DNA of 60,732 bases, taken from assembly GCA_005773635.1 (NCBI GenBank), contig SXHN01000066.1:1-60732 (forward strand), given 5' to 3'. The notes under the pieces are model-generated. The model saw only the letters and a list, made by a program, of their open reading frames with translations, was not told the origin of the DNA and searched no databases. Below, in pieces: positions 1 to 60,732 of the stretch. This stretch comes from Actinomycetota bacterium. GTDB lineage: Bacteria; Actinomycetota; Acidimicrobiia; IMCC26256; PALSA-610. Both the position numbers and the translations under genes were made by a program. The stretch's first letter is position 1. Every line of letters begins with the position of its first letter.

Positions 1-216
1 AACACTCACACCGTCTTGGGCGTTACGGGTTGCGACTTTGAGGCCACTCACCTGAGCGCGAAGGCTCTGGCTGATCACAAGACCGGCCGCGTCGTCGGCA
101 GCACGGTTGATACGGTAACCCGACGACAGTTTCTCGAGGCTTTTCCCGAGCATGCCGTTGGTAGCGGAAAGGTTGCGGAACGCGTTGAACGCCGCAATGT
201 TCTGGTTAATACGCAT
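1..216 (-). CDS. Flagellin, N-terminal part (cut by window edge)
   Basis: The reverse strand from 216 encodes 72 codons starting MRINQNIAAFNAFRNLS and continuing through SLEKLSSGYRINRAADDAAG, the hallmark N-terminal D0/D1 helix of bacterial flagellin, the extracellular filament subunit. The gene runs off the left edge, so its length and the conserved C-terminal helix cannot be judged. A strong ribosome binding site (GGAGGAG at about 227-233) precedes the ATG by about 10 bases. No chaperone or cap gene is visible here. The family is clear; the gene name (fliC or hag) is a convention, so I leave it blank. Confidence 0.95.
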   Translation of the reverse strand, partial: MRINQNIAAFNAFRNLSATNGMLGKSLEKLSSGYRINRAADDAAGLVISQSLRAQVSGLKVATRNAQDGVSV

Positions 217-405
217 AATTGCGCTGCTCCTCCATGATGGGCGGGCTCATTCATCCATGATCGAACCCGTTCGTGGTGACGACCCCTGATGGGCAATTAC
301 CACTCATTGTGTCGGTACATATGACGCCGACCTGGAGAGCTATTTATTCGGCTCGAGACCAACCCGCCATTGTCGGGCTGGAATTCCAAGGGCAACATCT
401 GAGCA

Positions 406-882
406 TCAACGGACGCGAATCAACTTGGGTCCAATGTGGACAGTTGCAAACTCTTCCACAAAGCCAGCGGAAACATCGAGGTGAATCCACGCGTCGCCCA
501 ATGCGAAGCCATCTCGGGACTCGAAGATCAATACCGTGCGTCTCGGCGTCGGGTCGCACGCAACAGCAACGTTGCGAACCACCCGCACGCGCCGATCCCG
601 GCCAGGAACGCGCATCTCGAGCACAGAATCAATCTCGCCCACCGTGGCAATATCGCAACTCACCCAAACCGACACTGGAATCGCTCGTCCGCCAGGCTGG
701 CGCAGAATCGCACTGCGATCCACCCTGACCTGTATCTCCACCGGGTGAACATCCCGCGGCCCTAGGGACGCACTCGCCCCTCCAAGACTGAGTGCCGCAA
801 TGACGCTCAGCGTGGCACCCACCGCTCGCAGAGTACGTCTGCGGTGTTGCTGTTGTTGTTGAAGTTGCTCAGCATCTCTCAT
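406..882 (-). CDS. Small secreted protein of unknown function
   Basis: A 158-residue protein. I place the start at the ATG at 882 because GGAGGA lies 8 bases upstream; a longer reading frame to 945 has no such site. The N-terminus has a run of glutamines (LQQQQQH), three arginines and then a hydrophobic stretch (about residues 17-37, ending GGASAS) that looks like a signal peptide. The rest is rich in beta-type valine/arginine alternation and holds two cysteines, one in VSCDI and one in VACDP, which could pair outside the cell. I recognise no family. It sits alone between flagellin and the P450 gene. Confidence 0.7.
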   Translation of the reverse strand: MRDAEQLQQQQQHRRRTLRAVGATLSVIAALSLGGASASLGPRDVHPVEIQVRVDRSAILRQPGGRAIPVSVWVSCDIATVGEIDSVLEMRVPGRDRRVRVVRNVAVACDPTPRRTVLIFESRDGFALGDAWIHLDVSAGFVEEFATVHIGPKLIRVR

Positions 883-1020
883 GTTGCCATCCTCCACAGG
901 GTCATTCCAGATGTCACGAGCGTAGATGCCACGAAGCGTGAGCACTGGGATGTCTCACAAGTCGGATATTGACCGAACTTCAAGCATCGCGCCACGTACT
1001 TGTAGAGCGAGCGGACAGTC

Positions 1021-2262
1021 GTGCAAAATCACGACGTGACCCCTCGTGCTCCGCAACACCCATGCCGCGATGACATCGACCTCCTCGATGGCCGCTGGTA
1101 TTCCACCGAGCCCCATGAGACCTGGCACTGGATGCGACAACACGCACCGGTGTATTACGACGCCAATTCCGACACTTGGGCGATCACTCGCTATCACGAC
1201 ATTCTGCGAATCGAAAAGGATCCTGCGACATTTTCGAGCGCGCGGGCGCCGCGACCACACGGTGACCCGCTCCCGATGATGATCTCGATGGACGACCCGC
1301 AACATCAGCGGCGACGTTCGCTGGTAAATCGAGGCTTCACGCCAAAACGCGTGCGAGCCAAAGAATCAGAGATCGTTGCGATTTGCGACATGATCATCGA
1401 TGGCGTGAGCGAGCGAGGTGAGTGCGATTTCGTCTGGGATATCGCGGCGCCGCTCCCGTTGCTGCTCATTGGCGACATGCTTGGGTTTCCCAGGTCGTCA
1501 TTCGACGACTTGCTGCGGTGGAGCGATGACCTCATCCGCGGAACAACCGTTCGCGATGACGAGGCGGCCACGAAAGCGATGATGGCAGCGATCGAATTCC
1601 GCGAATTCCAACTTGCGATCATCGCCGACCGGCGAGCACGCGAGCCACAGACCGACCTCGTCTCTGTACTGTGCCACGCTGAAATCGACGGAGAACACCT
1701 CGACGACGAATCGTTGGTACAAGAAACCCTCCTGATACTTATCGGCGGTGACGAAACATCGCGACACGTGATCACGGGCGGGATGCTGGCCCTGATGCGC
1801 AACCCGGATCAACGCGAGGCGCTGCGCGCCGACCGTTCGCTCATGGACGGCGCAGTCGAGGAAATGCTGCGATGGGTCACTCCCATCAAGAACATGTCGC
1901 GCACTGTTACGCGCGACGTCGAGCTCAATGGACAGACCTTGCGGGAGGGCGATCAACTGATTCTGATGTATCCCTCAGGCAACCGCGACGAAACAGTCTT
2001 CGCTGATCCGTTTCATTTCGACATTTACCGCCACCCGAATCCGCACATGGCTTTCGGATTCGGCACGCATTTCTGCCTTGGCGCGTCCCTCGCCAGGCTC
2101 GAACTGAAAGTCATGTTCAATCGATTACTCGATCGGGTCCCCGACGTTGCGCTTGCCACCGACGAACCGCTTCCCTATCGAAGTTCGAACTTCATCGTTG
2201 GGCCCGAATCAATGCCCGTGAAGTTCACTCCTTCGCCAAGGTCTGGCGCGGTGAACTCTTAG
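1021..2262 (+). CDS. Cytochrome P450, CYP142-like sterol side-chain monooxygenase
   Basis: A 413-residue soluble bacterial P450. The I-helix motif GGDET is at about 242-246, the ExxR pair at E281/R284, and the haem-binding loop FGFGTHFCLG places the thiolate cysteine at C352. The flanking wording (ALPMMI-like PLPMMISMDDP, the tract LLILIGGDET, and the C-terminal ESMPVKFTPSP) closely follows mycobacterial CYP142, which oxidises the terminal C26/27 methyl of cholest-4-en-3-one to the acid. No ferredoxin or reductase lies next to it. The start is a GTG at 1021 without a clear ribosome binding site; GTG at 1036 is an alternative. P450 identity is certain; the sterol assignment rests on recalled similarity. 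Confidence 0.9.
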   Translation: MQNHDVTPRAPQHPCRDDIDLLDGRWYSTEPHETWHWMRQHAPVYYDANSDTWAITRYHDILRIEKDPATFSSARAPRPHGDPLPMMISMDDPQHQRRRSLVNRGFTPKRVRAKESEIVAICDMIIDGVSERGECDFVWDIAAPLPLLLIGDMLGFPRSSFDDLLRWSDDLIRGTTVRDDEAATKAMMAAIEFREFQLAIIADRRAREPQTDLVSVLCHAEIDGEHLDDESLVQETLLILIGGDETSRHVITGGMLALMRNPDQREALRADRSLMDGAVEEMLRWVTPIKNMSRTVTRDVELNGQTLREGDQLILMYPSGNRDETVFADPFHFDIYRHPNPHMAFGFGTHFCLGASLARLELKVMFNRLLDRVPDVALATDEPLPYRSSNFIVGPESMPVKFTPSPRSGAVNS

Positions 2263-2413
2263 CTACGACCCGAAGCCTGGTCGCTTCTCGTCGCGCTTTG
2301 ATTGTTTGGCGGCGCGTTTTTCCTTCAACGACCGCAGTGCATGGTGGCTCAGCAGGCTCTACCTCCGTATGATGTCTGGGTTCGGGGTGTACCGGACTTC
2401 CAAAGGAGTTCCC

Positions 2414-3268
2414 ATGATCCACAGTCGCTTGTTCCCTACCATCGTCGCTTCCGGTGCCTTGGTGTTCGCAGCCTGCGGTTCTGATGCGAAAGTATCGCCG
2501 AAGGCGACTGAGAAACCGTCCGCCTTGATAACGACCACCACCACTGGTGCGCATGACGATGGTGGACATGGCGACGGACATAGCAAAGAGTCAGTCGACG
2601 ACCGCGGCTTTTCAAAACTCGAAAACGGCATGGAACACGGCTACGACTTCCCACAAGCAATTTCGAAAGCCGATCGAATAGTCCTCGCAGAGCAACTCGT
2701 ATTGGCGCGGACCACGGCGTTGCGATACCCGACGGTCAAAGATGCTGTTACAGCCGGGTTGCGCCGCGCAGGGCCGTTCTCTCCCGGTCTCGGAGCGCAC
2801 TACATCGATTACAGCAGCGCCGGCGGCAACGATGGCAGCCCGATGACGAACAACGACATCGAACATCCGCTTGCGTGGATCTACGACGGCAATCACCCAG
2901 ATTCGAGAATTGCGGGCTTGTTTTACACAACCTCGAGCGACGACCCTGAGGGTTTCGCTGGACCGAACGATATTTGGCATGAGCACCGCGATGTGTGCCT
3001 GGTCAACAACGGCAACGAAATTGACACACCGCTCGGCGCCGACCATTCAGCGACCAAACAAGAATGCGACGCGGTCAAAGGCACCTTGCTGAAACAAACC
3101 TCGAAACTATTGCACGTTTGGGTCGTCCCCGGTTACGAAAGCCCCGAGGGTGTGTTTTCACACCTGAGTTCGACGATGACTTGCGACGACGGCACGTACA
3201 ACATGATCCCCGACGTGACGAAAATCGGCACCAGGAAGACACAGTGTCTCGACGGTACCGAGGGCTAA
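2414..3268 (+). CDS. Histidine-rich lipoprotein of unknown function
   Basis: A 284-residue predicted lipoprotein. The ATG at 2414 is chosen because AAGGAG lies just upstream (2403-2408) and the protein then begins with a signal peptide ending in the lipobox VFAAC, so the mature protein would be anchored by its lipidated cysteine. A low-complexity linker rich in Thr, His, Asp and Gly (GAHDDGGHGDGHS) follows, which could bind divalent metal. The globular part has conserved-looking segments (GLGAHYIDY, GPNDIWHEHRDVC) and several cysteines. I believe similar proteins exist in other actinobacteria, but I know of no function. It stands alone between the P450 gene and a convergent AIM24 gene. Confidence 0.7.
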   Translation: MIHSRLFPTIVASGALVFAACGSDAKVSPKATEKPSALITTTTTGAHDDGGHGDGHSKESVDDRGFSKLENGMEHGYDFPQAISKADRIVLAEQLVLARTTALRYPTVKDAVTAGLRRAGPFSPGLGAHYIDYSSAGGNDGSPMTNNDIEHPLAWIYDGNHPDSRIAGLFYTTSSDDPEGFAGPNDIWHEHRDVCLVNNGNEIDTPLGADHSATKQECDAVKGTLLKQTSKLLHVWVVPGYESPEGVFSHLSSTMTCDDGTYNMIPDVTKIGTRKTQCLDGTEG

Positions 3269-3310
3269 GGCGCAATCGGCTTGTAGTCGCTACCGAGAAA
3301 CGATCGCCGG

Positions 3311-4036
3311 TTAGCCGCGACCCAATAGTCCACCGACGATGCCACCGCCCGCACCAGAATTTCCTGTCCCAATTGCAGCGCCGAGCCACGAAACCAATTC
3401 ATTTGGGTTTCGGGTCTGTGTGTAGACCTCGCCCGGCCCGGTGAAATCAAATACAAACCCTTCGCCGCTCTTGAACGTTTGCACGAGCCCACCAGTGACC
3501 TTGCGAATTGCCATCTGAATCGTGTCTTGGTACGCGACCATGTGGCCTGTATCGACGGTGATGGTTTCACCTTGTGCGAGCGTCCATTTGTCAAGGGCGC
3601 CGTAACAGCCAAGCACGACTTCACCGGCGCCAGACGCCCGCACGACGAAGCCTCCTTCCGAGCCAAAAAGATTCTTGAACCCACCCCACTTGGTATCGAG
3701 TTCGACGGTCGCGGGCGACGCCAGCCATGAGCCCTTCGAAATCACCCATGATGCTCCCGGTTGAATCACCACGTTGATGAGGTCGCCCGGAAGCCGAGCC
3801 GCAACATCAACCCAACCTCCTTGTGCTGGAGCGTGATAAGTGGTCACAAAGAACGATTCGCCGCCCACTGCAGCGCGTTTCAGCGACTTCATCACTCCCC
3901 CTTCGGCTTTTGCCGAAAGCGTGACGCCGGCCGACATCGCCATCATGGCCCCGGCCTCAACACGGGCACTTTCACTCCCCACCAAATTCAGGCGCGCAAC
4001 TCCAAACGACGGGCCTTGACGCGTGACGATCTCCAT
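3311..4036 (-). CDS. AIM24/TIGR00266-family protein
   Basis: A 241-residue all-beta protein of the AIM24 (DUF124, TIGR00266) family. Recognisable parts are ESARVEAGAMMAMSAGVTL near the N-terminus, GESFFVTTY, the repeated Gly-rich turns, and a Gly-rich C-terminal tail (GTGNSGAGGGIVGGLLGRG) typical of the bacterial proteins. The biochemical role of the family is not known; some members are linked to membranes. The ATG at 4036 is preferred over an upstream in-frame ATG at 4096 because GAGGAGAGA sits at 4041-4049. It follows pilC on the same strand with a 92-base gap, so it may be co-transcribed. Confidence 0.85.
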   Translation of the reverse strand: MEIVTRQGPSFGVARLNLVGSESARVEAGAMMAMSAGVTLSAKAEGGVMKSLKRAAVGGESFFVTTYHAPAQGGWVDVAARLPGDLINVVIQPGASWVISKGSWLASPATVELDTKWGGFKNLFGSEGGFVVRASGAGEVVLGCYGALDKWTLAQGETITVDTGHMVAYQDTIQMAIRKVTGGLVQTFKSGEGFVFDFTGPGEVYTQTRNPNELVSWLGAAIGTGNSGAGGGIVGGLLGRG

Positions 4037-4128
4037 TGAATCTCTCCTCAAATGCGTACGCGCAGCGCGCACGCCGACGAACGTAGCAGCGCCCAATGCC
4101 GACGCAAAGACACGTGCGCTGCGCGGTT

Positions 4129-5355
4129 CTACTGGATCAACTTGATGATGTTGAACATCGGTAGATAGAGCGAGATCACCATTCCACCGACCGCCGCACC
4201 CATCACGACGATGAGTAACGGTTCGATTAACGAAGTCAGTGCAGCGACCGTCGCTTCGATTTCCTGATCGTAAAAGTCGGCGATCTTGTCGAGCATCTCG
4301 TCGACGGCGCCGGTTTCTTCACCGACGGCCATCATCTGGGTGACCATCGGAGGAAAGACAGGGTGCTGCTCCAAACGCTGCGCCAGCGGCTCACCTTGCT
4401 TCACTGCGGTCTGTGCGTCGCGCACCGCTTTCGCTACAACAGAGTTGCCCGAGGTGTCTGCGACAATGTCGAGCGACTCAAGAATTGGTACACCTGAGCG
4501 CACCAAAGCCGCGAGCGTGCGCGAAAACCGGGCGAGCGCGGTTTTGCGTACAAGTGGTCCAAACACCGGCGCCCGAAGTTTGATGGCATCCCACTTCTCG
4601 CGGCCAGAGTCTGTGTTGATCCAACGACGAAACCCGACAACGGCTCCGATTTCGACACCAAACATCACGTACCAAAAGTTGCGGACGAACGTAGACACGT
4701 TGATGAGAAACTGAGTTGGTGCCGGGAGTTCGCCACCAAGCTGTGTGTAGAGATCCTTGAACATCGGAATCACGAACAGCAACATCGCCGTTACGATTCC
4801 AATAACGAGTACTGCAACAACAACCGGATAGGTCATCGCGGATCGAACCTTGCGACGCAATTCCACTTGCTTTTCAATGGTTTCGGCGAGCCTCAGCAAT
4901 ACCTCATCGAGCGACCCTCCGACCTCGCCAGCCTTGACCATCGAGACGTACAAACGATTGAACGTTTTCGGGTGTTTTCCCAACGCAACCGAGAGGCTCG
5001 ACCCAGTTTCCACATCGGTGCGAACCTGCGTGATCACCGAAGCCAACAACTTGTTCTCAGTCTGATCACCCAAGATGTACAACGCACGCAACAACGACAA
5101 ACCAGAATTGATCATCGTCGCAAACTGGCGGGAAAATACCGCGACGTCTTTCAGTTTCGTTTTCGACCGACTGAGCCCCGGAATCTTGACGTCTTTCGAC
5201 AACGTCTCGGATTTCTGCGCAGTTATGTCGATCGGCGTGTAGCCCATCGACCGGAGCTTGGCAACGAGTAACTGCTCATTGTCGGCCTCAAGGCTGCCTT
5301 CAACCAGGCGTCCGCTCTTTTCTCGGACCTTGTACGCATAAGTAGTCGAACTCAT
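4129..5355 (-). CDS. pilC: Type IV pilus / type II secretion inner-membrane platform protein PilC/GspF
   Basis: A 408-residue platform protein that anchors the assembly and retraction ATPases of type IV pilus-like machines in the cytoplasmic membrane. It has two T2SSF domains (roughly residues 65-190 and 270-395), each with the family pattern (FSRQFATMINSGLSLLRAL; FSRTLAALVRSGVPILESL) and adjoining membrane helices such as PVVVAVLVIGIVTAMLLFVI and the C-terminal EPLLIVVMGAAVGGMVISL. The N-terminal motif TYAYKVREKSGRLVEGSL is also typical. It lies downstream of pilT on the same strand. Its start region is duplicated twice upstream (see the 5332-5503 repeat), so translation probably depends on coupling from short leader frames. 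Confidence 0.93.
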   Translation of the reverse strand: MSSTTYAYKVREKSGRLVEGSLEADNEQLLVAKLRSMGYTPIDITAQKSETLSKDVKIPGLSRSKTKLKDVAVFSRQFATMINSGLSLLRALYILGDQTENKLLASVITQVRTDVETGSSLSVALGKHPKTFNRLYVSMVKAGEVGGSLDEVLLRLAETIEKQVELRRKVRSAMTYPVVVAVLVIGIVTAMLLFVIPMFKDLYTQLGGELPAPTQFLINVSTFVRNFWYVMFGVEIGAVVGFRRWINTDSGREKWDAIKLRAPVFGPLVRKTALARFSRTLAALVRSGVPILESLDIVADTSGNSVVAKAVRDAQTAVKQGEPLAQRLEQHPVFPPMVTQMMAVGEETGAVDEMLDKIADFYDQEIEATVAALTSLIEPLLIVVMGAAVGGMVISLYLPMFNIIKLIQ

Positions 5356-5429
5356 AATGATCGATCGCCTCTCACATTTGCGTCGGGAGCCCCAACCCGA
5401 CGCCGGTACGCATAAGTAGTCGAACTCAT
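5352..5429 (-). CDS. Leader micro-ORF 2 before pilC (25 codons)
   Basis: Identical peptide to leader 1, starting at 5429 in the second 74-base copy. Its TGA stop (5354-5352) overlaps the pilC ATG (5355-5353) as ATGA, the standard geometry for termination-reinitiation coupling. The only ribosome-binding-like sequence in the copy is GAGAGG about 10-15 bases before each start. Coupling of the two leaders and pilC is inferred from the overlaps. Confidence 0.5.
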   Translation of the reverse strand: MSSTTYAYRRRVGAPDANVRGDRSL

Positions 5430-5503
5430 AATGATCGATCGCCTCTCACATTTGCGTCGGGAGCCCCAACCCGACGCCGGTACGCATAAGTAGTCGAACT
5501 CAT
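5426..5503 (-). CDS. Leader micro-ORF 1 before pilC (25 codons)
   Basis: Reverse-strand ATG at 5503, 12 bases after the pilT stop and preceded by the Shine-Dalgarno-like AAGGAAG that lies across the pilT end. It encodes MSSTTYAYRRRVGAPDAN and seven more residues, sharing its first eight with PilC. Its TGA stop overlaps the ATG of the next copy as ATGA. It is probably the original pilC start left behind by the duplication. Whether the peptide itself matters is unknown; a role in translational coupling is inferred. Confidence 0.5.
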   Translation of the reverse strand: MSSTTYAYRRRVGAPDANVRGDRSL

Positions 5504-5515
5504 CTTTGGCCTTCC

Positions 5516-7066
5516 TTAGCCAGCTAGCAATCGGCGGAAATCTTCTTCGTTGGCGCAACGCTCTTTCGCGGCGTCGAGGCTGATGCGCCCGGCCTTTACT
5601 AACTGGGCGAGAGACATATCCATCGTCACCATGCCGTACTTCCCGCCGGCTTGCAGCATGGAGTAGATCTGGTGCACCTTGCCTTCACGAATCAAGTTGC
5701 GGATCGCGGGGGTCGCGACCAACACTTCACACACCACCGCGCGCCCCTGAGCATCCGGCGTGGGAACAAGTTGTTGGGTCACGATGCCTTGCAAGCTCGC
5801 AGCCAACTGCACCCGAATCTGTTGCTGCTGATGCGCGGGAAATACGTCGATCACACGGTCGATCGATTGTGGCGCGTCTTGAGTATGCAACGTCGCGAAC
5901 ACAAGGTGCCCGGTTTCTGCGGCCGTCAATGCCGTTGAAATCGTTTCGAGATCGCGCATTTCGCCGACCAGAATCACATCCGGGTCCTGACGCAAAACAT
6001 GCTTCAGCGCCTTCGCAAACGAGTGCGTATCCTCACCGACCTCGCGCTGATTTACAAGTGCTCGTTTATGTTGATGCAAGAACTCAATCGGGTCTTCGAC
6101 CGTCATGATGTGCACGGCTTTCTCGCGATTCACGATGTCAACCAAGCTCGCGAGCGTGGTGCTCTTACCGCTTCCAGTCGGGCCGGTAACAAGCACGAGC
6201 CCGCGCGGTAAGTGTGCAAATTGCCGCACCGACGCTGGGATTCCAAGCTGATCGAACTCAACAATCTCGTACGGGATTGCACGCATCACCGCACCGACAG
6301 AATCCCGTTGCAGAAAAAGATTCAGCCGAAACCGACTACGTCCCGGCAACGTGTAACTCGTGTCGAGTTCGAGCTCAGTCTCAAATTTTTCGCGTTGTTT
6401 CTGCGAGATGATCGAGTACACCATTTGGCGAATCTGACTGCCATTCAACACCGGCATGTCGCTTTGCACGAGCAATTCACCGTGCACACGAATCACGGGA
6501 TGAGTCCCAGCACTGAGGTGGAGGTCGGAGCCGCGCATTTCAATCACTCGTTCAAGCAGGTCATTGACGTGCACATCGTCTGGGCCCATGCCGCGGCCAA
6601 GTTCCGGCGGACCTTCGATCGAGTTGGGATCAGCACCGTAAATCATCGCAATGGCGCGCTCGAGTTCGCCACGGTCGGCAACCGCAGCAACTACTTCATA
6701 TCCAGTGGCGCGCCCAACTTCTTGCACGGCAATGTCGTCACCGGGCTCGGCGAATGCAACGATCAAACGCGGCCCGTCGAAGTCGACTGCCAGCGCGCAA
6801 TGAACGCGGGCTATATCGGCTGGAATCACTGTCGCCGCGTCATGATTGAGGGGCGTCTCATGAAAGTCGACGAATTGCACGCCCAGACTCTCTGCCAACG
6901 CAGCGGTCACATCCTTGGCGGCGACCAGGCCCTTATTGAGCAACACGGCGGGCAATGGCTTTCCGAGTGCTTGGGCTTCCGCAATTGCCTCTTCAAGCGC
7001 GGCGCGACTGAGAACATGGCGGTCCACGAGCGTCTCGCCGAACCGACGTGCTTGTTGTGCCAACAC
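5516..7066 (-). CDS. pilT: PilT-type retraction ATPase with N-terminal MshEN-like domain
   Basis: A 516-residue secretion/pilus ATPase. Residues about 1-150 resemble the MshEN (T2SSE N-terminal) domain, with the motif RFGETLVDRHVLSRAALEEA at 8-27, a fold that binds cyclic di-GMP in some relatives. Residues about 160-516 are a complete PilT: Walker A GPTGSGKST at 295-303, Asp box MTVEDPIE near 321, Walker B with GEMRDLET near 369, His box HLVFATLHT near 387, and AIRNLIREGK and GMVTMDMSL near the C-terminus. Standard PilT is about 345 residues, so the front domain is an addition. GTG start at 7066 with AAGGAG eight bases upstream. It pairs with pilC; no pilB or pilin gene is in the window. Confidence 0.92.
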   Translation of the reverse strand: MLAQQARRFGETLVDRHVLSRAALEEAIAEAQALGKPLPAVLLNKGLVAAKDVTAALAESLGVQFVDFHETPLNHDAATVIPADIARVHCALAVDFDGPRLIVAFAEPGDDIAVQEVGRATGYEVVAAVADRGELERAIAMIYGADPNSIEGPPELGRGMGPDDVHVNDLLERVIEMRGSDLHLSAGTHPVIRVHGELLVQSDMPVLNGSQIRQMVYSIISQKQREKFETELELDTSYTLPGRSRFRLNLFLQRDSVGAVMRAIPYEIVEFDQLGIPASVRQFAHLPRGLVLVTGPTGSGKSTTLASLVDIVNREKAVHIMTVEDPIEFLHQHKRALVNQREVGEDTHSFAKALKHVLRQDPDVILVGEMRDLETISTALTAAETGHLVFATLHTQDAPQSIDRVIDVFPAHQQQQIRVQLAASLQGIVTQQLVPTPDAQGRAVVCEVLVATPAIRNLIREGKVHQIYSMLQAGGKYGMVTMDMSLAQLVKAGRISLDAAKERCANEEDFRRLLAG

Positions 7067-7144
7067 GAGCCGAACTCCTTCTCCCCCGCGGTCACAATTT
7101 TGTATACCGCTCCCCTGCTATCGGCGTGGCGGCCGCCACAACTT

Positions 7145-7252
7145 GAAGAACCCAGGTAACTACCTCCTAACCCTCCGGGCTATCTCCTCGTGATCCCTCC
7201 TGGCTCATGCTGTTGATATGCAACATTGGGTCGGATCAACAGGAGGTGCACC
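7145..7252 (+). other. Leader of the micro-ORF transcript with repeated CCTCC motifs
   Basis: Between the pilT start and the micro-ORF the + strand carries four pyrimidine motifs able to pair with a Shine-Dalgarno sequence: CCTCC at about 7163, 7172, 7185 and 7196. They precede the AGGAGG at 7241-7246. A 7-bp inverted repeat TGTTGAT (7210-7216) / ATCAACA (7235-7241) brings structure right up to the ribosome binding site. A regulatory-RNA role is inference; no clear sigma-70 promoter was found on this strand. Confidence 0.35.
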
Positions 7253-7285
7253 ATGAACCGTCGTCGTGGAAGTCGCTGGAGCTAA
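7253..7285 (+). CDS. Ten-residue micro-ORF MNRRRGSRWS
   Basis: ATG at 7253, TAA at 7283-7285, encoding ten residues of which four are arginine. It has a near-ideal ribosome binding site (CAGGAGG, six bases before the ATG), and an intrinsic terminator begins 22 bases after the stop. No gene lies downstream on this strand, so it is not a classical attenuation leader. It could be a micropeptide, the decoy ORF of a small RNA, or a chance reading frame; the combined signals make chance less likely. Confidence 0.45.
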   Translation: MNRRRGSRWS

Positions 7286-7307
7286 TGCCCCACGCAATCA
7301 GAGAAAT

Positions 7308-7332
7308 CCCCGCCTTCACGGCGGGGTTTTTT
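7308..7332 (+). terminator. Intrinsic terminator after the micro-ORF
   Basis: Stem CCCCGCC (7308-7314), five-base loop, GGCGGGG (7320-7326) and six T residues (7327-7332). The T tract follows on the + strand, so it ends the micro-ORF transcript; the reverse direction (end of aat) has only a weak T-rich tail. Confidence 0.85.
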
Positions 7333-7385
7333 CGTTGGAGGACCATTACAACCCTCCGCAATAGGCGTCGTGGCAACGAATTCGA

Positions 7386-8051
7386 TCAGCCGCCAACCGC
7401 AGTTCGTAGGGCTCGCAAGTACTCGGCCCGCGCTACCTCGATGGCACCTAGCGAAGCGAGGTGATCGGTGTTCCATTGCACGTCGAACAGTTCGACGCCG
7501 CCAAGTTCGAGCAACTCACACGTCGCCCACAGCGCCACTTTCGAGGCATCGGTCACGCGATGAAACATCGATTCTCCGGCAAACAAACCCGCGATGCGTA
7601 CACCGTAAAGACCTCCGACCAGCTCACCGGCCTGGTCCCACACCTCGACGGAGTGGGCGATCCCAAGATGATGCAGATCGGTGTAGGCGCCGAGGAACGA
7701 TTCATCGATCCAGCCGTGGCTCCGGGCCTCATCGCCGCAGCCCTGCATGACGCCCACAAAGTCGCAATCGAGCGTGACGCTGAAATTGGTACGCGCCCTG
7801 CGCAGCGACCGCGACGCGTGAAATCCTTGGATCGGCATGACACCGCGAGGGTCAGGCGACCACCAACCCAGCAACCCCGACCGCCCGCTGAGGCGCATCG
7901 GAAACAATCCATGGCTGTAAGCAGCCACAAGGGTTGATGGCTCAAGATCGGCTCCGACCCCGGCCACCCCGTTGGAATCAGCCTGCAACGGGTCTGGTAG
8001 CTCCCAGACACATTCGCCGACGGCTTCCCACGGGTGATCGGCGGCGGCCAT
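7386..8051 (-). CDS. aat: Leucyl/phenylalanyl-tRNA-protein transferase
   Basis: A 221-residue aminoacyltransferase that adds Leu or Phe to N-terminal Arg/Lys of proteins and so feeds the N-degron pathway (ClpS/ClpAP). The family signatures are all present: AAYSHGLFPM, LGWWSPDPRGVMPI, SRSLRRARTNFSV, SHGWIDESFLGAYTDLH, GGLYGVRIAGLFAGESMFH and the C-terminal DVQWNTDHLASLGAIEVAR. Length is normal. ATG at 8051 is preferred; a TTG at 8066 would add five residues and neither has a strong ribosome binding site. It is divergent from the 8185-11165 operon, and the operator between them could affect both. Confidence 0.95.
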   Translation of the reverse strand: MAAADHPWEAVGECVWELPDPLQADSNGVAGVGADLEPSTLVAAYSHGLFPMRLSGRSGLLGWWSPDPRGVMPIQGFHASRSLRRARTNFSVTLDCDFVGVMQGCGDEARSHGWIDESFLGAYTDLHHLGIAHSVEVWDQAGELVGGLYGVRIAGLFAGESMFHRVTDASKVALWATCELLELGGVELFDVQWNTDHLASLGAIEVARAEYLRALRTAVGG

Positions 8052-8072
8052 GGCACATTCTTGCAAAAACGC

Positions 8073-8100
8073 TTGACATTCCTATTCTTGAGCGTATGCT
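8073..8100 (+). promoter_or_regulatory. Sigma-70-type promoter of the 8185-11165 operon
   Basis: A perfect -35 TTGACA (8073-8078), 16-base spacer and -10 TATGCT (8095-8100). It drives the membrane protein-DCC-TetR-MFS set starting at 8185, leaving a leader of about 75 bases. Confidence 0.75.
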
Positions 8101-8104
8101 CAAG
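8087..8104. promoter_or_regulatory. Palindromic operator overlapping the -10 element
   Basis: CTTGAGCGTATGCTCAAG has perfect 7-base arms around a 4-base centre and overlaps the -10 box, the right position for a repressor. Extra half-sites GCTCAA follow at 8111-8116 and 8137-8142. The likeliest ligand protein is the TetR regulator encoded in the same operon (9195-9893), whose family binds palindromes of this size; that assignment is inferred. Confidence 0.7.
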
Positions 8105-8184
8105 TCAATCGCTCAAAGCAACCGCTTAGGTCGACTGCTCAATATGCCGAAGAAATCAACACTCCCAACCAAAAAGGACACCCC

Positions 8185-8628
8185 ATGATCGCAGCATCCA
8201 GCAACTCCGGTTACCTCGTCCCGGTGTACGCCGCCTACGCATTTGCAGCCGTCGGTCTCACCGTCTGGCTCGCTCGCACACTGTTTCGCAGCGGCGCAGT
8301 CTTTCTTGAAGACGTGTTCGAAAAGCCTGAACTCGCCAACGCAGTCAATCGCCTGCTTGTCACGGGCTTCTACATGATCAACCTCGGATACGCGGCGTTC
8401 CTCCTCAAAGCCAGTTCGGTCGACTCCAGCACCGCAGCAATCGAAGTGTTGGCAAAGAAGCTAGGAATTCTCCTGCTCAGCCTCGCCGTCGTGCACTTCG
8501 TCAACGTCTCGGTGTTTTACCGATTGCGGCGCCGCAACGAATTGCGTCACATGCCTCCACCGGTTGCACCGCACCGTAGCGTCACGCCCCCTCCCGCGCC
8601 AGCTGCCCCGGCCGCATCAATGGCATAG
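8185..8628 (+). CDS. Small integral membrane protein
   Basis: A 147-residue protein with about three membrane helices (VYAAYAFAAVGLTVWLA, LVTGFYMINLGYAAFLL, LGILLLSLAVVHFVNVSVF) and a Pro/Ala-rich cytoplasmic-type tail after the last helix. AAGGA lies upstream of the ATG. No family is recognised with confidence. It is the first gene of the operon behind the 8073 promoter, followed nine bases later by a DCC-family thioredoxin-like gene, so a role in a membrane redox or transport function shared with those genes is possible but unproven. Confidence 0.75.
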   Translation: MIAASSNSGYLVPVYAAYAFAAVGLTVWLARTLFRSGAVFLEDVFEKPELANAVNRLLVTGFYMINLGYAAFLLKASSVDSSTAAIEVLAKKLGILLLSLAVVHFVNVSVFYRLRRRNELRHMPPPVAPHRSVTPPPAPAAPAASMA

Positions 8629-8637
8629 GGCGACACG

Positions 8638-9198
8638 ATGATGCAGGAATCAGTTCAACCAATGCAGAGCATCACGGTGATCTACGACGAACAGTGTGTG
8701 TTGTGCCGACGCTGCCGCCACTGGCTCGAGTTGCAACGCACCCACCTGCCCATCGAGTTTCTTGCCGCCGGTTCGCCGGCGGCAAGAAATGTCTACGGCG
8801 ACTTGCCGTGGCTCGGCGAAGATCTGGTGGTCGTCAGCGACTCCGGCGATGCCTGGGTCGGCCCCGCGGCCTTCTTGATGTGTCTATGGGCAACGGTCGA
8901 ATATCGCCCTTGGTCGTACCGGCTCAGCGGCAAAACACTGTCACCGCTTGCCGAACGCTTTTTTCATCTCGTCTCAAAACAGCGCGGTTTCATTGGTAGA
9001 AACATCAACGATGTCGACTGCGACGACGGCAGCTGCAAACATCGGTCGCCCGCAAGCCGAGTCGTTCGAGCTCGCGTCGCTACGCCTCCGCGACCTTGGA
9101 GCAACCCGGCGCCACGAACCGGTAACGGAGTGCCCACGGTGTACTCACCGCCAACCACGCCGTGGCAGCCCGCCTCTGCTGCGGAAAAGCAACGATGA
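8638..9198 (+). CDS. DCC-family (DUF393) thiol-disulfide oxidoreductase-like protein
   Basis: A 186-residue protein with the DUF393 signature near its N-terminus, IYDEQCVLCRRC, a thioredoxin-like DxxCxxC motif. Later family features are FLMCLWATVEYRPWSY and the RGFIGRNINDVDC segment. The C-terminal 40 residues are Arg/Pro-rich and not part of the domain. The start may be ATG 8638 or the later ATG 8662. Its stop overlaps the next gene's start as ATGA (9195-9198). The coding DNA contains a perfect 14-base-arm palindrome at 8758-8789, encoding FLAAGSPAAR. Confidence 0.8.
   Translation: MMQESVQPMQSITVIYDEQCVLCRRCRHWLELQRTHLPIEFLAAGSPAARNVYGDLPWLGEDLVVVSDSGDAWVGPAAFLMCLWATVEYRPWSYRLSGKTLSPLAERFFHLVSKQRGFIGRNINDVDCDDGSCKHRSPASRVVRARVATPPRPWSNPAPRTGNGVPTVYSPPTTPWQPASAAEKQR
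8758..8789. repeat. Perfect 14-bp-arm palindrome with TTCG loop inside a gene
   Basis: Arms TTTCTTGCCGCCGG (8758-8771) and CCGGCGGCAAGAAA (8776-8789) around TTCG. In RNA this is a very stable hairpin closed by a G-C pair. On either strand it is preceded by T and followed by A residues, so it is not a standard terminator. Confidence 0.9.
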
Positions 9199-9893
9199 GA
9201 GGCGCGAAGCGTGCGATGCTGGAGACAATGCCAAAGAAACTTACCGCCCCCACTTCCGCAGCCAACGGCGTCGAAACACGCGCCAAGATTATTCGAGCGG
9301 CACTCGATTGCCTCCGTAATGAAGGCATCGCAGGTACCAGCGCTCGTGCAATCGCTCGAACTGGCGACTTCAATCAAGCCTTAGTCTTTTACCACTTCGG
9401 TTCAATTGATCAGCTTCTGGTGGCAGCAAGCGTGACCGAAAGTGAACGCCGTTCGGCGCGCTACACCGAGCGGCTCGCAACCGTCACATCCTTTCCCGAA
9501 CTTGTGAAAGTTGCACGCGAACTTCACGAAGAAGAAGCTGCGGAAGGCAGCATCGTTGTGCTGACCCAGTTGCTGGCTGCTGCTGAATCATCACCCGAGC
9601 TGCGGCGCGGAGTCTTGTCTGGGTTGCAACCATGGATGGCGCTCATCGAAGGGGCAGTCGATCGGGTTACCAAGAACTCGCCACTCGCGCAAGCGCTACC
9701 CGCACGAGACCTCGCGTTCGCGATTTCATCATTGTTCATCGGCATTGAACTGATGGCAGGGCTCGACGAGCACCGCGACGCAGAACGCCGCTTGTTCGCC
9801 ACGATCGAAACGCTCAGCTATCTCGTCGATGCTCTGCTACAGATGAGCCTGCCGATTCCACCGCTGCCATCAGAACCGGCAACCGCTGAATAG
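9195..9893 (+). CDS. TetR-family transcriptional regulator
   Basis: A 232-residue repressor. The helix-turn-helix is clear: TRAKIIRAALDCLRNEGIAG, then TSARAIARTGDFNQALVFYH and FGSIDQLL. The C-terminal ligand domain is typical in length. I start it at ATG 9195, which overlaps the DCC stop as ATGA; ATG 9228 (MPKKLTAP) is a shorter alternative. It probably represses its own operon through the palindrome at 8087-8104 and thereby the MFS transporter downstream, a usual drug-efflux arrangement. The inducer is unknown. Confidence 0.88.
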   Translation: MRGAKRAMLETMPKKLTAPTSAANGVETRAKIIRAALDCLRNEGIAGTSARAIARTGDFNQALVFYHFGSIDQLLVAASVTESERRSARYTERLATVTSFPELVKVARELHEEEAAEGSIVVLTQLLAAAESSPELRRGVLSGLQPWMALIEGAVDRVTKNSPLAQALPARDLAFAISSLFIGIELMAGLDEHRDAERRLFATIETLSYLVDALLQMSLPIPPLPSEPATAE

Positions 9894-9944
9894 ACGTCAT
9901 GCCGATGGGATCTTTCATGGCCGTACAGATGCAAGAATGTTGAA

Positions 9945-11165
9945 TTGATTCAGCTATTGCGCCGAGCACTTCCGTTTGCCACCCGAGCACCGCTCACGTT
10001 GGTGGTTTCGATCCTGAGCATCCGCCTCGTCGATGAGTTTGCGTCGTTCGCACCAGCAGGAACGTTCGAATCGTTTCGCGCTGATCTCGGGCTTACGTAT
10101 CGAGAGGCCGCCACAGTTCTCGCCGCTATCGGCATTGGGGGCGTGCTCGGTGGCGGATTTTCCATCTTGGCAGATACGCGCAGCCGGCGCGTAATTGCCT
10201 CGTTCGGCGCGTTCATGTACAGCGCAGTCATGATCACATTCGCGGTCGCGCACAACTACGAAACGATGCTTGTTGCTTCGGTAGGTCTCGGAGTCGCAGC
10301 GACAGCAATGGTGGACGCCATTGAGCTGGCAATCATCGACCTCGCCGGAACGCAGCTCGAAGCCACTCTTGCGAGAATCAATGTAGCGGCGAGTGCTGGA
10401 GATTTCGTCGGGCCGGGAATGATCGCTGCGATTGCTGCGGTCGGGTGGAGTTGGCGAATTGCCTTCATCCTGACCGCGGTTGTCACTGGGCTGTATGGAA
10501 TCGTCATCGCGTCGACGAGCCTCCCATCACCCCTCCACAATCGCACTCCGCAAGACAACGCTGAGGCAATACCGCGCAGATCGATCCTCGCTATTTTGCG
10601 GCGTCGAGCGGTGTGGCAGTTCGGTGCCGCCGGCGCAATGCTGGTGGCGCTCGACGAGTCATTCTTTGCATTCACACTTGCGCTGTTCGAACGCGAACGC
10701 GGCTACAGCACGGCGGCGGCGACGCTGTTCGCAACCTCAATCGTGGTAGGCGGCCTCCTCATGTCCGTTGCACTCGCTCGCGATGTGCATCGCGTCTGGA
10801 CACCGGAGAGTCGCATGGTCACGAGCGCCTCAATCCTGGTCGTGAGCGTGTTCGGCCTGGCACTCCTCGCCCATCCCGTCTCCGCGATCTTCATGGGAAT
10901 ATCGCTGGGCGCGGCAACGATCGCTTTCTGGATCCCGTTTCAAGCTGTGGTGCTCGCAGCATTCCCAGGGCAGGCAGGAACAGCCAAAGCAATCGTTGGC
11001 GCAATCGAGATGCTTGGCTTGCTGATTCCACCATGCATCGGGTGGATCTCAGATCGCCACGGTCTCACGACGGGCCTCGTCGCTTACAGTGCTGCACCCA
11101 TCATGCTGCTGCTCTTGGTGCCACGGAATTCACCAAGCGTTGGCGCGGGAACAGCACCTGCCTAG
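9945..11165 (+). CDS. MFS transporter
   Basis: A 406-residue major facilitator with about 12 predicted helices, a helix 2-3 loop SILADTRSRRVIASFGAFMY (a variant of the MFS A-motif) and another after helix 8. A TTG at 9945 is the most upstream start with no good ribosome binding site, so the N-terminus is uncertain by a few residues. It is the last gene of the TetR-controlled operon, 51 bases after tetR, and is probably the exported or imported function that the operon controls. Substrate cannot be told from sequence. The stop overlaps the stop of the convergent acyl-CoA dehydrogenase. Confidence 0.85.
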   Translation: MIQLLRRALPFATRAPLTLVVSILSIRLVDEFASFAPAGTFESFRADLGLTYREAATVLAAIGIGGVLGGGFSILADTRSRRVIASFGAFMYSAVMITFAVAHNYETMLVASVGLGVAATAMVDAIELAIIDLAGTQLEATLARINVAASAGDFVGPGMIAAIAAVGWSWRIAFILTAVVTGLYGIVIASTSLPSPLHNRTPQDNAEAIPRRSILAILRRRAVWQFGAAGAMLVALDESFFAFTLALFERERGYSTAAATLFATSIVVGGLLMSVALARDVHRVWTPESRMVTSASILVVSVFGLALLAHPVSAIFMGISLGAATIAFWIPFQAVVLAAFPGQAGTAKAIVGAIEMLGLLIPPCIGWISDRHGLTTGLVAYSAAPIMLLLLVPRNSPSVGAGTAPA

Positions 11166-12382
11166 GCAAGTAACGCTTTGGCGATGTGTGTTATTTGGAT
11201 CTCGTCGGTACCTGCATAAATCTGCAACACCTTGGCGTCACGCGCCAATTGTTCAACTTCATACTCAGCCATATAGCCGTTGCCGCCGAAGAGTTGTACA
11301 GCTTCCAATGCGATCTCAGTTGCAGCCTGTGCGCTATACAGCTTCACTGCCGATGCCTCCGAAAGGCTCATGCCTTTGCCAGCCGCACTCATTTCGAGCG
11401 TGCGAAACACCATGTTTTCCACGTTGAGTCGCGCCACTTCCATTTTGGCCAACTTCAACTGAATGAGTTGATAGTTACCTATCGGCTGACCAAACTGCAC
11501 GCGCTCTCTCGCGTACGGAACACACAGTTCTAAACAACGCTCAATAATTCCGAGCGCCATCGCGGCCACGCCAGTGCGTTCCATCGTGAAGGTTGCCTTG
11601 CTCGCTTCGCGGCCGGCTTTTCCACCAAACGACTCAAGGGTTTCGCCCAAGAGACGGTCGTAACCAACACGCACATCATCAAGAAACAACATTCCCGTCG
11701 GCGACGAATGCATTCCCATTTTGCGCAACGGCTTGCTCTGCTCAAGCCCGGGCATCCCCGAGTCAAGTACGAATTGCACGACACGCCGCTCTGATTGCGG
11801 ATTGCCTTCATCGAGTTTGCAGATAAACACAATCGTGTCGGCGTACGGACCGTTAGTGATGAACGTCTTGGAACCATTCAGCACAAACTCATCGCCATCG
11901 AGGCGCGCAGTCGCTTGCATCGAACCGAATGCATCGCTGCCGGAGTTTGGCTCCGTAATGGCCCATGCCCCGATCTTTTCAAACGTCGCAATGTCGCGCG
12001 CCCAACGTTTGCGTTGCGCGATAGTGCCTTTGCCGTTAATCGCGGCAGCAGTCAAACCCACGCTGACGCCCATGGCAGTCACCATTCCTGGTGAGCATCG
12101 GCACAACTCGATGATGGGCAGCATCGTCATCCCGGCATTGCCACCACCCTCTGAATCGTCATCGCGGCGGCCTGATTCGCCGGCTTCTTCGCGAGCAATT
12201 CGCTTGTCGAATGACGCGGCCGCCATCGTGTCGAGCCCGAACGTCTTATACAACTTCCGCAGAATGTCGTACGGCGCCATATCGCCGTGTTCAAGTTCCT
12301 CGCGATGAGGACGGACTTCTTTTTCGACGAAATCCCGTACGGCACCGCGGATCATCTGGTGTTCTTCTGACCATTCAAACAT
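11162..12382 (-). CDS. Acyl-CoA dehydrogenase
   Basis: A 406-residue FAD enzyme that makes a 2,3-enoyl-CoA. Signatures include AWAITEPNSGSDAFG (about 139-153), GSKTFITNGPYAD (170-182), FGQPIGNYQLIQ (297-308) and GGNGYMAEYEVEQ (366-378). At the usual C-terminal catalytic position the motif is IYAGTDEIQ with Ala390 in place of Glu. A glutamate instead lies in FTMERTG (E268), where isovaleryl-CoA and long-chain dehydrogenases carry their catalytic base, suggesting a branched-chain or bulky substrate. It is a single gene, convergent with the MFS gene and divergent from miaE. Confidence 0.93.
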   Translation of the reverse strand: MFEWSEEHQMIRGAVRDFVEKEVRPHREELEHGDMAPYDILRKLYKTFGLDTMAAASFDKRIAREEAGESGRRDDDSEGGGNAGMTMLPIIELCRCSPGMVTAMGVSVGLTAAAINGKGTIAQRKRWARDIATFEKIGAWAITEPNSGSDAFGSMQATARLDGDEFVLNGSKTFITNGPYADTIVFICKLDEGNPQSERRVVQFVLDSGMPGLEQSKPLRKMGMHSSPTGMLFLDDVRVGYDRLLGETLESFGGKAGREASKATFTMERTGVAAMALGIIERCLELCVPYARERVQFGQPIGNYQLIQLKLAKMEVARLNVENMVFRTLEMSAAGKGMSLSEASAVKLYSAQAATEIALEAVQLFGGNGYMAEYEVEQLARDAKVLQIYAGTDEIQITHIAKALLA

Positions 12383-12419
12383 GGTGCGATCGTATGCCGG
12401 AGCGCATTGACTGGTCCTA

Positions 12420-13001
12420 ATGTCGGGCCTGATGCGACTTGATTTAGTTCCGACTCCCGACGGTTGGGCCGATATCGCGCTTGCCGACGTCGAAGCGCTG
12501 TTGTCCGATCATGCTCATTGCGAAAAAAAGGCCGCAACGACTGCGCTAGGCCTGATCCAACCATTCAGCGACTCACCCGAGGTTGTGATGCGACTCGTCC
12601 GCCTCGCCGAACAAGAGACCAATCATCTTCGTCGAGTCCTTGAAACGCTTCGCTCGCTCGGATTTTCGCTGCAGCGAGATCCTGGCAATTTGTATGCCGG
12701 CCTGCTGATGCGCCAGGCGAGCGATGTCGTTGATCGATGTATCGCCGCGGCATGCATTGAAGCGCGCAGCCACGAACGGCTCGAACTCCTCACGGTCGCA
12801 TTTGCATCACGCCCCGACCTCGTGCATCTGATTCCGTTCTTTCGAGAGCTCGAGGCGTGCGAAGCCGGGCATGCTCACACGTATCTTGAGATCGCCGCGA
12901 TCGTGCACGGCGAATCGACGGTGGCATCGCGTGTATCGCTGTGGCAGCAACGCGAGGCAGCCGCGATCAACGCAATACTGCCCCGAAGCGCGATTCATTA
13001 G
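12420..13001 (+). CDS. miaE: MiaE-like tRNA-(ms2io6A) hydroxylase
   Basis: A 193-residue diiron protein of the MiaE family, which hydroxylates the isopentenyl group of 2-methylthio-N6-isopentenyladenosine at tRNA position 37. The ferritin-like ligand pattern is complete: the Glu in SDHAHCEKKAA, E and H in AEQETNHL, the Glu in CIEARSHERLELL, and E and H in LEACEAGHAHTYL. W19 and YAGLLMR fit the family. The ATG at 12420 lacks a strong ribosome binding site. It overlaps the 3-prime end of the convergent protease-like gene by four bases. MiaE is best known from proteobacteria. Confidence 0.85.
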   Translation: MSGLMRLDLVPTPDGWADIALADVEALLSDHAHCEKKAATTALGLIQPFSDSPEVVMRLVRLAEQETNHLRRVLETLRSLGFSLQRDPGNLYAGLLMRQASDVVDRCIAAACIEARSHERLELLTVAFASRPDLVHLIPFFRELEACEAGHAHTYLEIAAIVHGESTVASRVSLWQQREAAAINAILPRSAIH

Positions 13002-15022
13002 TGGTGTCCAACACCAACCGACAGCGCGGCTTCAGCGTCTCGACGCTGTTTCAACACGAGATGGCAACACCACAATATGAACAGTATGAGCATGATCGCG
13101 CCGGCGATCTTGATGGCCCGCCAAGTACCAATTCGAGCCGCATCGTCAATCTGGTCGACTGATCGTTGTGAGTACGTGATGGCGAGGCTCGATTCGTTGC
13201 GTTCCAGAGCACTCACCGCATCAAGAATCGGCTGATCAGTATCGGCACCAAACAGACCAATGGATTGCCATACCGACCGATCGGCGTTCGTTGCTGCCTT
13301 GGCTGCGATCACACTGTCAACCGCACGCCCATAGGCCTGCAGCGTCTTCAGCACTCCGTCAAGCTCACCGTTACCCGCATCCTCATAGGATTTCTGAAAT
13401 GACTTCGGCAGGTCAGATTTCAGCGCTTTCAGTTTCAAATTCACCCGATCGCGCTCCGCCAACACCTTGTTCGCAGTCCCGACTGGTGATTTCACCGAAG
13501 TAAATGACCAATCCGCCATCCGTTCGCGAATGATCGCCGGAGCTGCCCATGACCCACCAAGCTCTTCAAGTTTGCGATAAGCCTTCAAAGCTGCAGTTCG
13601 ATCTTCGAGGGCGTCTCGCTGAAAGTCAGCAACGACATAATCGCGAAACAGACGTGGAGCAGTCTTCGACCCACCGACGAGCTCAAACGCGTCCAGCATG
13701 TTGCGCCAATCGAACGGTTCGGTGAGCTCGTCAGCGACACCCCGCACACCGTACGCAGCTTCATCCTCAAATGCCGATTGCACGGCTGCTGCCATCTTCT
13801 TAGGACCAATCTCATTGCTAATGGTGCGCATCACATAAAACGATGCGTTGTATCCAAACTCCTCGACGCTTTCAGAATCAGCGCCGTCGAAATCCGGGTC
13901 GGACCACTCGTTCAGAGTGACGGTGCCTTCTGACTTCAGGTCAGGTTTCGTCGGTTCGTCTTGCGTCCCACCCGAGCGTTGCACCGCCCGGCTCGCGAAG
14001 TCTTCGGCGAATCCCTCGCTTACCCACCGATCATCGAACTCTTTGCGATTGAACCAGGCATGCGCCGTTTCGTGAAGAATTACTAGCGAGTCGAGCACGT
14101 CACCGATTTCAATTGTGTTGTCTGAGGGCTGATACCAACCTGCGTAGCCATAGATATAGGGAGTCGCGGTTTCGGTGACCTGCAGCGTTCGACTCGTCGG
14201 TAGCTTGCTCCCGATGAGTTCCTCAAGCGCCGGGATACCCTTCGTGAGTTGATCAGCCACAAACTTGCCCCATTGCGGGTCGTCGGGCCAGGACCGAATC
14301 GAGATGTCATGCCCCGCAACGGTGAGCCGATCGACTGTGAGTGCATCCTCGTCGCTTGCTGTTACTGACGCAGCCCACTCATCGGGGTTCTCGATGTTCG
14401 CCGCGGTATAAACGTTCACGCCCGATTCGAATGTCTGATCCATGTCTTCCCATGTCACATCAACATCGAAGTTGTCCGGCACCCGCACCGAAACTGTTGT
14501 CAGCGATGGGTCGCCGAACGCGAAGGCGACGAACGTCATGTACGCAGGGTTGATCCGGTTCACGCCCGGCACCCGGGCACCGGACGGTGGGATGTCATAG
14601 GTGACACGGACCACCTGGGTCTGGCGGGACCGCAACGTCGGCGACAGCCTTACCTCGGCCTGCGAGTAGAAACGATTTTGACTCTTGATCGAAACCGAGA
14701 GCGGCTTTCCGTTACGGGTCGCCTGCACATTTGCAGCGTTCGCAGTCACCGCAAGGGTGACGGTATCGAAATAGTAATAGGTCAGCCCCGAGTCGGATTT
14801 GGTGTTGGTCAGCGTGAGGTCGAACGCCACATGCACAACACCCGCGGCATCGACCGTGTACACGGCATTCGACTGATACCTCAAATCACCTTCGGCAAAG
14901 ACCGGGGTCGCTCCACTACCAATGACAAGCCACAGCGAGAGCCCAACAAACGCGCCTACTCGACCCCACCGATGCCCGAAATTTCCCACTCTTCCTCCAA
15001 GAATCGTCACTGCGACAGCCAT
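12998..15022 (-). CDS. Secreted, membrane-tethered M1-like metallopeptidase homologue
   Basis: About 674 residues from the start used here. A signal-type hydrophobic segment (VGAFVGLSLWLVIGSGA) is followed by a beta-rich domain, then a gluzincin site: HETAHAWFN and, 15 residues on, the Glu of SEGFA, as in M1 peptidases but with the spacing shortened from 18 to 14 intervening residues. A helical region follows, and a C-terminal membrane helix (IAGAIMLILFILWCCHLVL) with a basic cytoplasmic tail. So the catalytic part should face outside, tethered at the C-terminus. The start is uncertain: ATG 15022 suits the signal peptide, 15088 is possible. Substrate unknown. Confidence 0.8.
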   Translation of the reverse strand: MAVAVTILGGRVGNFGHRWGRVGAFVGLSLWLVIGSGATPVFAEGDLRYQSNAVYTVDAAGVVHVAFDLTLTNTKSDSGLTYYYFDTVTLAVTANAANVQATRNGKPLSVSIKSQNRFYSQAEVRLSPTLRSRQTQVVRVTYDIPPSGARVPGVNRINPAYMTFVAFAFGDPSLTTVSVRVPDNFDVDVTWEDMDQTFESGVNVYTAANIENPDEWAASVTASDEDALTVDRLTVAGHDISIRSWPDDPQWGKFVADQLTKGIPALEELIGSKLPTSRTLQVTETATPYIYGYAGWYQPSDNTIEIGDVLDSLVILHETAHAWFNRKEFDDRWVSEGFAEDFASRAVQRSGGTQDEPTKPDLKSEGTVTLNEWSDPDFDGADSESVEEFGYNASFYVMRTISNEIGPKKMAAAVQSAFEDEAAYGVRGVADELTEPFDWRNMLDAFELVGGSKTAPRLFRDYVVADFQRDALEDRTAALKAYRKLEELGGSWAAPAIIRERMADWSFTSVKSPVGTANKVLAERDRVNLKLKALKSDLPKSFQKSYEDAGNGELDGVLKTLQAYGRAVDSVIAAKAATNADRSVWQSIGLFGADTDQPILDAVSALERNESSLAITYSQRSVDQIDDAARIGTWRAIKIAGAIMLILFILWCCHLVLKQRRDAEAALSVGVGHH

Positions 15023-15123
15023 TCTGGTTGCCAGGGTGACCGATCTCCAAGTAATCGCCCAAAAAACCACTTGGCCTGCCCACATCATCCGCCGAAACAA
15101 CCTGCGGGATGGATGGAGAGGCA

Positions 15124-15558
15124 ATGGAAGTAGAAATTCGATCGGGTCGTACTGTGCACTTGAATGCGATCGAGACGGCCGCGGCCGTACTCGGCTTGCG
15201 CCGAGAAATGGACGCAGCACAACAACGTTGGACGCTTGGCCCCTACGGCACGTTCGAGCTGGATAGTCAATTCGTGGGTCTAACGCTCAACTCCCAAACG
15301 CGGCGCGGGGATCAACGCATCGAAACCAGCGGTCGCCTCTGGAGCCCCGACGGGATGGCGGTCGTCAGCGTTTCGGTCGCCATTGAAAGCGCCCTTGCGC
15401 CCCCAACACAACTCTCCATAACCGTGTCTTCCCACTTGCCGCCAACATTCGCGCACAACCTGGTTGGCTTGCGTGCCCTCGCACACGCAGCGCTTGAAGA
15501 ACTCACTGAAGAGATCCTCTTTCACGCAGCAAACGTCCGAGCGCACGCAAGGTCGTAG
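15124..15558 (+). CDS. Hypothetical protein
   Basis: A 144-residue soluble protein with no family I recognise. The ATG at 15124 is preferred over 15109 because GGAGAGG lies just upstream. No signal peptide or membrane segment. The middle has alternating beta-type residues (LTLNSQTRRGDQRIETSGRL) and the C-terminus is helical (ALAHAALEELTEEILFHAAN). It is divergent from the M1-like gene and ends 13 bases before the stop of the convergent gltD gene. Confidence 0.6.
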   Translation: MEVEIRSGRTVHLNAIETAAAVLGLRREMDAAQQRWTLGPYGTFELDSQFVGLTLNSQTRRGDQRIETSGRLWSPDGMAVVSVSVAIESALAPPTQLSITVSSHLPPTFAHNLVGLRALAHAALEELTEEILFHAANVRAHARS

Positions 15559-15571
15559 CGACCGATCGGGT

Positions 15572-17044
15572 TCAGCGCATCGGCGCAGCCGTCGGTTCGA
15601 TAGCCACAGGGAGCTGAGTCGACCCCTCAAGAAATCGATCGACGTGATGAGCCGCTGATCTGCCTTCGGCAATCGCCCAAACGATCAAACTCTGACCGCG
15701 CCCCATATCACCCGCCGCGAACACCTTTGCCACGCTGGTAGCAAAGGTCGAGTCGCGCTTCACATTGCCGCGTTCATCCAATTCGACGTTGAGCTGGTCG
15801 AGCATTCCATTGCGCTGCGGCCCAACGAAACCCATGGCCAAAAACACAGCTTCGCACGGCAGATCGAAATCAGACCCTTCGATCTTTTCGAACGTCATGC
15901 GGCCATCGGTAAATTTCTGTTCCACTTGATGCGCGCGCAACCCAACAAGATTCCCTTGGTCGTCGCCTAAGAAACATTCGGTATTGACGGCGTACACACG
16001 CTCTCCACCTTCCTCGTGCGCGCTCGTCACCTTGTACGTCATCGGAAACGTCGGCCAGGGCATCGACTCATTACGAACCTCCGGCGGGCGAGGCATGATC
16101 TCAAACTGATGCACACTCGCCGCTCCTTGGCGATGCGACGTCCCGAGACAATCCGCTCCAGTATCGCCACCGCCGATAATTACAACGCGCTTGCCCTGAA
16201 CGTCGACCGGCGCCTTGTCGTAGTCACCGAGCTGCACTCGGTTCGCGCCCGGGAGAAATTCCATGGCCTGGTAGACGCCCGTGAATTCGCGTCCAGGAAT
16301 CGGGAGATCTCGCCACGCGGTCGCGCCACCCGCGAGAACGACAGCATCGTGTCCGAGCACCTCGTCGAGAGCAACCGAGTCGCGGCCATCGCCGCCGACT
16401 TCCGCGTTCACTCGAAACTGAGTTCCCTCGGCTTCCATCTGTGCGATCCGCCGATCAACATGGCGCTTTTCCATCTTGAATTCCGGTATTCCATACCGCA
16501 GCAGACCACCAATTCGATCAGCTCGTTCATAGACCGTGACCGAATGCCCAGCGCGGGTGAGTTGCTGCGCTGCGGCAAGCCCCGCCGGACCGCTGCCGAC
16601 AACGGCTACTCGTTTGCCTGACTTCTTCGACGCAACGATCGGCGTTACCCAGCCTTCTTCGAATGCCCGATCGATGATCTCAACTTCAATTTGTTTGATA
16701 CTCACCGGAGGTTCGTGGATCCCCAACACACATGAACCCTCACACGGCGCGGGGCACAGGCGTCCTGTGAACTCGGGAAAATTGTTTGTTGCATGCAAAC
16801 GCTCAGCCGCGGCTTGCCAACGCCCGCGATACACCAGGTCGTTCCACTCGGGAATCAGGTTTCCGAGCGGACAGCCCGTGTGGCAAAACGGGATCCCGCA
16901 ATCCATGCAACGCGCGCCCTGTGTGCGGATCTTGTCTTCGGGAAAGTCTTCATAGACCTCGTTCCAATCCAACAGACGCACCGGGACGGGGCGTCGAGTG
17001 GGAGTCTCACGATCAAACTTCATGAACCCTGCGGTTTCACCCAT
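15572..17044 (-). CDS. gltD: Glutamate synthase (NADPH) small subunit
   Basis: A 490-residue subunit that passes electrons from NADPH through FAD and two 4Fe-4S clusters to the large subunit. Cluster cysteines C46, C49, C54, C58 (RCMDCGIPFCHTGCPLGN) and C97, C101, C105 (LCPAPCEGSCVLG) are intact; the FAD motif VAVVGSGPAGLAAAQQL and the NADPH motif VVIIGGGDTGADCLG follow, then FAAGDMGRGQSLIVWAIAEG at the end. ATG at 17044 has AGGAC upstream. It lies eight bases after gltB and the two form an ammonium-assimilation operon (GOGAT half of GS-GOGAT). Confidence 0.96.
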   Translation of the reverse strand: MGETAGFMKFDRETPTRRPVPVRLLDWNEVYEDFPEDKIRTQGARCMDCGIPFCHTGCPLGNLIPEWNDLVYRGRWQAAAERLHATNNFPEFTGRLCPAPCEGSCVLGIHEPPVSIKQIEVEIIDRAFEEGWVTPIVASKKSGKRVAVVGSGPAGLAAAQQLTRAGHSVTVYERADRIGGLLRYGIPEFKMEKRHVDRRIAQMEAEGTQFRVNAEVGGDGRDSVALDEVLGHDAVVLAGGATAWRDLPIPGREFTGVYQAMEFLPGANRVQLGDYDKAPVDVQGKRVVIIGGGDTGADCLGTSHRQGAASVHQFEIMPRPPEVRNESMPWPTFPMTYKVTSAHEEGGERVYAVNTECFLGDDQGNLVGLRAHQVEQKFTDGRMTFEKIEGSDFDLPCEAVFLAMGFVGPQRNGMLDQLNVELDERGNVKRDSTFATSVAKVFAAGDMGRGQSLIVWAIAEGRSAAHHVDRFLEGSTQLPVAIEPTAAPMR

Positions 17045-17052
17045 GATTTGTC

Positions 17053-20000
17053 CTATGCCCTTGCTGCGGCCATCACGGCCTCATCGACGTCGACACCACG
17101 CTCTTGCGCACTGCGAATTGCTGCCAACACCCGTTTGTAGTCCTTCGGGAATACCTTCTGAAAATGTGCTGATTCCGCACGCCAATCGGCGAGTATCCGT
17201 GATGCAACTGCGGATTCGGTTTCGTGAGCATGAGCCTCCAAGATCGTCCGTAGCCACTCGAAATCGTCGTCGTCGGGCGCATCAAGGTCGATCATTTCGC
17301 GATTCACCCTGTCCCACAATGTCCGGTCGGGGTCGTACACAAACGCGAAGCCACCACTCATACCTGCGGCAAAATTGCGCCCGGTAGGCCCAAGAATGAC
17401 AGCGCGCCCACCGGTCATGTATTCGCACCCGTGATCGCCGACGCCCTCGACAACCGCGATCGCTCCGGAGTTTCGAACGCAGAAGCGTTCACCCATTTTG
17501 CCACGCACGAAGAGTTCGCCTGCGGTCGCGCCGTACAACGCAACGTTGCCCGCGATCACCTGTTCCTCGGCAGCGAACGGCGAATTCCTGGGAGGGAAAA
17601 TCGCGATCCGGCCGCCACTCAGACCTTTGCCGACATAGTCGTTCGCGTCACCTTCGAGACGCAGCGTGATCCCGCGGGGTACGAATGCTCCGAAGCTTTG
17701 TCCCGCGCTTCCTGCAAGGTTCACGGTAATTGTGTCGTCGGGGAGGCCGTCTCCGCCATGACGTCGAGTCAATTCAGAGCCCAACATCGTGCCGACTGTG
17801 CGGTTGACGTTACGAATCCGGCTGTGAATCACGACCGGTTCTCCCCGGTCCAGCGCCGGCGCGGCTTGGCGGATGAGGTCGGCGTCAAGCGCGCTTTCGA
17901 GGCAGTGATCTTGGCCCCGCGAGTTTGTGAAAGTTGATCCGTAGGGGTTTTGAGGTGCCGCAAGAATCGCGGAAAGGTCGAGACCCTGTGCCTTCCAGTG
18001 GTCCACCGCCGGACGCATGTCGAGGCACTCCACGTGACCGACCGCGTCTTCGATCGTTCGAAATCCGAGTTGTGCGAGATATTCCCGTACTTCTTGTGCG
18101 ATGAACTCCATGAAGTTCACAACGAACTCAGGCCTGCCACTGAATTTCTTGCGCAGTTCCGGATTTTGAGTCGCAACACCTACTGGGCAGGTATCGAGAT
18201 GACACACCCTCATCATGATGCAACCACTCACCACCAACGGCGCGGTAGCGAAACCAAATTCCTCAGCACCAAGCAAAGCCGCAACGATTACGTCTCGGCC
18301 GGTCTTCAATTGTCCGTCGCACTGCACGACAATTCGGTCGCGAAGCCCATTCATCATCAGCGTCTGCTGGGTTTCGGCGAGACCGAGCTCCCACGGCGCG
18401 CCCGCATGCTTGATGGACGTCAATCGCGCGGCGCCCGTCCCGCCGTCGTGGCCGGAAATAAGCAACACGTCGGCGTGCGCCTTACTGACGCCAGCCGCCA
18501 CCGTGCCGACACCAACCTCGGCAACCAGTTTCACGTGCACGCGCGCACGTGGATTGGAATTCTTGAGGTCGTGAATCAGCTGTTTGAGATCTTCGATCGA
18601 ATAGATGTCATGGTGAGGCGGTGGCGAAATGAGCCCGACGCCCGGTGTCGAGTGACGAGTTTTGGCGATCCACGGCCACACTTTGTGCGCAGGAAGTTCG
18701 CCACCTTCGCCCGGCTTCGCGCCTTGCGCCATCTTGATCTGAAGGTCATCCGCGTTGACGAGATATTCGCTCGTAACCCCGAAGCGGCCGCTAGCAACTT
18801 GTTTGATCGCACTTCTTCGAGAATCGCCGTTGGCATCAGGGGTCCAGCGTTCGCTGTCTTCGCCACCTTCGCCGGTGTTGCTGCGACCACCGATTCGGTT
18901 CATCGCAATCGCCAAGGTTTCGTGTGCCTCTTGGCTAATCGATCCGTAGCTCATCGCTCCCGTCGAGAATCGCTTCACGATCTCGCTCACCGGCTCGACT
19001 TCATCAATCGCAATTGGTTGACGATCACTGCGAAATTCAAACAAGCCCCGCAACGTCGCAATCCGCGTACTCTGATCGTCAACGAGGCGCGAATATTGCT
19101 TGAATACTTCGTATCGACCCGTGCGCGTACTGTGTTGCAGCTTGAACACGGTGTCGGGGTTGAACAGGTGGTATTCCCCCTCGCGCCGCCATTGATAGTC
19201 GCCACCGACCTGAAGTTCACGATGCGCGAGCTCTTCAGGCCGGTCAGGAAAAGCGAACGCGTGTCGAGACGAAACCTCTTGCGCGATGACATCAAGATCG
19301 ACACCCTGAATACGTGACGCCGTCCCGGTGAAATATTCGTCGACCACACCTTTTTGCAAGCCCACGGCTTCGAAAATCTGTGCACCGGTATAGCTAGCAA
19401 CTGTCGAAATACCCATCTTCGACATCACCTTGAGTATGGCTTTCCCAGTTGCCTTGATGTAATTCTTGACTGCTTTGCGTTCGTTCGTATCCGAGATCAC
19501 ACCCTCACGAATGAGATCACGGATCGTGTCGAACGCAAGGTACGGGTTTATCGCTCCGGCGCCGTAACCCACCAACAAACAGAAGTGGTGTGGCTCAACG
19601 GCTTCGCCCGTCTCCACCACCAAGCCAACTTGCGTACGCGTCTTTTCCCGCAACAGGTGGTGGTGCACCGCCGCAGTGATCAACAAGGCAGGGATCGGCG
19701 CAAGATCCGCGGTGCCGTATCGGTCCGAAAGAATCACGATGTTCGCGCCGGCGCGTATCGCGGCGCTCACTTCCGTGCGTACACGGTCGATCGCATCGCG
19801 CAACCCGGCACCGCCTTCGCGTACCGAATACAGGCATCGGATCGTGACCGGAGCAAACCCGAGATGAGGAGCGTCTTTGTCGATATATCGAAGCTTGGCA
19901 AGCTCGTCGTTGTCGATAATTGGATACGGCACGACGATCTGATGACACGATGCCGCGACGGGATCAAGCAGATTCTGTTCAGGACCAATCGTCGAACCCA

Positions 20001-21612
20001 GCGACGTCACCAAGGCCTCGAAGTTGGCGTCGAGCGGTGGGTTAGTCACCTGCGCGAACAGCTGTTTGAAATATTCGTAGAGCTTTCGTGGTCGATTCGA
20101 CAACGCCGCGAGCGGCGTGTCGGTTCCCATTGAACCCAGTGACTCAACGCCATTTTTCGCCATCGGCGCCACAATCAAACGCAGATCTTCTTGGGTATAT
20201 CCGAACAATCGTTGCTCATGAACGGCAGTGCCGTGCACCGGCACGAGCGCATATTGGCTTGGCAGATCATCGAGATGAACAAGACCTGCTTCGAGCCATT
20301 CCTGGTATGGAGCCTCTGCGGCCAACGCATCTTTGATTTCGTCGTCTGGGATCATGCGACCTTGTTCGGTGTCGACCAAGAACACCTTGCCGGGCTCGAG
20401 CCGCCCCTTCTTCACAATCTTCTCGGGAGCGATATCGAGAACTCCAACTTCACTCGCCATGATCACAAGATCGTCATCAGTGACCCAATATCGGCTCGGC
20501 CGCAACCCGTTGCGGTCGAGTACGGCACCGATGACTGTGCCATCAGTAAACGCGATCGATGCTGGGCCATCCCACGGCTCCATCAAAGCCGAGTGATACT
20601 GGTAGAACGCTTTACGTTGAGGGCTGATCGTTGTGCTGTTCTCCCACGCCTCGGGAATCATCATCATCACCGCGTGATGCAGTGGGCGGCCCGCGAGGTT
20701 GAGAAGTTCAAGCGCCTCGTCAAACCGGGCGGTGTCGCTTGCACCAGGCGTGCAAATCGGAAACACTCGTTCCAAATCTCCAGGGAGCACAGTGCTCACC
20801 ATGTTGCCTTCACGTGCCTGCATCCAGTTTTGATTGCCTTGCACGGTATTGATTTCGCCATTGTGCGCGACCACGCGATACGGGTGAGCCAACGGCCAAC
20901 TCGGAAACGTGTTAGTCGAGAACCGCGAGTGCAACAATACGATCGCAGATTCGAGTCGCTCGTCATGCAAATCGACGAAGAACTCACGTACCTGCGGGCT
21001 CGTCAACATGCCTTTGTACACCATCGTGCGCGCGGACAAGCTGGGAAAGTACACACCCACTTCGTGCTCGATGCGTTTACGAGCACACCACACGTGCCGT
21101 TCAAGCTCGATGCCGGTCAACCCAGTTTTCGAAATGAACACCTGGCGAAATGCTGGCATGGCATCCGCCGCAGTTTTCCCCGGTACCGTCGCATCAACGG
21201 GTACGTCGCGCCACCCGAGTACATCGAAACCTTCGTCACGAAAAATCTTGTTGATTCCGTCGATCGAAGCGCTACACGCGTTCGCGTCGATAGGCACGAA
21301 CGCCATGCCGGTTGCATACGCGCCGACTGCCGGAAGATCGAAATCGACCACGGCTCTTAAGAACTTGTCGGGGACTTGTATCAATACGCCGGCGCCGTCG
21401 CCGGTATCAACTTCGGCACCGGCCGCGCCTCGATGGTCGAGGTTGCATAGACTCTGAAACGCTTGTTCCACGAGCTTGCGGCTTTTTCTGCCTTGCATAT
21501 CAACGACGAAACCGACTCCGCAAGCGTCGTGTTCAAAGCGCGGGTCGTAGAGGCCGTGGGCTTCGGGAAGGTCGCGCAGATAGGCAGGCCGAGAAGGGGT
21601 GTTTTTCGCCAT
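17053..21612 (-). CDS. gltB: Glutamate synthase (NADPH) large subunit
   Basis: A 1519-residue enzyme that transfers the amide nitrogen of glutamine to 2-oxoglutarate. The N-terminal Ntn amidotransferase begins at C31 after a short propeptide ([10 protein letters not shown]). The central and FMN domains follow, with the 3Fe-4S cluster region [19 protein letters not shown], then the C-terminal beta-helix domain rich in glycine ([35 protein letters not shown]). Normal full length. AAGGA precedes the ATG at 21612. A large antisense reading frame (17950-19317) is a shadow of this gene. Confidence 0.97.
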
Positions 21613-21792
21613 GGCGACAATGTCCTTTGAATGCTCGTACGGGTTCGGCTACTGGTGTTGCGTAAGTCGGACCCGCAGGCAGGACATCGTTGGCCAGCCG
21701 TGCGGTGAAGGAGCCATATTACATGACACGCACGTCGATTTCCGCTTCGATTGCTCCGAAGCCAAGTGGTTCCCGAAGCGGTAGAGCGGGAT

Positions 21793-22581
21793 TTACCAGG
21801 TCAAACCAATCGTCGCTCGCATCGTCGACTCGAAATCCGCGTCATCAAGCTGTTTGCGAACTCCGAGAATCAGCTCCGCGTCGGCGCCGACCCGTACCCG
21901 CAATGGCGTATCAGGGTTTTCGATCGCGTCCGCAATTGCATTGCCGACAAGTTCGGGGCCAGGGCGACCACCAGGACCAACCATTTTGGAATCAATTCCG
22001 TCCCACTGTTCACGGAGCGCGTCGTAGGCGCTTGGGCCAGGCTCTTGGTAGGACTGCTTCATTCCCGGAGCGATATACCCAGGCTCAACAATGACCACTC
22101 GAATGCCGAAATGGCCCAGTTCGTAATGCAGCGTTTCGCTGAGTGCCTCCAACGCGTACTTCGTGGCTGAGTAGGCGCCTCCGAGAGGAGATGCGACTTG
22201 TCCTTGCACTGAACTGACGTTGACGATTACACCGCTGCCACGGGTGCGCCATTGTTCGGCTACCTGCTGCACCACTGCAACGGCACCGATCGTATTCGTC
22301 TCGAACATCGCGCGAAGTCGATCCAACGAAAACGATTCCATCGGCCCGCTGCCGTCTAGTGCAGCGTTATTGACAATCGCATCGATTTCGCCGGCATTAC
22401 TGAGCGCGGCCGCAATCGACTTCGCATCGGTGACGTCAAGGGCAAGGCGCTGCGCGACTGCAAGATCATCGAGCATCGATACGTCGCGCGCGGTAGCGAT
22501 CACATGATGACCTCGCGAAGCCAGCACTTCCGCCGTACTTCGTCCGATTGCACGCGCCGACCCAGTCACAAGAATTCGCAT
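21793..22581 (-). CDS. Short-chain dehydrogenase/reductase
   Basis: A 262-residue classical SDR. The Rossmann motif is VTGSARAIGR near the N-terminus, NNAAL follows strand 4, and the catalytic Ser, Tyr and Lys are in VNVSS and YSATKYALEAL. The segment VEPGYIAPGM fits the substrate loop. Its start is 22 bases after the RmlC-like gene, so it ends the sigma factor-LCP-RmlC-like operon, which hints at sugar or envelope chemistry, but SDR specificity cannot be read from sequence. A 180-base gap separates it from gltB. Confidence 0.88.
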   Translation of the reverse strand: MRILVTGSARAIGRSTAEVLASRGHHVIATARDVSMLDDLAVAQRLALDVTDAKSIAAALSNAGEIDAIVNNAALDGSGPMESFSLDRLRAMFETNTIGAVAVVQQVAEQWRTRGSGVIVNVSSVQGQVASPLGGAYSATKYALEALSETLHYELGHFGIRVVIVEPGYIAPGMKQSYQEPGPSAYDALREQWDGIDSKMVGPGGRPGPELVGNAIADAIENPDTPLRVRVGADAELILGVRKQLDDADFESTMRATIGLTW

Positions 22582-22603
22582 TCGGCAACCTTACCGGCGC
22601 CCC

Positions 22604-23170
22604 TCAATGCGAGCCGAGGACCTCGCTCAGCGGAGGCGCACCAGAGTCCTTCTGCGACACTTGGGCGAAGTTCGTCGTGTCGACAGCAACAGGCCAATCA
22701 ATGCCGAGCGCAGGGTCGAGCGGATTGATAGCCGAACCAGCCATCCCCGGCATCCACTCTTGGTCAAAGGCGTAGAGATATTGCGTCGGGGCAGCGCTCA
22801 CCGATTGAAATCCGTTGCACACCCCCTTGGGCACCAACACCTGCGTACCGATTGTGAGGTGTTGGGTAACGACATTGCCACGAGTGGGTGATCCATCACG
22901 CACATCGACCCAAGCGCCAAACGCCTCGCCCGAGACAATGCCGATGAGTTTGTACATCTCTTCGCCGTGCAGCCCGCGAATGACACCGTGATTGCTCTCG
23001 GTCACATTCATCTGCAACCACTTGCCAAGCGACGGCAGCCCCGCTTCGAGAAACGAACTCTCCCGATAAAACTCGCGTACTAAGCCACGGTCATCACGGA
23101 TCTCTTTGACCTGCATCAGCATCAGGCCATCGATCGCAGTGGTTTGTACAGAAAAGGGAGTCACAGACAT
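22604..23170 (-). CDS. RmlC-like cupin, dTDP-4-dehydrorhamnose 3,5-epimerase family
   Basis: A 188-residue cupin. The frame extends to 23380, but I start at ATG 23170 (MSVTPFSVQTTAI), where homology begins and overlap with the upstream gene is avoided. Family features are DDRGLVREFYRESSF, GVIRGLHGEEMYKLI with the catalytic-type His, WVDVRDGSPTRG and the C-terminal INPLDPALGIDWP. The usual catalytic tyrosine region reads DQEWMPG, with Trp where RmlC has Tyr, and the loop after the His is short. Such variants occur in actinobacteria as far as I recall. The exact reaction is therefore open. It sits between LCP and SDR genes. Confidence 0.8.
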   Translation of the reverse strand: MSVTPFSVQTTAIDGLMLMQVKEIRDDRGLVREFYRESSFLEAGLPSLGKWLQMNVTESNHGVIRGLHGEEMYKLIGIVSGEAFGAWVDVRDGSPTRGNVVTQHLTIGTQVLVPKGVCNGFQSVSAAPTQYLYAFDQEWMPGMAGSAINPLDPALGIDWPVAVDTTNFAQVSQKDSGAPPLSEVLGSH

Positions 23171-23213
23171 ATCGACCACGTTAGGACTCAGCTCAATCGG
23201 TGGGGCGCATCGG

Positions 23214-24404
23214 TCAGCAGGTGGAGAGCAGCCGCGCCCCAGAAGCGGGAGGAGCACTCCTCGGCCCTTGCGTTCCACTGGTACGCACGTCCGGCTGCGA
23301 ATTTTCCGCTCGAAACCTTGCAAGCTGTGTGATGCCCTCAGCCGTTGGAACCAGCATGGCGTTTGCCACGGCTTGTACATTGAGGATCTCTAAGGCGATT
23401 CGCGGTCCACGAATTTTCTCAAAAAACTGCGCAAGGTGTTCGCCGCGCAAACTGGCGTCAACCGTGACATGCGAAAGCACCTCGCGCAACACACCAGCAG
23501 GATCGAGACCAACGTTGTCTCGCGCCGCGCGCCCGATCTGCGCCAACACCAGAGTTTGGCGTTGCATCCGCCCTAGGTCTCCGGTTGGATCGACGCGCCA
23601 CTCACCTTGGTCGAACGATTCCAAATGTCGAGCGCGTGCCAAGCTCAGCGCCTCGGACCCGCCTAACACCTGGCACCCAACGCTTTGCGTAAGGCCGGAG
23701 TAGCGATCACGCACCTCAAAGTTGAAACGAATTCGTATGCCACCAAGATCATCGACGAGTGCGATGAACTGATCAAATCCGATATCAATGACGTGATCCA
23801 CCTCAACATCAAAGTTGGCACGAATGGTCTCAACGAGCAATGGTGGTCCGCCCAAGGAATATGCCGAATTGATCTTGCTGATGCCATGGCCAGGAACGTC
23901 GACCTGTAAATCGCGTGGGAGCCACAAGACATCGACGCCCAAATCGTCGCTCGGATCGAATCGCGCCAAGACGATTGTGTCGGATCTGCCTCGCTCCGGC
24001 GACGGGTTCGTGGCTTGTGGAATCGCTTTTCGTGAATCGCTTCCGATCAGAAGGAAGGTGAGTGGCCCGGAAAGATTCCCACGGGCAGTCGAGTTCGAGA
24101 TGTTGATCGTGTTCGTTGGTTTCACATCTTCGATTCGGCGTTGTTGAATTGCGAAGATGCCTGCCACCAATGCCGCAGTCGTCGCCAACGCGATCGTCGA
24201 ACGCGCCGCCAAGGATCGGGCGCGAGTGCGGTGAGGTTGAAACATCTCCACCGCGGGCGAGCCGTCAGTCCACGGTGATTGCGCGCGGGCCTTTGCCGAT
24301 GCTGATGCAGATGCAGTGCTTTCTCGAACGAAGCGCACCGCGGCAAGATCGGGATCGGCTCGATCAGGAGCCTGAGCTTCAGGATCTTCATCGCTTTGGT
24401 TCAT
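23214..24404 (-). CDS. LytR-CpsA-Psr (LCP) family envelope protein
   Basis: A 396-residue protein with an N-terminal cytoplasmic region, one membrane helix (STIALATTAALVAGIFAI) and an extracellular LCP domain. LCP enzymes transfer polymers such as wall polysaccharide from lipid carriers to peptidoglycan. Diagnostic parts are TFLLIGSDSR, RSDTIVLARFDP, VLWLPRDLQVDVPG, KINSAYSLGGPPLLVETI, VDDLGGI and SLARARHLE. ATG 24404 is chosen because GGAGG lies 8 bases upstream and it overlaps the sigma factor stop as ATGA. Coupling to a sigma factor suggests co-regulated envelope assembly. Confidence 0.92.
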   Translation of the reverse strand: MNQSDEDPEAQAPDRADPDLAAVRFVRESTASASASAKARAQSPWTDGSPAVEMFQPHRTRARSLAARSTIALATTAALVAGIFAIQQRRIEDVKPTNTINISNSTARGNLSGPLTFLLIGSDSRKAIPQATNPSPERGRSDTIVLARFDPSDDLGVDVLWLPRDLQVDVPGHGISKINSAYSLGGPPLLVETIRANFDVEVDHVIDIGFDQFIALVDDLGGIRIRFNFEVRDRYSGLTQSVGCQVLGGSEALSLARARHLESFDQGEWRVDPTGDLGRMQRQTLVLAQIGRAARDNVGLDPAGVLREVLSHVTVDASLRGEHLAQFFEKIRGPRIALEILNVQAVANAMLVPTAEGITQLARFRAENSQPDVRTSGTQGPRSAPPASGARLLSTC

Positions 24405-24964
24405 CGCAAGTCCTCCAAGGTCACGCGCAATTTTGTTCGCGCCCGATTGATGCGCGATCGCACCGTCCCAATCGGAACGTCGAGCGCGACCGCGATCTCG
24501 TCGTAGGTCAAATCTGCCCACACGAGCAGCAACAACACTTCCCGCTCCTCAAGGGAGATTTCAGCTAGCGCAGTTGCAACGGCCACCTCATCGAGTCGAG
24601 GCGCGGCATTGACGTCAAGGGGATCATGACCGTGTTTCGCGAATGCTTTCCATTGCGCCGCGTCCTGGCGAGCCCGGCGCCGCAACAAGTTTGCGGTGAT
24701 CCCGAATAGCCATGGACGCGCGTCGGCCCTCTCAACTGCAAAACGAGTGCGGCCCGCATACGCCTGAGCGAACACCTCCGCAGCAACGTCATCGGCGACA
24801 TCGGCTCCAAAGCGACGAGCAACATAACGGTGAATGGCATCAAAGTGGCGATCGAACACTCCCCCGAAGGCGGCTGGCGTATCAACCGACATACGGATCG
24901 TTTCCCCGTCATGGGGCACCAGCGATGAATCTCGAATAGGAGTCTCGATACCTGACATCATCAT
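24401..24964 (-). CDS. ECF-type RNA polymerase sigma factor
   Basis: A 187-residue sigma-70 family factor of extracytoplasmic-function type. Region 2 is visible as FDRHFDAIHRYVARRFG, ADDVAAEVFAQAYAGR and ARPWLFGITANLLRRRARQD; region 4 as LEEREVLLLLVWADLTYDEI and VPIGTVRSRINRARTKLR. Three ATG codons in a row allow starts at 24964, 24961 or 24958. No zinc anti-sigma gene follows; the next gene is the LCP protein, overlapped as ATGA, whose cytoplasmic N-terminus could in principle serve as a partner, but that is speculation. The upstream region holds a tandem inverted-repeat element. Confidence 0.92.
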   Translation of the reverse strand: MMMSGIETPIRDSSLVPHDGETIRMSVDTPAAFGGVFDRHFDAIHRYVARRFGADVADDVAAEVFAQAYAGRTRFAVERADARPWLFGITANLLRRRARQDAAQWKAFAKHGHDPLDVNAAPRLDEVAVATALAEISLEEREVLLLLVWADLTYDEIAVALDVPIGTVRSRINRARTKLRVTLEDLR

Positions 24965-25002
24965 CTACTTGCCACGACACCGGCAACAAGTTCGCGTGCA
25001 CG

Positions 25003-25123
25003 TGCCGCGGTCACACAAAAGCCGCGCAAACCGCCAGATCGTGGGACCACGTCAAGTCTCGGCGCCGGACGTACCTGCCGCGGTCACACAAAAGCCGCGC
25101 AAACCGCCAGATTGTGTGACCGC
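25003..25123. repeat. Tandem inverted-repeat element between ECF sigma and ParA-like genes
   Basis: Two 46-base direct copies (25003-25048 and 25076-25121, two mismatches, 73-base period). The second copy with its flank forms a perfect inverted repeat, GCGGTCACACAA (25080-25091), 20-base loop, TTGTGTGACCGC (25112-25123). The first copy has a weakened stem. It lies downstream of the ParA-like gene and upstream of the sigma gene. Confidence 0.9.
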
Positions 25124-25131
25124 CAATGGGT

Positions 25132-25905
25132 TTACGAGGCGCATTCTCGGGTGTCGGCGGTCGGCTTTGACACTCGGGGAACGGCCCGCGTTGCGAGCCG
25201 AATATCGATTTCCGCCCACATCGACTCGTACGCGGCCGCCGCAGTGCAATTCGGAGCGAAACGCGCGACCGGGGCGAGCACCACACCCATGCGTTCCACA
25301 TCGGCTGAATACGGAACTGGCGCCGACAATGTCTCGGGGCGCGCGAGTTGCACCCGCTCAATGAGGTCGCGGTGCAGCTTTCGGCGCCGGTCGACCATCG
25401 AAAAAAACGGTAATACGTACGGGTATCCGCAATTGAGCGATTCGATGCGATCGTGCAGCGATTCCAACGTGCGCACTGACAACGGCGAGGGAATCAGCGG
25501 CACCAGCAGCGCCTGCGACATCGCGATCACGCCATCGGAAAGTTCCGAGAGGCCGGGCGGACAATCAAGAATAATTTCGTCGTACCAGTCACCGATAGCG
25601 TCGATGGTGGTTCGTAACCAAAAGGGGTCGGGCAACGAGGCATCGAGGCCATCACCTGCCACCATCCACCCGGCCGGCGCCGGAAGAACGTCGAGCAACG
25701 GAATTTCAGTTGGGTGCGCTTGGCCGTCTGCGGGGCTCTCATTCTCCGCGCCGCGGACCCGCAACAGATAACTCGCCGCGCCCTGGGGGTCGAGGTCGAC
25801 AATCAACGTCCGACATCCAGATACAGCGCTCAGGTACGCGAGATTCACAGCAGTCGTCGTTTTTCCGACGCCGCCCTTCACCGCTGCAACTGCAAGAACC
25901 CTCAT
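25132..25905 (-). CDS. ParA/MinD-family ATPase
   Basis: A 257-residue ATPase of the ParA (MipZ/Soj) type. The deviant Walker A VKGGVGKTTTAVNLA is at about 9-23, with the signature lysine of this class, Walker A-prime LIVDLDPQGAASYLL follows and Walker B is IILDCPPGLSEL. These proteins position DNA or complexes on the nucleoid or membrane. There is no parB or parS-like site beside it, so it is probably an orphan ParA rather than the chromosomal partition pair. It is divergent from the ABC exporter genes and followed by the 25003-25123 repeat element. Confidence 0.88.
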   Translation of the reverse strand: MRVLAVAAVKGGVGKTTTAVNLAYLSAVSGCRTLIVDLDPQGAASYLLRVRGAENESPADGQAHPTEIPLLDVLPAPAGWMVAGDGLDASLPDPFWLRTTIDAIGDWYDEIILDCPPGLSELSDGVIAMSQALLVPLIPSPLSVRTLESLHDRIESLNCGYPYVLPFFSMVDRRRKLHRDLIERVQLARPETLSAPVPYSADVERMGVVLAPVARFAPNCTAAAAYESMWAEIDIRLATRAVPRVSKPTADTRECAS

Positions 25906-26028
25906 ACCGTGATGCGTTTCATTATCCGAACCGAAAGTACCCGTGTGCCGCCCGTCGACTCACAACTACCCGACATTACGAGACATCGACACGTTCGACC
26001 GCACGCACAAGCGCATTATCGTGCAGCC

Positions 26029-26814
26029 GTGTCCGATGAAACTTGTGACCAGGATGATCGCGCGCTCGTAATTCGAGATTTGACAAAACGCTTTGGGTCA
26101 TCGATCGCCGTTGCAGGCGTCAATCTCGATGTCCCCAGGGGTTGCTTTTTCGGATTGGTAGGGCCAAACGGAGCCGGCAAAACGACCACCATGAACATGG
26201 CGACCGGATTGCTCCGCCCCGATACCGGATCCGTGTGGGTCGACGGACTGAATCTGTGCAACGATTCCGTTGCCGCCAAAGCACGCATCGGAGTGTTACC
26301 GGACGGACTGCGGCTCTTCGAGCGGCTGAGTGCAGCCGAATTGCTCACCTACCACGGCTTGTTGCGCAACATTCCCGAAGCAACCGTCGAGGAGCGGGCA
26401 TCGCAACTCCTATCGACGCTTGATCTCGCGAACGCGGGGCGCAAACTCGTTGCCGATTTCAGCCACGGAATGCGCAAGAAAATCACACTCGCCGCTGCAC
26501 TCATTCACAACCCGCGACTTCTGTTTCTCGACGAACCATTCGAAGGCGTCGATCCACTTTCGGCGCGAACTATACGAATGGTGCTGGACCGCTTCACCAC
26601 TCACGGCGGAACCGTCGTCCTATCAAGTCACGCTATGGACCTTGTAGAACGACTTTGCCAGCACGTCGCGGTGATGCATCAAGGTTCGATTGTGGCAGCT
26701 GGCCCGATCGACCAGGTTCGTCAAGGGCAGTCGCTCGAAGATGCGTTCGTTGCTCTCGTAGGAAGTTCGTCGGAAACGACTGATCTGTCGTGGCTCGGCA
26801 CTTCGCTCGACTAA
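26029..26814 (+). CDS. ABC transporter ATP-binding protein
   Basis: A 261-residue ATPase. I start it at GTG 26029 because homology begins shortly after and the longer frame would run antisense through the ParA gene; no clear ribosome binding site helps. Walker A is GPNGAGKTTT, the signature is degenerate (DFSHGMRKKITLAAAL, with SHGM in place of SGGQ), Walker B is LLFLDEPFEGVDP and the H-loop is SSHAMDLVE. The SHGM form is common in exporters of the ABC-2 type. It overlaps the permease gene that follows and works with it. Confidence 0.88.
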   Translation: MSDETCDQDDRALVIRDLTKRFGSSIAVAGVNLDVPRGCFFGLVGPNGAGKTTTMNMATGLLRPDTGSVWVDGLNLCNDSVAAKARIGVLPDGLRLFERLSAAELLTYHGLLRNIPEATVEERASQLLSTLDLANAGRKLVADFSHGMRKKITLAAALIHNPRLLFLDEPFEGVDPLSARTIRMVLDRFTTHGGTVVLSSHAMDLVERLCQHVAVMHQGSIVAAGPIDQVRQGQSLEDAFVALVGSSSETTDLSWLGTSLD

Positions 26815-28367
26815 AGGTCACGCTGCTTCGCAACGGGTTGCTTCGGAACCGATCGAAGCTCCCGTTTGTGATCATCTCGGCGTTGCTTCCGATACCGTTC
26901 GTGCTGATCACGTGTGAAGCCATGGTGAACGCTTCAGATGCCCGCAATCCGGCAACCATCATCACGGTCACCGCGGTCGGGCTCTCCGTTGCTTGGATCA
27001 TGATCCCGGTGTTGGGATACGGCAATGATGACACGCTGGATCCAACAGTGTTTGCATTACTTCCGTTGCGGCGAAACGAGCTACTTCGCGGCATGTTGGC
27101 CGCAGCGTTCATCGGAGTCGCGCCACTCTTCACCGCAGCTGTACTTGTCAGTGCCGTTGTTGGTTTTGCTAACGATCTAGCAACGCTCGGCGCTGGCCTC
27201 GTGTTGGCCTTCCTTCAACTCTTGGCCTGCATCACGTTTTCGAGAGCGATGACGACATACCTCGGGACGTTGCTGGGGTCGAGACGCGGCCGCGATCTCG
27301 GCATTCTCGTTTCCGTCGGACTGCTCGTTGGCCTGCAGGCCGTCAATTTGCAGGTACAACGGGGCAGTTCGAACGCGCTCGACGCCGCCGACCGATGGCT
27401 CCAGTACTCACCACCTGGAATGATCGGGCACGCGTTCGCAGCGCTTCCAGCGCATAATTGGACCCCTGTCTTCGGGGCCATCGCAGTCAACGGGATCCTG
27501 GTGTTCGCTTCGCTGATCTGGTGGAGTCGAGCGCTGAGCGAGACGGCAATCCGAAGCGGGACGGCCAACCGCGCCGAGCGCGCAACGCGCAATCAGCAAT
27601 CGGCCACGCTGTTCGGCAACGTCGGGCTCATCCCGCACAATCGCAGCGGCGCCGTCGCTATGCGCGAGCTTCGCAGTTTCCGCCGAGATCCAAAACGCGC
27701 GGCAATGCTCATTCCCGCAATCGCGATTCCAATGCTCTGGGCATTCTCCCTACGACCGTCGGGTACATCCCTCGAGTCCGGCGCACCCCTGCTCGCGCTG
27801 ACAGCGGTCATATTCACTAACCGCTTTTCGGCAAACATGTTTGGCGTCGACGGCAGCGCGTATTGGTCGCATGTCGCCGAGGGATCCGCACCAAGGGACG
27901 ACATCATCGGCAAACAAGCAGCCATTGGAATTATTTCGGCCCCAATCGTCGTGACCATCAGTATCGGCCTTGGGGCGTTCGCAGGCTCGCTCAGAGCAAC
28001 GGTGCTGACAATTGCTTTGTTGCCATATGTACTGCTCACCCACCTAGGCATCGGAGCACAATCCAGTGTTCGGTTCCCTCAAGCACTGCCGGAACGTGGC
28101 AGCCCGTTTGGCACACTGAATGGACAAGGCTGCGCGAACGGGCTCGCGGCAATCTTCATGCTTGCACTTGAGCTGATGCTGATGCTCCCAGTCGCGATCG
28201 CGTTGGTGGTCGCGATTGGACACGCGCCGGTCGCCGTTCCGTTCGTCATCGTGGCGTCGTGGGCCATCGGGTACGGCATTTGGAAAATCACGACGAATAA
28301 TGCTGCGACCTTTGCGTCGACTCGACTACCAGAGTTGCTCGCCCTCATTGACCCGAAACAAGCCTAA
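26790..28367 (+). CDS. ABC-2-type transporter membrane protein
   Basis: A 525-residue multi-helix protein (about 12 hydrophobic segments, for example LPFVIISALLPIPFVLI and LMLMLPVAIALVVAIG). GTG start at 26790 overlaps the ATPase gene by 25 bases, so the two are translated together. A cytoplasmic loop in the middle (about 265-310) carries many charged residues. It resembles export permeases of the ABC-2 superfamily with no named family that I can support. Substrate unknown. Confidence 0.8.
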   Translation: MARHFARLKVTLLRNGLLRNRSKLPFVIISALLPIPFVLITCEAMVNASDARNPATIITVTAVGLSVAWIMIPVLGYGNDDTLDPTVFALLPLRRNELLRGMLAAAFIGVAPLFTAAVLVSAVVGFANDLATLGAGLVLAFLQLLACITFSRAMTTYLGTLLGSRRGRDLGILVSVGLLVGLQAVNLQVQRGSSNALDAADRWLQYSPPGMIGHAFAALPAHNWTPVFGAIAVNGILVFASLIWWSRALSETAIRSGTANRAERATRNQQSATLFGNVGLIPHNRSGAVAMRELRSFRRDPKRAAMLIPAIAIPMLWAFSLRPSGTSLESGAPLLALTAVIFTNRFSANMFGVDGSAYWSHVAEGSAPRDDIIGKQAAIGIISAPIVVTISIGLGAFAGSLRATVLTIALLPYVLLTHLGIGAQSSVRFPQALPERGSPFGTLNGQGCANGLAAIFMLALELMLMLPVAIALVVAIGHAPVAVPFVIVASWAIGYGIWKITTNNAATFASTRLPELLALIDPKQA

Positions 28368-28534
28368 AAACAGTCACAATCGCGCAATCGAAGGTCTCAC
28401 GAGTAACAAATTCACAGTTTTCACGCGTCTTTTCCAAAAAAGTACCCAAATCAGCGATGAAATCCACGACTTCGCGTCGCGCGCGTGCAATGCTCACGAC
28501 CGCCTGACATCCCCTATTTGGAGGCATACACAAA
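28368..28534 (+). other. Upstream region of the HU gene
   Basis: This stretch of 167 bases has A/T-rich patches, then GGAGG at about 28519-28523 serving the HU start. I see no convincing -35/-10 pair, operator palindrome or RNA structure in it. Confidence 0.4.
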
Positions 28535-28984
28535 GTGAACCGCAGTGAGTTGGCCAAGGCTTTTGCCGAACGCACCGACACCACCCCGCGTCAAGCAAAA
28601 GAAACCATCGAAGCGCTCGTCGATCTGATCACCGAAACAGTGTCAGCCGGCGAAGACGTTGCGATCTCGGGCTTCGCGAAATTCCGTCGCGTCGACCGCC
28701 CAGCACGTATGGGACGTAACCCAGCCACCGGCGCGCCGGTGAAAATCAAGGCCAAACGCGTGGCGAAGATCACCCCGCTCAAGGCATTCAAGGACGCCGT
28801 GATTTCGGGTAAAGCACCGAAGAAAGCCGCAGCCAAGAAAGCCGCTCCTGCCAAGAAGGCAGCAGCGAAAAAGGCCCCAGCCAAAAAGGCCCCAGCCAAG
28901 AAAGCTCCTGCGAAAAAGGCAGCAGCCAAAAAGGCCCCAGCCAAGAAAGCTCCTGCGAAAAAGGCAGCAGCCAAAAAGCGCTGA
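28535..28984 (+). CDS. HU-type nucleoid protein with Lys/Ala/Pro tail
   Basis: A 149-residue histone-like protein. Residues 1-90 are a standard HU fold (MNRSELAKAFAERTD, VAISGFAKFRRVDRPARMGR, NPATGAPVKIKAKRVAKITP, the DNA-binding arm), and residues 94-149 form a positively charged tail of repeated KKAPAKKA-type units, as in the long HU of mycobacteria and other actinobacteria. It compacts DNA and may bind RNA. GTG start at 28535 with GGAGG upstream. The tail is coded by tandem 18-30-base DNA repeats that could change copy number. A strong bidirectional terminator follows. Confidence 0.95.
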   Translation: MNRSELAKAFAERTDTTPRQAKETIEALVDLITETVSAGEDVAISGFAKFRRVDRPARMGRNPATGAPVKIKAKRVAKITPLKAFKDAVISGKAPKKAAAKKAAPAKKAAAKKAPAKKAPAKKAPAKKAAAKKAPAKKAPAKKAAAKKR

Positions 28985-29019
28985 ACCCATTTCCGCGACC
29001 TCAGTCCGGTCGTATTGAG

Positions 29020-29050
29020 AAAAGCCCCGCCTCCCTACGGCGGGGCTTTT
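29020..29050. terminator. Bidirectional intrinsic terminator between HU and rtcB
   Basis: Perfect 12-base arms AAAAGCCCCGCC (29020-29031) and GGCGGGGCTTTT (29039-29050) around a seven-base loop. The A and T tracts make it work in both directions, ending the convergent HU and rtcB transcripts. Confidence 0.93.
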
Positions 29051-29063
29051 CTTGTTCGGCGAT

Positions 29064-30224
29064 TCACGTTCCCTTGTAGTTAAGAATCTGGTGCAGCGTG
29101 TGGTGCACCTTCACAAGATCCTTTTGGTTCCGCATCACTACGTCGATGTCCTTGTACGCCGTCGGAATTTCGTCGATGAGCGCACGAGCCTTGTCTGCCT
29201 GCCAGGTGCGGTCACCCATCTGATCACGAAGATCCTTTTCGGTGAACCGCTTCTTCGCCTGCGTCCGACTCATCCGCCGCCCAGCTCCGTGCGCGCACGA
29301 ATTCCACGACAGCGGATTGCCGAGCCCTTCCACGATGTATGTCGCAGCACCCATCGAACCAGGAATCACGCCCATCCGACCTACATCCGCCCGTATCGCA
29401 CCCTTGCGGGTGATCCACAGCTCCTTGCCGTGGTGCATCTCTCGGTCGCAGAAGTTGTGGTGACAGTTGATACGGCGCAGTTCACGGCCATGACCGACCG
29501 CGTGCACGAGTTCTCGCAGCACTGTATTCATCATTTGCTCACGGTTGCCGAGTGCATAGTCCTGGGCCCACAGCATGTCGTCGATGTAGGCGTCAAACTC
29601 GGCAGTTCCTTGTACGAAGTACGCAAGATCAGGATCCTCAAGTTCGAGCATCGCCTTTTGAGCGAGTTTTTTCGCGATTCCAATATGGCGCTGCGCAAGC
29701 TTGTTGCCCACACCACGGCTGCCGGAGTGCAACACGATCCAGACACAATCACGCTCATCGAGACACACTTCCACAAAGTGGTTCCCAGCTCCGAGTGTGC
29801 CGAACTGACTCAGTGCCCGCTTAGTGTCACTGTCGCCCAACGCATTTGGCGGCGGGAATTTAGCGAACCAGCTGTGACTGTGTTGCGAGCGAGTGTCGTG
29901 GCCCTTCCCCATTCCCGCCGGAACTGTCTGCGCGACGCGCTTCAGCAAACCACCGAGATCATCTGGCAGGTTCTTAGCGGCAAGATCGGTTTCGACCGCG
30001 ATCATTCCGCAGCCGAGGTCAACGCCAACCGCTGCAGGGATAACGGCACTCTCGGTTGGGATCACTGAACCAACCGTCGCGCCAAGACCCAGGTGAGCAT
30101 CGGGCATCAGCGCGACGTGACCTTCCACGACAGACAAACGCGCGGTGCGCTCGGCTTGGCGAATGGCGTCGCCTTCGAGATCGGTGGCCCACGACCATAG
30201 TTTGGGGGCTAGTTGCTTTGACAT
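29064..30224 (-). CDS. rtcB: RNA-splicing ligase RtcB
   Basis: A 386-residue GTP-dependent RNA ligase that joins 2-prime,3-prime-cyclic phosphate or 3-prime-phosphate ends to 5-prime-OH ends, used in tRNA repair or splicing. Metal and guanylate-site motifs are present: GVDLGCGMIAVE (Cys ligand), GAGNHFVEV, HSGSRGVGNKLA, INCHHNF, and SCAHGAGRRMSR, whose histidine takes GMP. ATG 30224 is preferred; an upstream TTG at 30257 would include the inverted repeat in the coding region. No RtcA, archease or tRNA gene is adjacent. Confidence 0.95.
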   Translation of the reverse strand: MSKQLAPKLWSWATDLEGDAIRQAERTARLSVVEGHVALMPDAHLGLGATVGSVIPTESAVIPAAVGVDLGCGMIAVETDLAAKNLPDDLGGLLKRVAQTVPAGMGKGHDTRSQHSHSWFAKFPPPNALGDSDTKRALSQFGTLGAGNHFVEVCLDERDCVWIVLHSGSRGVGNKLAQRHIGIAKKLAQKAMLELEDPDLAYFVQGTAEFDAYIDDMLWAQDYALGNREQMMNTVLRELVHAVGHGRELRRINCHHNFCDREMHHGKELWITRKGAIRADVGRMGVIPGSMGAATYIVEGLGNPLSWNSCAHGAGRRMSRTQAKKRFTEKDLRDQMGDRTWQADKARALIDEIPTAYKDIDVVMRNQKDLVKVHHTLHQILNYKGT

Positions 30225-30226
30225 AG

Positions 30227-30250
30227 TGCCAGGCAACGTAACGCCTGGCA
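30227..30250. promoter_or_regulatory. Inverted repeat abutting the rtcB start codon
   Basis: TGCCAGGC (30227-30234), eight-base spacer, GCCTGGCA (30243-30250), ending two bases before the rtcB ATG. As DNA it could be an operator; as RNA the hairpin would cover the place where a ribosome binding site should be, and no other site is visible. It sits wholly in the leader if ATG 30224 is right. Confidence 0.6.
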
Positions 30251-30286
30251 AATTCAATGGTACCGGCTATTTCCGTGGTGTACGCG

Positions 30287-30988
30287 CTACCGCCTCCATT
30301 TGCGAATCGTGATCTTCGAGGCTTTGGGGTCTTCGGGATCGAATTCGATTTTCAGGCGATCGCGATCTCCCTCGCCGCCCCCATCATGATTCACCACCAC
30401 AGGGGCGGTTTCGCGTTTACGGGGTTCGAGTACGTTGCCGAGCGCGATCATGCCCGCGCCCAACGTCGCACCAATCGAACTGCCAGCAAACCGTTGAATC
30501 GCTGGCCGTTGGTAATACGAAGGGATCAGTTCGTTTCGTTCGTGCTGCAACGAGACCACTGATGACGCGACAGCCAACGACGCGCAGTGATACGCACCGA
30601 CGTCGAGTTCGATCATGCTCCAATCGCTCGGGGCTCGGCACAGCAGCCCACCGCCAATACCGGCGCCGGTTGCTTTGAGATACGCCTCAACCATCGTCCA
30701 GTGTTGTGTAAACGCGATATTGCGATCGGCAGTCAGCAGCCACTCAGCGTGCTCGACATCGTTCATTGTGCGGCGAGCCAAGCGATCGAGATACGGGTGA
30801 AATCGCAATGACTCCACATCGATTCCAACTTGCACTGGTGCTCGCACGAGCAACGAACACCCTTCGGTATTCGATGCATTGAGAAAAGTTGAGGCGTCTC
30901 CGACAAAGTCGGTCATCTGGACCCGCTCGCGCATCTGGCTGGATGTCAGTTGTTCATCGAACTGCCAAACCTCCACCACGGTGCTCAT
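30287..30988 (-). CDS. 4-prime-phosphopantetheinyl transferase-like protein with C-terminal extension
   Basis: A 233-residue protein. The Sfp-type core is VGIDVESLRF (Mg-binding Asp/Glu) and HWTMVEAYLKATGAGIG (the WxxxEAxxK helix), the two signatures of enzymes that load phosphopantetheine on carrier proteins. The Ser-His motif expected before VGIDVE is not obvious (NASNTEGCSLLV), and the N-terminal half is short. After residue 160 an extra tail of about 70 residues begins with a Gly/Ala-rich stretch (GSSIGATLGAGMIALGN) and is otherwise charged. It may be active, divergent or reduced. No carrier-protein gene is close by. Confidence 0.7.
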   Translation of the reverse strand: MSTVVEVWQFDEQLTSSQMRERVQMTDFVGDASTFLNASNTEGCSLLVRAPVQVGIDVESLRFHPYLDRLARRTMNDVEHAEWLLTADRNIAFTQHWTMVEAYLKATGAGIGGGLLCRAPSDWSMIELDVGAYHCASLAVASSVVSLQHERNELIPSYYQRPAIQRFAGSSIGATLGAGMIALGNVLEPRKRETAPVVVNHDGGGEGDRDRLKIEFDPEDPKASKITIRKWRR

Positions 30989-31071
30989 TGGCCTTACCCT
31001 ACGCGGAATTCGCGCGATGGGGTCGGCGCGCCATCGTTGCGCGCATTGTCGAGAGTCGCGCGGATGGGGAG

Positions 31072-32466
31072 CTACGCCAACAACTCCGCGACCGCGGCGC
31101 CAAACACCTCAGTATGACGATCGACTTGCGCAACCGTTGTCGCAGGCGACATCAGTGCCATGTTGTGAAACGGCGTCAACAAGATGCCACGATTCAAGCA
31201 ATATAGATGCAAGAGCGATTCGAGTTCGTGGTCTATCGCAGCCGCCGCCTCGCCGCCGTTGGCAGGAGGTGGGCAAAACCAATATTCGGCTCGGCACCCG
31301 AGACGATTCACGTGCCACGCCAAGTCTGCAGCGTCAATCACCGCGGCTACTCCATCGGCCCACCTCACGGCCAACGCCTCCATCCGAGCAAACGCGGCAT
31401 CGGTGAGCACATGCTCAAGCGTCGCTCGAACCGCGCAGAGCGCCAATGCGTTGCCCGAAAGCGTTCCACCTATTCCACTGACGTCGGCGTTGGGAGACTG
31501 GGTCACCTCCGACGCGGCTGCTGTCGCGACTTTGTCGCTCATACCAAAGGCCGCGGCCGGAATTCCACCTGCGATTGGCTTGCCGATGGTGAATAGATCA
31601 GGTTCGAGCCCCCATGCACGAGTAGCGCCACCCGGCCCTGCGCAAAGAGTGTGGGTTTCATCGATGATTAGCAGTGTTCCGTATTTGCGAGTGAGTTCGC
31701 GTAGTGCGGTGTGAAAACCAGGTTGCGGATGCACAATTCCGATATTTGTCAGCGCAGGTTCACAGAGCACGGCGGCCACATCGCAAGGCGCCAGCGCCGC
31801 CTCAAGCGCGGCCACATCGTTGAACTCAACCACCTTGGTGGTGTGACTCGGATCCACGGGAGGCCCAACGTTGCCAGGGCGAGGCTGCATCAAGCCGTCG
31901 TTCAGTGCGACCAACGTCTCGTCAACCGTGCCGTGATAACACCAGTTGAACACCAACACTTTCTGGCGCTGCGTCACTGTGCGCGCTATTCGCAATGCGA
32001 AGCGATTCGCATCCGTCGCGCTCATCGCTATTTGCCACCACGGCAAACCGAAGCGCCGCTGCAGTTCGTTGCCAACCCATACGCTGTCTGCGGTAGGCAA
32101 CATCATCGTGATACCGCGTTGGATCCGTTCCTGGACCGCAGCAACTGTCGCCGCTGGAGAATGGCCGCACATTGCTCCAGTATCACCGAGGCACAAATCG
32201 ACGTATTCGATACCATCGACATCCACGACCGTGGCGCCGTTAGCCCGTTCCGCAAACACTGGGAATTTGCCCGGCCAACGTCGCATCCAGTTCATGGGGA
32301 CTCCGCCGAGAAAACTCGAAGCGGTTTGTAGACCCAACTCTCTCGACCGGGAGTGCAATGCTTCAAACGTCACATGTTCGCGTTCGAGCAACTCTGCGAC
32401 CCGCTGCGGGTCGATTGTGGGAGACACCAAACACCTCGTCGTTGTGGTTGGCGCGAGGTTATCCAT
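31072..32466 (-). CDS. Class III aminotransferase, glutamate-1-semialdehyde aminomutase-like
   Basis: A 464-residue PLP enzyme. The family parts are DGIEYVDLCLGDTGAMCGH, the segment with VFNWCYHGTVDETL, the PLP-contacting LLIIDETHTLCAGPGG, and the Schiff-base lysine in TIGKPIAGGIPAAAFG. It resembles GSA aminomutase but has an unusual N-terminus and probably acts on another amine. ATG 32466 is chosen; a TTG at 32487 is possible. It follows a DAO-type oxidase gene by 28 bases, so the two form an amine or amino-acid catabolic pair. Confidence 0.87.
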   Translation of the reverse strand: MDNLAPTTTTRCLVSPTIDPQRVAELLEREHVTFEALHSRSRELGLQTASSFLGGVPMNWMRRWPGKFPVFAERANGATVVDVDGIEYVDLCLGDTGAMCGHSPAATVAAVQERIQRGITMMLPTADSVWVGNELQRRFGLPWWQIAMSATDANRFALRIARTVTQRQKVLVFNWCYHGTVDETLVALNDGLMQPRPGNVGPPVDPSHTTKVVEFNDVAALEAALAPCDVAAVLCEPALTNIGIVHPQPGFHTALRELTRKYGTLLIIDETHTLCAGPGGATRAWGLEPDLFTIGKPIAGGIPAAAFGMSDKVATAAASEVTQSPNADVSGIGGTLSGNALALCAVRATLEHVLTDAAFARMEALAVRWADGVAAVIDAADLAWHVNRLGCRAEYWFCPPPANGGEAAAAIDHELESLLHLYCLNRGILLTPFHNMALMSPATTVAQVDRHTEVFGAAVAELLA

Positions 32467-32494
32467 GTCCAAGCCAGGAGCAGCCAATAGACGT

Positions 32495-33886
32495 CTAGTG
32501 ACTGATCAATCGTTCGGTGAGCGTGCGGCCAGTGGGAGGCTTACCCGTGCGATTCGCTTTCGCGTCGATACGCATTGCGCCAACCTGGGCAAGCCTGGTC
32601 GCCAAGAACCGCAGCGGTTCCGGCTCCCAACTGCGACCGTGGTGCTTGGTCATCGGTAAATCAGTGAGGTCCGACTGCGTCCCGGTAATCAGATCGGCCA
32701 AAACCCGACCGCTGAGGTTCGTAGCGGCGACGCCCTCACCGGTGTAGCCACGTGCCGTAGCAAGACCGCTCGCTCGGTCGTAGCGCATCACAGGCATGAA
32801 ATCTCGAGGCACGCCAAGACAGCCGCCCCAGGCGTGCGAAAAGGCGATGCCTTTCAATTGAGGAAACCATTCAACAACTGCTTCACGAAGACGCTGATGC
32901 GTGGGTGCGTGAAGATCGTATTCGGGTCTGATCGACGAACCCCAGTGATACGGAGCACCGCGCCCACCAAACAGGATCCGCCCATCTTGGGTGCGCGAGA
33001 GGTAATCAACGGTTAAGGCCTGCGACGCAGCGACGGCGCGATGCGTCCAATTGATATCTGCAATTTGCGAATCGCTCAACGGTTCCGTCATTACGATGAG
33101 CGAATACAACGGCAATACCTGGCGTCCGACTGCTTTGAGCTGCGCCATATAGGCCTCGCCGGCAAGCACCACCACGTTGGCGCGAACATCACCGCGAGCT
33201 GTGCGCAGAACTGGCCTGGCACCAGCTTCGACGCTCGTCACTGGAGTGTCTTCATAAATGGTCACGTTGCGGTGTTGCTCAACGTTGCGAGCCAAACCGC
33301 GCACGAGCCGGCCTGGGTGAATCGCCGCGGTTGCTTCGTTGTGCAACGCGCCAACGATGCCGTCGATATTGAGAAACGCTTTCGCTTCACTCGCATCGAG
33401 GCGGCGCTGAAACTCAGGAAACCCAAGTTGCGTATATTCCTGTTCGATGTGCGCAAGTGCAGGAAGCTGTTGCTTTCCAATCGCCGCAAAAAATTGACCG
33501 TCGCGTTGGAATTGCGCGTCGATCGACTCCCGTTCACAGACACGGCCAATTTCATCGACCGTGTCGACCATTGCGAGGTGAACCGCTCTCGATGCGGCGA
33601 GGCCGTAGTTCTTAGTCAGTGTCGCCGGGCCCGCCGCAAATCCTGACGTGCACCAAGCTCCGTTGCGTCCCGATGCGCCATAACCCGCGATCTCGGATTC
33701 AAGCACTGCGATTGTGAGGCTGGGGTCGCGTTGCGCGAGGTAATACGCAGTCCAGAGTCCGGTGTATCCAGCGCCAAGGATTGCAACATCAACCGCGATG
33801 GAAGTGTCGAGTCCGACACGAGGGGTGAGGTCGTCACCGCAGGTCTCCAACCAATACGACAACCCCGAGTAGTCACGCTGCTCCAT
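32495..33886 (-). CDS. FAD-dependent oxidoreductase of the DAO family
   Basis: A 463-residue flavoenzyme. The dinucleotide motif VDVAILGAGYTGLWTAYYLA is near the N-terminus, followed by YGASGRNGAWC, and the C-terminal flavin motif is RGYTGEGVAATNLSGRVLAD. The pattern is close to gamma-glutamylputrescine or related amine oxidases. ATG 33886 (MEQRDYSGLSYW) is chosen because the longer frame overlaps arsR. It lies 91 bases after arsR on the same strand and just before the aminotransferase. Polyamine catabolism is a guess; no glutamine-synthetase-like partner is present. Confidence 0.87.
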   Translation of the reverse strand: MEQRDYSGLSYWLETCGDDLTPRVGLDTSIAVDVAILGAGYTGLWTAYYLAQRDPSLTIAVLESEIAGYGASGRNGAWCTSGFAAGPATLTKNYGLAASRAVHLAMVDTVDEIGRVCERESIDAQFQRDGQFFAAIGKQQLPALAHIEQEYTQLGFPEFQRRLDASEAKAFLNIDGIVGALHNEATAAIHPGRLVRGLARNVEQHRNVTIYEDTPVTSVEAGARPVLRTARGDVRANVVVLAGEAYMAQLKAVGRQVLPLYSLIVMTEPLSDSQIADINWTHRAVAASQALTVDYLSRTQDGRILFGGRGAPYHWGSSIRPEYDLHAPTHQRLREAVVEWFPQLKGIAFSHAWGGCLGVPRDFMPVMRYDRASGLATARGYTGEGVAATNLSGRVLADLITGTQSDLTDLPMTKHHGRSWEPEPLRFLATRLAQVGAMRIDAKANRTGKPPTGRTLTERLISH

Positions 33887-33977
33887 CCCCAAAACCATAC
33901 CCACCAGCAGGCAGGGTTCTGATCCGCCCACAGCGCCCAAACGGGACTCCCCACGCGCGCAAAACCCGATTCGGGCG

Positions 33978-34340
33978 TTACACCAGAGTTTGTTGCAACT
34001 CCGCAAGTCGTTCGGGAACTATGCGATACCAGACCCATCGGCCTCGCTTTTCAGCCGACAGCAATCCGGCTTCGACCAAAATCTTGGTGTGGTGAGAGAC
34101 GGTGGGCTGGCTCTTGCCCAGCGGAGCAATGAGATCGCAGGCGCAAATCTCGCCCGCGCTCGATGAAGCAACCAAGCTCACAATCTTGACTCGAACTGGG
34201 TCGCTCAACGCCGCAAAAACGTGCGCGAGATCGGTGGCCACCTCATCGCTCAGCGGCGCGAGCAATGAGCCGCAACACCCAACCATCGATGTTGCCGTCA
34301 CTGGCGCTCCTGCCGCTACCGAAGTATTGCGATTATTCAT
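33978..34340 (-). CDS. arsR: ArsR-family arsenic-type repressor
   Basis: A 120-residue winged-helix regulator. VFAALSDPVRVKIVSLVA and SQPTVSHHTKILVEAGLL give the ArsR/SmtB fold. An N-terminal GCCGSL pair and the cysteines of GEICACDL match the three-cysteine As(III) site described for Corynebacterium glutamicum ArsR. ATG 34340 is preferred, with AGGAAGG upstream. It is divergent from the aquaporin gene, and two matching operator-like repeats lie in the gap, as expected for arsenite-induced relief of repression. Confidence 0.92.
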   Translation of the reverse strand: MNNRNTSVAAGAPVTATSMVGCCGSLLAPLSDEVATDLAHVFAALSDPVRVKIVSLVASSSAGEICACDLIAPLGKSQPTVSHHTKILVEAGLLSAEKRGRWVWYRIVPERLAELQQTLV

Positions 34341-34387
34341 CTCGAAGCCACCTTCCTGTCGGCGTTTTGGCGTTAGCCATATCCGTG

Positions 34388-34405
34388 CATCGACACGTAT
34401 CAATG
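34388..34405. promoter_or_regulatory. ArsR operator-like site 1
   Basis: CATCGACACGTATCAATG: imperfect dyad CATCGA-6-TCAATG in the arsR/aquaporin gap. It has the same design and orientation as site 2, 30 bases (about three helical turns) away. Confidence 0.65.
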
Positions 34406-34417
34406 TACGCTTCGATG

Positions 34418-34435
34418 CATCGACACTAGTCAATA
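34418..34435. promoter_or_regulatory. ArsR operator-like site 2
   Basis: CATCGACACTAGTCAATA, the same CATCGA-6-TCAAT design as site 1, abutting the TATATG that may be the -10 element of the aquaporin gene. A ribosome binding site GGAG follows at 34439-34442. Confidence 0.65.
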
Positions 34436-34450
34436 TATGGAGCGCGAGGA

Positions 34451-35155
34451 ATGACTACTGCACACGCTAAGCCGCAAGGGGATCTCGCGCGCATTCTCGT
34501 GGCCGAGGCACTCGGAACCGCCTTACTGATCATCGCCGTAGTGGGGTCGGGAATCATGGCCGAAACGCTGTCGCCGAACGACGTCGGCATCCAACTCCTC
34601 GAGAACGCGATCGCGACTGGCGGTGCACTGGTTGGCCTCATCTTGATGTTTGCCACGGTGTCGGGTGCACAGTTCAACCCGCTGGTAACACTGATGGCAG
34701 TGATGGATCGCTCACACACACCGGGTAGCGGCCTTGCCATCGTCGTTGCGCAGATCTGCGGCGGAGTCGTCGGGACCTTGAGCGCCAACGCAATGTTCGG
34801 TCATCCCACACTCGAGTGGTCAACCAAGGTCCGCAGCGGCGGGCCGTTGTGGTTCTCCGAAGCGATCGCGGCATTCGGACTGGTATTGCTCATCGCAAGT
34901 TTGGTGCGCACCAACCGCGAATCGTTCGTACCAATTGCTGTCGGAGCGTGGATCACCGGTGCATACTGGTTCACCTCGTCGACGTCATTCGCCAACCCCG
35001 CGGTGACGATTGCTCGCATGTTCAGCGACAGCTTCGCAGGAATCAAGCCGTCGAGTGTGCCCATGTTTATCGTGATGCAACTCATCGGAGCCCTTGTCGC
35101 TATTGCGGCTGCGACCTTTCTGTATCCAGCTCGACGTCGAACGGATCAAATGTGA
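34451..35155 (+). CDS. Aquaglyceroporin-like channel of an ars locus (AqpS-like)
   Basis: A 234-residue MIP-family channel with six hydrophobic segments. The two pore motifs are SGAQFNPLVT (NPL in place of NPA) and SFANPAVTIARMFSDSFAGI. AqpS-type channels in ars operons let arsenite leave the cell after arsenate reduction. Its place directly opposite arsR, with two operator-like sites between, supports this role. Start ATG 34451. Its stop overlaps the start of a short frame (35152) as GTGA, the place where an arsenate reductase gene would be expected. Confidence 0.87.
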   Translation: MTTAHAKPQGDLARILVAEALGTALLIIAVVGSGIMAETLSPNDVGIQLLENAIATGGALVGLILMFATVSGAQFNPLVTLMAVMDRSHTPGSGLAIVVAQICGGVVGTLSANAMFGHPTLEWSTKVRSGGPLWFSEAIAAFGLVLLIASLVRTNRESFVPIAVGAWITGAYWFTSSTSFANPAVTIARMFSDSFAGIKPSSVPMFIVMQLIGALVAIAAATFLYPARRRTDQM

Positions 35156-35235
35156 GCGAAGCCACCCCCGAGGTTCTATTCATCCTGACGCTCATGCAAG
35201 CACTCGGCATTAGCGCCGCTCCACACGTCGCGTAA
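35152..35235 (+). pseudogene. Short frame after the aquaporin; possible arsC remnant
   Basis: GTG at 35152 overlaps the aquaporin stop (GTGA), the normal spacing for a coupled gene, but the frame closes after 27 codons. It reads MSEATPEVLFILTLMQALG, whose PEVLFI is how low-molecular-weight-phosphatase-type ArsC proteins begin before THNAGRS. After PEVLFI the bases can be aligned with an ArsC start only by allowing small deletions. I call it a possible decayed arsC; it could also be a chance frame. Confidence 0.35.
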
Positions 35236-35249
35236 TAGCCTCTGGCACG

Positions 35250-36281
35250 ATGCCAGATTTCCTGCCCGGCCTCGAGCTTTCGCGCCGGTACTACCGCGAA
35301 GTTGTCGGACCGATACTCGGCTCGACTCCGCACGCCGCGGCCCGTGTTGGTTGGGGCTCGGACGTATTGGGATACGACACCGAACGCAGTACGGATCATG
35401 GATGGGGACCGCGAATTCAAATCTTCGTTGCGAAGCAAACGCGAAGCGCAGTCGAAGCCAAAATAACGGCTGAGCTGCCCGTCGAGTTCCTTGGCTGGCC
35501 CACACACTTCGGCTGGGACGCGGTTGCGCCGCGTCATTGGGTGGAGGTCTTCACAATCGCCGGATGGCAACGAACGCACTTCGGATTCGTGCTGCCCAAA
35601 CCAATGACCACGGAAGCTTGGCTCGCCCAGCCGTCGCAGCTCCTACGGACGGCGACCGATGGCATCGTCGTGCACGACCCCGACGGAACGCTCGCCGAAA
35701 TGCGCGACCGTCTTCGGTGGTATCCCGATGACGTGTGGCGCTACGTATTGGCGAGCCAATGGCAGCGAATTAGTCAAGAGCATGCGTTTGTCGGGCGCGC
35801 GAATGAATGCGATGATGCACTCGGAGCACGCATTATCGCAGCGAGGCTCTTGCGTGACTTGATGCGCTTGGCATTCCTCATTGAACGCGTGCACGCCCCA
35901 TATTCCAAATGGTTCGGAACCGCTTTCAATTGTCTCAGTATCAGCTCCGAGCTTCGACCAAGACTAGAGACTGCGCTCACAGCGGCTTCGCCACACGACT
36001 GCGGATCAGCGATGGCGGACGCCTACGAAATTCTCGGCCTCGCAACGAGCCGTCTCAATCTCTGCATGGCCTTCGACCCAAGCCGCAGACCATTCCACGC
36101 ACGGCCCTTCGTCGTCAGTAACGCCGACGTAATCGTTGGCGCATTGCGCGCCGCGATCACAGACTCCGAACTGAGGCAACGTCCGCTCATTGGCGCTATC
36201 GATCAGTGGACCGACAACACTGAGATCACCCAATACGGCGCTTGGTCACTCCGCCGCCTCGGTGGTCGTGAGTCGCTGTAA
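35250..36281 (+). CDS. DUF4037-family protein (nucleotidyltransferase-like)
   Basis: A 343-residue protein beginning MPDFLPGLELSRRYYREVVG and carrying GWGSDVLGYDTERSTDHGWG and PRIQIF, the signature of DUF4037 proteins, which I understand to have a nucleotidyltransferase-like fold; the D-x-D-type acidic pattern around ERSTDHGWG could be the active site. Function unknown. ATG 35250 has no strong ribosome binding site. Its end overlaps the end of the convergent dinG gene by 36 bases. Position after the ars genes is probably not functional. Confidence 0.8.
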   Translation: MPDFLPGLELSRRYYREVVGPILGSTPHAAARVGWGSDVLGYDTERSTDHGWGPRIQIFVAKQTRSAVEAKITAELPVEFLGWPTHFGWDAVAPRHWVEVFTIAGWQRTHFGFVLPKPMTTEAWLAQPSQLLRTATDGIVVHDPDGTLAEMRDRLRWYPDDVWRYVLASQWQRISQEHAFVGRANECDDALGARIIAARLLRDLMRLAFLIERVHAPYSKWFGTAFNCLSISSELRPRLETALTAASPHDCGSAMADAYEILGLATSRLNLCMAFDPSRRPFHARPFVVSNADVIVGALRAAITDSELRQRPLIGAIDQWTDNTEITQYGAWSLRRLGGRESL

Positions 36282-38270
36282 CGCAGCTTTCACACGGTCG
36301 GGGCTCGTCATGCGATACATCGGCGGCAGTGAGTCGATGATCTGAGCGCCATATCGACTTGTCACGAGCCGACGATCCAATACCGCGACGACACCGCGAT
36401 CCTCTGCACTGCGAATCAAACGGCCGACGCCCTGTGCAAGCAGCAGCGCGGCGCGCGGCAAGTCGAACGTTGCAAACGGATTGTGGCCTTCGCTTTCAGC
36501 CTGTTCACGTCGAGCCATCGCCAAAGGATCGTTCGGACGAGCAAACGGAAGCTTGTCCACAATGACCAAGCTCACTGCCGGGCCTGGCACATCAATGCCT
36601 TGCCACAATCCAAGCGAACCGATCAAGCACGAATGCTCAATCCGAGCGAACTCTTCCATCAGTCTTGCACGAGGCATGTCATCGGGCGAAAGAACTGGCA
36701 CATCTGGTAACCGCTCCTGGAGGGCTTCGCGCAGCGCGGTTGCGGCGCGCAGCGAAGTACACAACCCCAGCGTGCGGCCGCCCGCGGCTTCCACGAGACT
36801 GCACGCCTCGTCCAGCCACGCGGCACCAAATTCCTCTTTACGCGGATCCGGGAGGTGCGCGGCGATATAAAGAATGGCTTGTTTGCGATAGTCGAACGGG
36901 CTACCAACATCGAGTGCAGTGAATCGATTCGCATCTTCCGGCGGATGTTCATAGAGCGGATCGTCAGGGTCGTCGTCGCCAAAAGTCGTGGTTCGTTTCG
37001 GCGTTGCATCTTCGGGTCGCAATCCAAGCCGCCACGCCATCGGACCAAAGTCGACACCCAATGCCAACGTGGCCGAAGCCAACACAACTGTGCGTTTGGA
37101 AAACAGCGCCGTCGACAACGGTGGGCCAACGTCGATACGCGCGACGTTCAACACCGGAGGTTCACGACGTTCGACCCAAATGGCGTCCCGCTCGGGTGTC
37201 GCGTTCAGCATGTACTGCACATCTTCGCGAGTGGATGTGACTAGCCGGGCAACACGGTGAACACGCTGCGCAGGATCGGTGACGTCAACTGGCATTTTGG
37301 CTATCTCACCTGCGAGCGAAGCAAGTTGTTCGTTGAGCACCAGCAGGGCCGGGCGCAAACCGGCGTCGTCGAGATCTATGCGATGCTCGTTGGAGCAACC
37401 ATTGAGCAACTCGGTCCAGCGTTTGCCGCGTTCCGACAGCGCGACAACGAGATCGGCATCGCCACCATCTTCGCCCGCCATCACGGTGCGTACCTGTGCG
37501 GCCAGACGGGTCAAACGCGTCGCGCCCAATGTCACCCCAAACGCGTCGGCGGCGATATCTTCGAGCGAATGCGCTTCATCGATCACTACAAAATCATGAG
37601 GCGGGAGCACTTTGCCGTTCGCAACCAGATGTTGCGCGTACAAAGCCGTATTGACCACCACAATGTCAGCAGCCGCCGCGGCGTCGCGTGCCTTTTCCGC
37701 GAAACACTGGTCGCCAAACGAACATTTCGTTTTACCTGGGCATTCTTGCGAATCGATGCTGATCTGTGCCCACAGCGATTCCGGCACAGCCACGGGCGCT
37801 TCGCCGCGCTCCCCCGTCTTGGTGTCGTGTAACCACTCATCAAGTTCGTCAAGAATCGCATCATCGGCACGAGTCCCCGCCAGGGCGGCGGCTCGATCCG
37901 AGTCGATCTCCTGTTTTCTGGCCAGGCACACATAATTCGACCGGCCTTTGAGTTGAGCAAACGAAAACTGCTTCGACACCGTTGCCTGCAGAAACGGTAG
38001 GTCTTTATTGCACAGCTGCTCTTGCAGAGCCTTGGTCGCAGTCACCACCACGACGCGTCTACCGACAAGCACAGACGGCACGAGATACGCAAGGCTCTTC
38101 CCGGTGCCAGTTCCGGCTTGCACGAGCAGGTGTTCGTGACCTGCAAACGCGGCCGCGACCGCGTCACACATTTCCTGTTGCCCTTCGCGCACAATGCCAT
38201 TGGGCAACGCTCCAACGGCGTCGGCCAGCGCGGTGCGCGCCGCCGCGACTGCGGATGTATCAGAAGTCAC
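36246..38270 (-). CDS. dinG: DinG/XPD-family ATP-dependent helicase
   Basis: A 674-residue superfamily 2 helicase. Walker A is VQAGTGTGKSLAYLVP, the DEAH box is VVIDEAHSLED, and the motif VI region is ALLLAQGVGRLIRSAEDRG. An iron-sulfur domain sits between them with cysteines in YVCLARK, ECPGKTKC and QCFAEKARD, the four-cysteine pattern of DinG and XPD. The protein unwinds DNA or R-loops. GTG start at 38270 overlaps the upstream gene's stop as GTGA. Third gene of an MFS-mycothiol protein-dinG run. Confidence 0.93.
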   Translation of the reverse strand: MTSDTSAVAAARTALADAVGALPNGIVREGQQEMCDAVAAAFAGHEHLLVQAGTGTGKSLAYLVPSVLVGRRVVVVTATKALQEQLCNKDLPFLQATVSKQFSFAQLKGRSNYVCLARKQEIDSDRAAALAGTRADDAILDELDEWLHDTKTGERGEAPVAVPESLWAQISIDSQECPGKTKCSFGDQCFAEKARDAAAAADIVVVNTALYAQHLVANGKVLPPHDFVVIDEAHSLEDIAADAFGVTLGATRLTRLAAQVRTVMAGEDGGDADLVVALSERGKRWTELLNGCSNEHRIDLDDAGLRPALLVLNEQLASLAGEIAKMPVDVTDPAQRVHRVARLVTSTREDVQYMLNATPERDAIWVERREPPVLNVARIDVGPPLSTALFSKRTVVLASATLALGVDFGPMAWRLGLRPEDATPKRTTTFGDDDPDDPLYEHPPEDANRFTALDVGSPFDYRKQAILYIAAHLPDPRKEEFGAAWLDEACSLVEAAGGRTLGLCTSLRAATALREALQERLPDVPVLSPDDMPRARLMEEFARIEHSCLIGSLGLWQGIDVPGPAVSLVIVDKLPFARPNDPLAMARREQAESEGHNPFATFDLPRAALLLAQGVGRLIRSAEDRGVVAVLDRRLVTSRYGAQIIDSLPPMYRMTSPDRVKAALQRLTTTEAAE

Positions 38271-38956
38271 TCGACGATGTCGAGAGCGCTCAACGAAAAG
38301 ATGGGCGCGATCAACATCAATGCCGGGTCGACTTCGCTCGATGATGAATACGCCTTGATCTGCGCTGCACTTCGACGCCCCGTCGCGGCCCGCATGAAGT
38401 CAAAACGAGAGACGTCCAATGAAGCGCTCGCCGGCGTTACTCGACCAAACTCAACCCGGCCAACTTCGGTGTTGAGCACCAACGGTTGTTTCGTCCCCAG
38501 TCCGCCATTGGCAACCACCCAGTCGAACGCCAACCCAGCGGCCGGCACTGAGTGATCCGTGACGATTCCCAGTGCGTGCGCGATATCAAGTTCATGGGTA
38601 TAGGCATCAAACACCATCTGCCCGAGACTCACGATCGGGAACATGCCCATAATCGGGTCAAGCTGGGGAGCCTCTACATCCCAGGCATCGAGCATCTGTT
38701 CTGTCGTGAAGTCTCGTCGAGCGTCTACTTGTGCTTGCGTCCAAGCATCAGACGCAACGTTTTCCATCCGTCCCGCAAGAACGTCGGAGGGAACGCCGGA
38801 CACGTGCGCAAGGGTGTCACGGACGCGCCACGCGGGTGTCGTCGGACAGATCATTTCAAGCTGCGCCGCGGTGGCGTCGGTGATCATCGAGCGCACACGC
38901 GCGCGGAGTCCGTGATACGCCGTTGCATATTCCTCGACAGTTGGTAGATCAGTCAT
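38267..38956 (-). CDS. DinB-fold protein of the maleylpyruvate isomerase / mycothiol-dependent family
   Basis: A 229-residue protein resembling the TIGR03083 family (N-terminal DinB-fold domain, maleylpyruvate isomerase type). The part TPAWRVRDTLAHVSGVPSDV corresponds to the helix with the first metal-binding His, and FDAYTHELDIAHALG supplies two further histidines. Such proteins use mycothiol as thiol cofactor in actinobacteria. ATG 38956 has AAGGGA upstream. It overlaps the MFS stop by eight bases and the dinG start by four, so it is co-translated with both. Confidence 0.8.
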   Translation of the reverse strand: MTDLPTVEEYATAYHGLRARVRSMITDATAAQLEMICPTTPAWRVRDTLAHVSGVPSDVLAGRMENVASDAWTQAQVDARRDFTTEQMLDAWDVEAPQLDPIMGMFPIVSLGQMVFDAYTHELDIAHALGIVTDHSVPAAGLAFDWVVANGGLGTKQPLVLNTEVGRVEFGRVTPASASLDVSRFDFMRAATGRRSAAQIKAYSSSSEVDPALMLIAPIFSLSALDIVE

Positions 38957-40295
38957 CAATAGTTTCCCTTCGTAGCAAATTTGGTTTCGAGTTAACTGCA
39001 AGCAACAGCGTCCAGGCCGCGCCAAAGATCAACACAAACGACACTGACCGCTTCGCGACGGGTGCCCACATCAAGCTCGCGAGTCCAACCGCGCCGCCGA
39101 ACCCCATAATCCACAACGACATAACCCGACCGCGAACTTGATCGGTGATGTTCGCTTGCATCACAGTCGAAAGTGCAGTGATGGCAACAAAGTATGTAAA
39201 ACCAAGCACCAACACGATGGGATATGCCGGTGTAGACGACTGCAACAAGCCAAAGATCAGGAGTGCGCCGGCCATGCCTACGAAGGCAGGCCGAATCATT
39301 GCGGCTTTGTCAAAACGAGCAAAGACCGTTCCAACACTCATCGCTCCAGCTGCTGCACCGAGTCCGAAACACGCGTACAGCGCGCCGTACGCGTCGCTCT
39401 TTGCAGGGATGTCAAGGTTGTCTTGGGCGTGACCCGACATGAACTGAATGAAGTTCAACGAAAGCAGTGAAAGGGACCACAGGATCAACAACACTCGGCG
39501 CACAAGTGGGTCGTGCCACGCGATACGAAAGCCGGACGCCAAGCGAGCGAAACCAGTTTCAGAAATCACAGCACCTGTTCGTCGCGGATACTTCGCGAGG
39601 ATCAGCCCAGCCATCGCGAAAAGATAGGTGACTGCGTTGACAACAAAAACCGGAGCGGGACCGAAACGCACATATATCGGTGCGCCGATCAGTGGTCCGA
39701 CAACACGAGACATATTCATCTGAAAAGAAAACAACGAAATCGCGCCGGGGAGATCTTCCTTGGGCACCAACGACGGCGAGATGGCACTCATCGCCGGCCC
39801 AGTCAGCGCGTTGGTGACGCCGATCAACAACACGATGATCCAGATCACCAATTTGGATGGGCGATCAACGGTCACGTATCCAGCGAGGCCGAACGCTCCG
39901 AGGAGCTGCAGTGTCTGCATCGCTAGGAGGAAGCGCCGGCGATCGACCACATCGGCGAGCACACCAGAAACCGGAGCGAGTAACAGCAAAGGTCCGAGCA
40001 CCGCGAAACCCAGATAGCCGACAAAAGCCTTGTCTCCGATTTTTAGCCCGTACTGCGTGAGCACAATGGTTTGCATCCACGTGCCAATATTGGAGGCAAA
40101 CATTCCCGACCACAAGATCGTGAAATCTCGGTGGCGAAGCGCAGCCCGCGCCGTACCCCTACGCCACGTGACGCCACCATCCTCGCACGCATCAGCGATC
40201 GCTTCTGCGTCGGCATCGTCGGCGCGGGTCGCAGTGGTCACAGTGCCGACGATACCGGTGTGCCCATCACCGCGCCTAAACGTCAGACGCGGCAT
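38949..40295 (-). CDS. MFS exporter (MFS_3 / EntS type)
   Basis: A 448-residue transporter with about 12 helices. Parts such as RHRDFTILWSGMFASNIGTWMQ, APVSGVLADVVDRRRFLLAMQ and SLVPKEDLPGAISL are typical of the EntS-like exporter group. The N-terminal 50 residues are hydrophilic and acidic. The start codon context is duplicated: TGCCGCGTCTGA occurs twice with a 16-base period, so the ATG at 40295 is preceded by a copy of itself. Substrate unknown. It starts 42 bases after the CoA-transferase gene on the same strand. Confidence 0.85.
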   Translation of the reverse strand: MPRLTFRRGDGHTGIVGTVTTATRADDADAEAIADACEDGGVTWRRGTARAALRHRDFTILWSGMFASNIGTWMQTIVLTQYGLKIGDKAFVGYLGFAVLGPLLLLAPVSGVLADVVDRRRFLLAMQTLQLLGAFGLAGYVTVDRPSKLVIWIIVLLIGVTNALTGPAMSAISPSLVPKEDLPGAISLFSFQMNMSRVVGPLIGAPIYVRFGPAPVFVVNAVTYLFAMAGLILAKYPRRTGAVISETGFARLASGFRIAWHDPLVRRVLLILWSLSLLSLNFIQFMSGHAQDNLDIPAKSDAYGALYACFGLGAAAGAMSVGTVFARFDKAAMIRPAFVGMAGALLIFGLLQSSTPAYPIVLVLGFTYFVAITALSTVMQANITDQVRGRVMSLWIMGFGGAVGLASLMWAPVAKRSVSFVLIFGAAWTLLLAVNSKPNLLRRETIDD

Positions 40296-40310
40296 TGGTC
40301 AGACGCGGCA
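40283..40310. repeat. 16-bp tandem duplication at the MFS start codon
   Basis: TCAGACGCGGCA occurs at 40283-40294 and again at 40299-40310. On the reverse strand the copy nearer the gene contains the ATG and the codons for PRL (MPRLT) of the MFS protein. Confidence 0.85.
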
Positions 40311-40337
40311 GTCGCGCCAGCTAGGCGATGCTCGAGG

Positions 40338-42533
40338 CTAGGACTCCGGAGAATCACCGATGATGCGGTCGGAGACAAGCTGCGCGTATTGCGCTTCGGT
40401 CATCCCCAACTCGCCGACGAGAATGTCGTGGTTATGTTCGCCGAGGCAGGGCGCGGGCTTGTCCCAGAAGCGGTGCGGGCCCGCGCTGAATCGAATTGGC
40501 CAGCTTGGAAACTGCTGTTCACCAACCACTGCGTGCGTAACCGGTTCGAAATATCCCCGAGCGAGCATTTGAGCGTCGTCGAGCGCCGCATAACCAGGGA
40601 TAGCTGCACATGCAGGTATCCCTTGCGCGAGTAACTCCTGTTCCGCGACAACTTGCGTCCGACTCGCACACCACACAACCCGTTCCGGCGACGACATCGG
40701 GTCACGCAACTCATCGATCGCAACCCAGGCCTCTTCGCCATCGCACTGGTATACACCATGAGCGCCGCGGCGATTCCCGACATCTCCAGTCCGCTGGTAA
40801 CGCAATACTTGGTCGGCGGTCGTTGCCAACGCCACCTCCACCATTGGCACCTCTACCAGCTGCCCGACACCGGTGGCATCGCGATGCGCGACGGCGGCGA
40901 CGACTGCGAGCGCCGCATGAGCACCCACCATCGGATCGACCACCCCTCCAGCAATGATGGGCGGACCGCCTTCGTAGCCGGTCGTCCAAGCCATCCCAGT
41001 GAGTTGTTCCATCGTCTGCGCAAAACCTGGACGATCTCGCCACGGCCCAGTGAGGCCAAACGCCGGAAGCCGCAACATAATCAGATCCTCGCGGTCGCCG
41101 CGCAAATCGTCATAGGTGAGCCCGAATTCTTCCATCACTCGCGGCGTAAAGTTCTCGCAGACAATGTCGGCCGTCGCCGCGAGGCGCTTCGCAATCGCCA
41201 CGCCTTCGGGGCGAGTGAGGTCAAGAGTGATCCCGCGCTTGTTGAGGTTCGACGCGTGAAACAACGGCGACAACTCAATAAGCGGCCCCGCGTCAGAGAC
41301 GACCGGCCCGGCTAGCCGCATCCCGTCGGGGCGTTGAATCGATTCGACTTTCACGACATCCGCACCCATCGCGGCCAGCCACGACACACCCGCAGGTCCG
41401 GCCCAAAACGCCGTGAAATCGAGCACGCGCAATCCGGCGAGTGGCCGGTCACCGAGGTTGCGCTTCACCGCGGTGGTCAACGGGCGCGCCCCCCATGGTG
41501 TTGCTTTCGTATCGGGCTGCACCGCAGCTGGCTGCAGCCCGCGATCCGACACTTTGCTGAACCGAAACGGTGCACGGGGCCGCACCTCATCGTGACCCGG
41601 CTGCCTGACCCACACGCCGCGCGCTTGGAGATGTTCAAACTCGAGCAACAACTGCCCGTTGCCAACGATCGCCACGGGCACACGCGCAGCTTCGCATTGC
41701 GCTTCAATCTCAGAAGCAGTGTGACGGCCAGACCACGCTCGAATCGCGCCGTTCACGAGGTCGGCTTTCGTAAAACGGCCCAACATCGTGAAGAGACTTT
41801 CGTCTTCGAGTAAATCTTCGCGCCCAATCGCGCCACATAGCGCCTTCCATTGCGCAGTGGTGTTGGTGGTAATTCCGACGTAGTTGCCATCGGCACACGG
41901 CTCGTTGCCGGGGATCATCACGAAACGGAACGCATACTTCGCGCCGCCTGGGAAATTCGCGAACAGGGTCGGCATCGTGAGCATCGTGAGCTGCATGGAC
42001 TCCAGTTGCGACACGTCAAGCTGCTCCGGCTCGCCAGTTTGCTGCGCCCGTCGCAACGCGGTCGCGCCGCCGAGCGCGGCATGCACGCCAGCGCAGTAAC
42101 TGCCGAGTTCACCAGAAACCGTCAGCGGAGTTTCAGTCATCATGCCATGGCCCATTGCCGCGCCGCTGCGAGCCTGCAAAATCGCTTCGCTCAAACCCAG
42201 CGAGTTCAGCGCATCATCCGGCCCACCAAACCCCAAGGCACTTATCGTGACGCTGACCAAAGCGTTACTCGGGCCTGGTGTGTTGCGCAACAGAATGTGC
42301 GCGCCCGCTTCCCATCCATCAACCTCAGTGACACACCGTTGAGATGTCCGCAAGTACTCGTAGTGCATGCCGTCGATACCGTCGTCGCGCATCGGGTCGC
42401 CGCCTTGGGGTTCGACCCTTACCACATCGGCACCGAGGTCCGTCAGCAACTTCGCGGCGTAAGCGCCAGGCAAACCAACGGTGGTGTCGAGCACTCGTAT
42501 GTCGTCATAGATCACAGCAAAGACCGTAGCCAA
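40338..42533 (-). CDS. Fused tandem CaiB/BaiF (family III) CoA-transferase
   Basis: A 731-residue protein made of two CoA-transferase III units (about 1-335 and 362-731). Each repeats VLDxT/F, LGADVVRVEPQGGDP or MGADVVKVESIQRPDG. In family III enzymes an Asp in a G-D-x-x-x-G loop carries the acyl group. The second unit has GGVVDPMVGAHAAL (D533), while the first has SGELGSYCAGVHAAL, with Ser145 in that place, so only the second half should be catalytic. TTG at 42533 or GTG at 42515 starts it. It follows the DUF35 gene by 61 bases. Confidence 0.88.
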   Translation of the reverse strand: MATVFAVIYDDIRVLDTTVGLPGAYAAKLLTDLGADVVRVEPQGGDPMRDDGIDGMHYEYLRTSQRCVTEVDGWEAGAHILLRNTPGPSNALVSVTISALGFGGPDDALNSLGLSEAILQARSGAAMGHGMMTETPLTVSGELGSYCAGVHAALGGATALRRAQQTGEPEQLDVSQLESMQLTMLTMPTLFANFPGGAKYAFRFVMIPGNEPCADGNYVGITTNTTAQWKALCGAIGREDLLEDESLFTMLGRFTKADLVNGAIRAWSGRHTASEIEAQCEAARVPVAIVGNGQLLLEFEHLQARGVWVRQPGHDEVRPRAPFRFSKVSDRGLQPAAVQPDTKATPWGARPLTTAVKRNLGDRPLAGLRVLDFTAFWAGPAGVSWLAAMGADVVKVESIQRPDGMRLAGPVVSDAGPLIELSPLFHASNLNKRGITLDLTRPEGVAIAKRLAATADIVCENFTPRVMEEFGLTYDDLRGDREDLIMLRLPAFGLTGPWRDRPGFAQTMEQLTGMAWTTGYEGGPPIIAGGVVDPMVGAHAALAVVAAVAHRDATGVGQLVEVPMVEVALATTADQVLRYQRTGDVGNRRGAHGVYQCDGEEAWVAIDELRDPMSSPERVVWCASRTQVVAEQELLAQGIPACAAIPGYAALDDAQMLARGYFEPVTHAVVGEQQFPSWPIRFSAGPHRFWDKPAPCLGEHNHDILVGELGMTEAQYAQLVSDRIIGDSPES

Positions 42534-42594
42534 TCGCGAATGTCGCTGTACAAGCTTCCTCTATGACGTGTCGATCCCATAGTGGCGGAGTATG

Positions 42595-43038
42595 TCAACG
42601 GGGTGTGACACGAAACATGGGCACCCGCACCGATACACCCTCGACGGTTGGGAAGTTAAGGTCGCGAAACACGACTTCGCACGGCATTTCCGCCACGAGC
42701 GCAGCAGTCTCGCTGTCAATCAGGTATGTGCAAACCCGCACCGCTGGATCTTCGACAAGGGCCACCAACGCCGTTACGTAGGGAACTTGCTCCGCAAACG
42801 CTGGAAGAAACACGCGTTGGACGACAGCCCATGAAAACAACGTTGCCAGCCCACTTACGGGCCGCCACTCAAGAGATCCGCCGCAGCTAGGACACGCTGC
42901 TTCGGGATACCACACGAATCGAGCGCAAGCGACACAGCGCGGAATTTCCAATGCGTCGCGCGCTGCGGCCGCGAAGAAGGGCGCGGTCATCGCGTCGTCG
43001 ACATCGGGCAGGGGAAACGTCGAACGCTCGATCGTCAT
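42595..43038 (-). CDS. DUF35 OB-fold/zinc-ribbon protein, ChsH2-type acyl-CoA binding partner
   Basis: A 147-residue protein. Four cysteines form a rubredoxin-like zinc knuckle (PRCVACARFVWYPEAACPSC), followed by an OB-fold (GLATLFSWAVVQRVF, VTALVALVEDPAVRVCTYL, EVVFRD). Stand-alone DUF35 proteins partner thiolase-like enzymes; in sterol degradation the DUF35 domain of ChsH2 binds the aldolase Ltp2. ATG 43038 begins one base after the stop of the thiolase-fold gene, supporting a two-protein complex. Metal identity and substrate are inferred. Confidence 0.88.
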   Translation of the reverse strand: MTIERSTFPLPDVDDAMTAPFFAAAARDALEIPRCVACARFVWYPEAACPSCGGSLEWRPVSGLATLFSWAVVQRVFLPAFAEQVPYVTALVALVEDPAVRVCTYLIDSETAALVAEMPCEVVFRDLNFPTVEGVSVRVPMFRVTPR

Positions 43039-43039
43039 A

Positions 43040-44242
43040 TCAACGATCTTTCGTGAGCACGAGTGTGCTTGCCATGTGTCCGGTATAGCCGCCGTATACC
43101 GCAACTTCGCAATCTCGTACTTGCGCTCCCGCGGCGCCGCGCAATTGTTTGACGCACTCCACCACGTGCGCTATCCCCAACACATAAGCATGCGACAACA
43201 ACCCACCATGGGTGTTGTACGGAAGCGATCCAGTATCAAACGCCAAGGCACCCGACTCCGCCAACGCTCCCGCTTCTCCTTTGCCACAGAACCCCATGTC
43301 TTCGAGCTGCATCAGCGCGACGACGGTGAACGGGTCGTAGCAAGTAAGCACGTCAACGTCGGCGGGTACCACACCGGCCATCGCGAATGCGACGGGCGCG
43401 CTGAACACTTGTGGAGTAGTGGTGAATGCAGCTTGTTGCGCCCAATGGGTACCGCTCCCCGAATACCCTTCAGCAACACCCTGCACAACGATCGGATCGT
43501 GCCTGAGATCGCGCGCGCGCTTCAGCGACGTCGTCACGTACGCCGCTCCCCCGTCCGAAATGGGACAGGAATCAAAGAGGCACAGCGGGTCGGCAAGCAT
43601 GACTGCGTCGAGGTACTGCTGAAGTTCCAGAGTCTTTTCGTGGAATACCGCTCCCGGCGTGTGATTCGCATGGCGACGCAGTTCGATCGCGACGGCACCG
43701 AATTGTTCTCGTGTGGTGCCAAACTCAATCATGTGCCTCCGCATGATCGTGGCGAAATACACGGGTTGAGGGAAGAATCCGAACGGAACCTCAAGGTTCT
43801 GCTTCAGGGATTGCGCGGCATGCACTTCGCCGGGGCCCCCGGTCATCGAAGACCGTTGCGTTGCCCACGCGACGGGAAACACATTCAGCACGTGGCGAGC
43901 CTTGCCCTCTCCAATGGCCTTCGCCGCGAGGTACGGCGCGGTTGCGGCCCACGCCATCCCGCCGCCCCACGGTGAGGACCACATGTCATGGCTAGTGCCG
44001 AAGTGTGCGTGAAACTCGGCGACGCCAAACTCGCCAAACGTCCCCGAAAACGTCAGGCCGTCAATATCAGATGGTGTTAACCCGGCATCAGCAATCGCGC
44101 GTTCCGCGGCTTCAGCTCCGATCTGACGGGCGCTACGACCAGAAGCCTTTGAATACTCAGTCTCGCCAATCCCAACAATTGCAACCTGACCGGCAACATC
44201 GTCGAGAGGGTTGCTGTAACCCCAATCCAGGTTGGCCTTCAT
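43040..44242 (-). CDS. Thiolase-fold protein, Ltp2/SCP-x type
   Basis: A 400-residue thiolase-superfamily protein. It keeps the family parts VAIVGIGETEYSKASGRSA, CYDPFTVVALMQLEDMGFCG, LPYNTHGGLLSHAYVLGIAH and YGGYTGHMAST. The nucleophilic cysteine of true thiolases is absent (the loop reads PWGGGMAWAATAP), and the second active-site cysteine region reads AVYGGYTG. That is the state of Ltp2-type enzymes, which act as retro-aldolases on steroid side-chain CoA esters with a DUF35 partner. The adjacent DUF35 gene fits. Substrate is inferred. Confidence 0.87.
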   Translation of the reverse strand: MKANLDWGYSNPLDDVAGQVAIVGIGETEYSKASGRSARQIGAEAAERAIADAGLTPSDIDGLTFSGTFGEFGVAEFHAHFGTSHDMWSSPWGGGMAWAATAPYLAAKAIGEGKARHVLNVFPVAWATQRSSMTGGPGEVHAAQSLKQNLEVPFGFFPQPVYFATIMRRHMIEFGTTREQFGAVAIELRRHANHTPGAVFHEKTLELQQYLDAVMLADPLCLFDSCPISDGGAAYVTTSLKRARDLRHDPIVVQGVAEGYSGSGTHWAQQAAFTTTPQVFSAPVAFAMAGVVPADVDVLTCYDPFTVVALMQLEDMGFCGKGEAGALAESGALAFDTGSLPYNTHGGLLSHAYVLGIAHVVECVKQLRGAAGAQVRDCEVAVYGGYTGHMASTLVLTKDR

Positions 44243-44306
44243 ACATCGTGACCGTAGCGACGACGAGTCGCCCGTGTCAGATCTCCACCGGCGGCCGACG
44301 CGACGT

Positions 44307-44468
44307 CACGACCACCATCTTCCCGTGGTCGCGATCAACTAACGACGGCGTGAGTAAACCACGACCACCGCCACCCAACCACCCTCCCGTGGTCGCGATC
44401 AACTAACGACGGCGTGAGCGAATCACGACCACGGGCCACGGGTCGCCGGCCACGGGTCGCGGGCCACG
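44307..44468. repeat. Intergenic tandem inverted-repeat array before the amidohydrolase genes
   Basis: Two 48-base copies (44321-44368, 44385-44432; 64-base period, four mismatches) each holding CGTGGTCGCGAT at one end and CACGACCAC at the other. A further CACGACCAC is at 44307-44315. A 14-base unit GGCCACGGGTCGCC then repeats 2.5 times (44434-44468). No gene lies in this 264-base gap. Confidence 0.9.
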
Positions 44469-44479
44469 AGCTTCGGCTG

Positions 44480-44498
44480 ATCTGACGGGGCGTCAGAT
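44480..44498. promoter_or_regulatory. Perfect palindrome, probable TetR-type operator
   Basis: ATCTGACG-GGG-CGTCAGAT, perfect 8-base arms, 8 bases before the first possible start (44507) of the amidohydrolase-fold gene. CTGACG/CGTCAG dyads are a frequent type of TetR-family operator in actinobacterial lipid genes. A related half-site, GTCAGATCT, lies at 44276-44284 next to the thiolase-fold gene. Confidence 0.6.
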
Positions 44499-44506
44499 GC
44501 CTTGTT

Positions 44507-45394
44507 ATGGTCGATTGCATGGTGATGCCCACAGACATCGGCGTGATTGATTTGATGATCGGCTTCCCGATCGACGACCGCCGCCACTACTACGAGTTCC
44601 TCAAACCACAACTGCACGACAGGGAATCGAGAGAAGATTTCGAGTTCCCCGCGCAGTACATGTTCAAAGAGCCGCCGCATTTCGACGAGAGCGCAGACCC
44701 AATCGATCACCTCGTCGAGTTGATGGATCACTACGGCATCGCCAAGGGCATGATTGGCGCGCAAAAGGTCGGCGACCAGGGATACACGGCGATCAAACGT
44801 CACCCTGATCGGTTCTTCGGTTCGCTAGAAATCGACGCCAATCGCGGAATGGAAGCTGTGCGCGACATCATTCGTGCCCGTGACGAAGTAGGCATCAAAG
44901 CAGTCACGGCGTTTCCTGCCGGCATGAATCCGCAGGTGCCAATCAACGACAAGAAGATGTTTCCGATCTACGCGAAGTGCGTCGAACTCGACCTGCCGAT
45001 CTGCGTCTGCGCCGGAGTGCCCGGGCCACGAGTGCCGTTCGCGCCCCAATACGTCGGTCTCATCGATGAAGTGTGCTGGTACTTCCCCGAGTTGAAATTC
45101 GTCACCCGCCACGGCTGCGAGCCGTGGGCCGACCTCGCGGCGAAGCTCCTGTTGAAATGGCCCAACCTCTACTACTCCACCAGTGCGTTCGCCCCCAAGC
45201 ACTACCCGAAGGACATCATCAATTTTGCCAACACCCGCGGCGCCGACAAGGTGATGTACGCGGGTTATTTCCCGATGGGTTTGTCACTCGAACGCATCTT
45301 TACCGAAATGCCGAACGTAGCGTTTCGCGATCACGTGTGGCCAAAGTTTCTCAACGAAAACGCTCGGCGGGTGTTCAAGCTAGATGAAGCATGA
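44507..45394 (+). CDS. Amidohydrolase-2-fold protein, paralogue A
   Basis: A 295-residue TIM-barrel protein of the amidohydrolase-2 (PF04909) family, with FEFPAQYMFKEPP, FVTRHGCEPWADLAAKLLLK, YYSTSAFAPKHYPKDII and FRDHVWPKFLNENARRVF. The N-terminal metal motif HxH is replaced by IDLMIGFP, and the C-terminal SDYP-type Asp by MYAGYFPMG, so the usual metal site looks dismantled, leaving only H of TRHGCEPW. It may still hydrolyse or act as a decarboxylase-like scaffold. Start may be ATG 44507, 44519 or 44525. Paralogue B follows with debris between. Confidence 0.82.
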   Translation: MVDCMVMPTDIGVIDLMIGFPIDDRRHYYEFLKPQLHDRESREDFEFPAQYMFKEPPHFDESADPIDHLVELMDHYGIAKGMIGAQKVGDQGYTAIKRHPDRFFGSLEIDANRGMEAVRDIIRARDEVGIKAVTAFPAGMNPQVPINDKKMFPIYAKCVELDLPICVCAGVPGPRVPFAPQYVGLIDEVCWYFPELKFVTRHGCEPWADLAAKLLLKWPNLYYSTSAFAPKHYPKDIINFANTRGADKVMYAGYFPMGLSLERIFTEMPNVAFRDHVWPKFLNENARRVFKLDEA

Positions 45395-45406
45395 TTGCAG
45401 AGTGAA

Positions 45407-45487
45407 ATGCCAAGCGTTCCAGTGTCCGATCACGTATGGCCCAAGTTTCTTCGGGAAAACTCCCAGAAAGTATTCAAACTCTCATGA
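45407..45487 (+). pseudogene. 3-prime remnant of a third amidohydrolase-fold paralogue
   Basis: From ATG 45407 the frame reads MPSVPVSDHVWPKFLREN and eight more residues to a TGA. This matches the extreme C-terminus of both neighbours (MPNVAFRDHVWPKFLNEN; LPNVAFRDHVWPKFLREN), so it is the last 26 codons of a lost third copy. Its TGA (45485-45487) overlaps the ATG of paralogue B (45484) as ATGA, so it may now act as a coupling leader ORF. Confidence 0.9.
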
Positions 45488-46377
45488 CTGACGCACCAAA
45501 GAACAAGGCCTTCGAGGCGGCACGCGCCGACGGCGTAATCGACACCTTCCTCGGGTTCCCGGCACCGCGCGCAGAACAGGCCAAGAAGTTCGATTTCATT
45601 CGGGCGATCAGCAACGACAAAGAAACCCAAGAAATGGAGTTCCCTGCGCAATACATGTTCAAAGACAAGCCAATCTACGAAGAACTCGATGATCCAGTGT
45701 CGGAGACGCTCAAGCTCATGGACAAGCACGGAATCATGACCATGCTGCCGGGCATTGCCGAAAACGAGTCAGCGCGGCGTGCGTGCAGTGAGTATCCCGA
45801 CCGCTTCAAGGGCATGGCGAACGTCGACCCGAATACGGGCATGGAAGGCATACGAACCCTCGAGCGTGCGGTGAGAGAGGATGGCGCGATCGCGGCGCAC
45901 ACATGGGGCGCAGGACTCAGCCCTCAAGTCGCCACGAACGACAAGAAGATGTATCCCATCTACGCGAAGTGTGTTGAACTCAACATTCCTATCTTCATCT
46001 ACGCCGGTGTTCCCGGGCCGCGCATTCCCTTTCAGCCCCAGATGGTGGAACACCTCGATGAGGTGTGCTGGTTCTTTCCGGAACTGAAGATCGTGACTCG
46101 CCATGGTGCAGAACCGTGGACCGCGTTGATGTGCAAGCTGTTGTTGAAGTGGCCGAATCTCTATTACTCAACGAGTGCCTTCGCCCCGAAGCATTACCCG
46201 CAAGACATCATCCATTTCGCCAACACCCGCGGCGCTGACAAGATCTTGTACGCCGGGTATTACAGCGCGGGCCTGCACTTGGATCGCATCTTCGAGGAAT
46301 TACCCAACGTCGCGTTTCGAGATCACGTGTGGCCAAAGTTCTTACGCGAAAATGCGCAACGAGTGTTCAACATTTAA
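45484..46377 (+). CDS. Amidohydrolase-2-fold protein, paralogue B
   Basis: A 297-residue paralogue of the preceding gene with the same landmarks (MEFPAQYMFKDKP, VTRHGAEPWTALMCKLLLK, YYSTSAFAPKHYPQDII, YAGYYSAGLHLDRIFE). It too lacks the N-terminal HxH (VIDTFLGFPAP) and the C-terminal metal Asp. The start is ATG 45484, overlapping the vestigial frame; an ATG at 45436 is in frame but reads through the remnant in a different register. Tandem duplication with loss of a middle copy is the simplest history. Function unknown; proximity to thiolase/DUF35/CoA-transferase genes suggests acyl-CoA or sterol catabolism. Confidence 0.83.
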   Translation: MTDAPKNKAFEAARADGVIDTFLGFPAPRAEQAKKFDFIRAISNDKETQEMEFPAQYMFKDKPIYEELDDPVSETLKLMDKHGIMTMLPGIAENESARRACSEYPDRFKGMANVDPNTGMEGIRTLERAVREDGAIAAHTWGAGLSPQVATNDKKMYPIYAKCVELNIPIFIYAGVPGPRIPFQPQMVEHLDEVCWFFPELKIVTRHGAEPWTALMCKLLLKWPNLYYSTSAFAPKHYPQDIIHFANTRGADKILYAGYYSAGLHLDRIFEELPNVAFRDHVWPKFLRENAQRVFNI

Positions 46378-46378
46378 T

Positions 46379-47239
46379 TCACTCAGGAAGCGCAGGCGCA
46401 TCGACGCCAATGAGCGATTCGATCTTCGCTGCCGCGAGTTGCGACGCTACCTTTGAATAACGCCCGCAAAACGCGAAAACTCCGGCGCCATCGGCAACAA
46501 TCGTGTTGCCATTCACGAGGGCTGCTGCATCGGTGCACAACATAACAACGGCTTGCGCGACTTGTTCTGGAGTGGCAGCCAAGCGCATCGGATGAGTTTC
46601 GCGTTCGAGATCCATCGCGAATTCATGCAGCGGCCCCAGCATCTGTTGGATCGAGTCTCCGTCGATCCAACCCGGTGAGATTCCAACTGTCGTGATGTTC
46701 TTACTACCGAGTTCGCAGCCTAAATAGCGCACCATGGATTCCATCGCAGCTTTCGCACCGGCCAGCAGCCCGTGGCCAGGAATCCAAGTACCGGTGTCGG
46801 CGCCGGATACGGCGACGATCCGACCTCGGCCGGCGTTCAACATCATCGGCAGCGCCCTCGTGACCAGTTGATGAAACCCGTATACCGAAATTGCATAGGT
46901 GCGTTCGAGATGGCGGCGTTCGGCTTTGTACAGCGGACGAAACGTCGTGGCCGCAGCGTTGGCCACCACAATGTCGAGTGCACCCCAGGAGTCCTCGACC
47001 TGATCCATGAGTGTGTCAACCGATGCCTCTTCACCGAGATCTACCTGAACCACCAGCGCATCGCGTCCAAACGAACGCACTTGATCTGCCACCGCTCGGG
47101 CACCTTGTTCGTCGTTGCGAAACGTCACCACCACATCCACCCCGTGCGAGGCGAGCATTACCGCGGTCGCGGCACCCAGCCCACGCGATGAACCAGTCAC
47201 AAGCGCTTTACGATGATGCAAATCAAAAAGTTCGTTCAC
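46379..47239 (-). CDS. SDR-family protein, FabL-like, without the catalytic Tyr
   Basis: A 286-residue Rossmann protein. VTGSSRGLGAATAVMLA is the nucleotide motif and VANAAATTFRPL follows strand 4. The active-site segment reads VSGADTGTWIPGHGLLAGAK: K is present but the Tyr expected four residues before it is Leu, and the FabL-style Tyr seven residues before it is His. Overall layout (MESMVRYLGCELG) is close to enoyl-ACP reductase FabL. It may be an altered enzyme or a binding protein. Convergent with paralogue B, ending one base after it. Confidence 0.82.
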   Translation of the reverse strand: MNELFDLHHRKALVTGSSRGLGAATAVMLASHGVDVVVTFRNDEQGARAVADQVRSFGRDALVVQVDLGEEASVDTLMDQVEDSWGALDIVVANAAATTFRPLYKAERRHLERTYAISVYGFHQLVTRALPMMLNAGRGRIVAVSGADTGTWIPGHGLLAGAKAAMESMVRYLGCELGSKNITTVGISPGWIDGDSIQQMLGPLHEFAMDLERETHPMRLAATPEQVAQAVVMLCTDAAALVNGNTIVADGAGVFAFCGRYSKVASQLAAAKIESLIGVDAPALPE

Positions 47240-47276
47240 GAGCTCACCTTAGAATGGCGACAGTAGGGTGTGGCAT

Positions 47277-47657
47277 ATGTTCATCATCTGGGGATTTCGC
47301 AACAAAGTCCACGACCACGGAGCAGCGATCGCAGCCACCTGCCCTCACTGCCATAATTCGATCGTTCTCAACCACCTTCAAATCCGGCGGTGGATGACAA
47401 TCTTTTTCATTCCGCTGATCCCGCTCGGCAAGGCGCGGCGGGTGCTCGTGTGCCCGATTTGTCAATGGTCCCGAGACGTCCCCAATGCGGCGGCCGATCT
47501 CACCGAAGAGATGGGCATCATTACCAAGCAATGGCAATCCGGTGGGCTCGACGACGCTTCATACAACCAAAGAGTTGAGGCCTATTGGTCGTTCGCAACC
47601 CGAAACGGGTCGTCACCACTGCCTAACGACGCCGATCACATTGAGCCTCCCCAGTAG
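47277..47657 (+). CDS. Small zinc-ribbon membrane protein
   Basis: A 126-residue protein with two CxxC knuckles (TCPHCHNS and VCPICQWS) forming a zinc ribbon, separated by a hydrophobic segment (MTIFFIPLIPLG). Such zinc-ribbon proteins with a buried hydrophobic turn are frequent and uncharacterised. ATG 47277 begins at MFIIWGFRNKV. The C-terminus is acidic. It overlaps the end of the convergent thiQ-like gene by 22 bases. Confidence 0.75.
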   Translation: MFIIWGFRNKVHDHGAAIAATCPHCHNSIVLNHLQIRRWMTIFFIPLIPLGKARRVLVCPICQWSRDVPNAAADLTEEMGIITKQWQSGGLDDASYNQRVEAYWSFATRNGSSPLPNDADHIEPPQ

Positions 47658-48664
47658 CACAGCACCGATTCGGGATTCACAGCAATCCTGACCACATCGC
47701 CGACGCGCAGATTCGGCGCGCTGTCGACGTATACCATCGGGCCGCCCCCGACCTGGATCGCGGCTTGCGACCTGTCGCGGTACGGGGCGATCGACCGAAC
47801 GATCGCAGTGCACAAGCCTTGGGCGTCGATCGAAAAAGCGTCAGGGCGAAACACCACGTCGACACAACGGTCACGAACATGTTCCAAATGCTCGGGTGCC
47901 GCCACTGTCATCCACCCGCAATCAATTACTCCCTCATGCGCAGTCGCCCGTATTGCCGTGCCGAATCCCAGCGCCTCGCATACTGCTGTCGATTCCGGCC
48001 GACTCCAGACCTCAATTGGTGAACCGAGTTGTGCAATGCGCCCACCGATCAATACAGCAATCCGGTCAGCGATCATAAACGCTTCGCTGTGATCGTGCGT
48101 GACGAGTATTGCCGCGATCGAATGGTGGTGTACAAGGTCACGCAGCTCAGCGGCCAAGCGTGCGCGCAGGGTTGGATCTAATGCACCAAAGGGTTCGTCG
48201 AGCAGCAACGCGCGGGGGGCTGGCGCCATAGATCTTGCCAATGCGACACGTTGCTGTTCGCCTCCAGAAAGTGACGAAATGCGACGACTTTCGAAACCAG
48301 CTAGACCCACCAGTCCCAGCCAACGCATGACCTGAGCGACGCGATCGCGACGCGAAACGCCACGCATTTTCAGACCGAATCCGACGTTGTCGGCAACACT
48401 CATGTGCTCGAACAGAGCGTGGTCTTGAAACATCAATCCAATTTGTCGGTTGTGTGCAGCGGTGGAATCAAGCGAACAGCTTCCCCAACTCACTGATCCG
48501 TCATAAGGAATCAAACCGCAGATCGCACGCAACAGTGAACTCTTCCCCGACCCGCTGGCGCCGAGCACCGCGACGATTTCGCCGCGCGACACTTCAAGAT
48601 CAACATCAGCAACCACGACCCGTGATCCGTAGACGACATTGAGATTGCGCACAGTCAACGTCAT
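47636..48664 (-). CDS. ABC transporter ATPase of the thiamine importer, ThiQ-like
   Basis: A 342-residue ATPase. Walker A GASGSGKSS, signature SLSGGEQQRVALARSM, Walker B LLLDEPFGALDP and H-loop VTHDHSEAF are present. After about residue 235 a TOBE-type domain (AICEALGFG region through GDVVRIAVNPESVLCYW) is added, so it is longer than enterobacterial ThiQ (about 232 residues) and looks like FbpC/PotA. ATG 48664 overlaps the permease stop as ATGA. It energises uptake of thiamine or its phosphates with the genes upstream, as judged by the riboswitch. Confidence 0.85.
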   Translation of the reverse strand: MTLTVRNLNVVYGSRVVVADVDLEVSRGEIVAVLGASGSGKSSLLRAICGLIPYDGSVSWGSCSLDSTAAHNRQIGLMFQDHALFEHMSVADNVGFGLKMRGVSRRDRVAQVMRWLGLVGLAGFESRRISSLSGGEQQRVALARSMAPAPRALLLDEPFGALDPTLRARLAAELRDLVHHHSIAAILVTHDHSEAFMIADRIAVLIGGRIAQLGSPIEVWSRPESTAVCEALGFGTAIRATAHEGVIDCGWMTVAAPEHLEHVRDRCVDVVFRPDAFSIDAQGLCTAIVRSIAPYRDRSQAAIQVGGGPMVYVDSAPNLRVGDVVRIAVNPESVLCYWGGSM

Positions 48665-50289
48665 CGATCTACCTCCAATCGGCCTCGCCGCTGGATTCCT
48701 GCCAAGCCAATCACAACACAAACAATGACAATCAACACAACAGAAACGGCGTATGCCGTCGCACGGGTCGACGCACCCGGACGCGACAACAATTTCGCGA
48801 TAGCGATCGGCATCGTTGGCGTATCGGTGCGGGCGATGAACGATGTCGCGCCAAACTCGCCGAACGAAATCGCCGCGGCGAATGCTGCTGACGTGCCGAT
48901 CGCCCGCCGCGCAACAGCTAGGTCGACATATCGCACAACTCTCGAAGGAGACGCTCCCAAAATTATTGCGGCTTCACGCGTGGACTTGGCGATGCCCTGA
49001 AACACCGGCAGCAACGTGCGCAAAACAATAGGCAGAGCAACAAGTGCGTGCGCCACGGGCACGAGTTGCCAACGATCGCGGACATCGATGGGCCGGTCCA
49101 ATGCGATGAGAAATCCGAAGCCCAACGTCACGGCGGAAACACCGATTGGCAACACGCTCAATGGCCCGAGCACTCGTGCGCCTGTCCATCGCCTTGAGAG
49201 TGCAACGGCAATCACAACGCCAAGAACTAGCGCGATTACCGTCGCCCATACCGCCATCTGTAACGATTGTTTGACGCTGTCGATTGGACTCCATCCAAAG
49301 GCCGATTTGCGCGCGAGCATGCGAAAGCCCAGTCCATCATCTCGCAGTGCGCGCTCGACAACAAACGTCAAAGGAGTTACGACGAACGCGATTGCACCGA
49401 TCATCATCACCACATCCGTTACGGCTGTTGCGCGCCGTCGGTGCAGCATTGGCTCGGCAACTCGTAGCTTGACCGCCTCAGATCTACGCCACGACCTCTG
49501 CGCGATCCACATCGTCGCCAATACGGCGGACAATTGAGCGATTACAAGGCCAGAGGCGCGATCAAGCGCCAATTCTTGCGTCGTGAGCCGGTAAATCTCC
49601 GTCTCGATAGTTGTGTTGCGGGGTCCGCCAAGAACCGCGACCACACCGAACGACGTCATACAGAACAAAAACACCACTGCGGCCGCGTTGACAACGACGC
49701 CAGCCAGTGCTGGCACTGTCGTTGCCTTCCAGCAATTCCAACTGCCGGCGCCAAGCACGCGAGCTGCCATACTCGGTCGCTCATCGAACAATCTCCAGCG
49801 CGGCCCAACGATACGCACGACGACCGCTACGTTGAAATACACGTGGGCGACCACGATGATGGTCGTCGTTTGTGCGATTCTCAACTCGCCCAGCGGGCCA
49901 GTCGCTGCGAAGAACGCGAGAAAGGCAATGCCAACCACAACTGTCGGCAATGCAAATGGCACGAGCACTAAAGCCCGCACAAGTGCGGCACCCCACGGGC
50001 GCCGACGTTCGAGTAAATACGTCAACGGCAGACCGATTGCCAACGAAACCAACGTCGATATCGTCGCCTGCCACAACGTAAATCCGACGATCCGCCTATT
50101 GCGCCGATTGCTCAAGACATCAGTCAGCGGCTCGAAGCGCAGTGAGCCATTTGCCCAAAGCCCTTGTCGCAATACGTTTCCAATCGGCCACACGACGAAG
50201 TAGACCAAGAGCGCAGCCGTAACAAGAACGACCACGATTTGACCGGCCCGCGTTAGCCGAGAACGAGTGCTATCCACTCGCGTATCCAC
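48661..50289 (-). CDS. thiP: ABC transporter permease, double-length ThiP/FbpB type
   Basis: A 542-residue membrane protein with about 12 helices in two homologous halves, each with an EAA-type loop (RPSMAARVLGAGSWNCWK; STREAAIILGASPSRVVRYV) that contacts the ATPase. ThiP and FbpB have this fused form. GTG 50289 or GTG 50277 may start it; either overlaps the thiB end. It moves the ligand delivered by the ThiB lipoprotein through the cytoplasmic membrane, driven by the ThiQ-like ATPase. Confidence 0.88.
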   Translation of the reverse strand: MDTRVDSTRSRLTRAGQIVVVLVTAALLVYFVVWPIGNVLRQGLWANGSLRFEPLTDVLSNRRNRRIVGFTLWQATISTLVSLAIGLPLTYLLERRRPWGAALVRALVLVPFALPTVVVGIAFLAFFAATGPLGELRIAQTTTIIVVAHVYFNVAVVVRIVGPRWRLFDERPSMAARVLGAGSWNCWKATTVPALAGVVVNAAAVVFLFCMTSFGVVAVLGGPRNTTIETEIYRLTTQELALDRASGLVIAQLSAVLATMWIAQRSWRRSEAVKLRVAEPMLHRRRATAVTDVVMMIGAIAFVVTPLTFVVERALRDDGLGFRMLARKSAFGWSPIDSVKQSLQMAVWATVIALVLGVVIAVALSRRWTGARVLGPLSVLPIGVSAVTLGFGFLIALDRPIDVRDRWQLVPVAHALVALPIVLRTLLPVFQGIAKSTREAAIILGASPSRVVRYVDLAVARRAIGTSAAFAAAISFGEFGATSFIARTDTPTMPIAIAKLLSRPGASTRATAYAVSVVLIVIVCVVIGLAGIQRRGRLEVDR

Positions 50290-51341
50290 TCGCTGCGATC
50301 GCGACCAATTGCGAGATAGTCAATGGTCACCGGCGACTCCGGCACCAAAGCGAAGTCGCTGAACATCTGCGGCAATGCAACCTCACGACGAGCAGGAAAG
50401 ACAAAGTTGCTCAATGGCAGCTCGCGTTGGAACTCATTCGACAACATGAACTCGACAAGCTGTCGGCCTGCCACTTCGTGTTTCGATCCCGCGAGGACCC
50501 CTACAAACTCGTATTGACGCACACATCCGTCATCGACGGCGGCAATCGTCGGTTTCGTCTTCGCGCCTTCAGAGTAGAACACATCGGCAGGTGGGCTCGA
50601 CGCGTAGGAGATCATGATCGGCCGGCTCCCTTCGCCTCCGCCCGCGGTGAACTCCGCCTGGTAGGCGATTGTCCAGTCATCAACGACCAACACATTGTTG
50701 CGTTGAAGTGCTCTCCAGTATTCCTTCCATGCGTCGCCCGGATACCTTTCTCGGGTCGCGATAAGAAACGCGAGGCCCGGAGAAGAAGTTGCAGGGTTCT
50801 GAACGATGGTTAAACCCGAATACTTCGGGTCCACAAGATCATCGAGGTTCTTCGGAGGCGCGACATCACGTTCCGCAAACCAAGCGGTGTCGTAGTTGAT
50901 ACAAACGTCGCCATAGTCAACCGGCACAACGAATCGGAGTGCATCGCCAAACTGGTCACGGTGCTCGGTATCGATCGCATCCAGCGCCCGATACGCACCC
51001 GGTGCAAAAATTTTCTGCTCGATAGCGCGAGACAGAAACGCGTTATCCACGCCGAAAAGTACATCAGCTTGGGGGTTATCGCGCGTGAGGATGGCTTTGT
51101 TGACCAACGCACCCGTATCACCATCTTGCAGCAACTTGATAGAGACTCCAGTTTGTTGCTCAAAGAGCTCAGCCATGCCTTGCGGCATCACAAACGCGTT
51201 GTGTGTAAGCAACGTGATCTCCGTCGTGACCGATGGAGATCGGGTTGACTTGACGCTCGTACCGCTGCTACCCGATGCACACCCAGCAAGCACCGAGACA
51301 GACACAGCCAACGTAAGACGTCGAATATACGTTGAGACCAT
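50253..51341 (-). CDS. thiB: Thiamine-binding lipoprotein ThiB/TbpA-like
   Basis: A 362-residue extracytoplasmic binding protein with a lipobox VLAGC at about 21. The pattern LLTHNAFVMPQGMAELFEQQ, VPVDYGDVCINYDTAWF, VQNPATSSPGLAFLIATRE, WTIAYQAEFTAGGGEGSRPI and ISYASSPPADVF follows ThiB proteins of thiamine and thiamine-phosphate importers. Start ATG 51341 overlaps the thiN stop by one base (TAATG). The upstream TPP riboswitch supports thiamine as ligand. Confidence 0.92.
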   Translation of the reverse strand: MVSTYIRRLTLAVSVSVLAGCASGSSGTSVKSTRSPSVTTEITLLTHNAFVMPQGMAELFEQQTGVSIKLLQDGDTGALVNKAILTRDNPQADVLFGVDNAFLSRAIEQKIFAPGAYRALDAIDTEHRDQFGDALRFVVPVDYGDVCINYDTAWFAERDVAPPKNLDDLVDPKYSGLTIVQNPATSSPGLAFLIATRERYPGDAWKEYWRALQRNNVLVVDDWTIAYQAEFTAGGGEGSRPIMISYASSPPADVFYSEGAKTKPTIAAVDDGCVRQYEFVGVLAGSKHEVAGRQLVEFMLSNEFQRELPLSNFVFPARREVALPQMFSDFALVPESPVTIDYLAIGRDRSEWIREWIALVLG

Positions 51342-51991
51342 TACACAATTCCTTGGTCGACGACCAGCAGTGTGCCGCAGCCGAGCGCGACACTAACGAC
51401 AGATTCGGTACAAATATTGCTGACGCATCGCGACGTGCCACGGCGCAGTGAATCCTTGCGCAATGGGTACAACAAACCCTCAGTCTGCGCACCTTCGACG
51501 TCTTCAACCACGACAAGCGAAATCGTCGTTCCTTTGGTACAGATCACCGACAACGGCCGCAACTCGGATACAACCCATCCTCGAGTGTTCCCCACGCACA
51601 AACTCACACCGATGGTCACATACTTGGCAGCGGTCAAGAGCATTGCTGACGCCATGAAATGATCAACGCGTCCTTGCATCGCGTCAATAACGCACAATTC
51701 GCGCGCGCCTCTCGCTATGGCTTCATCGATGGCAAGTTCGAGATCGGTTGCGTCTTTGTCTGGCGGAAATACGACCACGTCGGTCTCGTCGACGTCGATT
51801 TCGGCGCGGTCTTTGGGCGATATCGAGTCGAGGTCGCCGACCACTGCGGTCACACCAAAGCCAAGTGCTTGTGCCGCGCGAAACCCTCCGTCGGCTGCGA
51901 TCACCATCGGCGCGGTCCACGACGGCAATCGAGCTTCGGCAACGGACTCAGCCGTCGCTCCTGCACTCACAACGAACGCTTGCACACTCAC
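51341..51991 (-). CDS. thiN: Thiamine pyrophosphokinase
   Basis: A 216-residue enzyme that converts thiamine to thiamine pyrophosphate with ATP. Signatures are VIAADGGFRAAQALG, VVGDLDSISPKDRAE and VFPPDKDATDLELAIDEA, with DAMQGRVDHFMAS further on. GTG at 51991 follows a Shine-Dalgarno tract GGAGGGAG (51996-52003) that is the end of the TPP riboswitch, so its translation is likely switched by the riboswitch. First gene of a salvage operon with thiB, thiP and thiQ. Confidence 0.92.
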   Translation of the reverse strand: MSVQAFVVSAGATAESVAEARLPSWTAPMVIAADGGFRAAQALGFGVTAVVGDLDSISPKDRAEIDVDETDVVVFPPDKDATDLELAIDEAIARGARELCVIDAMQGRVDHFMASAMLLTAAKYVTIGVSLCVGNTRGWVVSELRPLSVICTKGTTISLVVVEDVEGAQTEGLLYPLRKDSLRRGTSRCVSNICTESVVSVALGCGTLLVVDQGIV

Positions 51992-51995
51992 CGAA

Positions 51996-52088
51996 CTCCC
52001 TCCGCCGGCATTACCCGGGCAGGTTCAAGGGGTCGATGACATGTTGGTCATCCTCTCAGCCCGACTATCCCGAGCTCCCCCGTATGGG
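51996..52088 (-). promoter_or_regulatory. TPP riboswitch (THI element)
   Basis: On the reverse strand the conserved THI core reads GGGGGAGCTCGGG, then GGGCTGAGAGGATGACC, ACCCCTTGAACCTG and GGGTAATGCCGGCGGAGGGA. The last part includes the ribosome binding site of thiN, so thiamine pyrophosphate would block translation by sequestering it. Coordinates are good to a few bases. Confidence 0.96.
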
Positions 52089-52113
52089 TTATTGAGGATG
52101 ATGGTAGGGCGCG

Positions 52114-53580
52114 TCAGCTATGCAGCGCGAAGCCGGCAACGCCGCCCGTCGTGGTCGATGGCATTCCAAGCGCCTTGGCATCGCCGAATGCAAGCACCGA
52201 ACCAGTCGTGGACACAATCCAGTAGCCCTTGCCAGTCGGCGTCACAATCATGTGCGATGCCGGAGAGAGTCCGCACGCTCGTTGGTCGCCGTAGTGTTTT
52301 GCGTCTCCGAAGGCAGCCACCGCACCATCTTTGCGCAGCTGGTAGTACCCGTTGCCGGTGGGTGTGCGTTTGAGTTCGACTATGCCGTTCGTTGGGTGAA
52401 TGTTGCCGAAGTGCTTCGCGTCTCCGAAGGCCCAAACCTTGCCCTGCTGTTCGACAAGCCAGTATCCCTTGCCGGTCGGAGTGGTTTCGATGCCGATCAC
52501 CGGGCTTGTGAGCGCCACACCACCAAGCGATCCTTGGAACTGAGCGTCGCCGAAGCTGAAAACGCCACCGTCGTATGCGATGAGCCAGTAGCCGTTGCCA
52601 CTCGGCGTCGTCGCAAAATCATTCACGGGGGCCCAGAGTTTTACGCCGCCAAGGGATCCTTTGAACTTCGCGGACCCGAAAGCGAATACACCACCATCGA
52701 AGCCAAGCATCCAGTAGCCCTGTTTATTCGGCGCGGCTTCGGCACTCACTATCGGTCCCCAAAGCTTGAGGTGCGTGAGGCCGCCGTATCCCGATGCACT
52801 ACCGAACGGATACGTAGCGCCATCGGGCCCAAATAGCCAGTACCCATTACCCACGGTGCCGGTCTGCGCGCCTTTGAAGTACACAAGGCATTGACTGTTG
52901 ATGCCGTTGCGCGCCAACACGCCTTGATAACTCGTCAAAATTGTCGTTCCGTAGTTAATCGCAGTAGCCCAAATTGCCTTGCCGCTCTGCCCACCGAAGA
53001 GTTCCCACCAAGGTGCAGCACCAACACGGTCCGACGGCGGCTTGATCAAACGCGTCAGGTTCTTGACGCTCGCGTCGGCGTACCCACGCAGCAATTGAAT
53101 TTGGTGACGAACACCCATGGTCGGGCTCGAGAAGCACCGCGATGGCGCGGTTTCAGCAGCGCACGTCGTGCCTTTAGCGCGACCGTTGAATGCGAAAATA
53201 CCCGCGAAGTTATTGAAATCACCGCGAATCTGACCGTAACTCGGAAACATGAACGCGCCGGTCTCGTGAAACGCCTGCACAAAGGCGACGTCGCCGCGGA
53301 CGCCGTCAATATTTCCTTCACTGAGAAAGATCTGGGCGAGCTTCTTGATGTCGTTTCCGAGGTTCGGGAGATTCGGAGGGCCGCTGTGCTTGCTGTGATA
53401 CCAGTCTTTGAGTTGATCTGCGTTGAGGAGGCTCGGCCCCATAACCGGTGTCTGAACGCTCGGCACCGCAGCCGCTTGCGCGGGCGCGCTCCCAGTTAGC
53501 AAGACCGCGTTCGCAGCCAATGCCGCACACGACATGACCGCAACGAATGCACGAACCAAAGGAACCCGAAACCCAATCAT
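52114..53580 (-). CDS. Secreted cell-wall-hydrolase-like protein with W/FGD repeats
   Basis: A 488-residue exported protein: signal peptide to about residue 37 (ending APAQA), a glucosaminidase-like domain (LLNADQLKDWYHSK, then FVQAFHETGAFMFPSYGQIR and FNNFAGIFAFNG, about 40-240), and six repeats of about 40 residues with the pattern GYWL-x-DGGVFAFGDA-x-F-x-GS. The N-terminal fold resembles peptidoglycan hydrolases such as FlgJ; the repeats may bind surface polymers. The ATG at 53580 lacks a ribosome binding site, and a sigma-28-type -10 lies only 9 bases upstream, so a leaderless transcript is possible. Confidence 0.8.
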   Translation of the reverse strand: MIGFRVPLVRAFVAVMSCAALAANAVLLTGSAPAQAAAVPSVQTPVMGPSLLNADQLKDWYHSKHSGPPNLPNLGNDIKKLAQIFLSEGNIDGVRGDVAFVQAFHETGAFMFPSYGQIRGDFNNFAGIFAFNGRAKGTTCAAETAPSRCFSSPTMGVRHQIQLLRGYADASVKNLTRLIKPPSDRVGAAPWWELFGGQSGKAIWATAINYGTTILTSYQGVLARNGINSQCLVYFKGAQTGTVGNGYWLFGPDGATYPFGSASGYGGLTHLKLWGPIVSAEAAPNKQGYWMLGFDGGVFAFGSAKFKGSLGGVKLWAPVNDFATTPSGNGYWLIAYDGGVFSFGDAQFQGSLGGVALTSPVIGIETTPTGKGYWLVEQQGKVWAFGDAKHFGNIHPTNGIVELKRTPTGNGYYQLRKDGAVAAFGDAKHYGDQRACGLSPASHMIVTPTGKGYWIVSTTGSVLAFGDAKALGMPSTTTGGVAGFALHS

Positions 53581-53588
53581 CGAATTCT

Positions 53589-53615
53589 TTATCGGCTGTG
53601 AAGGATGTCGCTTGA
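53589..53615 (-). promoter_or_regulatory. Sigma-28 (FliA/WhiG)-type promoter before the wall-hydrolase-like gene
   Basis: Reverse strand TCAA (53615-53612), 15 bases, GCCGATAA (53596-53589). The -10 is an exact match to the flagellar sigma consensus GCCGATAA and the -35 has one mismatch to TAAA. Transcription would begin next to the ATG at 53580. Confidence 0.5.
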
Positions 53616-53696
53616 GCCTTCCGACCTAGAATAAAACGGTCATTGAGTAAAGATTTGCGCAATTCGTTGCGATAGCGGTGCGCGACCCGATCGGCC

Positions 53697-55331
53697 CTAG
53701 GAGTTTGCGGCCATTTCGACCGCCATCGCCTTGGCTTTGCGATAGTCAGGCTTGCCATTCGCGTGGCGAGGTATGGATTCCACAATAAACATGCGCCTCG
53801 GAACTTTGTATCCGGCAATCGCCGACCGCGATGCTTCAACGATGCTTTCCAGCGTGGGGTGTGTCGACTCGCGAGGCTGCACCACTGCACACACGGTTTC
53901 ACCCCAACGGTCATCCGCAAGCCCAACGACCAAAACGTCGAATACCTCGGGATGCGACTTCAGAGCTTGCTCCACCTCCTCGGGGAAGATTTTCTCACCC
54001 CCTGAGTTGATGCACACCGAACCTCGGCCGAGCAATGTGATTCGACCATCAGCTTCGAGTCGCGCAAAATCACCTGGGATCGACCAGCGCTTGCCATCGG
54101 CGTCGACGATGAACGTCTCGGCAGTCTTGACGGGATCGTTGTAGTAACCCAACGGGATGTTGCCGCCCCGAGCAAGTTTGCCTACGGCGGTAGTTCCAGC
54201 TGGGATGGGTCGAAGGTCATCATCAAGCACCACCGAATCCAATCCAGCAGTCACGGTCGTGATGCCTTGCGCTTGGGTTTCACCTTTGGCCACCATTCGG
54301 TAGCCGTTCATCCCGGTCTCAGTTGAGCCAATGGCGTCCATCATGGTGGTGTGCTCCGGCAGCACCTCACGGAAGTAGTCCTTCAACGACTGGGAAAAAA
54401 CGGCCGCGGTACTGCTGAACGCAAAGAGGCACGTGACGTCGATTTCGCCTTTGATACGTTCATACACATCGGCAAGCGGACGAGCCATCGCGTCGCCCGT
54501 GAATCCAACGCTGTTGATGCGCAACTCGTGGATCCGCCGCCACACCTTCTCCGCATCGAATTGTTCCATCACAACGGCCGTGTTGCCCTCGAACAAGCAT
54601 CGCATCAATCCGAATTGGCCAGCGCCGTGCATGAACGGAGCGATCTGCATCATCACAAGGCCTTGGGTTGCCTCAGGATTGATTTTGGCTACCAACGCGT
54701 GTGGGCTCTGAACCTTCTCGTTGGTGAAAACGTCCACGCCGCCGCCGAGCGCGTAAAAGACGTCCTCCATCCGCCACATCACGCCTTTGGGCATTCCAGT
54801 GGTACCGCCGGTGTAGAGCAAATAGATGTCGTCCTCGGACCGCTCAGCGAAATCATTCTCTGAGGAGTTCGCGGCCAGCGCGGTCTCGTAGTCGACGGCT
54901 TCAGGGATCAATGCCGGCGCGCCCGACTCGTCTGCGAGCCGCAGCATCGTCTTCAGCTTGGGTTGAGCATTCCGCGCCGCGTTGAGAATCGGCTCGTACT
55001 CTGACTGAAATATAACGGCGACCGCATCGGAATTGTCGAGCAAATATCGGAGTTCTTCTTCCACGTAGCGATAATTCACGTTGACAATCGAAGCGCGAAT
55101 TTTGTAGATCGCGAAAATCGCTTCGGCCCATTCGATGCAGTTCTTCGCATACACGGCCACGTGGTCGTGAGGCTGAACACCACCAGCCTGCAAGGCGTGC
55201 GCCAAACGGTTCGCCCGCTCATCAAGTTCTCGATACGTGATACTGCGTCGATCGTCGTGCAATGCCACGCGATCCGGCACCGCACCGGCGGCGAGTTCAA
55301 ACAGATCGGCAAACTGATAATGACGTTCCAT
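53697..55331 (-). CDS. Acyl-CoA synthetase, FadD19-like (steroid side-chain type)
   Basis: A 544-residue AMP-forming CoA ligase. The core motifs are YLLYTGGTTGMPKGVMW, FTGDAMARPL, DAIGSTETGMNGYR, NIPLGYYNDPVKTAETF, CINSGGEKIFPEEVEQALK, IAGYKVPRRMFI and the C-terminal ANGKPDYRKAK with its catalytic Lys. This set reads closely like mycobacterial FadD19, which activates 3-oxocholest-4-en-26-oate. ATG 55331 is chosen over a longer frame. It follows the kstR-like gene, with a near-KstR box in the gap. Sterol specificity is inferred from similarity and context. Confidence 0.9.
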   Translation of the reverse strand: MERHYQFADLFELAAGAVPDRVALHDDRRSITYRELDERANRLAHALQAGGVQPHDHVAVYAKNCIEWAEAIFAIYKIRASIVNVNYRYVEEELRYLLDNSDAVAVIFQSEYEPILNAARNAQPKLKTMLRLADESGAPALIPEAVDYETALAANSSENDFAERSEDDIYLLYTGGTTGMPKGVMWRMEDVFYALGGGVDVFTNEKVQSPHALVAKINPEATQGLVMMQIAPFMHGAGQFGLMRCLFEGNTAVVMEQFDAEKVWRRIHELRINSVGFTGDAMARPLADVYERIKGEIDVTCLFAFSSTAAVFSQSLKDYFREVLPEHTTMMDAIGSTETGMNGYRMVAKGETQAQGITTVTAGLDSVVLDDDLRPIPAGTTAVGKLARGGNIPLGYYNDPVKTAETFIVDADGKRWSIPGDFARLEADGRITLLGRGSVCINSGGEKIFPEEVEQALKSHPEVFDVLVVGLADDRWGETVCAVVQPRESTHPTLESIVEASRSAIAGYKVPRRMFIVESIPRHANGKPDYRKAKAMAVEMAANS

Positions 55332-55382
55332 AGCTGCAACTCTTTCAATTCCTGGTGACAGCGGAAGCTGGCTCCGCACAAC

Positions 55383-55396
55383 TAGACCAGGTTCTA
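55383..55396. promoter_or_regulatory. KstR-type box 2, upstream of the FadD19-like gene
   Basis: TAGACCAGGTTCTA differs by one base from the KstR consensus TNNAACNNGTTNNA and keeps the outer dyad TAGA/TCTA. It lies in the 96-base gap between the kstR-like stop and the FadD19-like start. Confidence 0.6.
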
Positions 55397-55427
55397 CGGT
55401 AGCCCGGCCGGTAGGCCATCGTCCCGC

Positions 55428-56012
55428 TTACGCAAGAAGGAGCTTCGACGCTATTCCAAGATCCTCATCGACGCGAGTGATCGGATCAACGCCTCCAGCC
55501 CAACCGATCAAGCTCGACAGCCAGACCTGCGTGATGATCCGCGCGACTTGATTGGCACGCGTGGTATCAGCGCCGATCGCCGCGGTGATGATGCCGGTCA
55601 TGAGGGTCGACACTCGTCGCACCACGTCGGCGTTTTCCTCGCGCGACGCACCAAACGAACGCACCATCGCCAAAGCAACGTCCGGGTACCGCGCCAACGA
55701 CGCATTCGACCCGGCCAACACCGAGCACACTCTCTCCGCCGCACTTCCGCCAGGGATCTGGTGCGAGTCGACATACCGCGCTAGCCCAGAAAGCTGCTCA
55801 ATCATCATCTCAAGTATCAGGCGCTCCTTCGAGTTGAAGTACCGATACACCGTGCCAAGCGCGACATCGGCTTCCGTCGCAACATCTCGCATTTGCACTG
55901 CGTCGAAGCCACCGGCTTGGGCCAACACCAACGTCGCATCCAGGACGCGTCGCCTCCGTGCCGCTTGGCTCTTGGCGAGCGTCGATTCGCCCCGGTCCAC
56001 ATCAGAAGTCAT
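55428..56012 (-). CDS. KstR-like TetR repressor of sterol catabolism
   Basis: A 194-residue TetR regulator. The helix-turn-helix RRRRVLDATLVLAQAGGFDA, VQMRDVATEADVALGTVYRY and FNSKERLI is very close to that of mycobacterial KstR, and the C-terminal ARIITQVWLSSLIGWAGG matches its ligand-domain end. KstR represses cholesterol degradation genes and is released by steroid CoA thioesters. ATG 56012 is preferred to a longer frame that would cover the operator. An exact KstR-type box lies 12 bases upstream, so it probably represses itself and the divergent SDR gene. Confidence 0.88.
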   Translation of the reverse strand: MTSDVDRGESTLAKSQAARRRRVLDATLVLAQAGGFDAVQMRDVATEADVALGTVYRYFNSKERLILEMMIEQLSGLARYVDSHQIPGGSAAERVCSVLAGSNASLARYPDVALAMVRSFGASREENADVVRRVSTLMTGIITAAIGADTTRANQVARIITQVWLSSLIGWAGGVDPITRVDEDLGIASKLLLA

Positions 56013-56023
56013 GACCGACGAAT

Positions 56024-56037
56024 TAGAACAGGTTTTA
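56024..56037. promoter_or_regulatory. KstR-type box 1 between the kstR-like and SDR genes
   Basis: TAGAACAGGTTTTA is an exact match to the published KstR palindrome TNNAACNNGTTNNA, with TAGAAC on the left arm as in mycobacterial sites. It sits in the divergent promoter region. Confidence 0.8.
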
Positions 56038-56040
56038 CTC

Positions 56041-56059
56041 TTGACTGGCAAACAGTCAA
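56041..56059. promoter_or_regulatory. Second palindrome in the kstR-like/SDR gap
   Basis: TTGACTG-GCAAA-CAGTCAA has perfect 7-base arms and five-base centre, four bases after the KstR box and 17 before the SDR ATG. It may be a site for a second regulator or a promoter-overlapping hairpin; the TTGACT inside could be a -35. Confidence 0.5.
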
Positions 56060-56076
56060 CCCGAAACGATGCTGGT

Positions 56077-56868
56077 ATGGATATCGAAGGCACCACAATT
56101 CTGCTCACTGGAGCATCGTCGGGGATCGGCGCGGCACTTTCGGTTGTGCTCACCGAACGCGACGCTCACGTCATCATCGTGGCCCGCCGCAGCGAGCGGC
56201 TCAAGCTTGTGGCACAACAGTGCCGCGACGTGGGGCGTGAGCCCACGATCTTTGCCGTCGACCTCGGCGATCTGGCTGCCGCCGGACAGTTGGCGTCGAA
56301 GTTGAGCGCTGAATTCGCCACGATTGATTGCATCGTCAACAACGCTGCGATTCCGCGTCGAGTGCCATTCGGTCGACTCACCATGGCAGAGGTCGAAGAA
56401 ACCATGCGAGTCAACTTTCTGTCTCCCGCGCAACTCACCCTCGACCTACTTCCCGCGATGCTGCACCGCCAGCGCGGACTCATCGTCAATGTCTCGTCGA
56501 TGGGTGGACGCATCCCGATCGCGAACGAGTCGGCCTACAACGCATCAAAATTCGCGCTCGCCGGTTGGAGCGAGGCCATGCGCCTCGATCTCGACGGGAC
56601 AGGCGTCGACGTCAAGCTCATACTGCCAGGCCCGATCGACACTGAAATTTGGGATCAACCGGGGAACGATCCCGCAATCTTCGACATCGAAAAGGTGTCA
56701 GCCCGCGACTGCGCAATGGGCATCGCCGACGCGATGCAGGACAATGGGTTCGAGTACTACATTCCGCCGCTGTTTCCCGGCGGCATGGATGCCAAGGCCA
56801 TGGCGGTCGCGAAATACCAATCCTGTGACGACTACCTAACAGCTATGGCGCGGTTTTCTCAACGCTGA
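56077..56868 (+). CDS. Short-chain dehydrogenase/reductase of the KstR cluster
   Basis: A 263-residue classical SDR. VTGASSGIGAALSVVL-type motif (here LLTGASSGIGAALS), NNAAIPRRV after strand 4, NVSSMGG with the catalytic Ser and the YNASKFALAG Tyr/Lys pair are all intact. ILPGPIDTEIWDQ follows. Start ATG 56077 is chosen because the longer frame is antisense to the kstR-like gene. Its promoter region carries the exact KstR-type box, so a hydroxysteroid or acyl-CoA substrate is probable but not shown. Convergent with the molybdopterin gene. Confidence 0.88.
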   Translation: MDIEGTTILLTGASSGIGAALSVVLTERDAHVIIVARRSERLKLVAQQCRDVGREPTIFAVDLGDLAAAGQLASKLSAEFATIDCIVNNAAIPRRVPFGRLTMAEVEETMRVNFLSPAQLTLDLLPAMLHRQRGLIVNVSSMGGRIPIANESAYNASKFALAGWSEAMRLDLDGTGVDVKLILPGPIDTEIWDQPGNDPAIFDIEKVSARDCAMGIADAMQDNGFEYYIPPLFPGGMDAKAMAVAKYQSCDDYLTAMARFSQR

Positions 56869-56915
56869 ATTCTTGGGCCTACTCCGCCCGGCCTGCGAGG
56901 AGCTCTGCACGCAAT

Positions 56916-59126
56916 TCAACACGCAACAACTTCAACGGGAATTCCACTCAAAATCGCGTTGCCTGAGAGCGGGTCGTAGTTGTCAACGCTCGCCAGGATG
57001 TTCGAGTTAACTCCCGCGTTCGCGCCCGCGATTGTCATCTGGGCACCGGGAGCGTCATGGCCCCAGCCGTGCGGAATACTCACCACGCCTTCGCGAATCG
57101 AGTCAGTAACTTCGACGACGATTTCCACTTCCCCTGTTGCCGAAGTAACACGGGCGCGTTTGCCGTCAACCAAGTGCAGACGAGTCGCGTCGAGCGGATT
57201 GATATGCAGCGTGCAGCGATTCTTGCCTTTGACCAACACATGCAGGTTGTGCATCCATGAATTGTTCGATCGCAGGTCACGCCTTCCGACCAACGACAAC
57301 CCGCCAGGGTCTCGTGTCAGCGTTCCAACCAAGCGATCCCGCACGTCCTCGACAATGACTTCAGGTGCAAGCTCAATACGCCCCGACGGGGTGCGCAACA
57401 CATCGGGCAATCTCGGCTGCAACGCGCCAAGATCGATACCATGGGGCTGCTCAATGAGTTGATCCAACGTCAATCCGTATGGCCCGGTGCGCAGCATCAG
57501 ATCCAAAATTCGTTCTGGTCCGCGTCGATCTCCCGAACTCAACGACGCAAGTAAATCAGCAGGTTCCTGGCCGCCGCGGCTTGCGGCTTTGTCGACAAGA
57601 CCACTGATCACAAAATCGTCAACCACACTCGCAACATCGTAACTATGACCGAGACCTTGCAGAATGCCGGCAAGGCGGCACAGCGTTTCCCATTCGCGAT
57701 GTTGGCCTGGCTCAATGTCGAACACCGGCGCTGAATAGGTCGCGACGTTACGGATCGCCAACGACCGCAATGCAATGTCGTAGTGGCCACGGGCCAGCAT
57801 CGATTCGACCGGCAAAATCACATCGGCATGACTCGTAGTTTCGTTGCGGTAGATATCGACGCTCACCATGAATTCAAGCGACTCCAGCGCCGCATCCAGA
57901 CGCCGTGACGCGGGATTCGAAACGACCGGGTTGCCGGCGACAGTAATCATCGCTCGAATCTGACCATCGCCAGGTGTTTCAATCTCCTCGGCAAGCACGA
58001 CTGCTGGATATTCGCCAAAGAACTCAGGAAGGCCACGCACGCGTGAAACCCGTCGACCAAATCGCACTCCGCGACCTTTGCCACCCTCTCCCGCGGTGTT
58101 ACCACCTCCGGTGGCAGGTTTGTTGAACATCGCTCCACCGACGCGATCAAGATTGCCAGTAAGCACGTTGATCACGTCGACTGCCCACGATGCGGTAGTT
58201 CCAAACTCTTGCGTGCACGTGCCGATGCGGCCGTACACGGCAGCCGTTGGCGCGGCCGCGAGCTCGCGGGCGATCCGACGAATCACCTCGGCATCCACTC
58301 CGCACACGGGGCCCACGATCTCGGGCCCAAAGTGAGCTGTCAGTTCACGCACTTCATCAAGCCCGACAAGGTGCGGGCGCAAATGTTCACCTACGTCGAC
58401 AAGATTGTCGGCGAACAACGTGTGCGCGATTGCGAGCAGAAAATGTGCGTCGGTGCCGGGAAGGATTGCAACCCATTCATCAGATTCTTCGGCAGTCTTG
58501 CTGCGACGAGGATCTACGACTACGAATCGGCCGCCGCGCGCTCGAAGCGCTCGAAGCCGTCCGGGCATGTCCGGAGCAGTCATCAACGAGCCATTGGAGG
58601 CGAACGGGTTGGCGCCCAGCATCAACAAATAGTCGGTGCGGTCTACATCGGGTACTGGCACCGAAAGCCCAGCACCAAACATCAAACCGGATGACACCTG
58701 CTTCGGCATTTGGTCGACAGTTGACGCGCTAAAGAGGTTGGTCGTCTTCGCCGCTTGATTCAAGACTCGGTTGTAAATCATTGGGGCGAGATTGTGAGCA
58801 CACGGGTTACCCATGTAGATGCCGAGGGCATCGCGACCATGCGCGTCGAGGATCGGCAACAATTGATCATGGATGTATTCGAAGGCTTCGTCCCAAGTCG
58901 CGTCGCGCCAAGTATTCGTCGACCGATCACGAATTTGCGGAACTTTCAGGCGATCTGGATCTGATTCCAATTCTTTGATCGCAGTGCCCTTAGGGCACAA
59001 ATAACCCTTCGAGAACACATCTTCTTTGTCGCCGCGCACAAGTTTGACTTCGCGGCCCTCCATATGCAGTTCTAAGCCACACGTGGCCTCACACAGCGGG
59101 CAGGTGCGGTACGCAATCGTGGTCAT
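56916..59126 (-). CDS. Molybdopterin oxidoreductase (DMSO-reductase superfamily)
   Basis: A 736-residue molybdenum enzyme with an N-terminal 4Fe-4S site, CPLCEATCGLELH plus the fourth cysteine in GYLCPKGTA, then bis-MGD-binding domains (DATWDEAFEYIHDQL, YLLMLGANPFASNGSL, AILPGTDAHFLLAIAH, VFTGN-like INVLTGNLDRVGG) and the C-terminal NNSWMHNLH segment. The metal ligand region is SASTVDQMPKQ, where Asp may bind Mo. No partner FeS or membrane subunit is adjacent. It may be a soluble oxidoreductase, similar to a group common in mycobacteria. Substrate unknown. Confidence 0.9.
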   Translation of the reverse strand: MTTIAYRTCPLCEATCGLELHMEGREVKLVRGDKEDVFSKGYLCPKGTAIKELESDPDRLKVPQIRDRSTNTWRDATWDEAFEYIHDQLLPILDAHGRDALGIYMGNPCAHNLAPMIYNRVLNQAAKTTNLFSASTVDQMPKQVSSGLMFGAGLSVPVPDVDRTDYLLMLGANPFASNGSLMTAPDMPGRLRALRARGGRFVVVDPRRSKTAEESDEWVAILPGTDAHFLLAIAHTLFADNLVDVGEHLRPHLVGLDEVRELTAHFGPEIVGPVCGVDAEVIRRIARELAAAPTAAVYGRIGTCTQEFGTTASWAVDVINVLTGNLDRVGGAMFNKPATGGGNTAGEGGKGRGVRFGRRVSRVRGLPEFFGEYPAVVLAEEIETPGDGQIRAMITVAGNPVVSNPASRRLDAALESLEFMVSVDIYRNETTSHADVILPVESMLARGHYDIALRSLAIRNVATYSAPVFDIEPGQHREWETLCRLAGILQGLGHSYDVASVVDDFVISGLVDKAASRGGQEPADLLASLSSGDRRGPERILDLMLRTGPYGLTLDQLIEQPHGIDLGALQPRLPDVLRTPSGRIELAPEVIVEDVRDRLVGTLTRDPGGLSLVGRRDLRSNNSWMHNLHVLVKGKNRCTLHINPLDATRLHLVDGKRARVTSATGEVEIVVEVTDSIREGVVSIPHGWGHDAPGAQMTIAGANAGVNSNILASVDNYDPLSGNAILSGIPVEVVAC

Positions 59127-59164
59127 GTCCCATCATTGCACGTTGCGCCAGGAATCGAGAGGCG

Positions 59165-60385
59165 TCAGCTCAGCGATAGCAAGAAGATCACAATCCCTGT
59201 TGCATATTTTTGACTTTCGGCGTCAGTTAGCCCAACCCATTTCGAAGTCAGCGCATTGAGTACCGGCCTCTCGGCAGCAGGCCACTGGCTTGCGAGGCTG
59301 ACCGTGCCACCCGCTGGAGGATCGATGGCGATTGGGCCAGTCACGCCCGCGATGCCGTAAATGAACTCAATAATTCCGACCGAGTCGTGTTGCAATTGCT
59401 CCGGTGTGAGGCCGACGCTCACTGCAGCCGTAACCAACAGGTCGTATTCGATCTGGTCGTATTGCGTAGTGACAGCATCGGACTCACTCGTCATCGTGAC
59501 GGTAAATCCCCCTTGTTCACACGGGTAACTAATCACTTGCAACCAAACCGTTTGGCCGGCGACAAGGTTGGCTGAAACTGGCGAATCTCCAGTGCTCGTG
59601 GCATCTTCGTATGTCAATTGATCTGCTGCGGAGCCGGTGAACACCGTGAGGGCGTGATACGGCGCGTAATCAAACACATTGTCAGACGACGACGACACAA
59701 TAGAAAAGCTCGCGACATCGTTAGTGAGCACCGGGAAGCGATACCACACCGTGTTCGTCGCAGTTTCGTCCTCGAACTGATCGATTTCGGCAGTGGCCTC
59801 ATCGGTGATGCCGTTGATCGTCAGTCCTGGTGATGGTGCAACGACCGAAGCATCTGCAATGTCGTCGTTCGCTGGCGGGTCGCCCCGCACGTTGTTCCAC
59901 TGAAGATGGAGATTCGGCGACTTGTCAGCAGGATCCCAGCTATCGATTTGAATCCAATAGGTACGACCAGCAATCGCGTCAAACTGCACCAGACTTTGCG
60001 TATCGCAGCCAAAGCCATCATCATCAGACGCAACTTCGTTCAACGTGCCCAGCGACACTGGGCCCGACGGAACGTCGTACACCGCGAGCACGGTGTCAAT
60101 GTCGCTGCCGATGGTGTCCACAATTGCGCGATGGTTGGAGGTAGATACCCACCTAAACCAAATGGTCGCGACTGCGTCTCCCGTGACGGGCGCAGGTTCG
60201 TTGGCCTGACCATCTGCGCCCACATTCGAGCGCACGATGCTTCCCGAATTCGCGAGCACCTCAGCGTTTGCGAAATTATTGTTCGCGGGCGCCGCCGCCG
60301 ACGCCGGGCGTGCGGTTGCCACCGCACCGGCGCTCAACGTGACGATTGCGAACGCCCATACCGACAAACGGGTTGTGAGTTTCAT
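59165..60385 (-). CDS. Secreted protein with two PPC-like beta domains
   Basis: A 406-residue exported protein. The signal peptide is residues 1-31 (MKLTTRLSVWAFAIVTLS to ASA). Two beta-sandwich repeats follow: NNFANAEVLANSGSI to WIQIDSWDP and PPANDDIADASVVAPS to VWLQVISYPCEQG, each with the (A)NDxFADA-type start and a late WLQI strand, as in pre-peptidase C-terminal domains. The last 80 residues are helical, with no sortase motif. GGGAGGC precedes the ATG at 60385. Possibly a surface or matrix component. Confidence 0.78.
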   Translation of the reverse strand: MKLTTRLSVWAFAIVTLSAGAVATARPASAAAPANNNFANAEVLANSGSIVRSNVGADGQANEPAPVTGDAVATIWFRWVSTSNHRAIVDTIGSDIDTVLAVYDVPSGPVSLGTLNEVASDDDGFGCDTQSLVQFDAIAGRTYWIQIDSWDPADKSPNLHLQWNNVRGDPPANDDIADASVVAPSPGLTINGITDEATAEIDQFEDETATNTVWYRFPVLTNDVASFSIVSSSSDNVFDYAPYHALTVFTGSAADQLTYEDATSTGDSPVSANLVAGQTVWLQVISYPCEQGGFTVTMTSESDAVTTQYDQIEYDLLVTAAVSVGLTPEQLQHDSVGIIEFIYGIAGVTGPIAIDPPAGGTVSLASQWPAAERPVLNALTSKWVGLTDAESQKYATGIVIFLLSLS

Positions 60386-60501
60386 GCGATGCCTCCCCCG
60401 CCCGCCATGAGCGATCGTACAGTTTGCCCCGAATCAGGGGTATTTAGCCAATAGTGTGGCAAGCTTCACGAAACTCGCAGCCCCGCGTGCAAAGATCGAG
60501 C

Positions 60502-60732
60502 ATGGAACGTCTCTACTTCAAGCAGTTGCTCTCGGGTCGGGATTTCGCGAAGTCTGATGCCCTTGCCCACCAAATGGTCAATTTTTGCTATCTCATCGGC
60601 GATCGAGAAACCGGCGAAACGGCGATCATCGACCCGGCTTACGGGGCCCAGGACTTGCTCGAAATCCTCGCCGCGGACGGAATGCACCTCACCGCGATGC
60701 TGGCGACGCACTACCACCCAGATCACGTTGGG
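60502..60732 (+). CDS. Metallo-beta-lactamase-fold hydrolase, N-terminal part (cut by window edge)
   Basis: ATG 60502 opens a frame that runs off the right edge after 77 codons. It reads MERLYFKQLLSGRDFAK, then NFCYLIGDRETGETAIIDPA and the metal motif THYHPDHVG at the very end, the first zinc-binding motif of the glyoxalase II/metallo-beta-lactamase fold. The remaining ligands are outside the window. It is divergent from the secreted PPC-like gene, with 116 bases between. Confidence 0.88.
   Translation, partial: MERLYFKQLLSGRDFAKSDALAHQMVNFCYLIGDRETGETAIIDPAYGAQDLLEILAADGMHLTAMLATHYHPDHVG

Follow-up and report, generated by a model that had tools for sequence, protein, structure and literature searches.

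Partial deletion pseudogenes are a feature of tandem paralogue arrays, in which a truncated copy lies between intact paralogues and complete orthologues occupy the same site in sister genomes. Coupling leader ORFs, which precede operon genes and are used in bicistronic designs, consist of a short translated frame with a stop codon that overlaps the real gene's start. For adjacent genes, termination-reinitiation coupling has been described at 4-nt overlaps (PMC6728339, PMC10666635).

The locus analyzed here, part of a 60,732-nt stretch of DNA (hereafter, the window), shares traits with each of these systems. Like a partial deletion pseudogene, it holds a truncated paralogue between two intact ones, with complete orthologues at this site in related genomes; compared with such pseudogenes, however, the scar is unusually clean, in that nothing but the gene's two ends is kept and both overlapping junctions survive. 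Its ATGA stop-start overlap is that of termination-reinitiation pairs, but the upstream frame is the tail of a dead gene and coupling is predicted from sequence. Finally, the stop-start layout is the same as in the coupling leaders of bicistronic designs, whereas translation of the scar and a regulatory role are only putative. We conclude that the fragment is very probably the deletion scar of a three-gene array (A-M-B) whose junction to the last gene was kept; its likely effect as a ribosome relay is much less certain than this history.

Two amidohydrolase paralogues and the frame between them

Paralogues A (44507–45394, plus strand; Pfam E-value 1.3e-21, A clade in the tree below) and B (45484–46377, plus strand; 3e-26) stand in tandem and share 58% protein identity. 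Both belong to PF04909 (Amidohydro_2), exceeding its gathering score of 26.4 bits with 78 and 93.3 bits, respectively. Relative to G001—the only other genome of the genus compared—A is 94% and B 87% identical to its counterpart. While the exact start of A is uncertain among the ATGs at 44507, 44519, and 44525, that of B at 45484 is backed by the same start position in G001's B (MTESTVNEAFEAARADG versus MTDAPKNKAFEAARADG). NCBIfam contained no family naming A, B, or the third paralogue M introduced below, and an H-x-H motif was not seen in the first 60 residues of A and B, unlike in typical metal-dependent Amidohydro_2 members. By sequence, the nearest solved structure to B is that of the uncharacterised BB4693 (3irs). 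The DNA upstream of A, between this gene and a divergent thiolase gene, holds a ~50-base stretch (CCCGTGGTCGCGATCAACTAACGACGGCGTGAG...) repeated at least twice (44320–44430).

The frame between A and B spans 45395–45487 from a TTG to a TGA and encodes 30 aa (LQSEMPSVPVSDHVWPKFLRENSQKVFKLS), or 26 codons when counted from the ATG at 45407. Recognisable homology begins not at 45395 but at 45404 (GAA ATG CC), and we annotate 45404–45487 (plus strand) as the last 27 codons plus stop of M, open throughout, based on homology, a diagnostic residue combination, and position. Its TGA (45485–45487) overlaps the ATG of B (45484–45486) as ATGA (45484–45487, plus strand), a −4 overlap within the very short spacing of coupled pairs. 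In whole-genome searches, the fragment was matched by B (E 5.5e-6; 65% over 26 aa) and, more strongly, by the M protein of G001 (E 1.2e-7; 78% over 27 aa, M residues 282–308), so the likeness is not due to chance. The frame, its coordinates, and these searches thus bear out the preliminary description of a 26-codon C-terminal Amidohydro_2 tail between A and B, with its stop overlapping the B start as ATGA.

Upstream of the tail, the stop codon of A overlaps an ATG at 45391 (again as ATGA) that opens a frame of only four codons before a stop (ATG ATT GCA GAG TGA; 45391–45405, plus strand). The same overlap is present in G001, and we regard this stretch, which includes ATTGCAGAG, as the probable 5′ end of the lost M, an assignment made from the start overlap. 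Altogether, the scar measures 97 bp versus 930 bp for the M gene of G001.

The third gene in relatives and the origin of the fragment

A complete M lies between A and B in G001 (locus L115) and in four genomes of the same family (G002, G003, G009, and G013). In the family genomes the order is simply A-M-B; in G001, two ABC transporter genes (~2 kb together) come after A and M (3081–4010) and before B. In a tree of 57 proteins, M formed a clade of its own (15 rows; support 100/100), distinct from both other paralogues, and each of the window's two genes paired with its G001 counterpart. The flanking thiolase and SDR genes likewise correspond between the window and G001. In the window's own genome (95% complete), M was not found elsewhere: beyond A, B, and the fragment, the G001 query matched a single relative at 34%. 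Intact M in relatives, together with its absence here, argues that the ancestor possessed the gene at the A-B site and that it was lost in this lineage. The earlier proposal that the array once had three copies is therefore upheld, and the check suggested with it—a search of relatives for a complete third gene at this place—returned one in all five genomes named.

The ancestor accordingly carried three tightly packed tandem genes, with the stop of A overlapping the start of M and the stop of M overlapping the start of B. As the relatives compared show, roughly 830 bp of M were then lost in the window's lineage, leaving approximately the start codon region and the last 27 codons with their stop, and the M/B junction passed through the deletion unchanged.

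Arrays elsewhere differ in composition. A further family genome, G006, also misses M, yet here A and B are joined with no remnant and the GTG start of B lies one base after the stop of A. Among families, gene order varies between A-M-B, A-B-M, A-C-M, and A-B-C-M (L117, L119, L125, L126, L128, L129, L131, L132, and L134), some arrays including genes of a fourth paralogue clade (C). Order is reshuffled between families with tight stop-start spacing mostly kept. The two genes between M and B of G001 (L115:4121–6015) encode the ATPase of an ABC transporter and a membrane protein. In the same genome, the ATG of B is immediately preceded by TAGGGT plus 8 nt, similar to the −10 element of leaderless actinobacterial promoters; B may therefore have acquired a promoter of its own there. 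In G030 (L127:2456–3368), frameshifts (or sequencing errors) seem to interrupt A, the next paralogue being intact. Two public metagenome-assembled genomes with the array (L043 and L048) carry the title Bifidobacterium breve, yet their matches are Acidimicrobiia relatives, and the names look wrong.

A scan of 121 tail motifs across the window and ~88 loci retrieved the window's tail as the only isolated one, other short tails running off contig ends or sitting in a frameshifted gene (L127); the scar is hence known from one genome.

Position is the main argument for the fragment's derivation from M. Over its 81 bases, the tail is 73% identical to the M of G001 and 74% to the A of one other relative; identity falls to 70% for G001's B and 67% for A, so the nucleotide sequence agrees with this origin only weakly and would not be decisive alone. 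These narrow differences, and the fact that the fragment carries on A's own frame past the stop of A, would also be expected had the tail of A (or B) been duplicated locally. We nevertheless consider such a duplication very unlikely: M occupies exactly the A-B site in five relatives, the old M/B ATGA junction comes straight after the fragment, and the fragment carries ENxQ(R/K)VFKL, M's combination in the family, which none of the family's A or B tails shows (the Q being absent from A tails and the VFKL from B tails), while A's DEA end is missing. Duplication of the A tail was rejected mainly on position and on this combination. It is also highly improbable that M is present in the organism and was collapsed or skipped during assembly, a conceivable error in a draft genome of 125 contigs with tandem paralogues, given that the paralogues differ by >25% in DNA, that no piece of M turned up elsewhere in the assembly, and that the tail has a sequence of its own, copied from neither A nor B.

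The junctions themselves can be traced to relatives. In G001, the A/M junction reads GCATGA (the stop of A overlapping the start of M, which begins ATG AGC GAG), and the window still reads GCATGA; the M/B junction is ATGA in G002 and G003, and TCATGACTGA is kept at the start of B in G001 despite the transporter genes between M and B. The fragment's ATG at 45407 is the codon for Met in the EMP motif of M. Across the arrays compared, the 4-bp overlap is the common junction and predates the deletion. Simulation of 4–17 random changes left a frame this short stop-free in 55–84% of cases, so 27 open codons are expected anyway. The preliminary description had read the ATG, the clean frame, and the ATGA overlap as evidence of co-option for translating B, an argument that does not survive this comparison, since all three features were inherited from M and did not arise for co-option. 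Mechanically, the scar could serve in translating B; the claim of co-option, though, goes beyond the evidence.

Translation of paralogue B and the present role of the scar

The stop of A and the ATG of B are separated by 89 nt. In E. coli reporters, reinitiation was cut by 80–90% or abolished at an intergenic distance of +38 nt, and in Haloferax reporters it was abolished at about 22 nt (PMC10666635). Against these distances, direct reinitiation from A to B appears improbable. For coupling as such, the last 15 nt of the upstream gene were reported to be sufficient (PMC10666635). We found no Shine-Dalgarno-like match at normal spacing before B and no sigma-70-like promoter in the region, and the predicted RNA folding of the A-B stretch was no better than that of shuffled sequences (z 0.63), with no sign of a structured coupling element.

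The layout of the scar would, however, allow a stepwise relay—A, −4, MIAE*, +1 nt, fragment, −4, B—in which a frame opening at the ATG at 45391 closes at the TGA at 45403–45405, the next ATG follows one base on (45407), and the fragment then leads to the ATG of B. Ribosomes ending A would re-start on the scar and finish at the start codon of B, which would thereby stay coupled; the scar peptide itself would be without function. We simulated deletion breakpoints within M from six relatives and scored a relay when a stop in the M start frame lay close to an ATG in the tail frame. Such an ATG relay, as seen in the window, arose at only 0–0.6% of breakpoints. This rarity (<1% of breakpoints) is suggestive of possible selection against polar, B-silencing deletions, but comes from one genome and was noticed after the fact.

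With respect to the encoded peptide, the tail differs from the M of G001 by 9.2 nonsynonymous and 12.8 synonymous changes (dN 0.16, dS saturated; 27 codons), as compared to 3.0 and 3.3 nonsynonymous differences for the tails of A and B versus G001. Two of the substitutions, F to V and R to S, affect near-invariant sites (F in 110/121 tails, and R or K in 115/121). Small as the sample is, this excess of nonsynonymous differences and the changes at conserved positions fit a peptide no longer under selection. Dating the loss of M by dN/dS is ruled out by the 27 codons and the saturated dS to G001.

Two readings of the scar's present role both accept the deletion history. It may be a neutral remnant, B being translated independently and the ATGA being a leftover of the old junction—a reading to which we give somewhat less than an even chance. 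The drift of the peptide at near-invariant sites, its roughly threefold nonsynonymous difference over the A and B tails, and a frame expected by chance alone to be stop-free all agree with it; the missing Shine-Dalgarno-like match and sigma-70-like promoter, and the improbability of direct coupling from A over 89 nt, speak against it. By contrast, co-option proper would mean that selection kept the frame and start of the scar, B depending on ribosomes passing through it, and that relay-breaking deletions were lost. This we hold to be rather unlikely, notwithstanding the scarcity of ATG relays among simulated breakpoints, the lack of a Shine-Dalgarno-like match for B, and the fact that most adjacent pairs of these arrays place the next start no more than about 8 nt from the stop before it. 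Once GTG and TTG are allowed as starts, 6–41% of simulated breakpoints yield a relay and a further third or so keep M's frame; the RNA folding is unremarkable; two genomes (G034 and G047) have an A-B spacing of 22 nt with no scar; and, as stated, the pattern was recognized post hoc in one genome. The full scenario, in which a deletion was filtered by selection and ribosomes are now relayed through the two ends of the dead gene (from A via the 4-codon and 26-codon frames to B), so that B stays translated, is a conjecture from the sequence layout that we judge unlikely.

Taken as a whole, the locus is mostly an ordinary gene-loss scar, to which a testable relay hypothesis is attached. It cleanly illustrates the loss of a central gene from a coupled tandem array with the junction to the following gene left intact. 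Should the relay be used, this would show that a gene's end can keep its coupling role after the gene is gone, and natural operon deletion scars would be worth searching for selection against polar effects.
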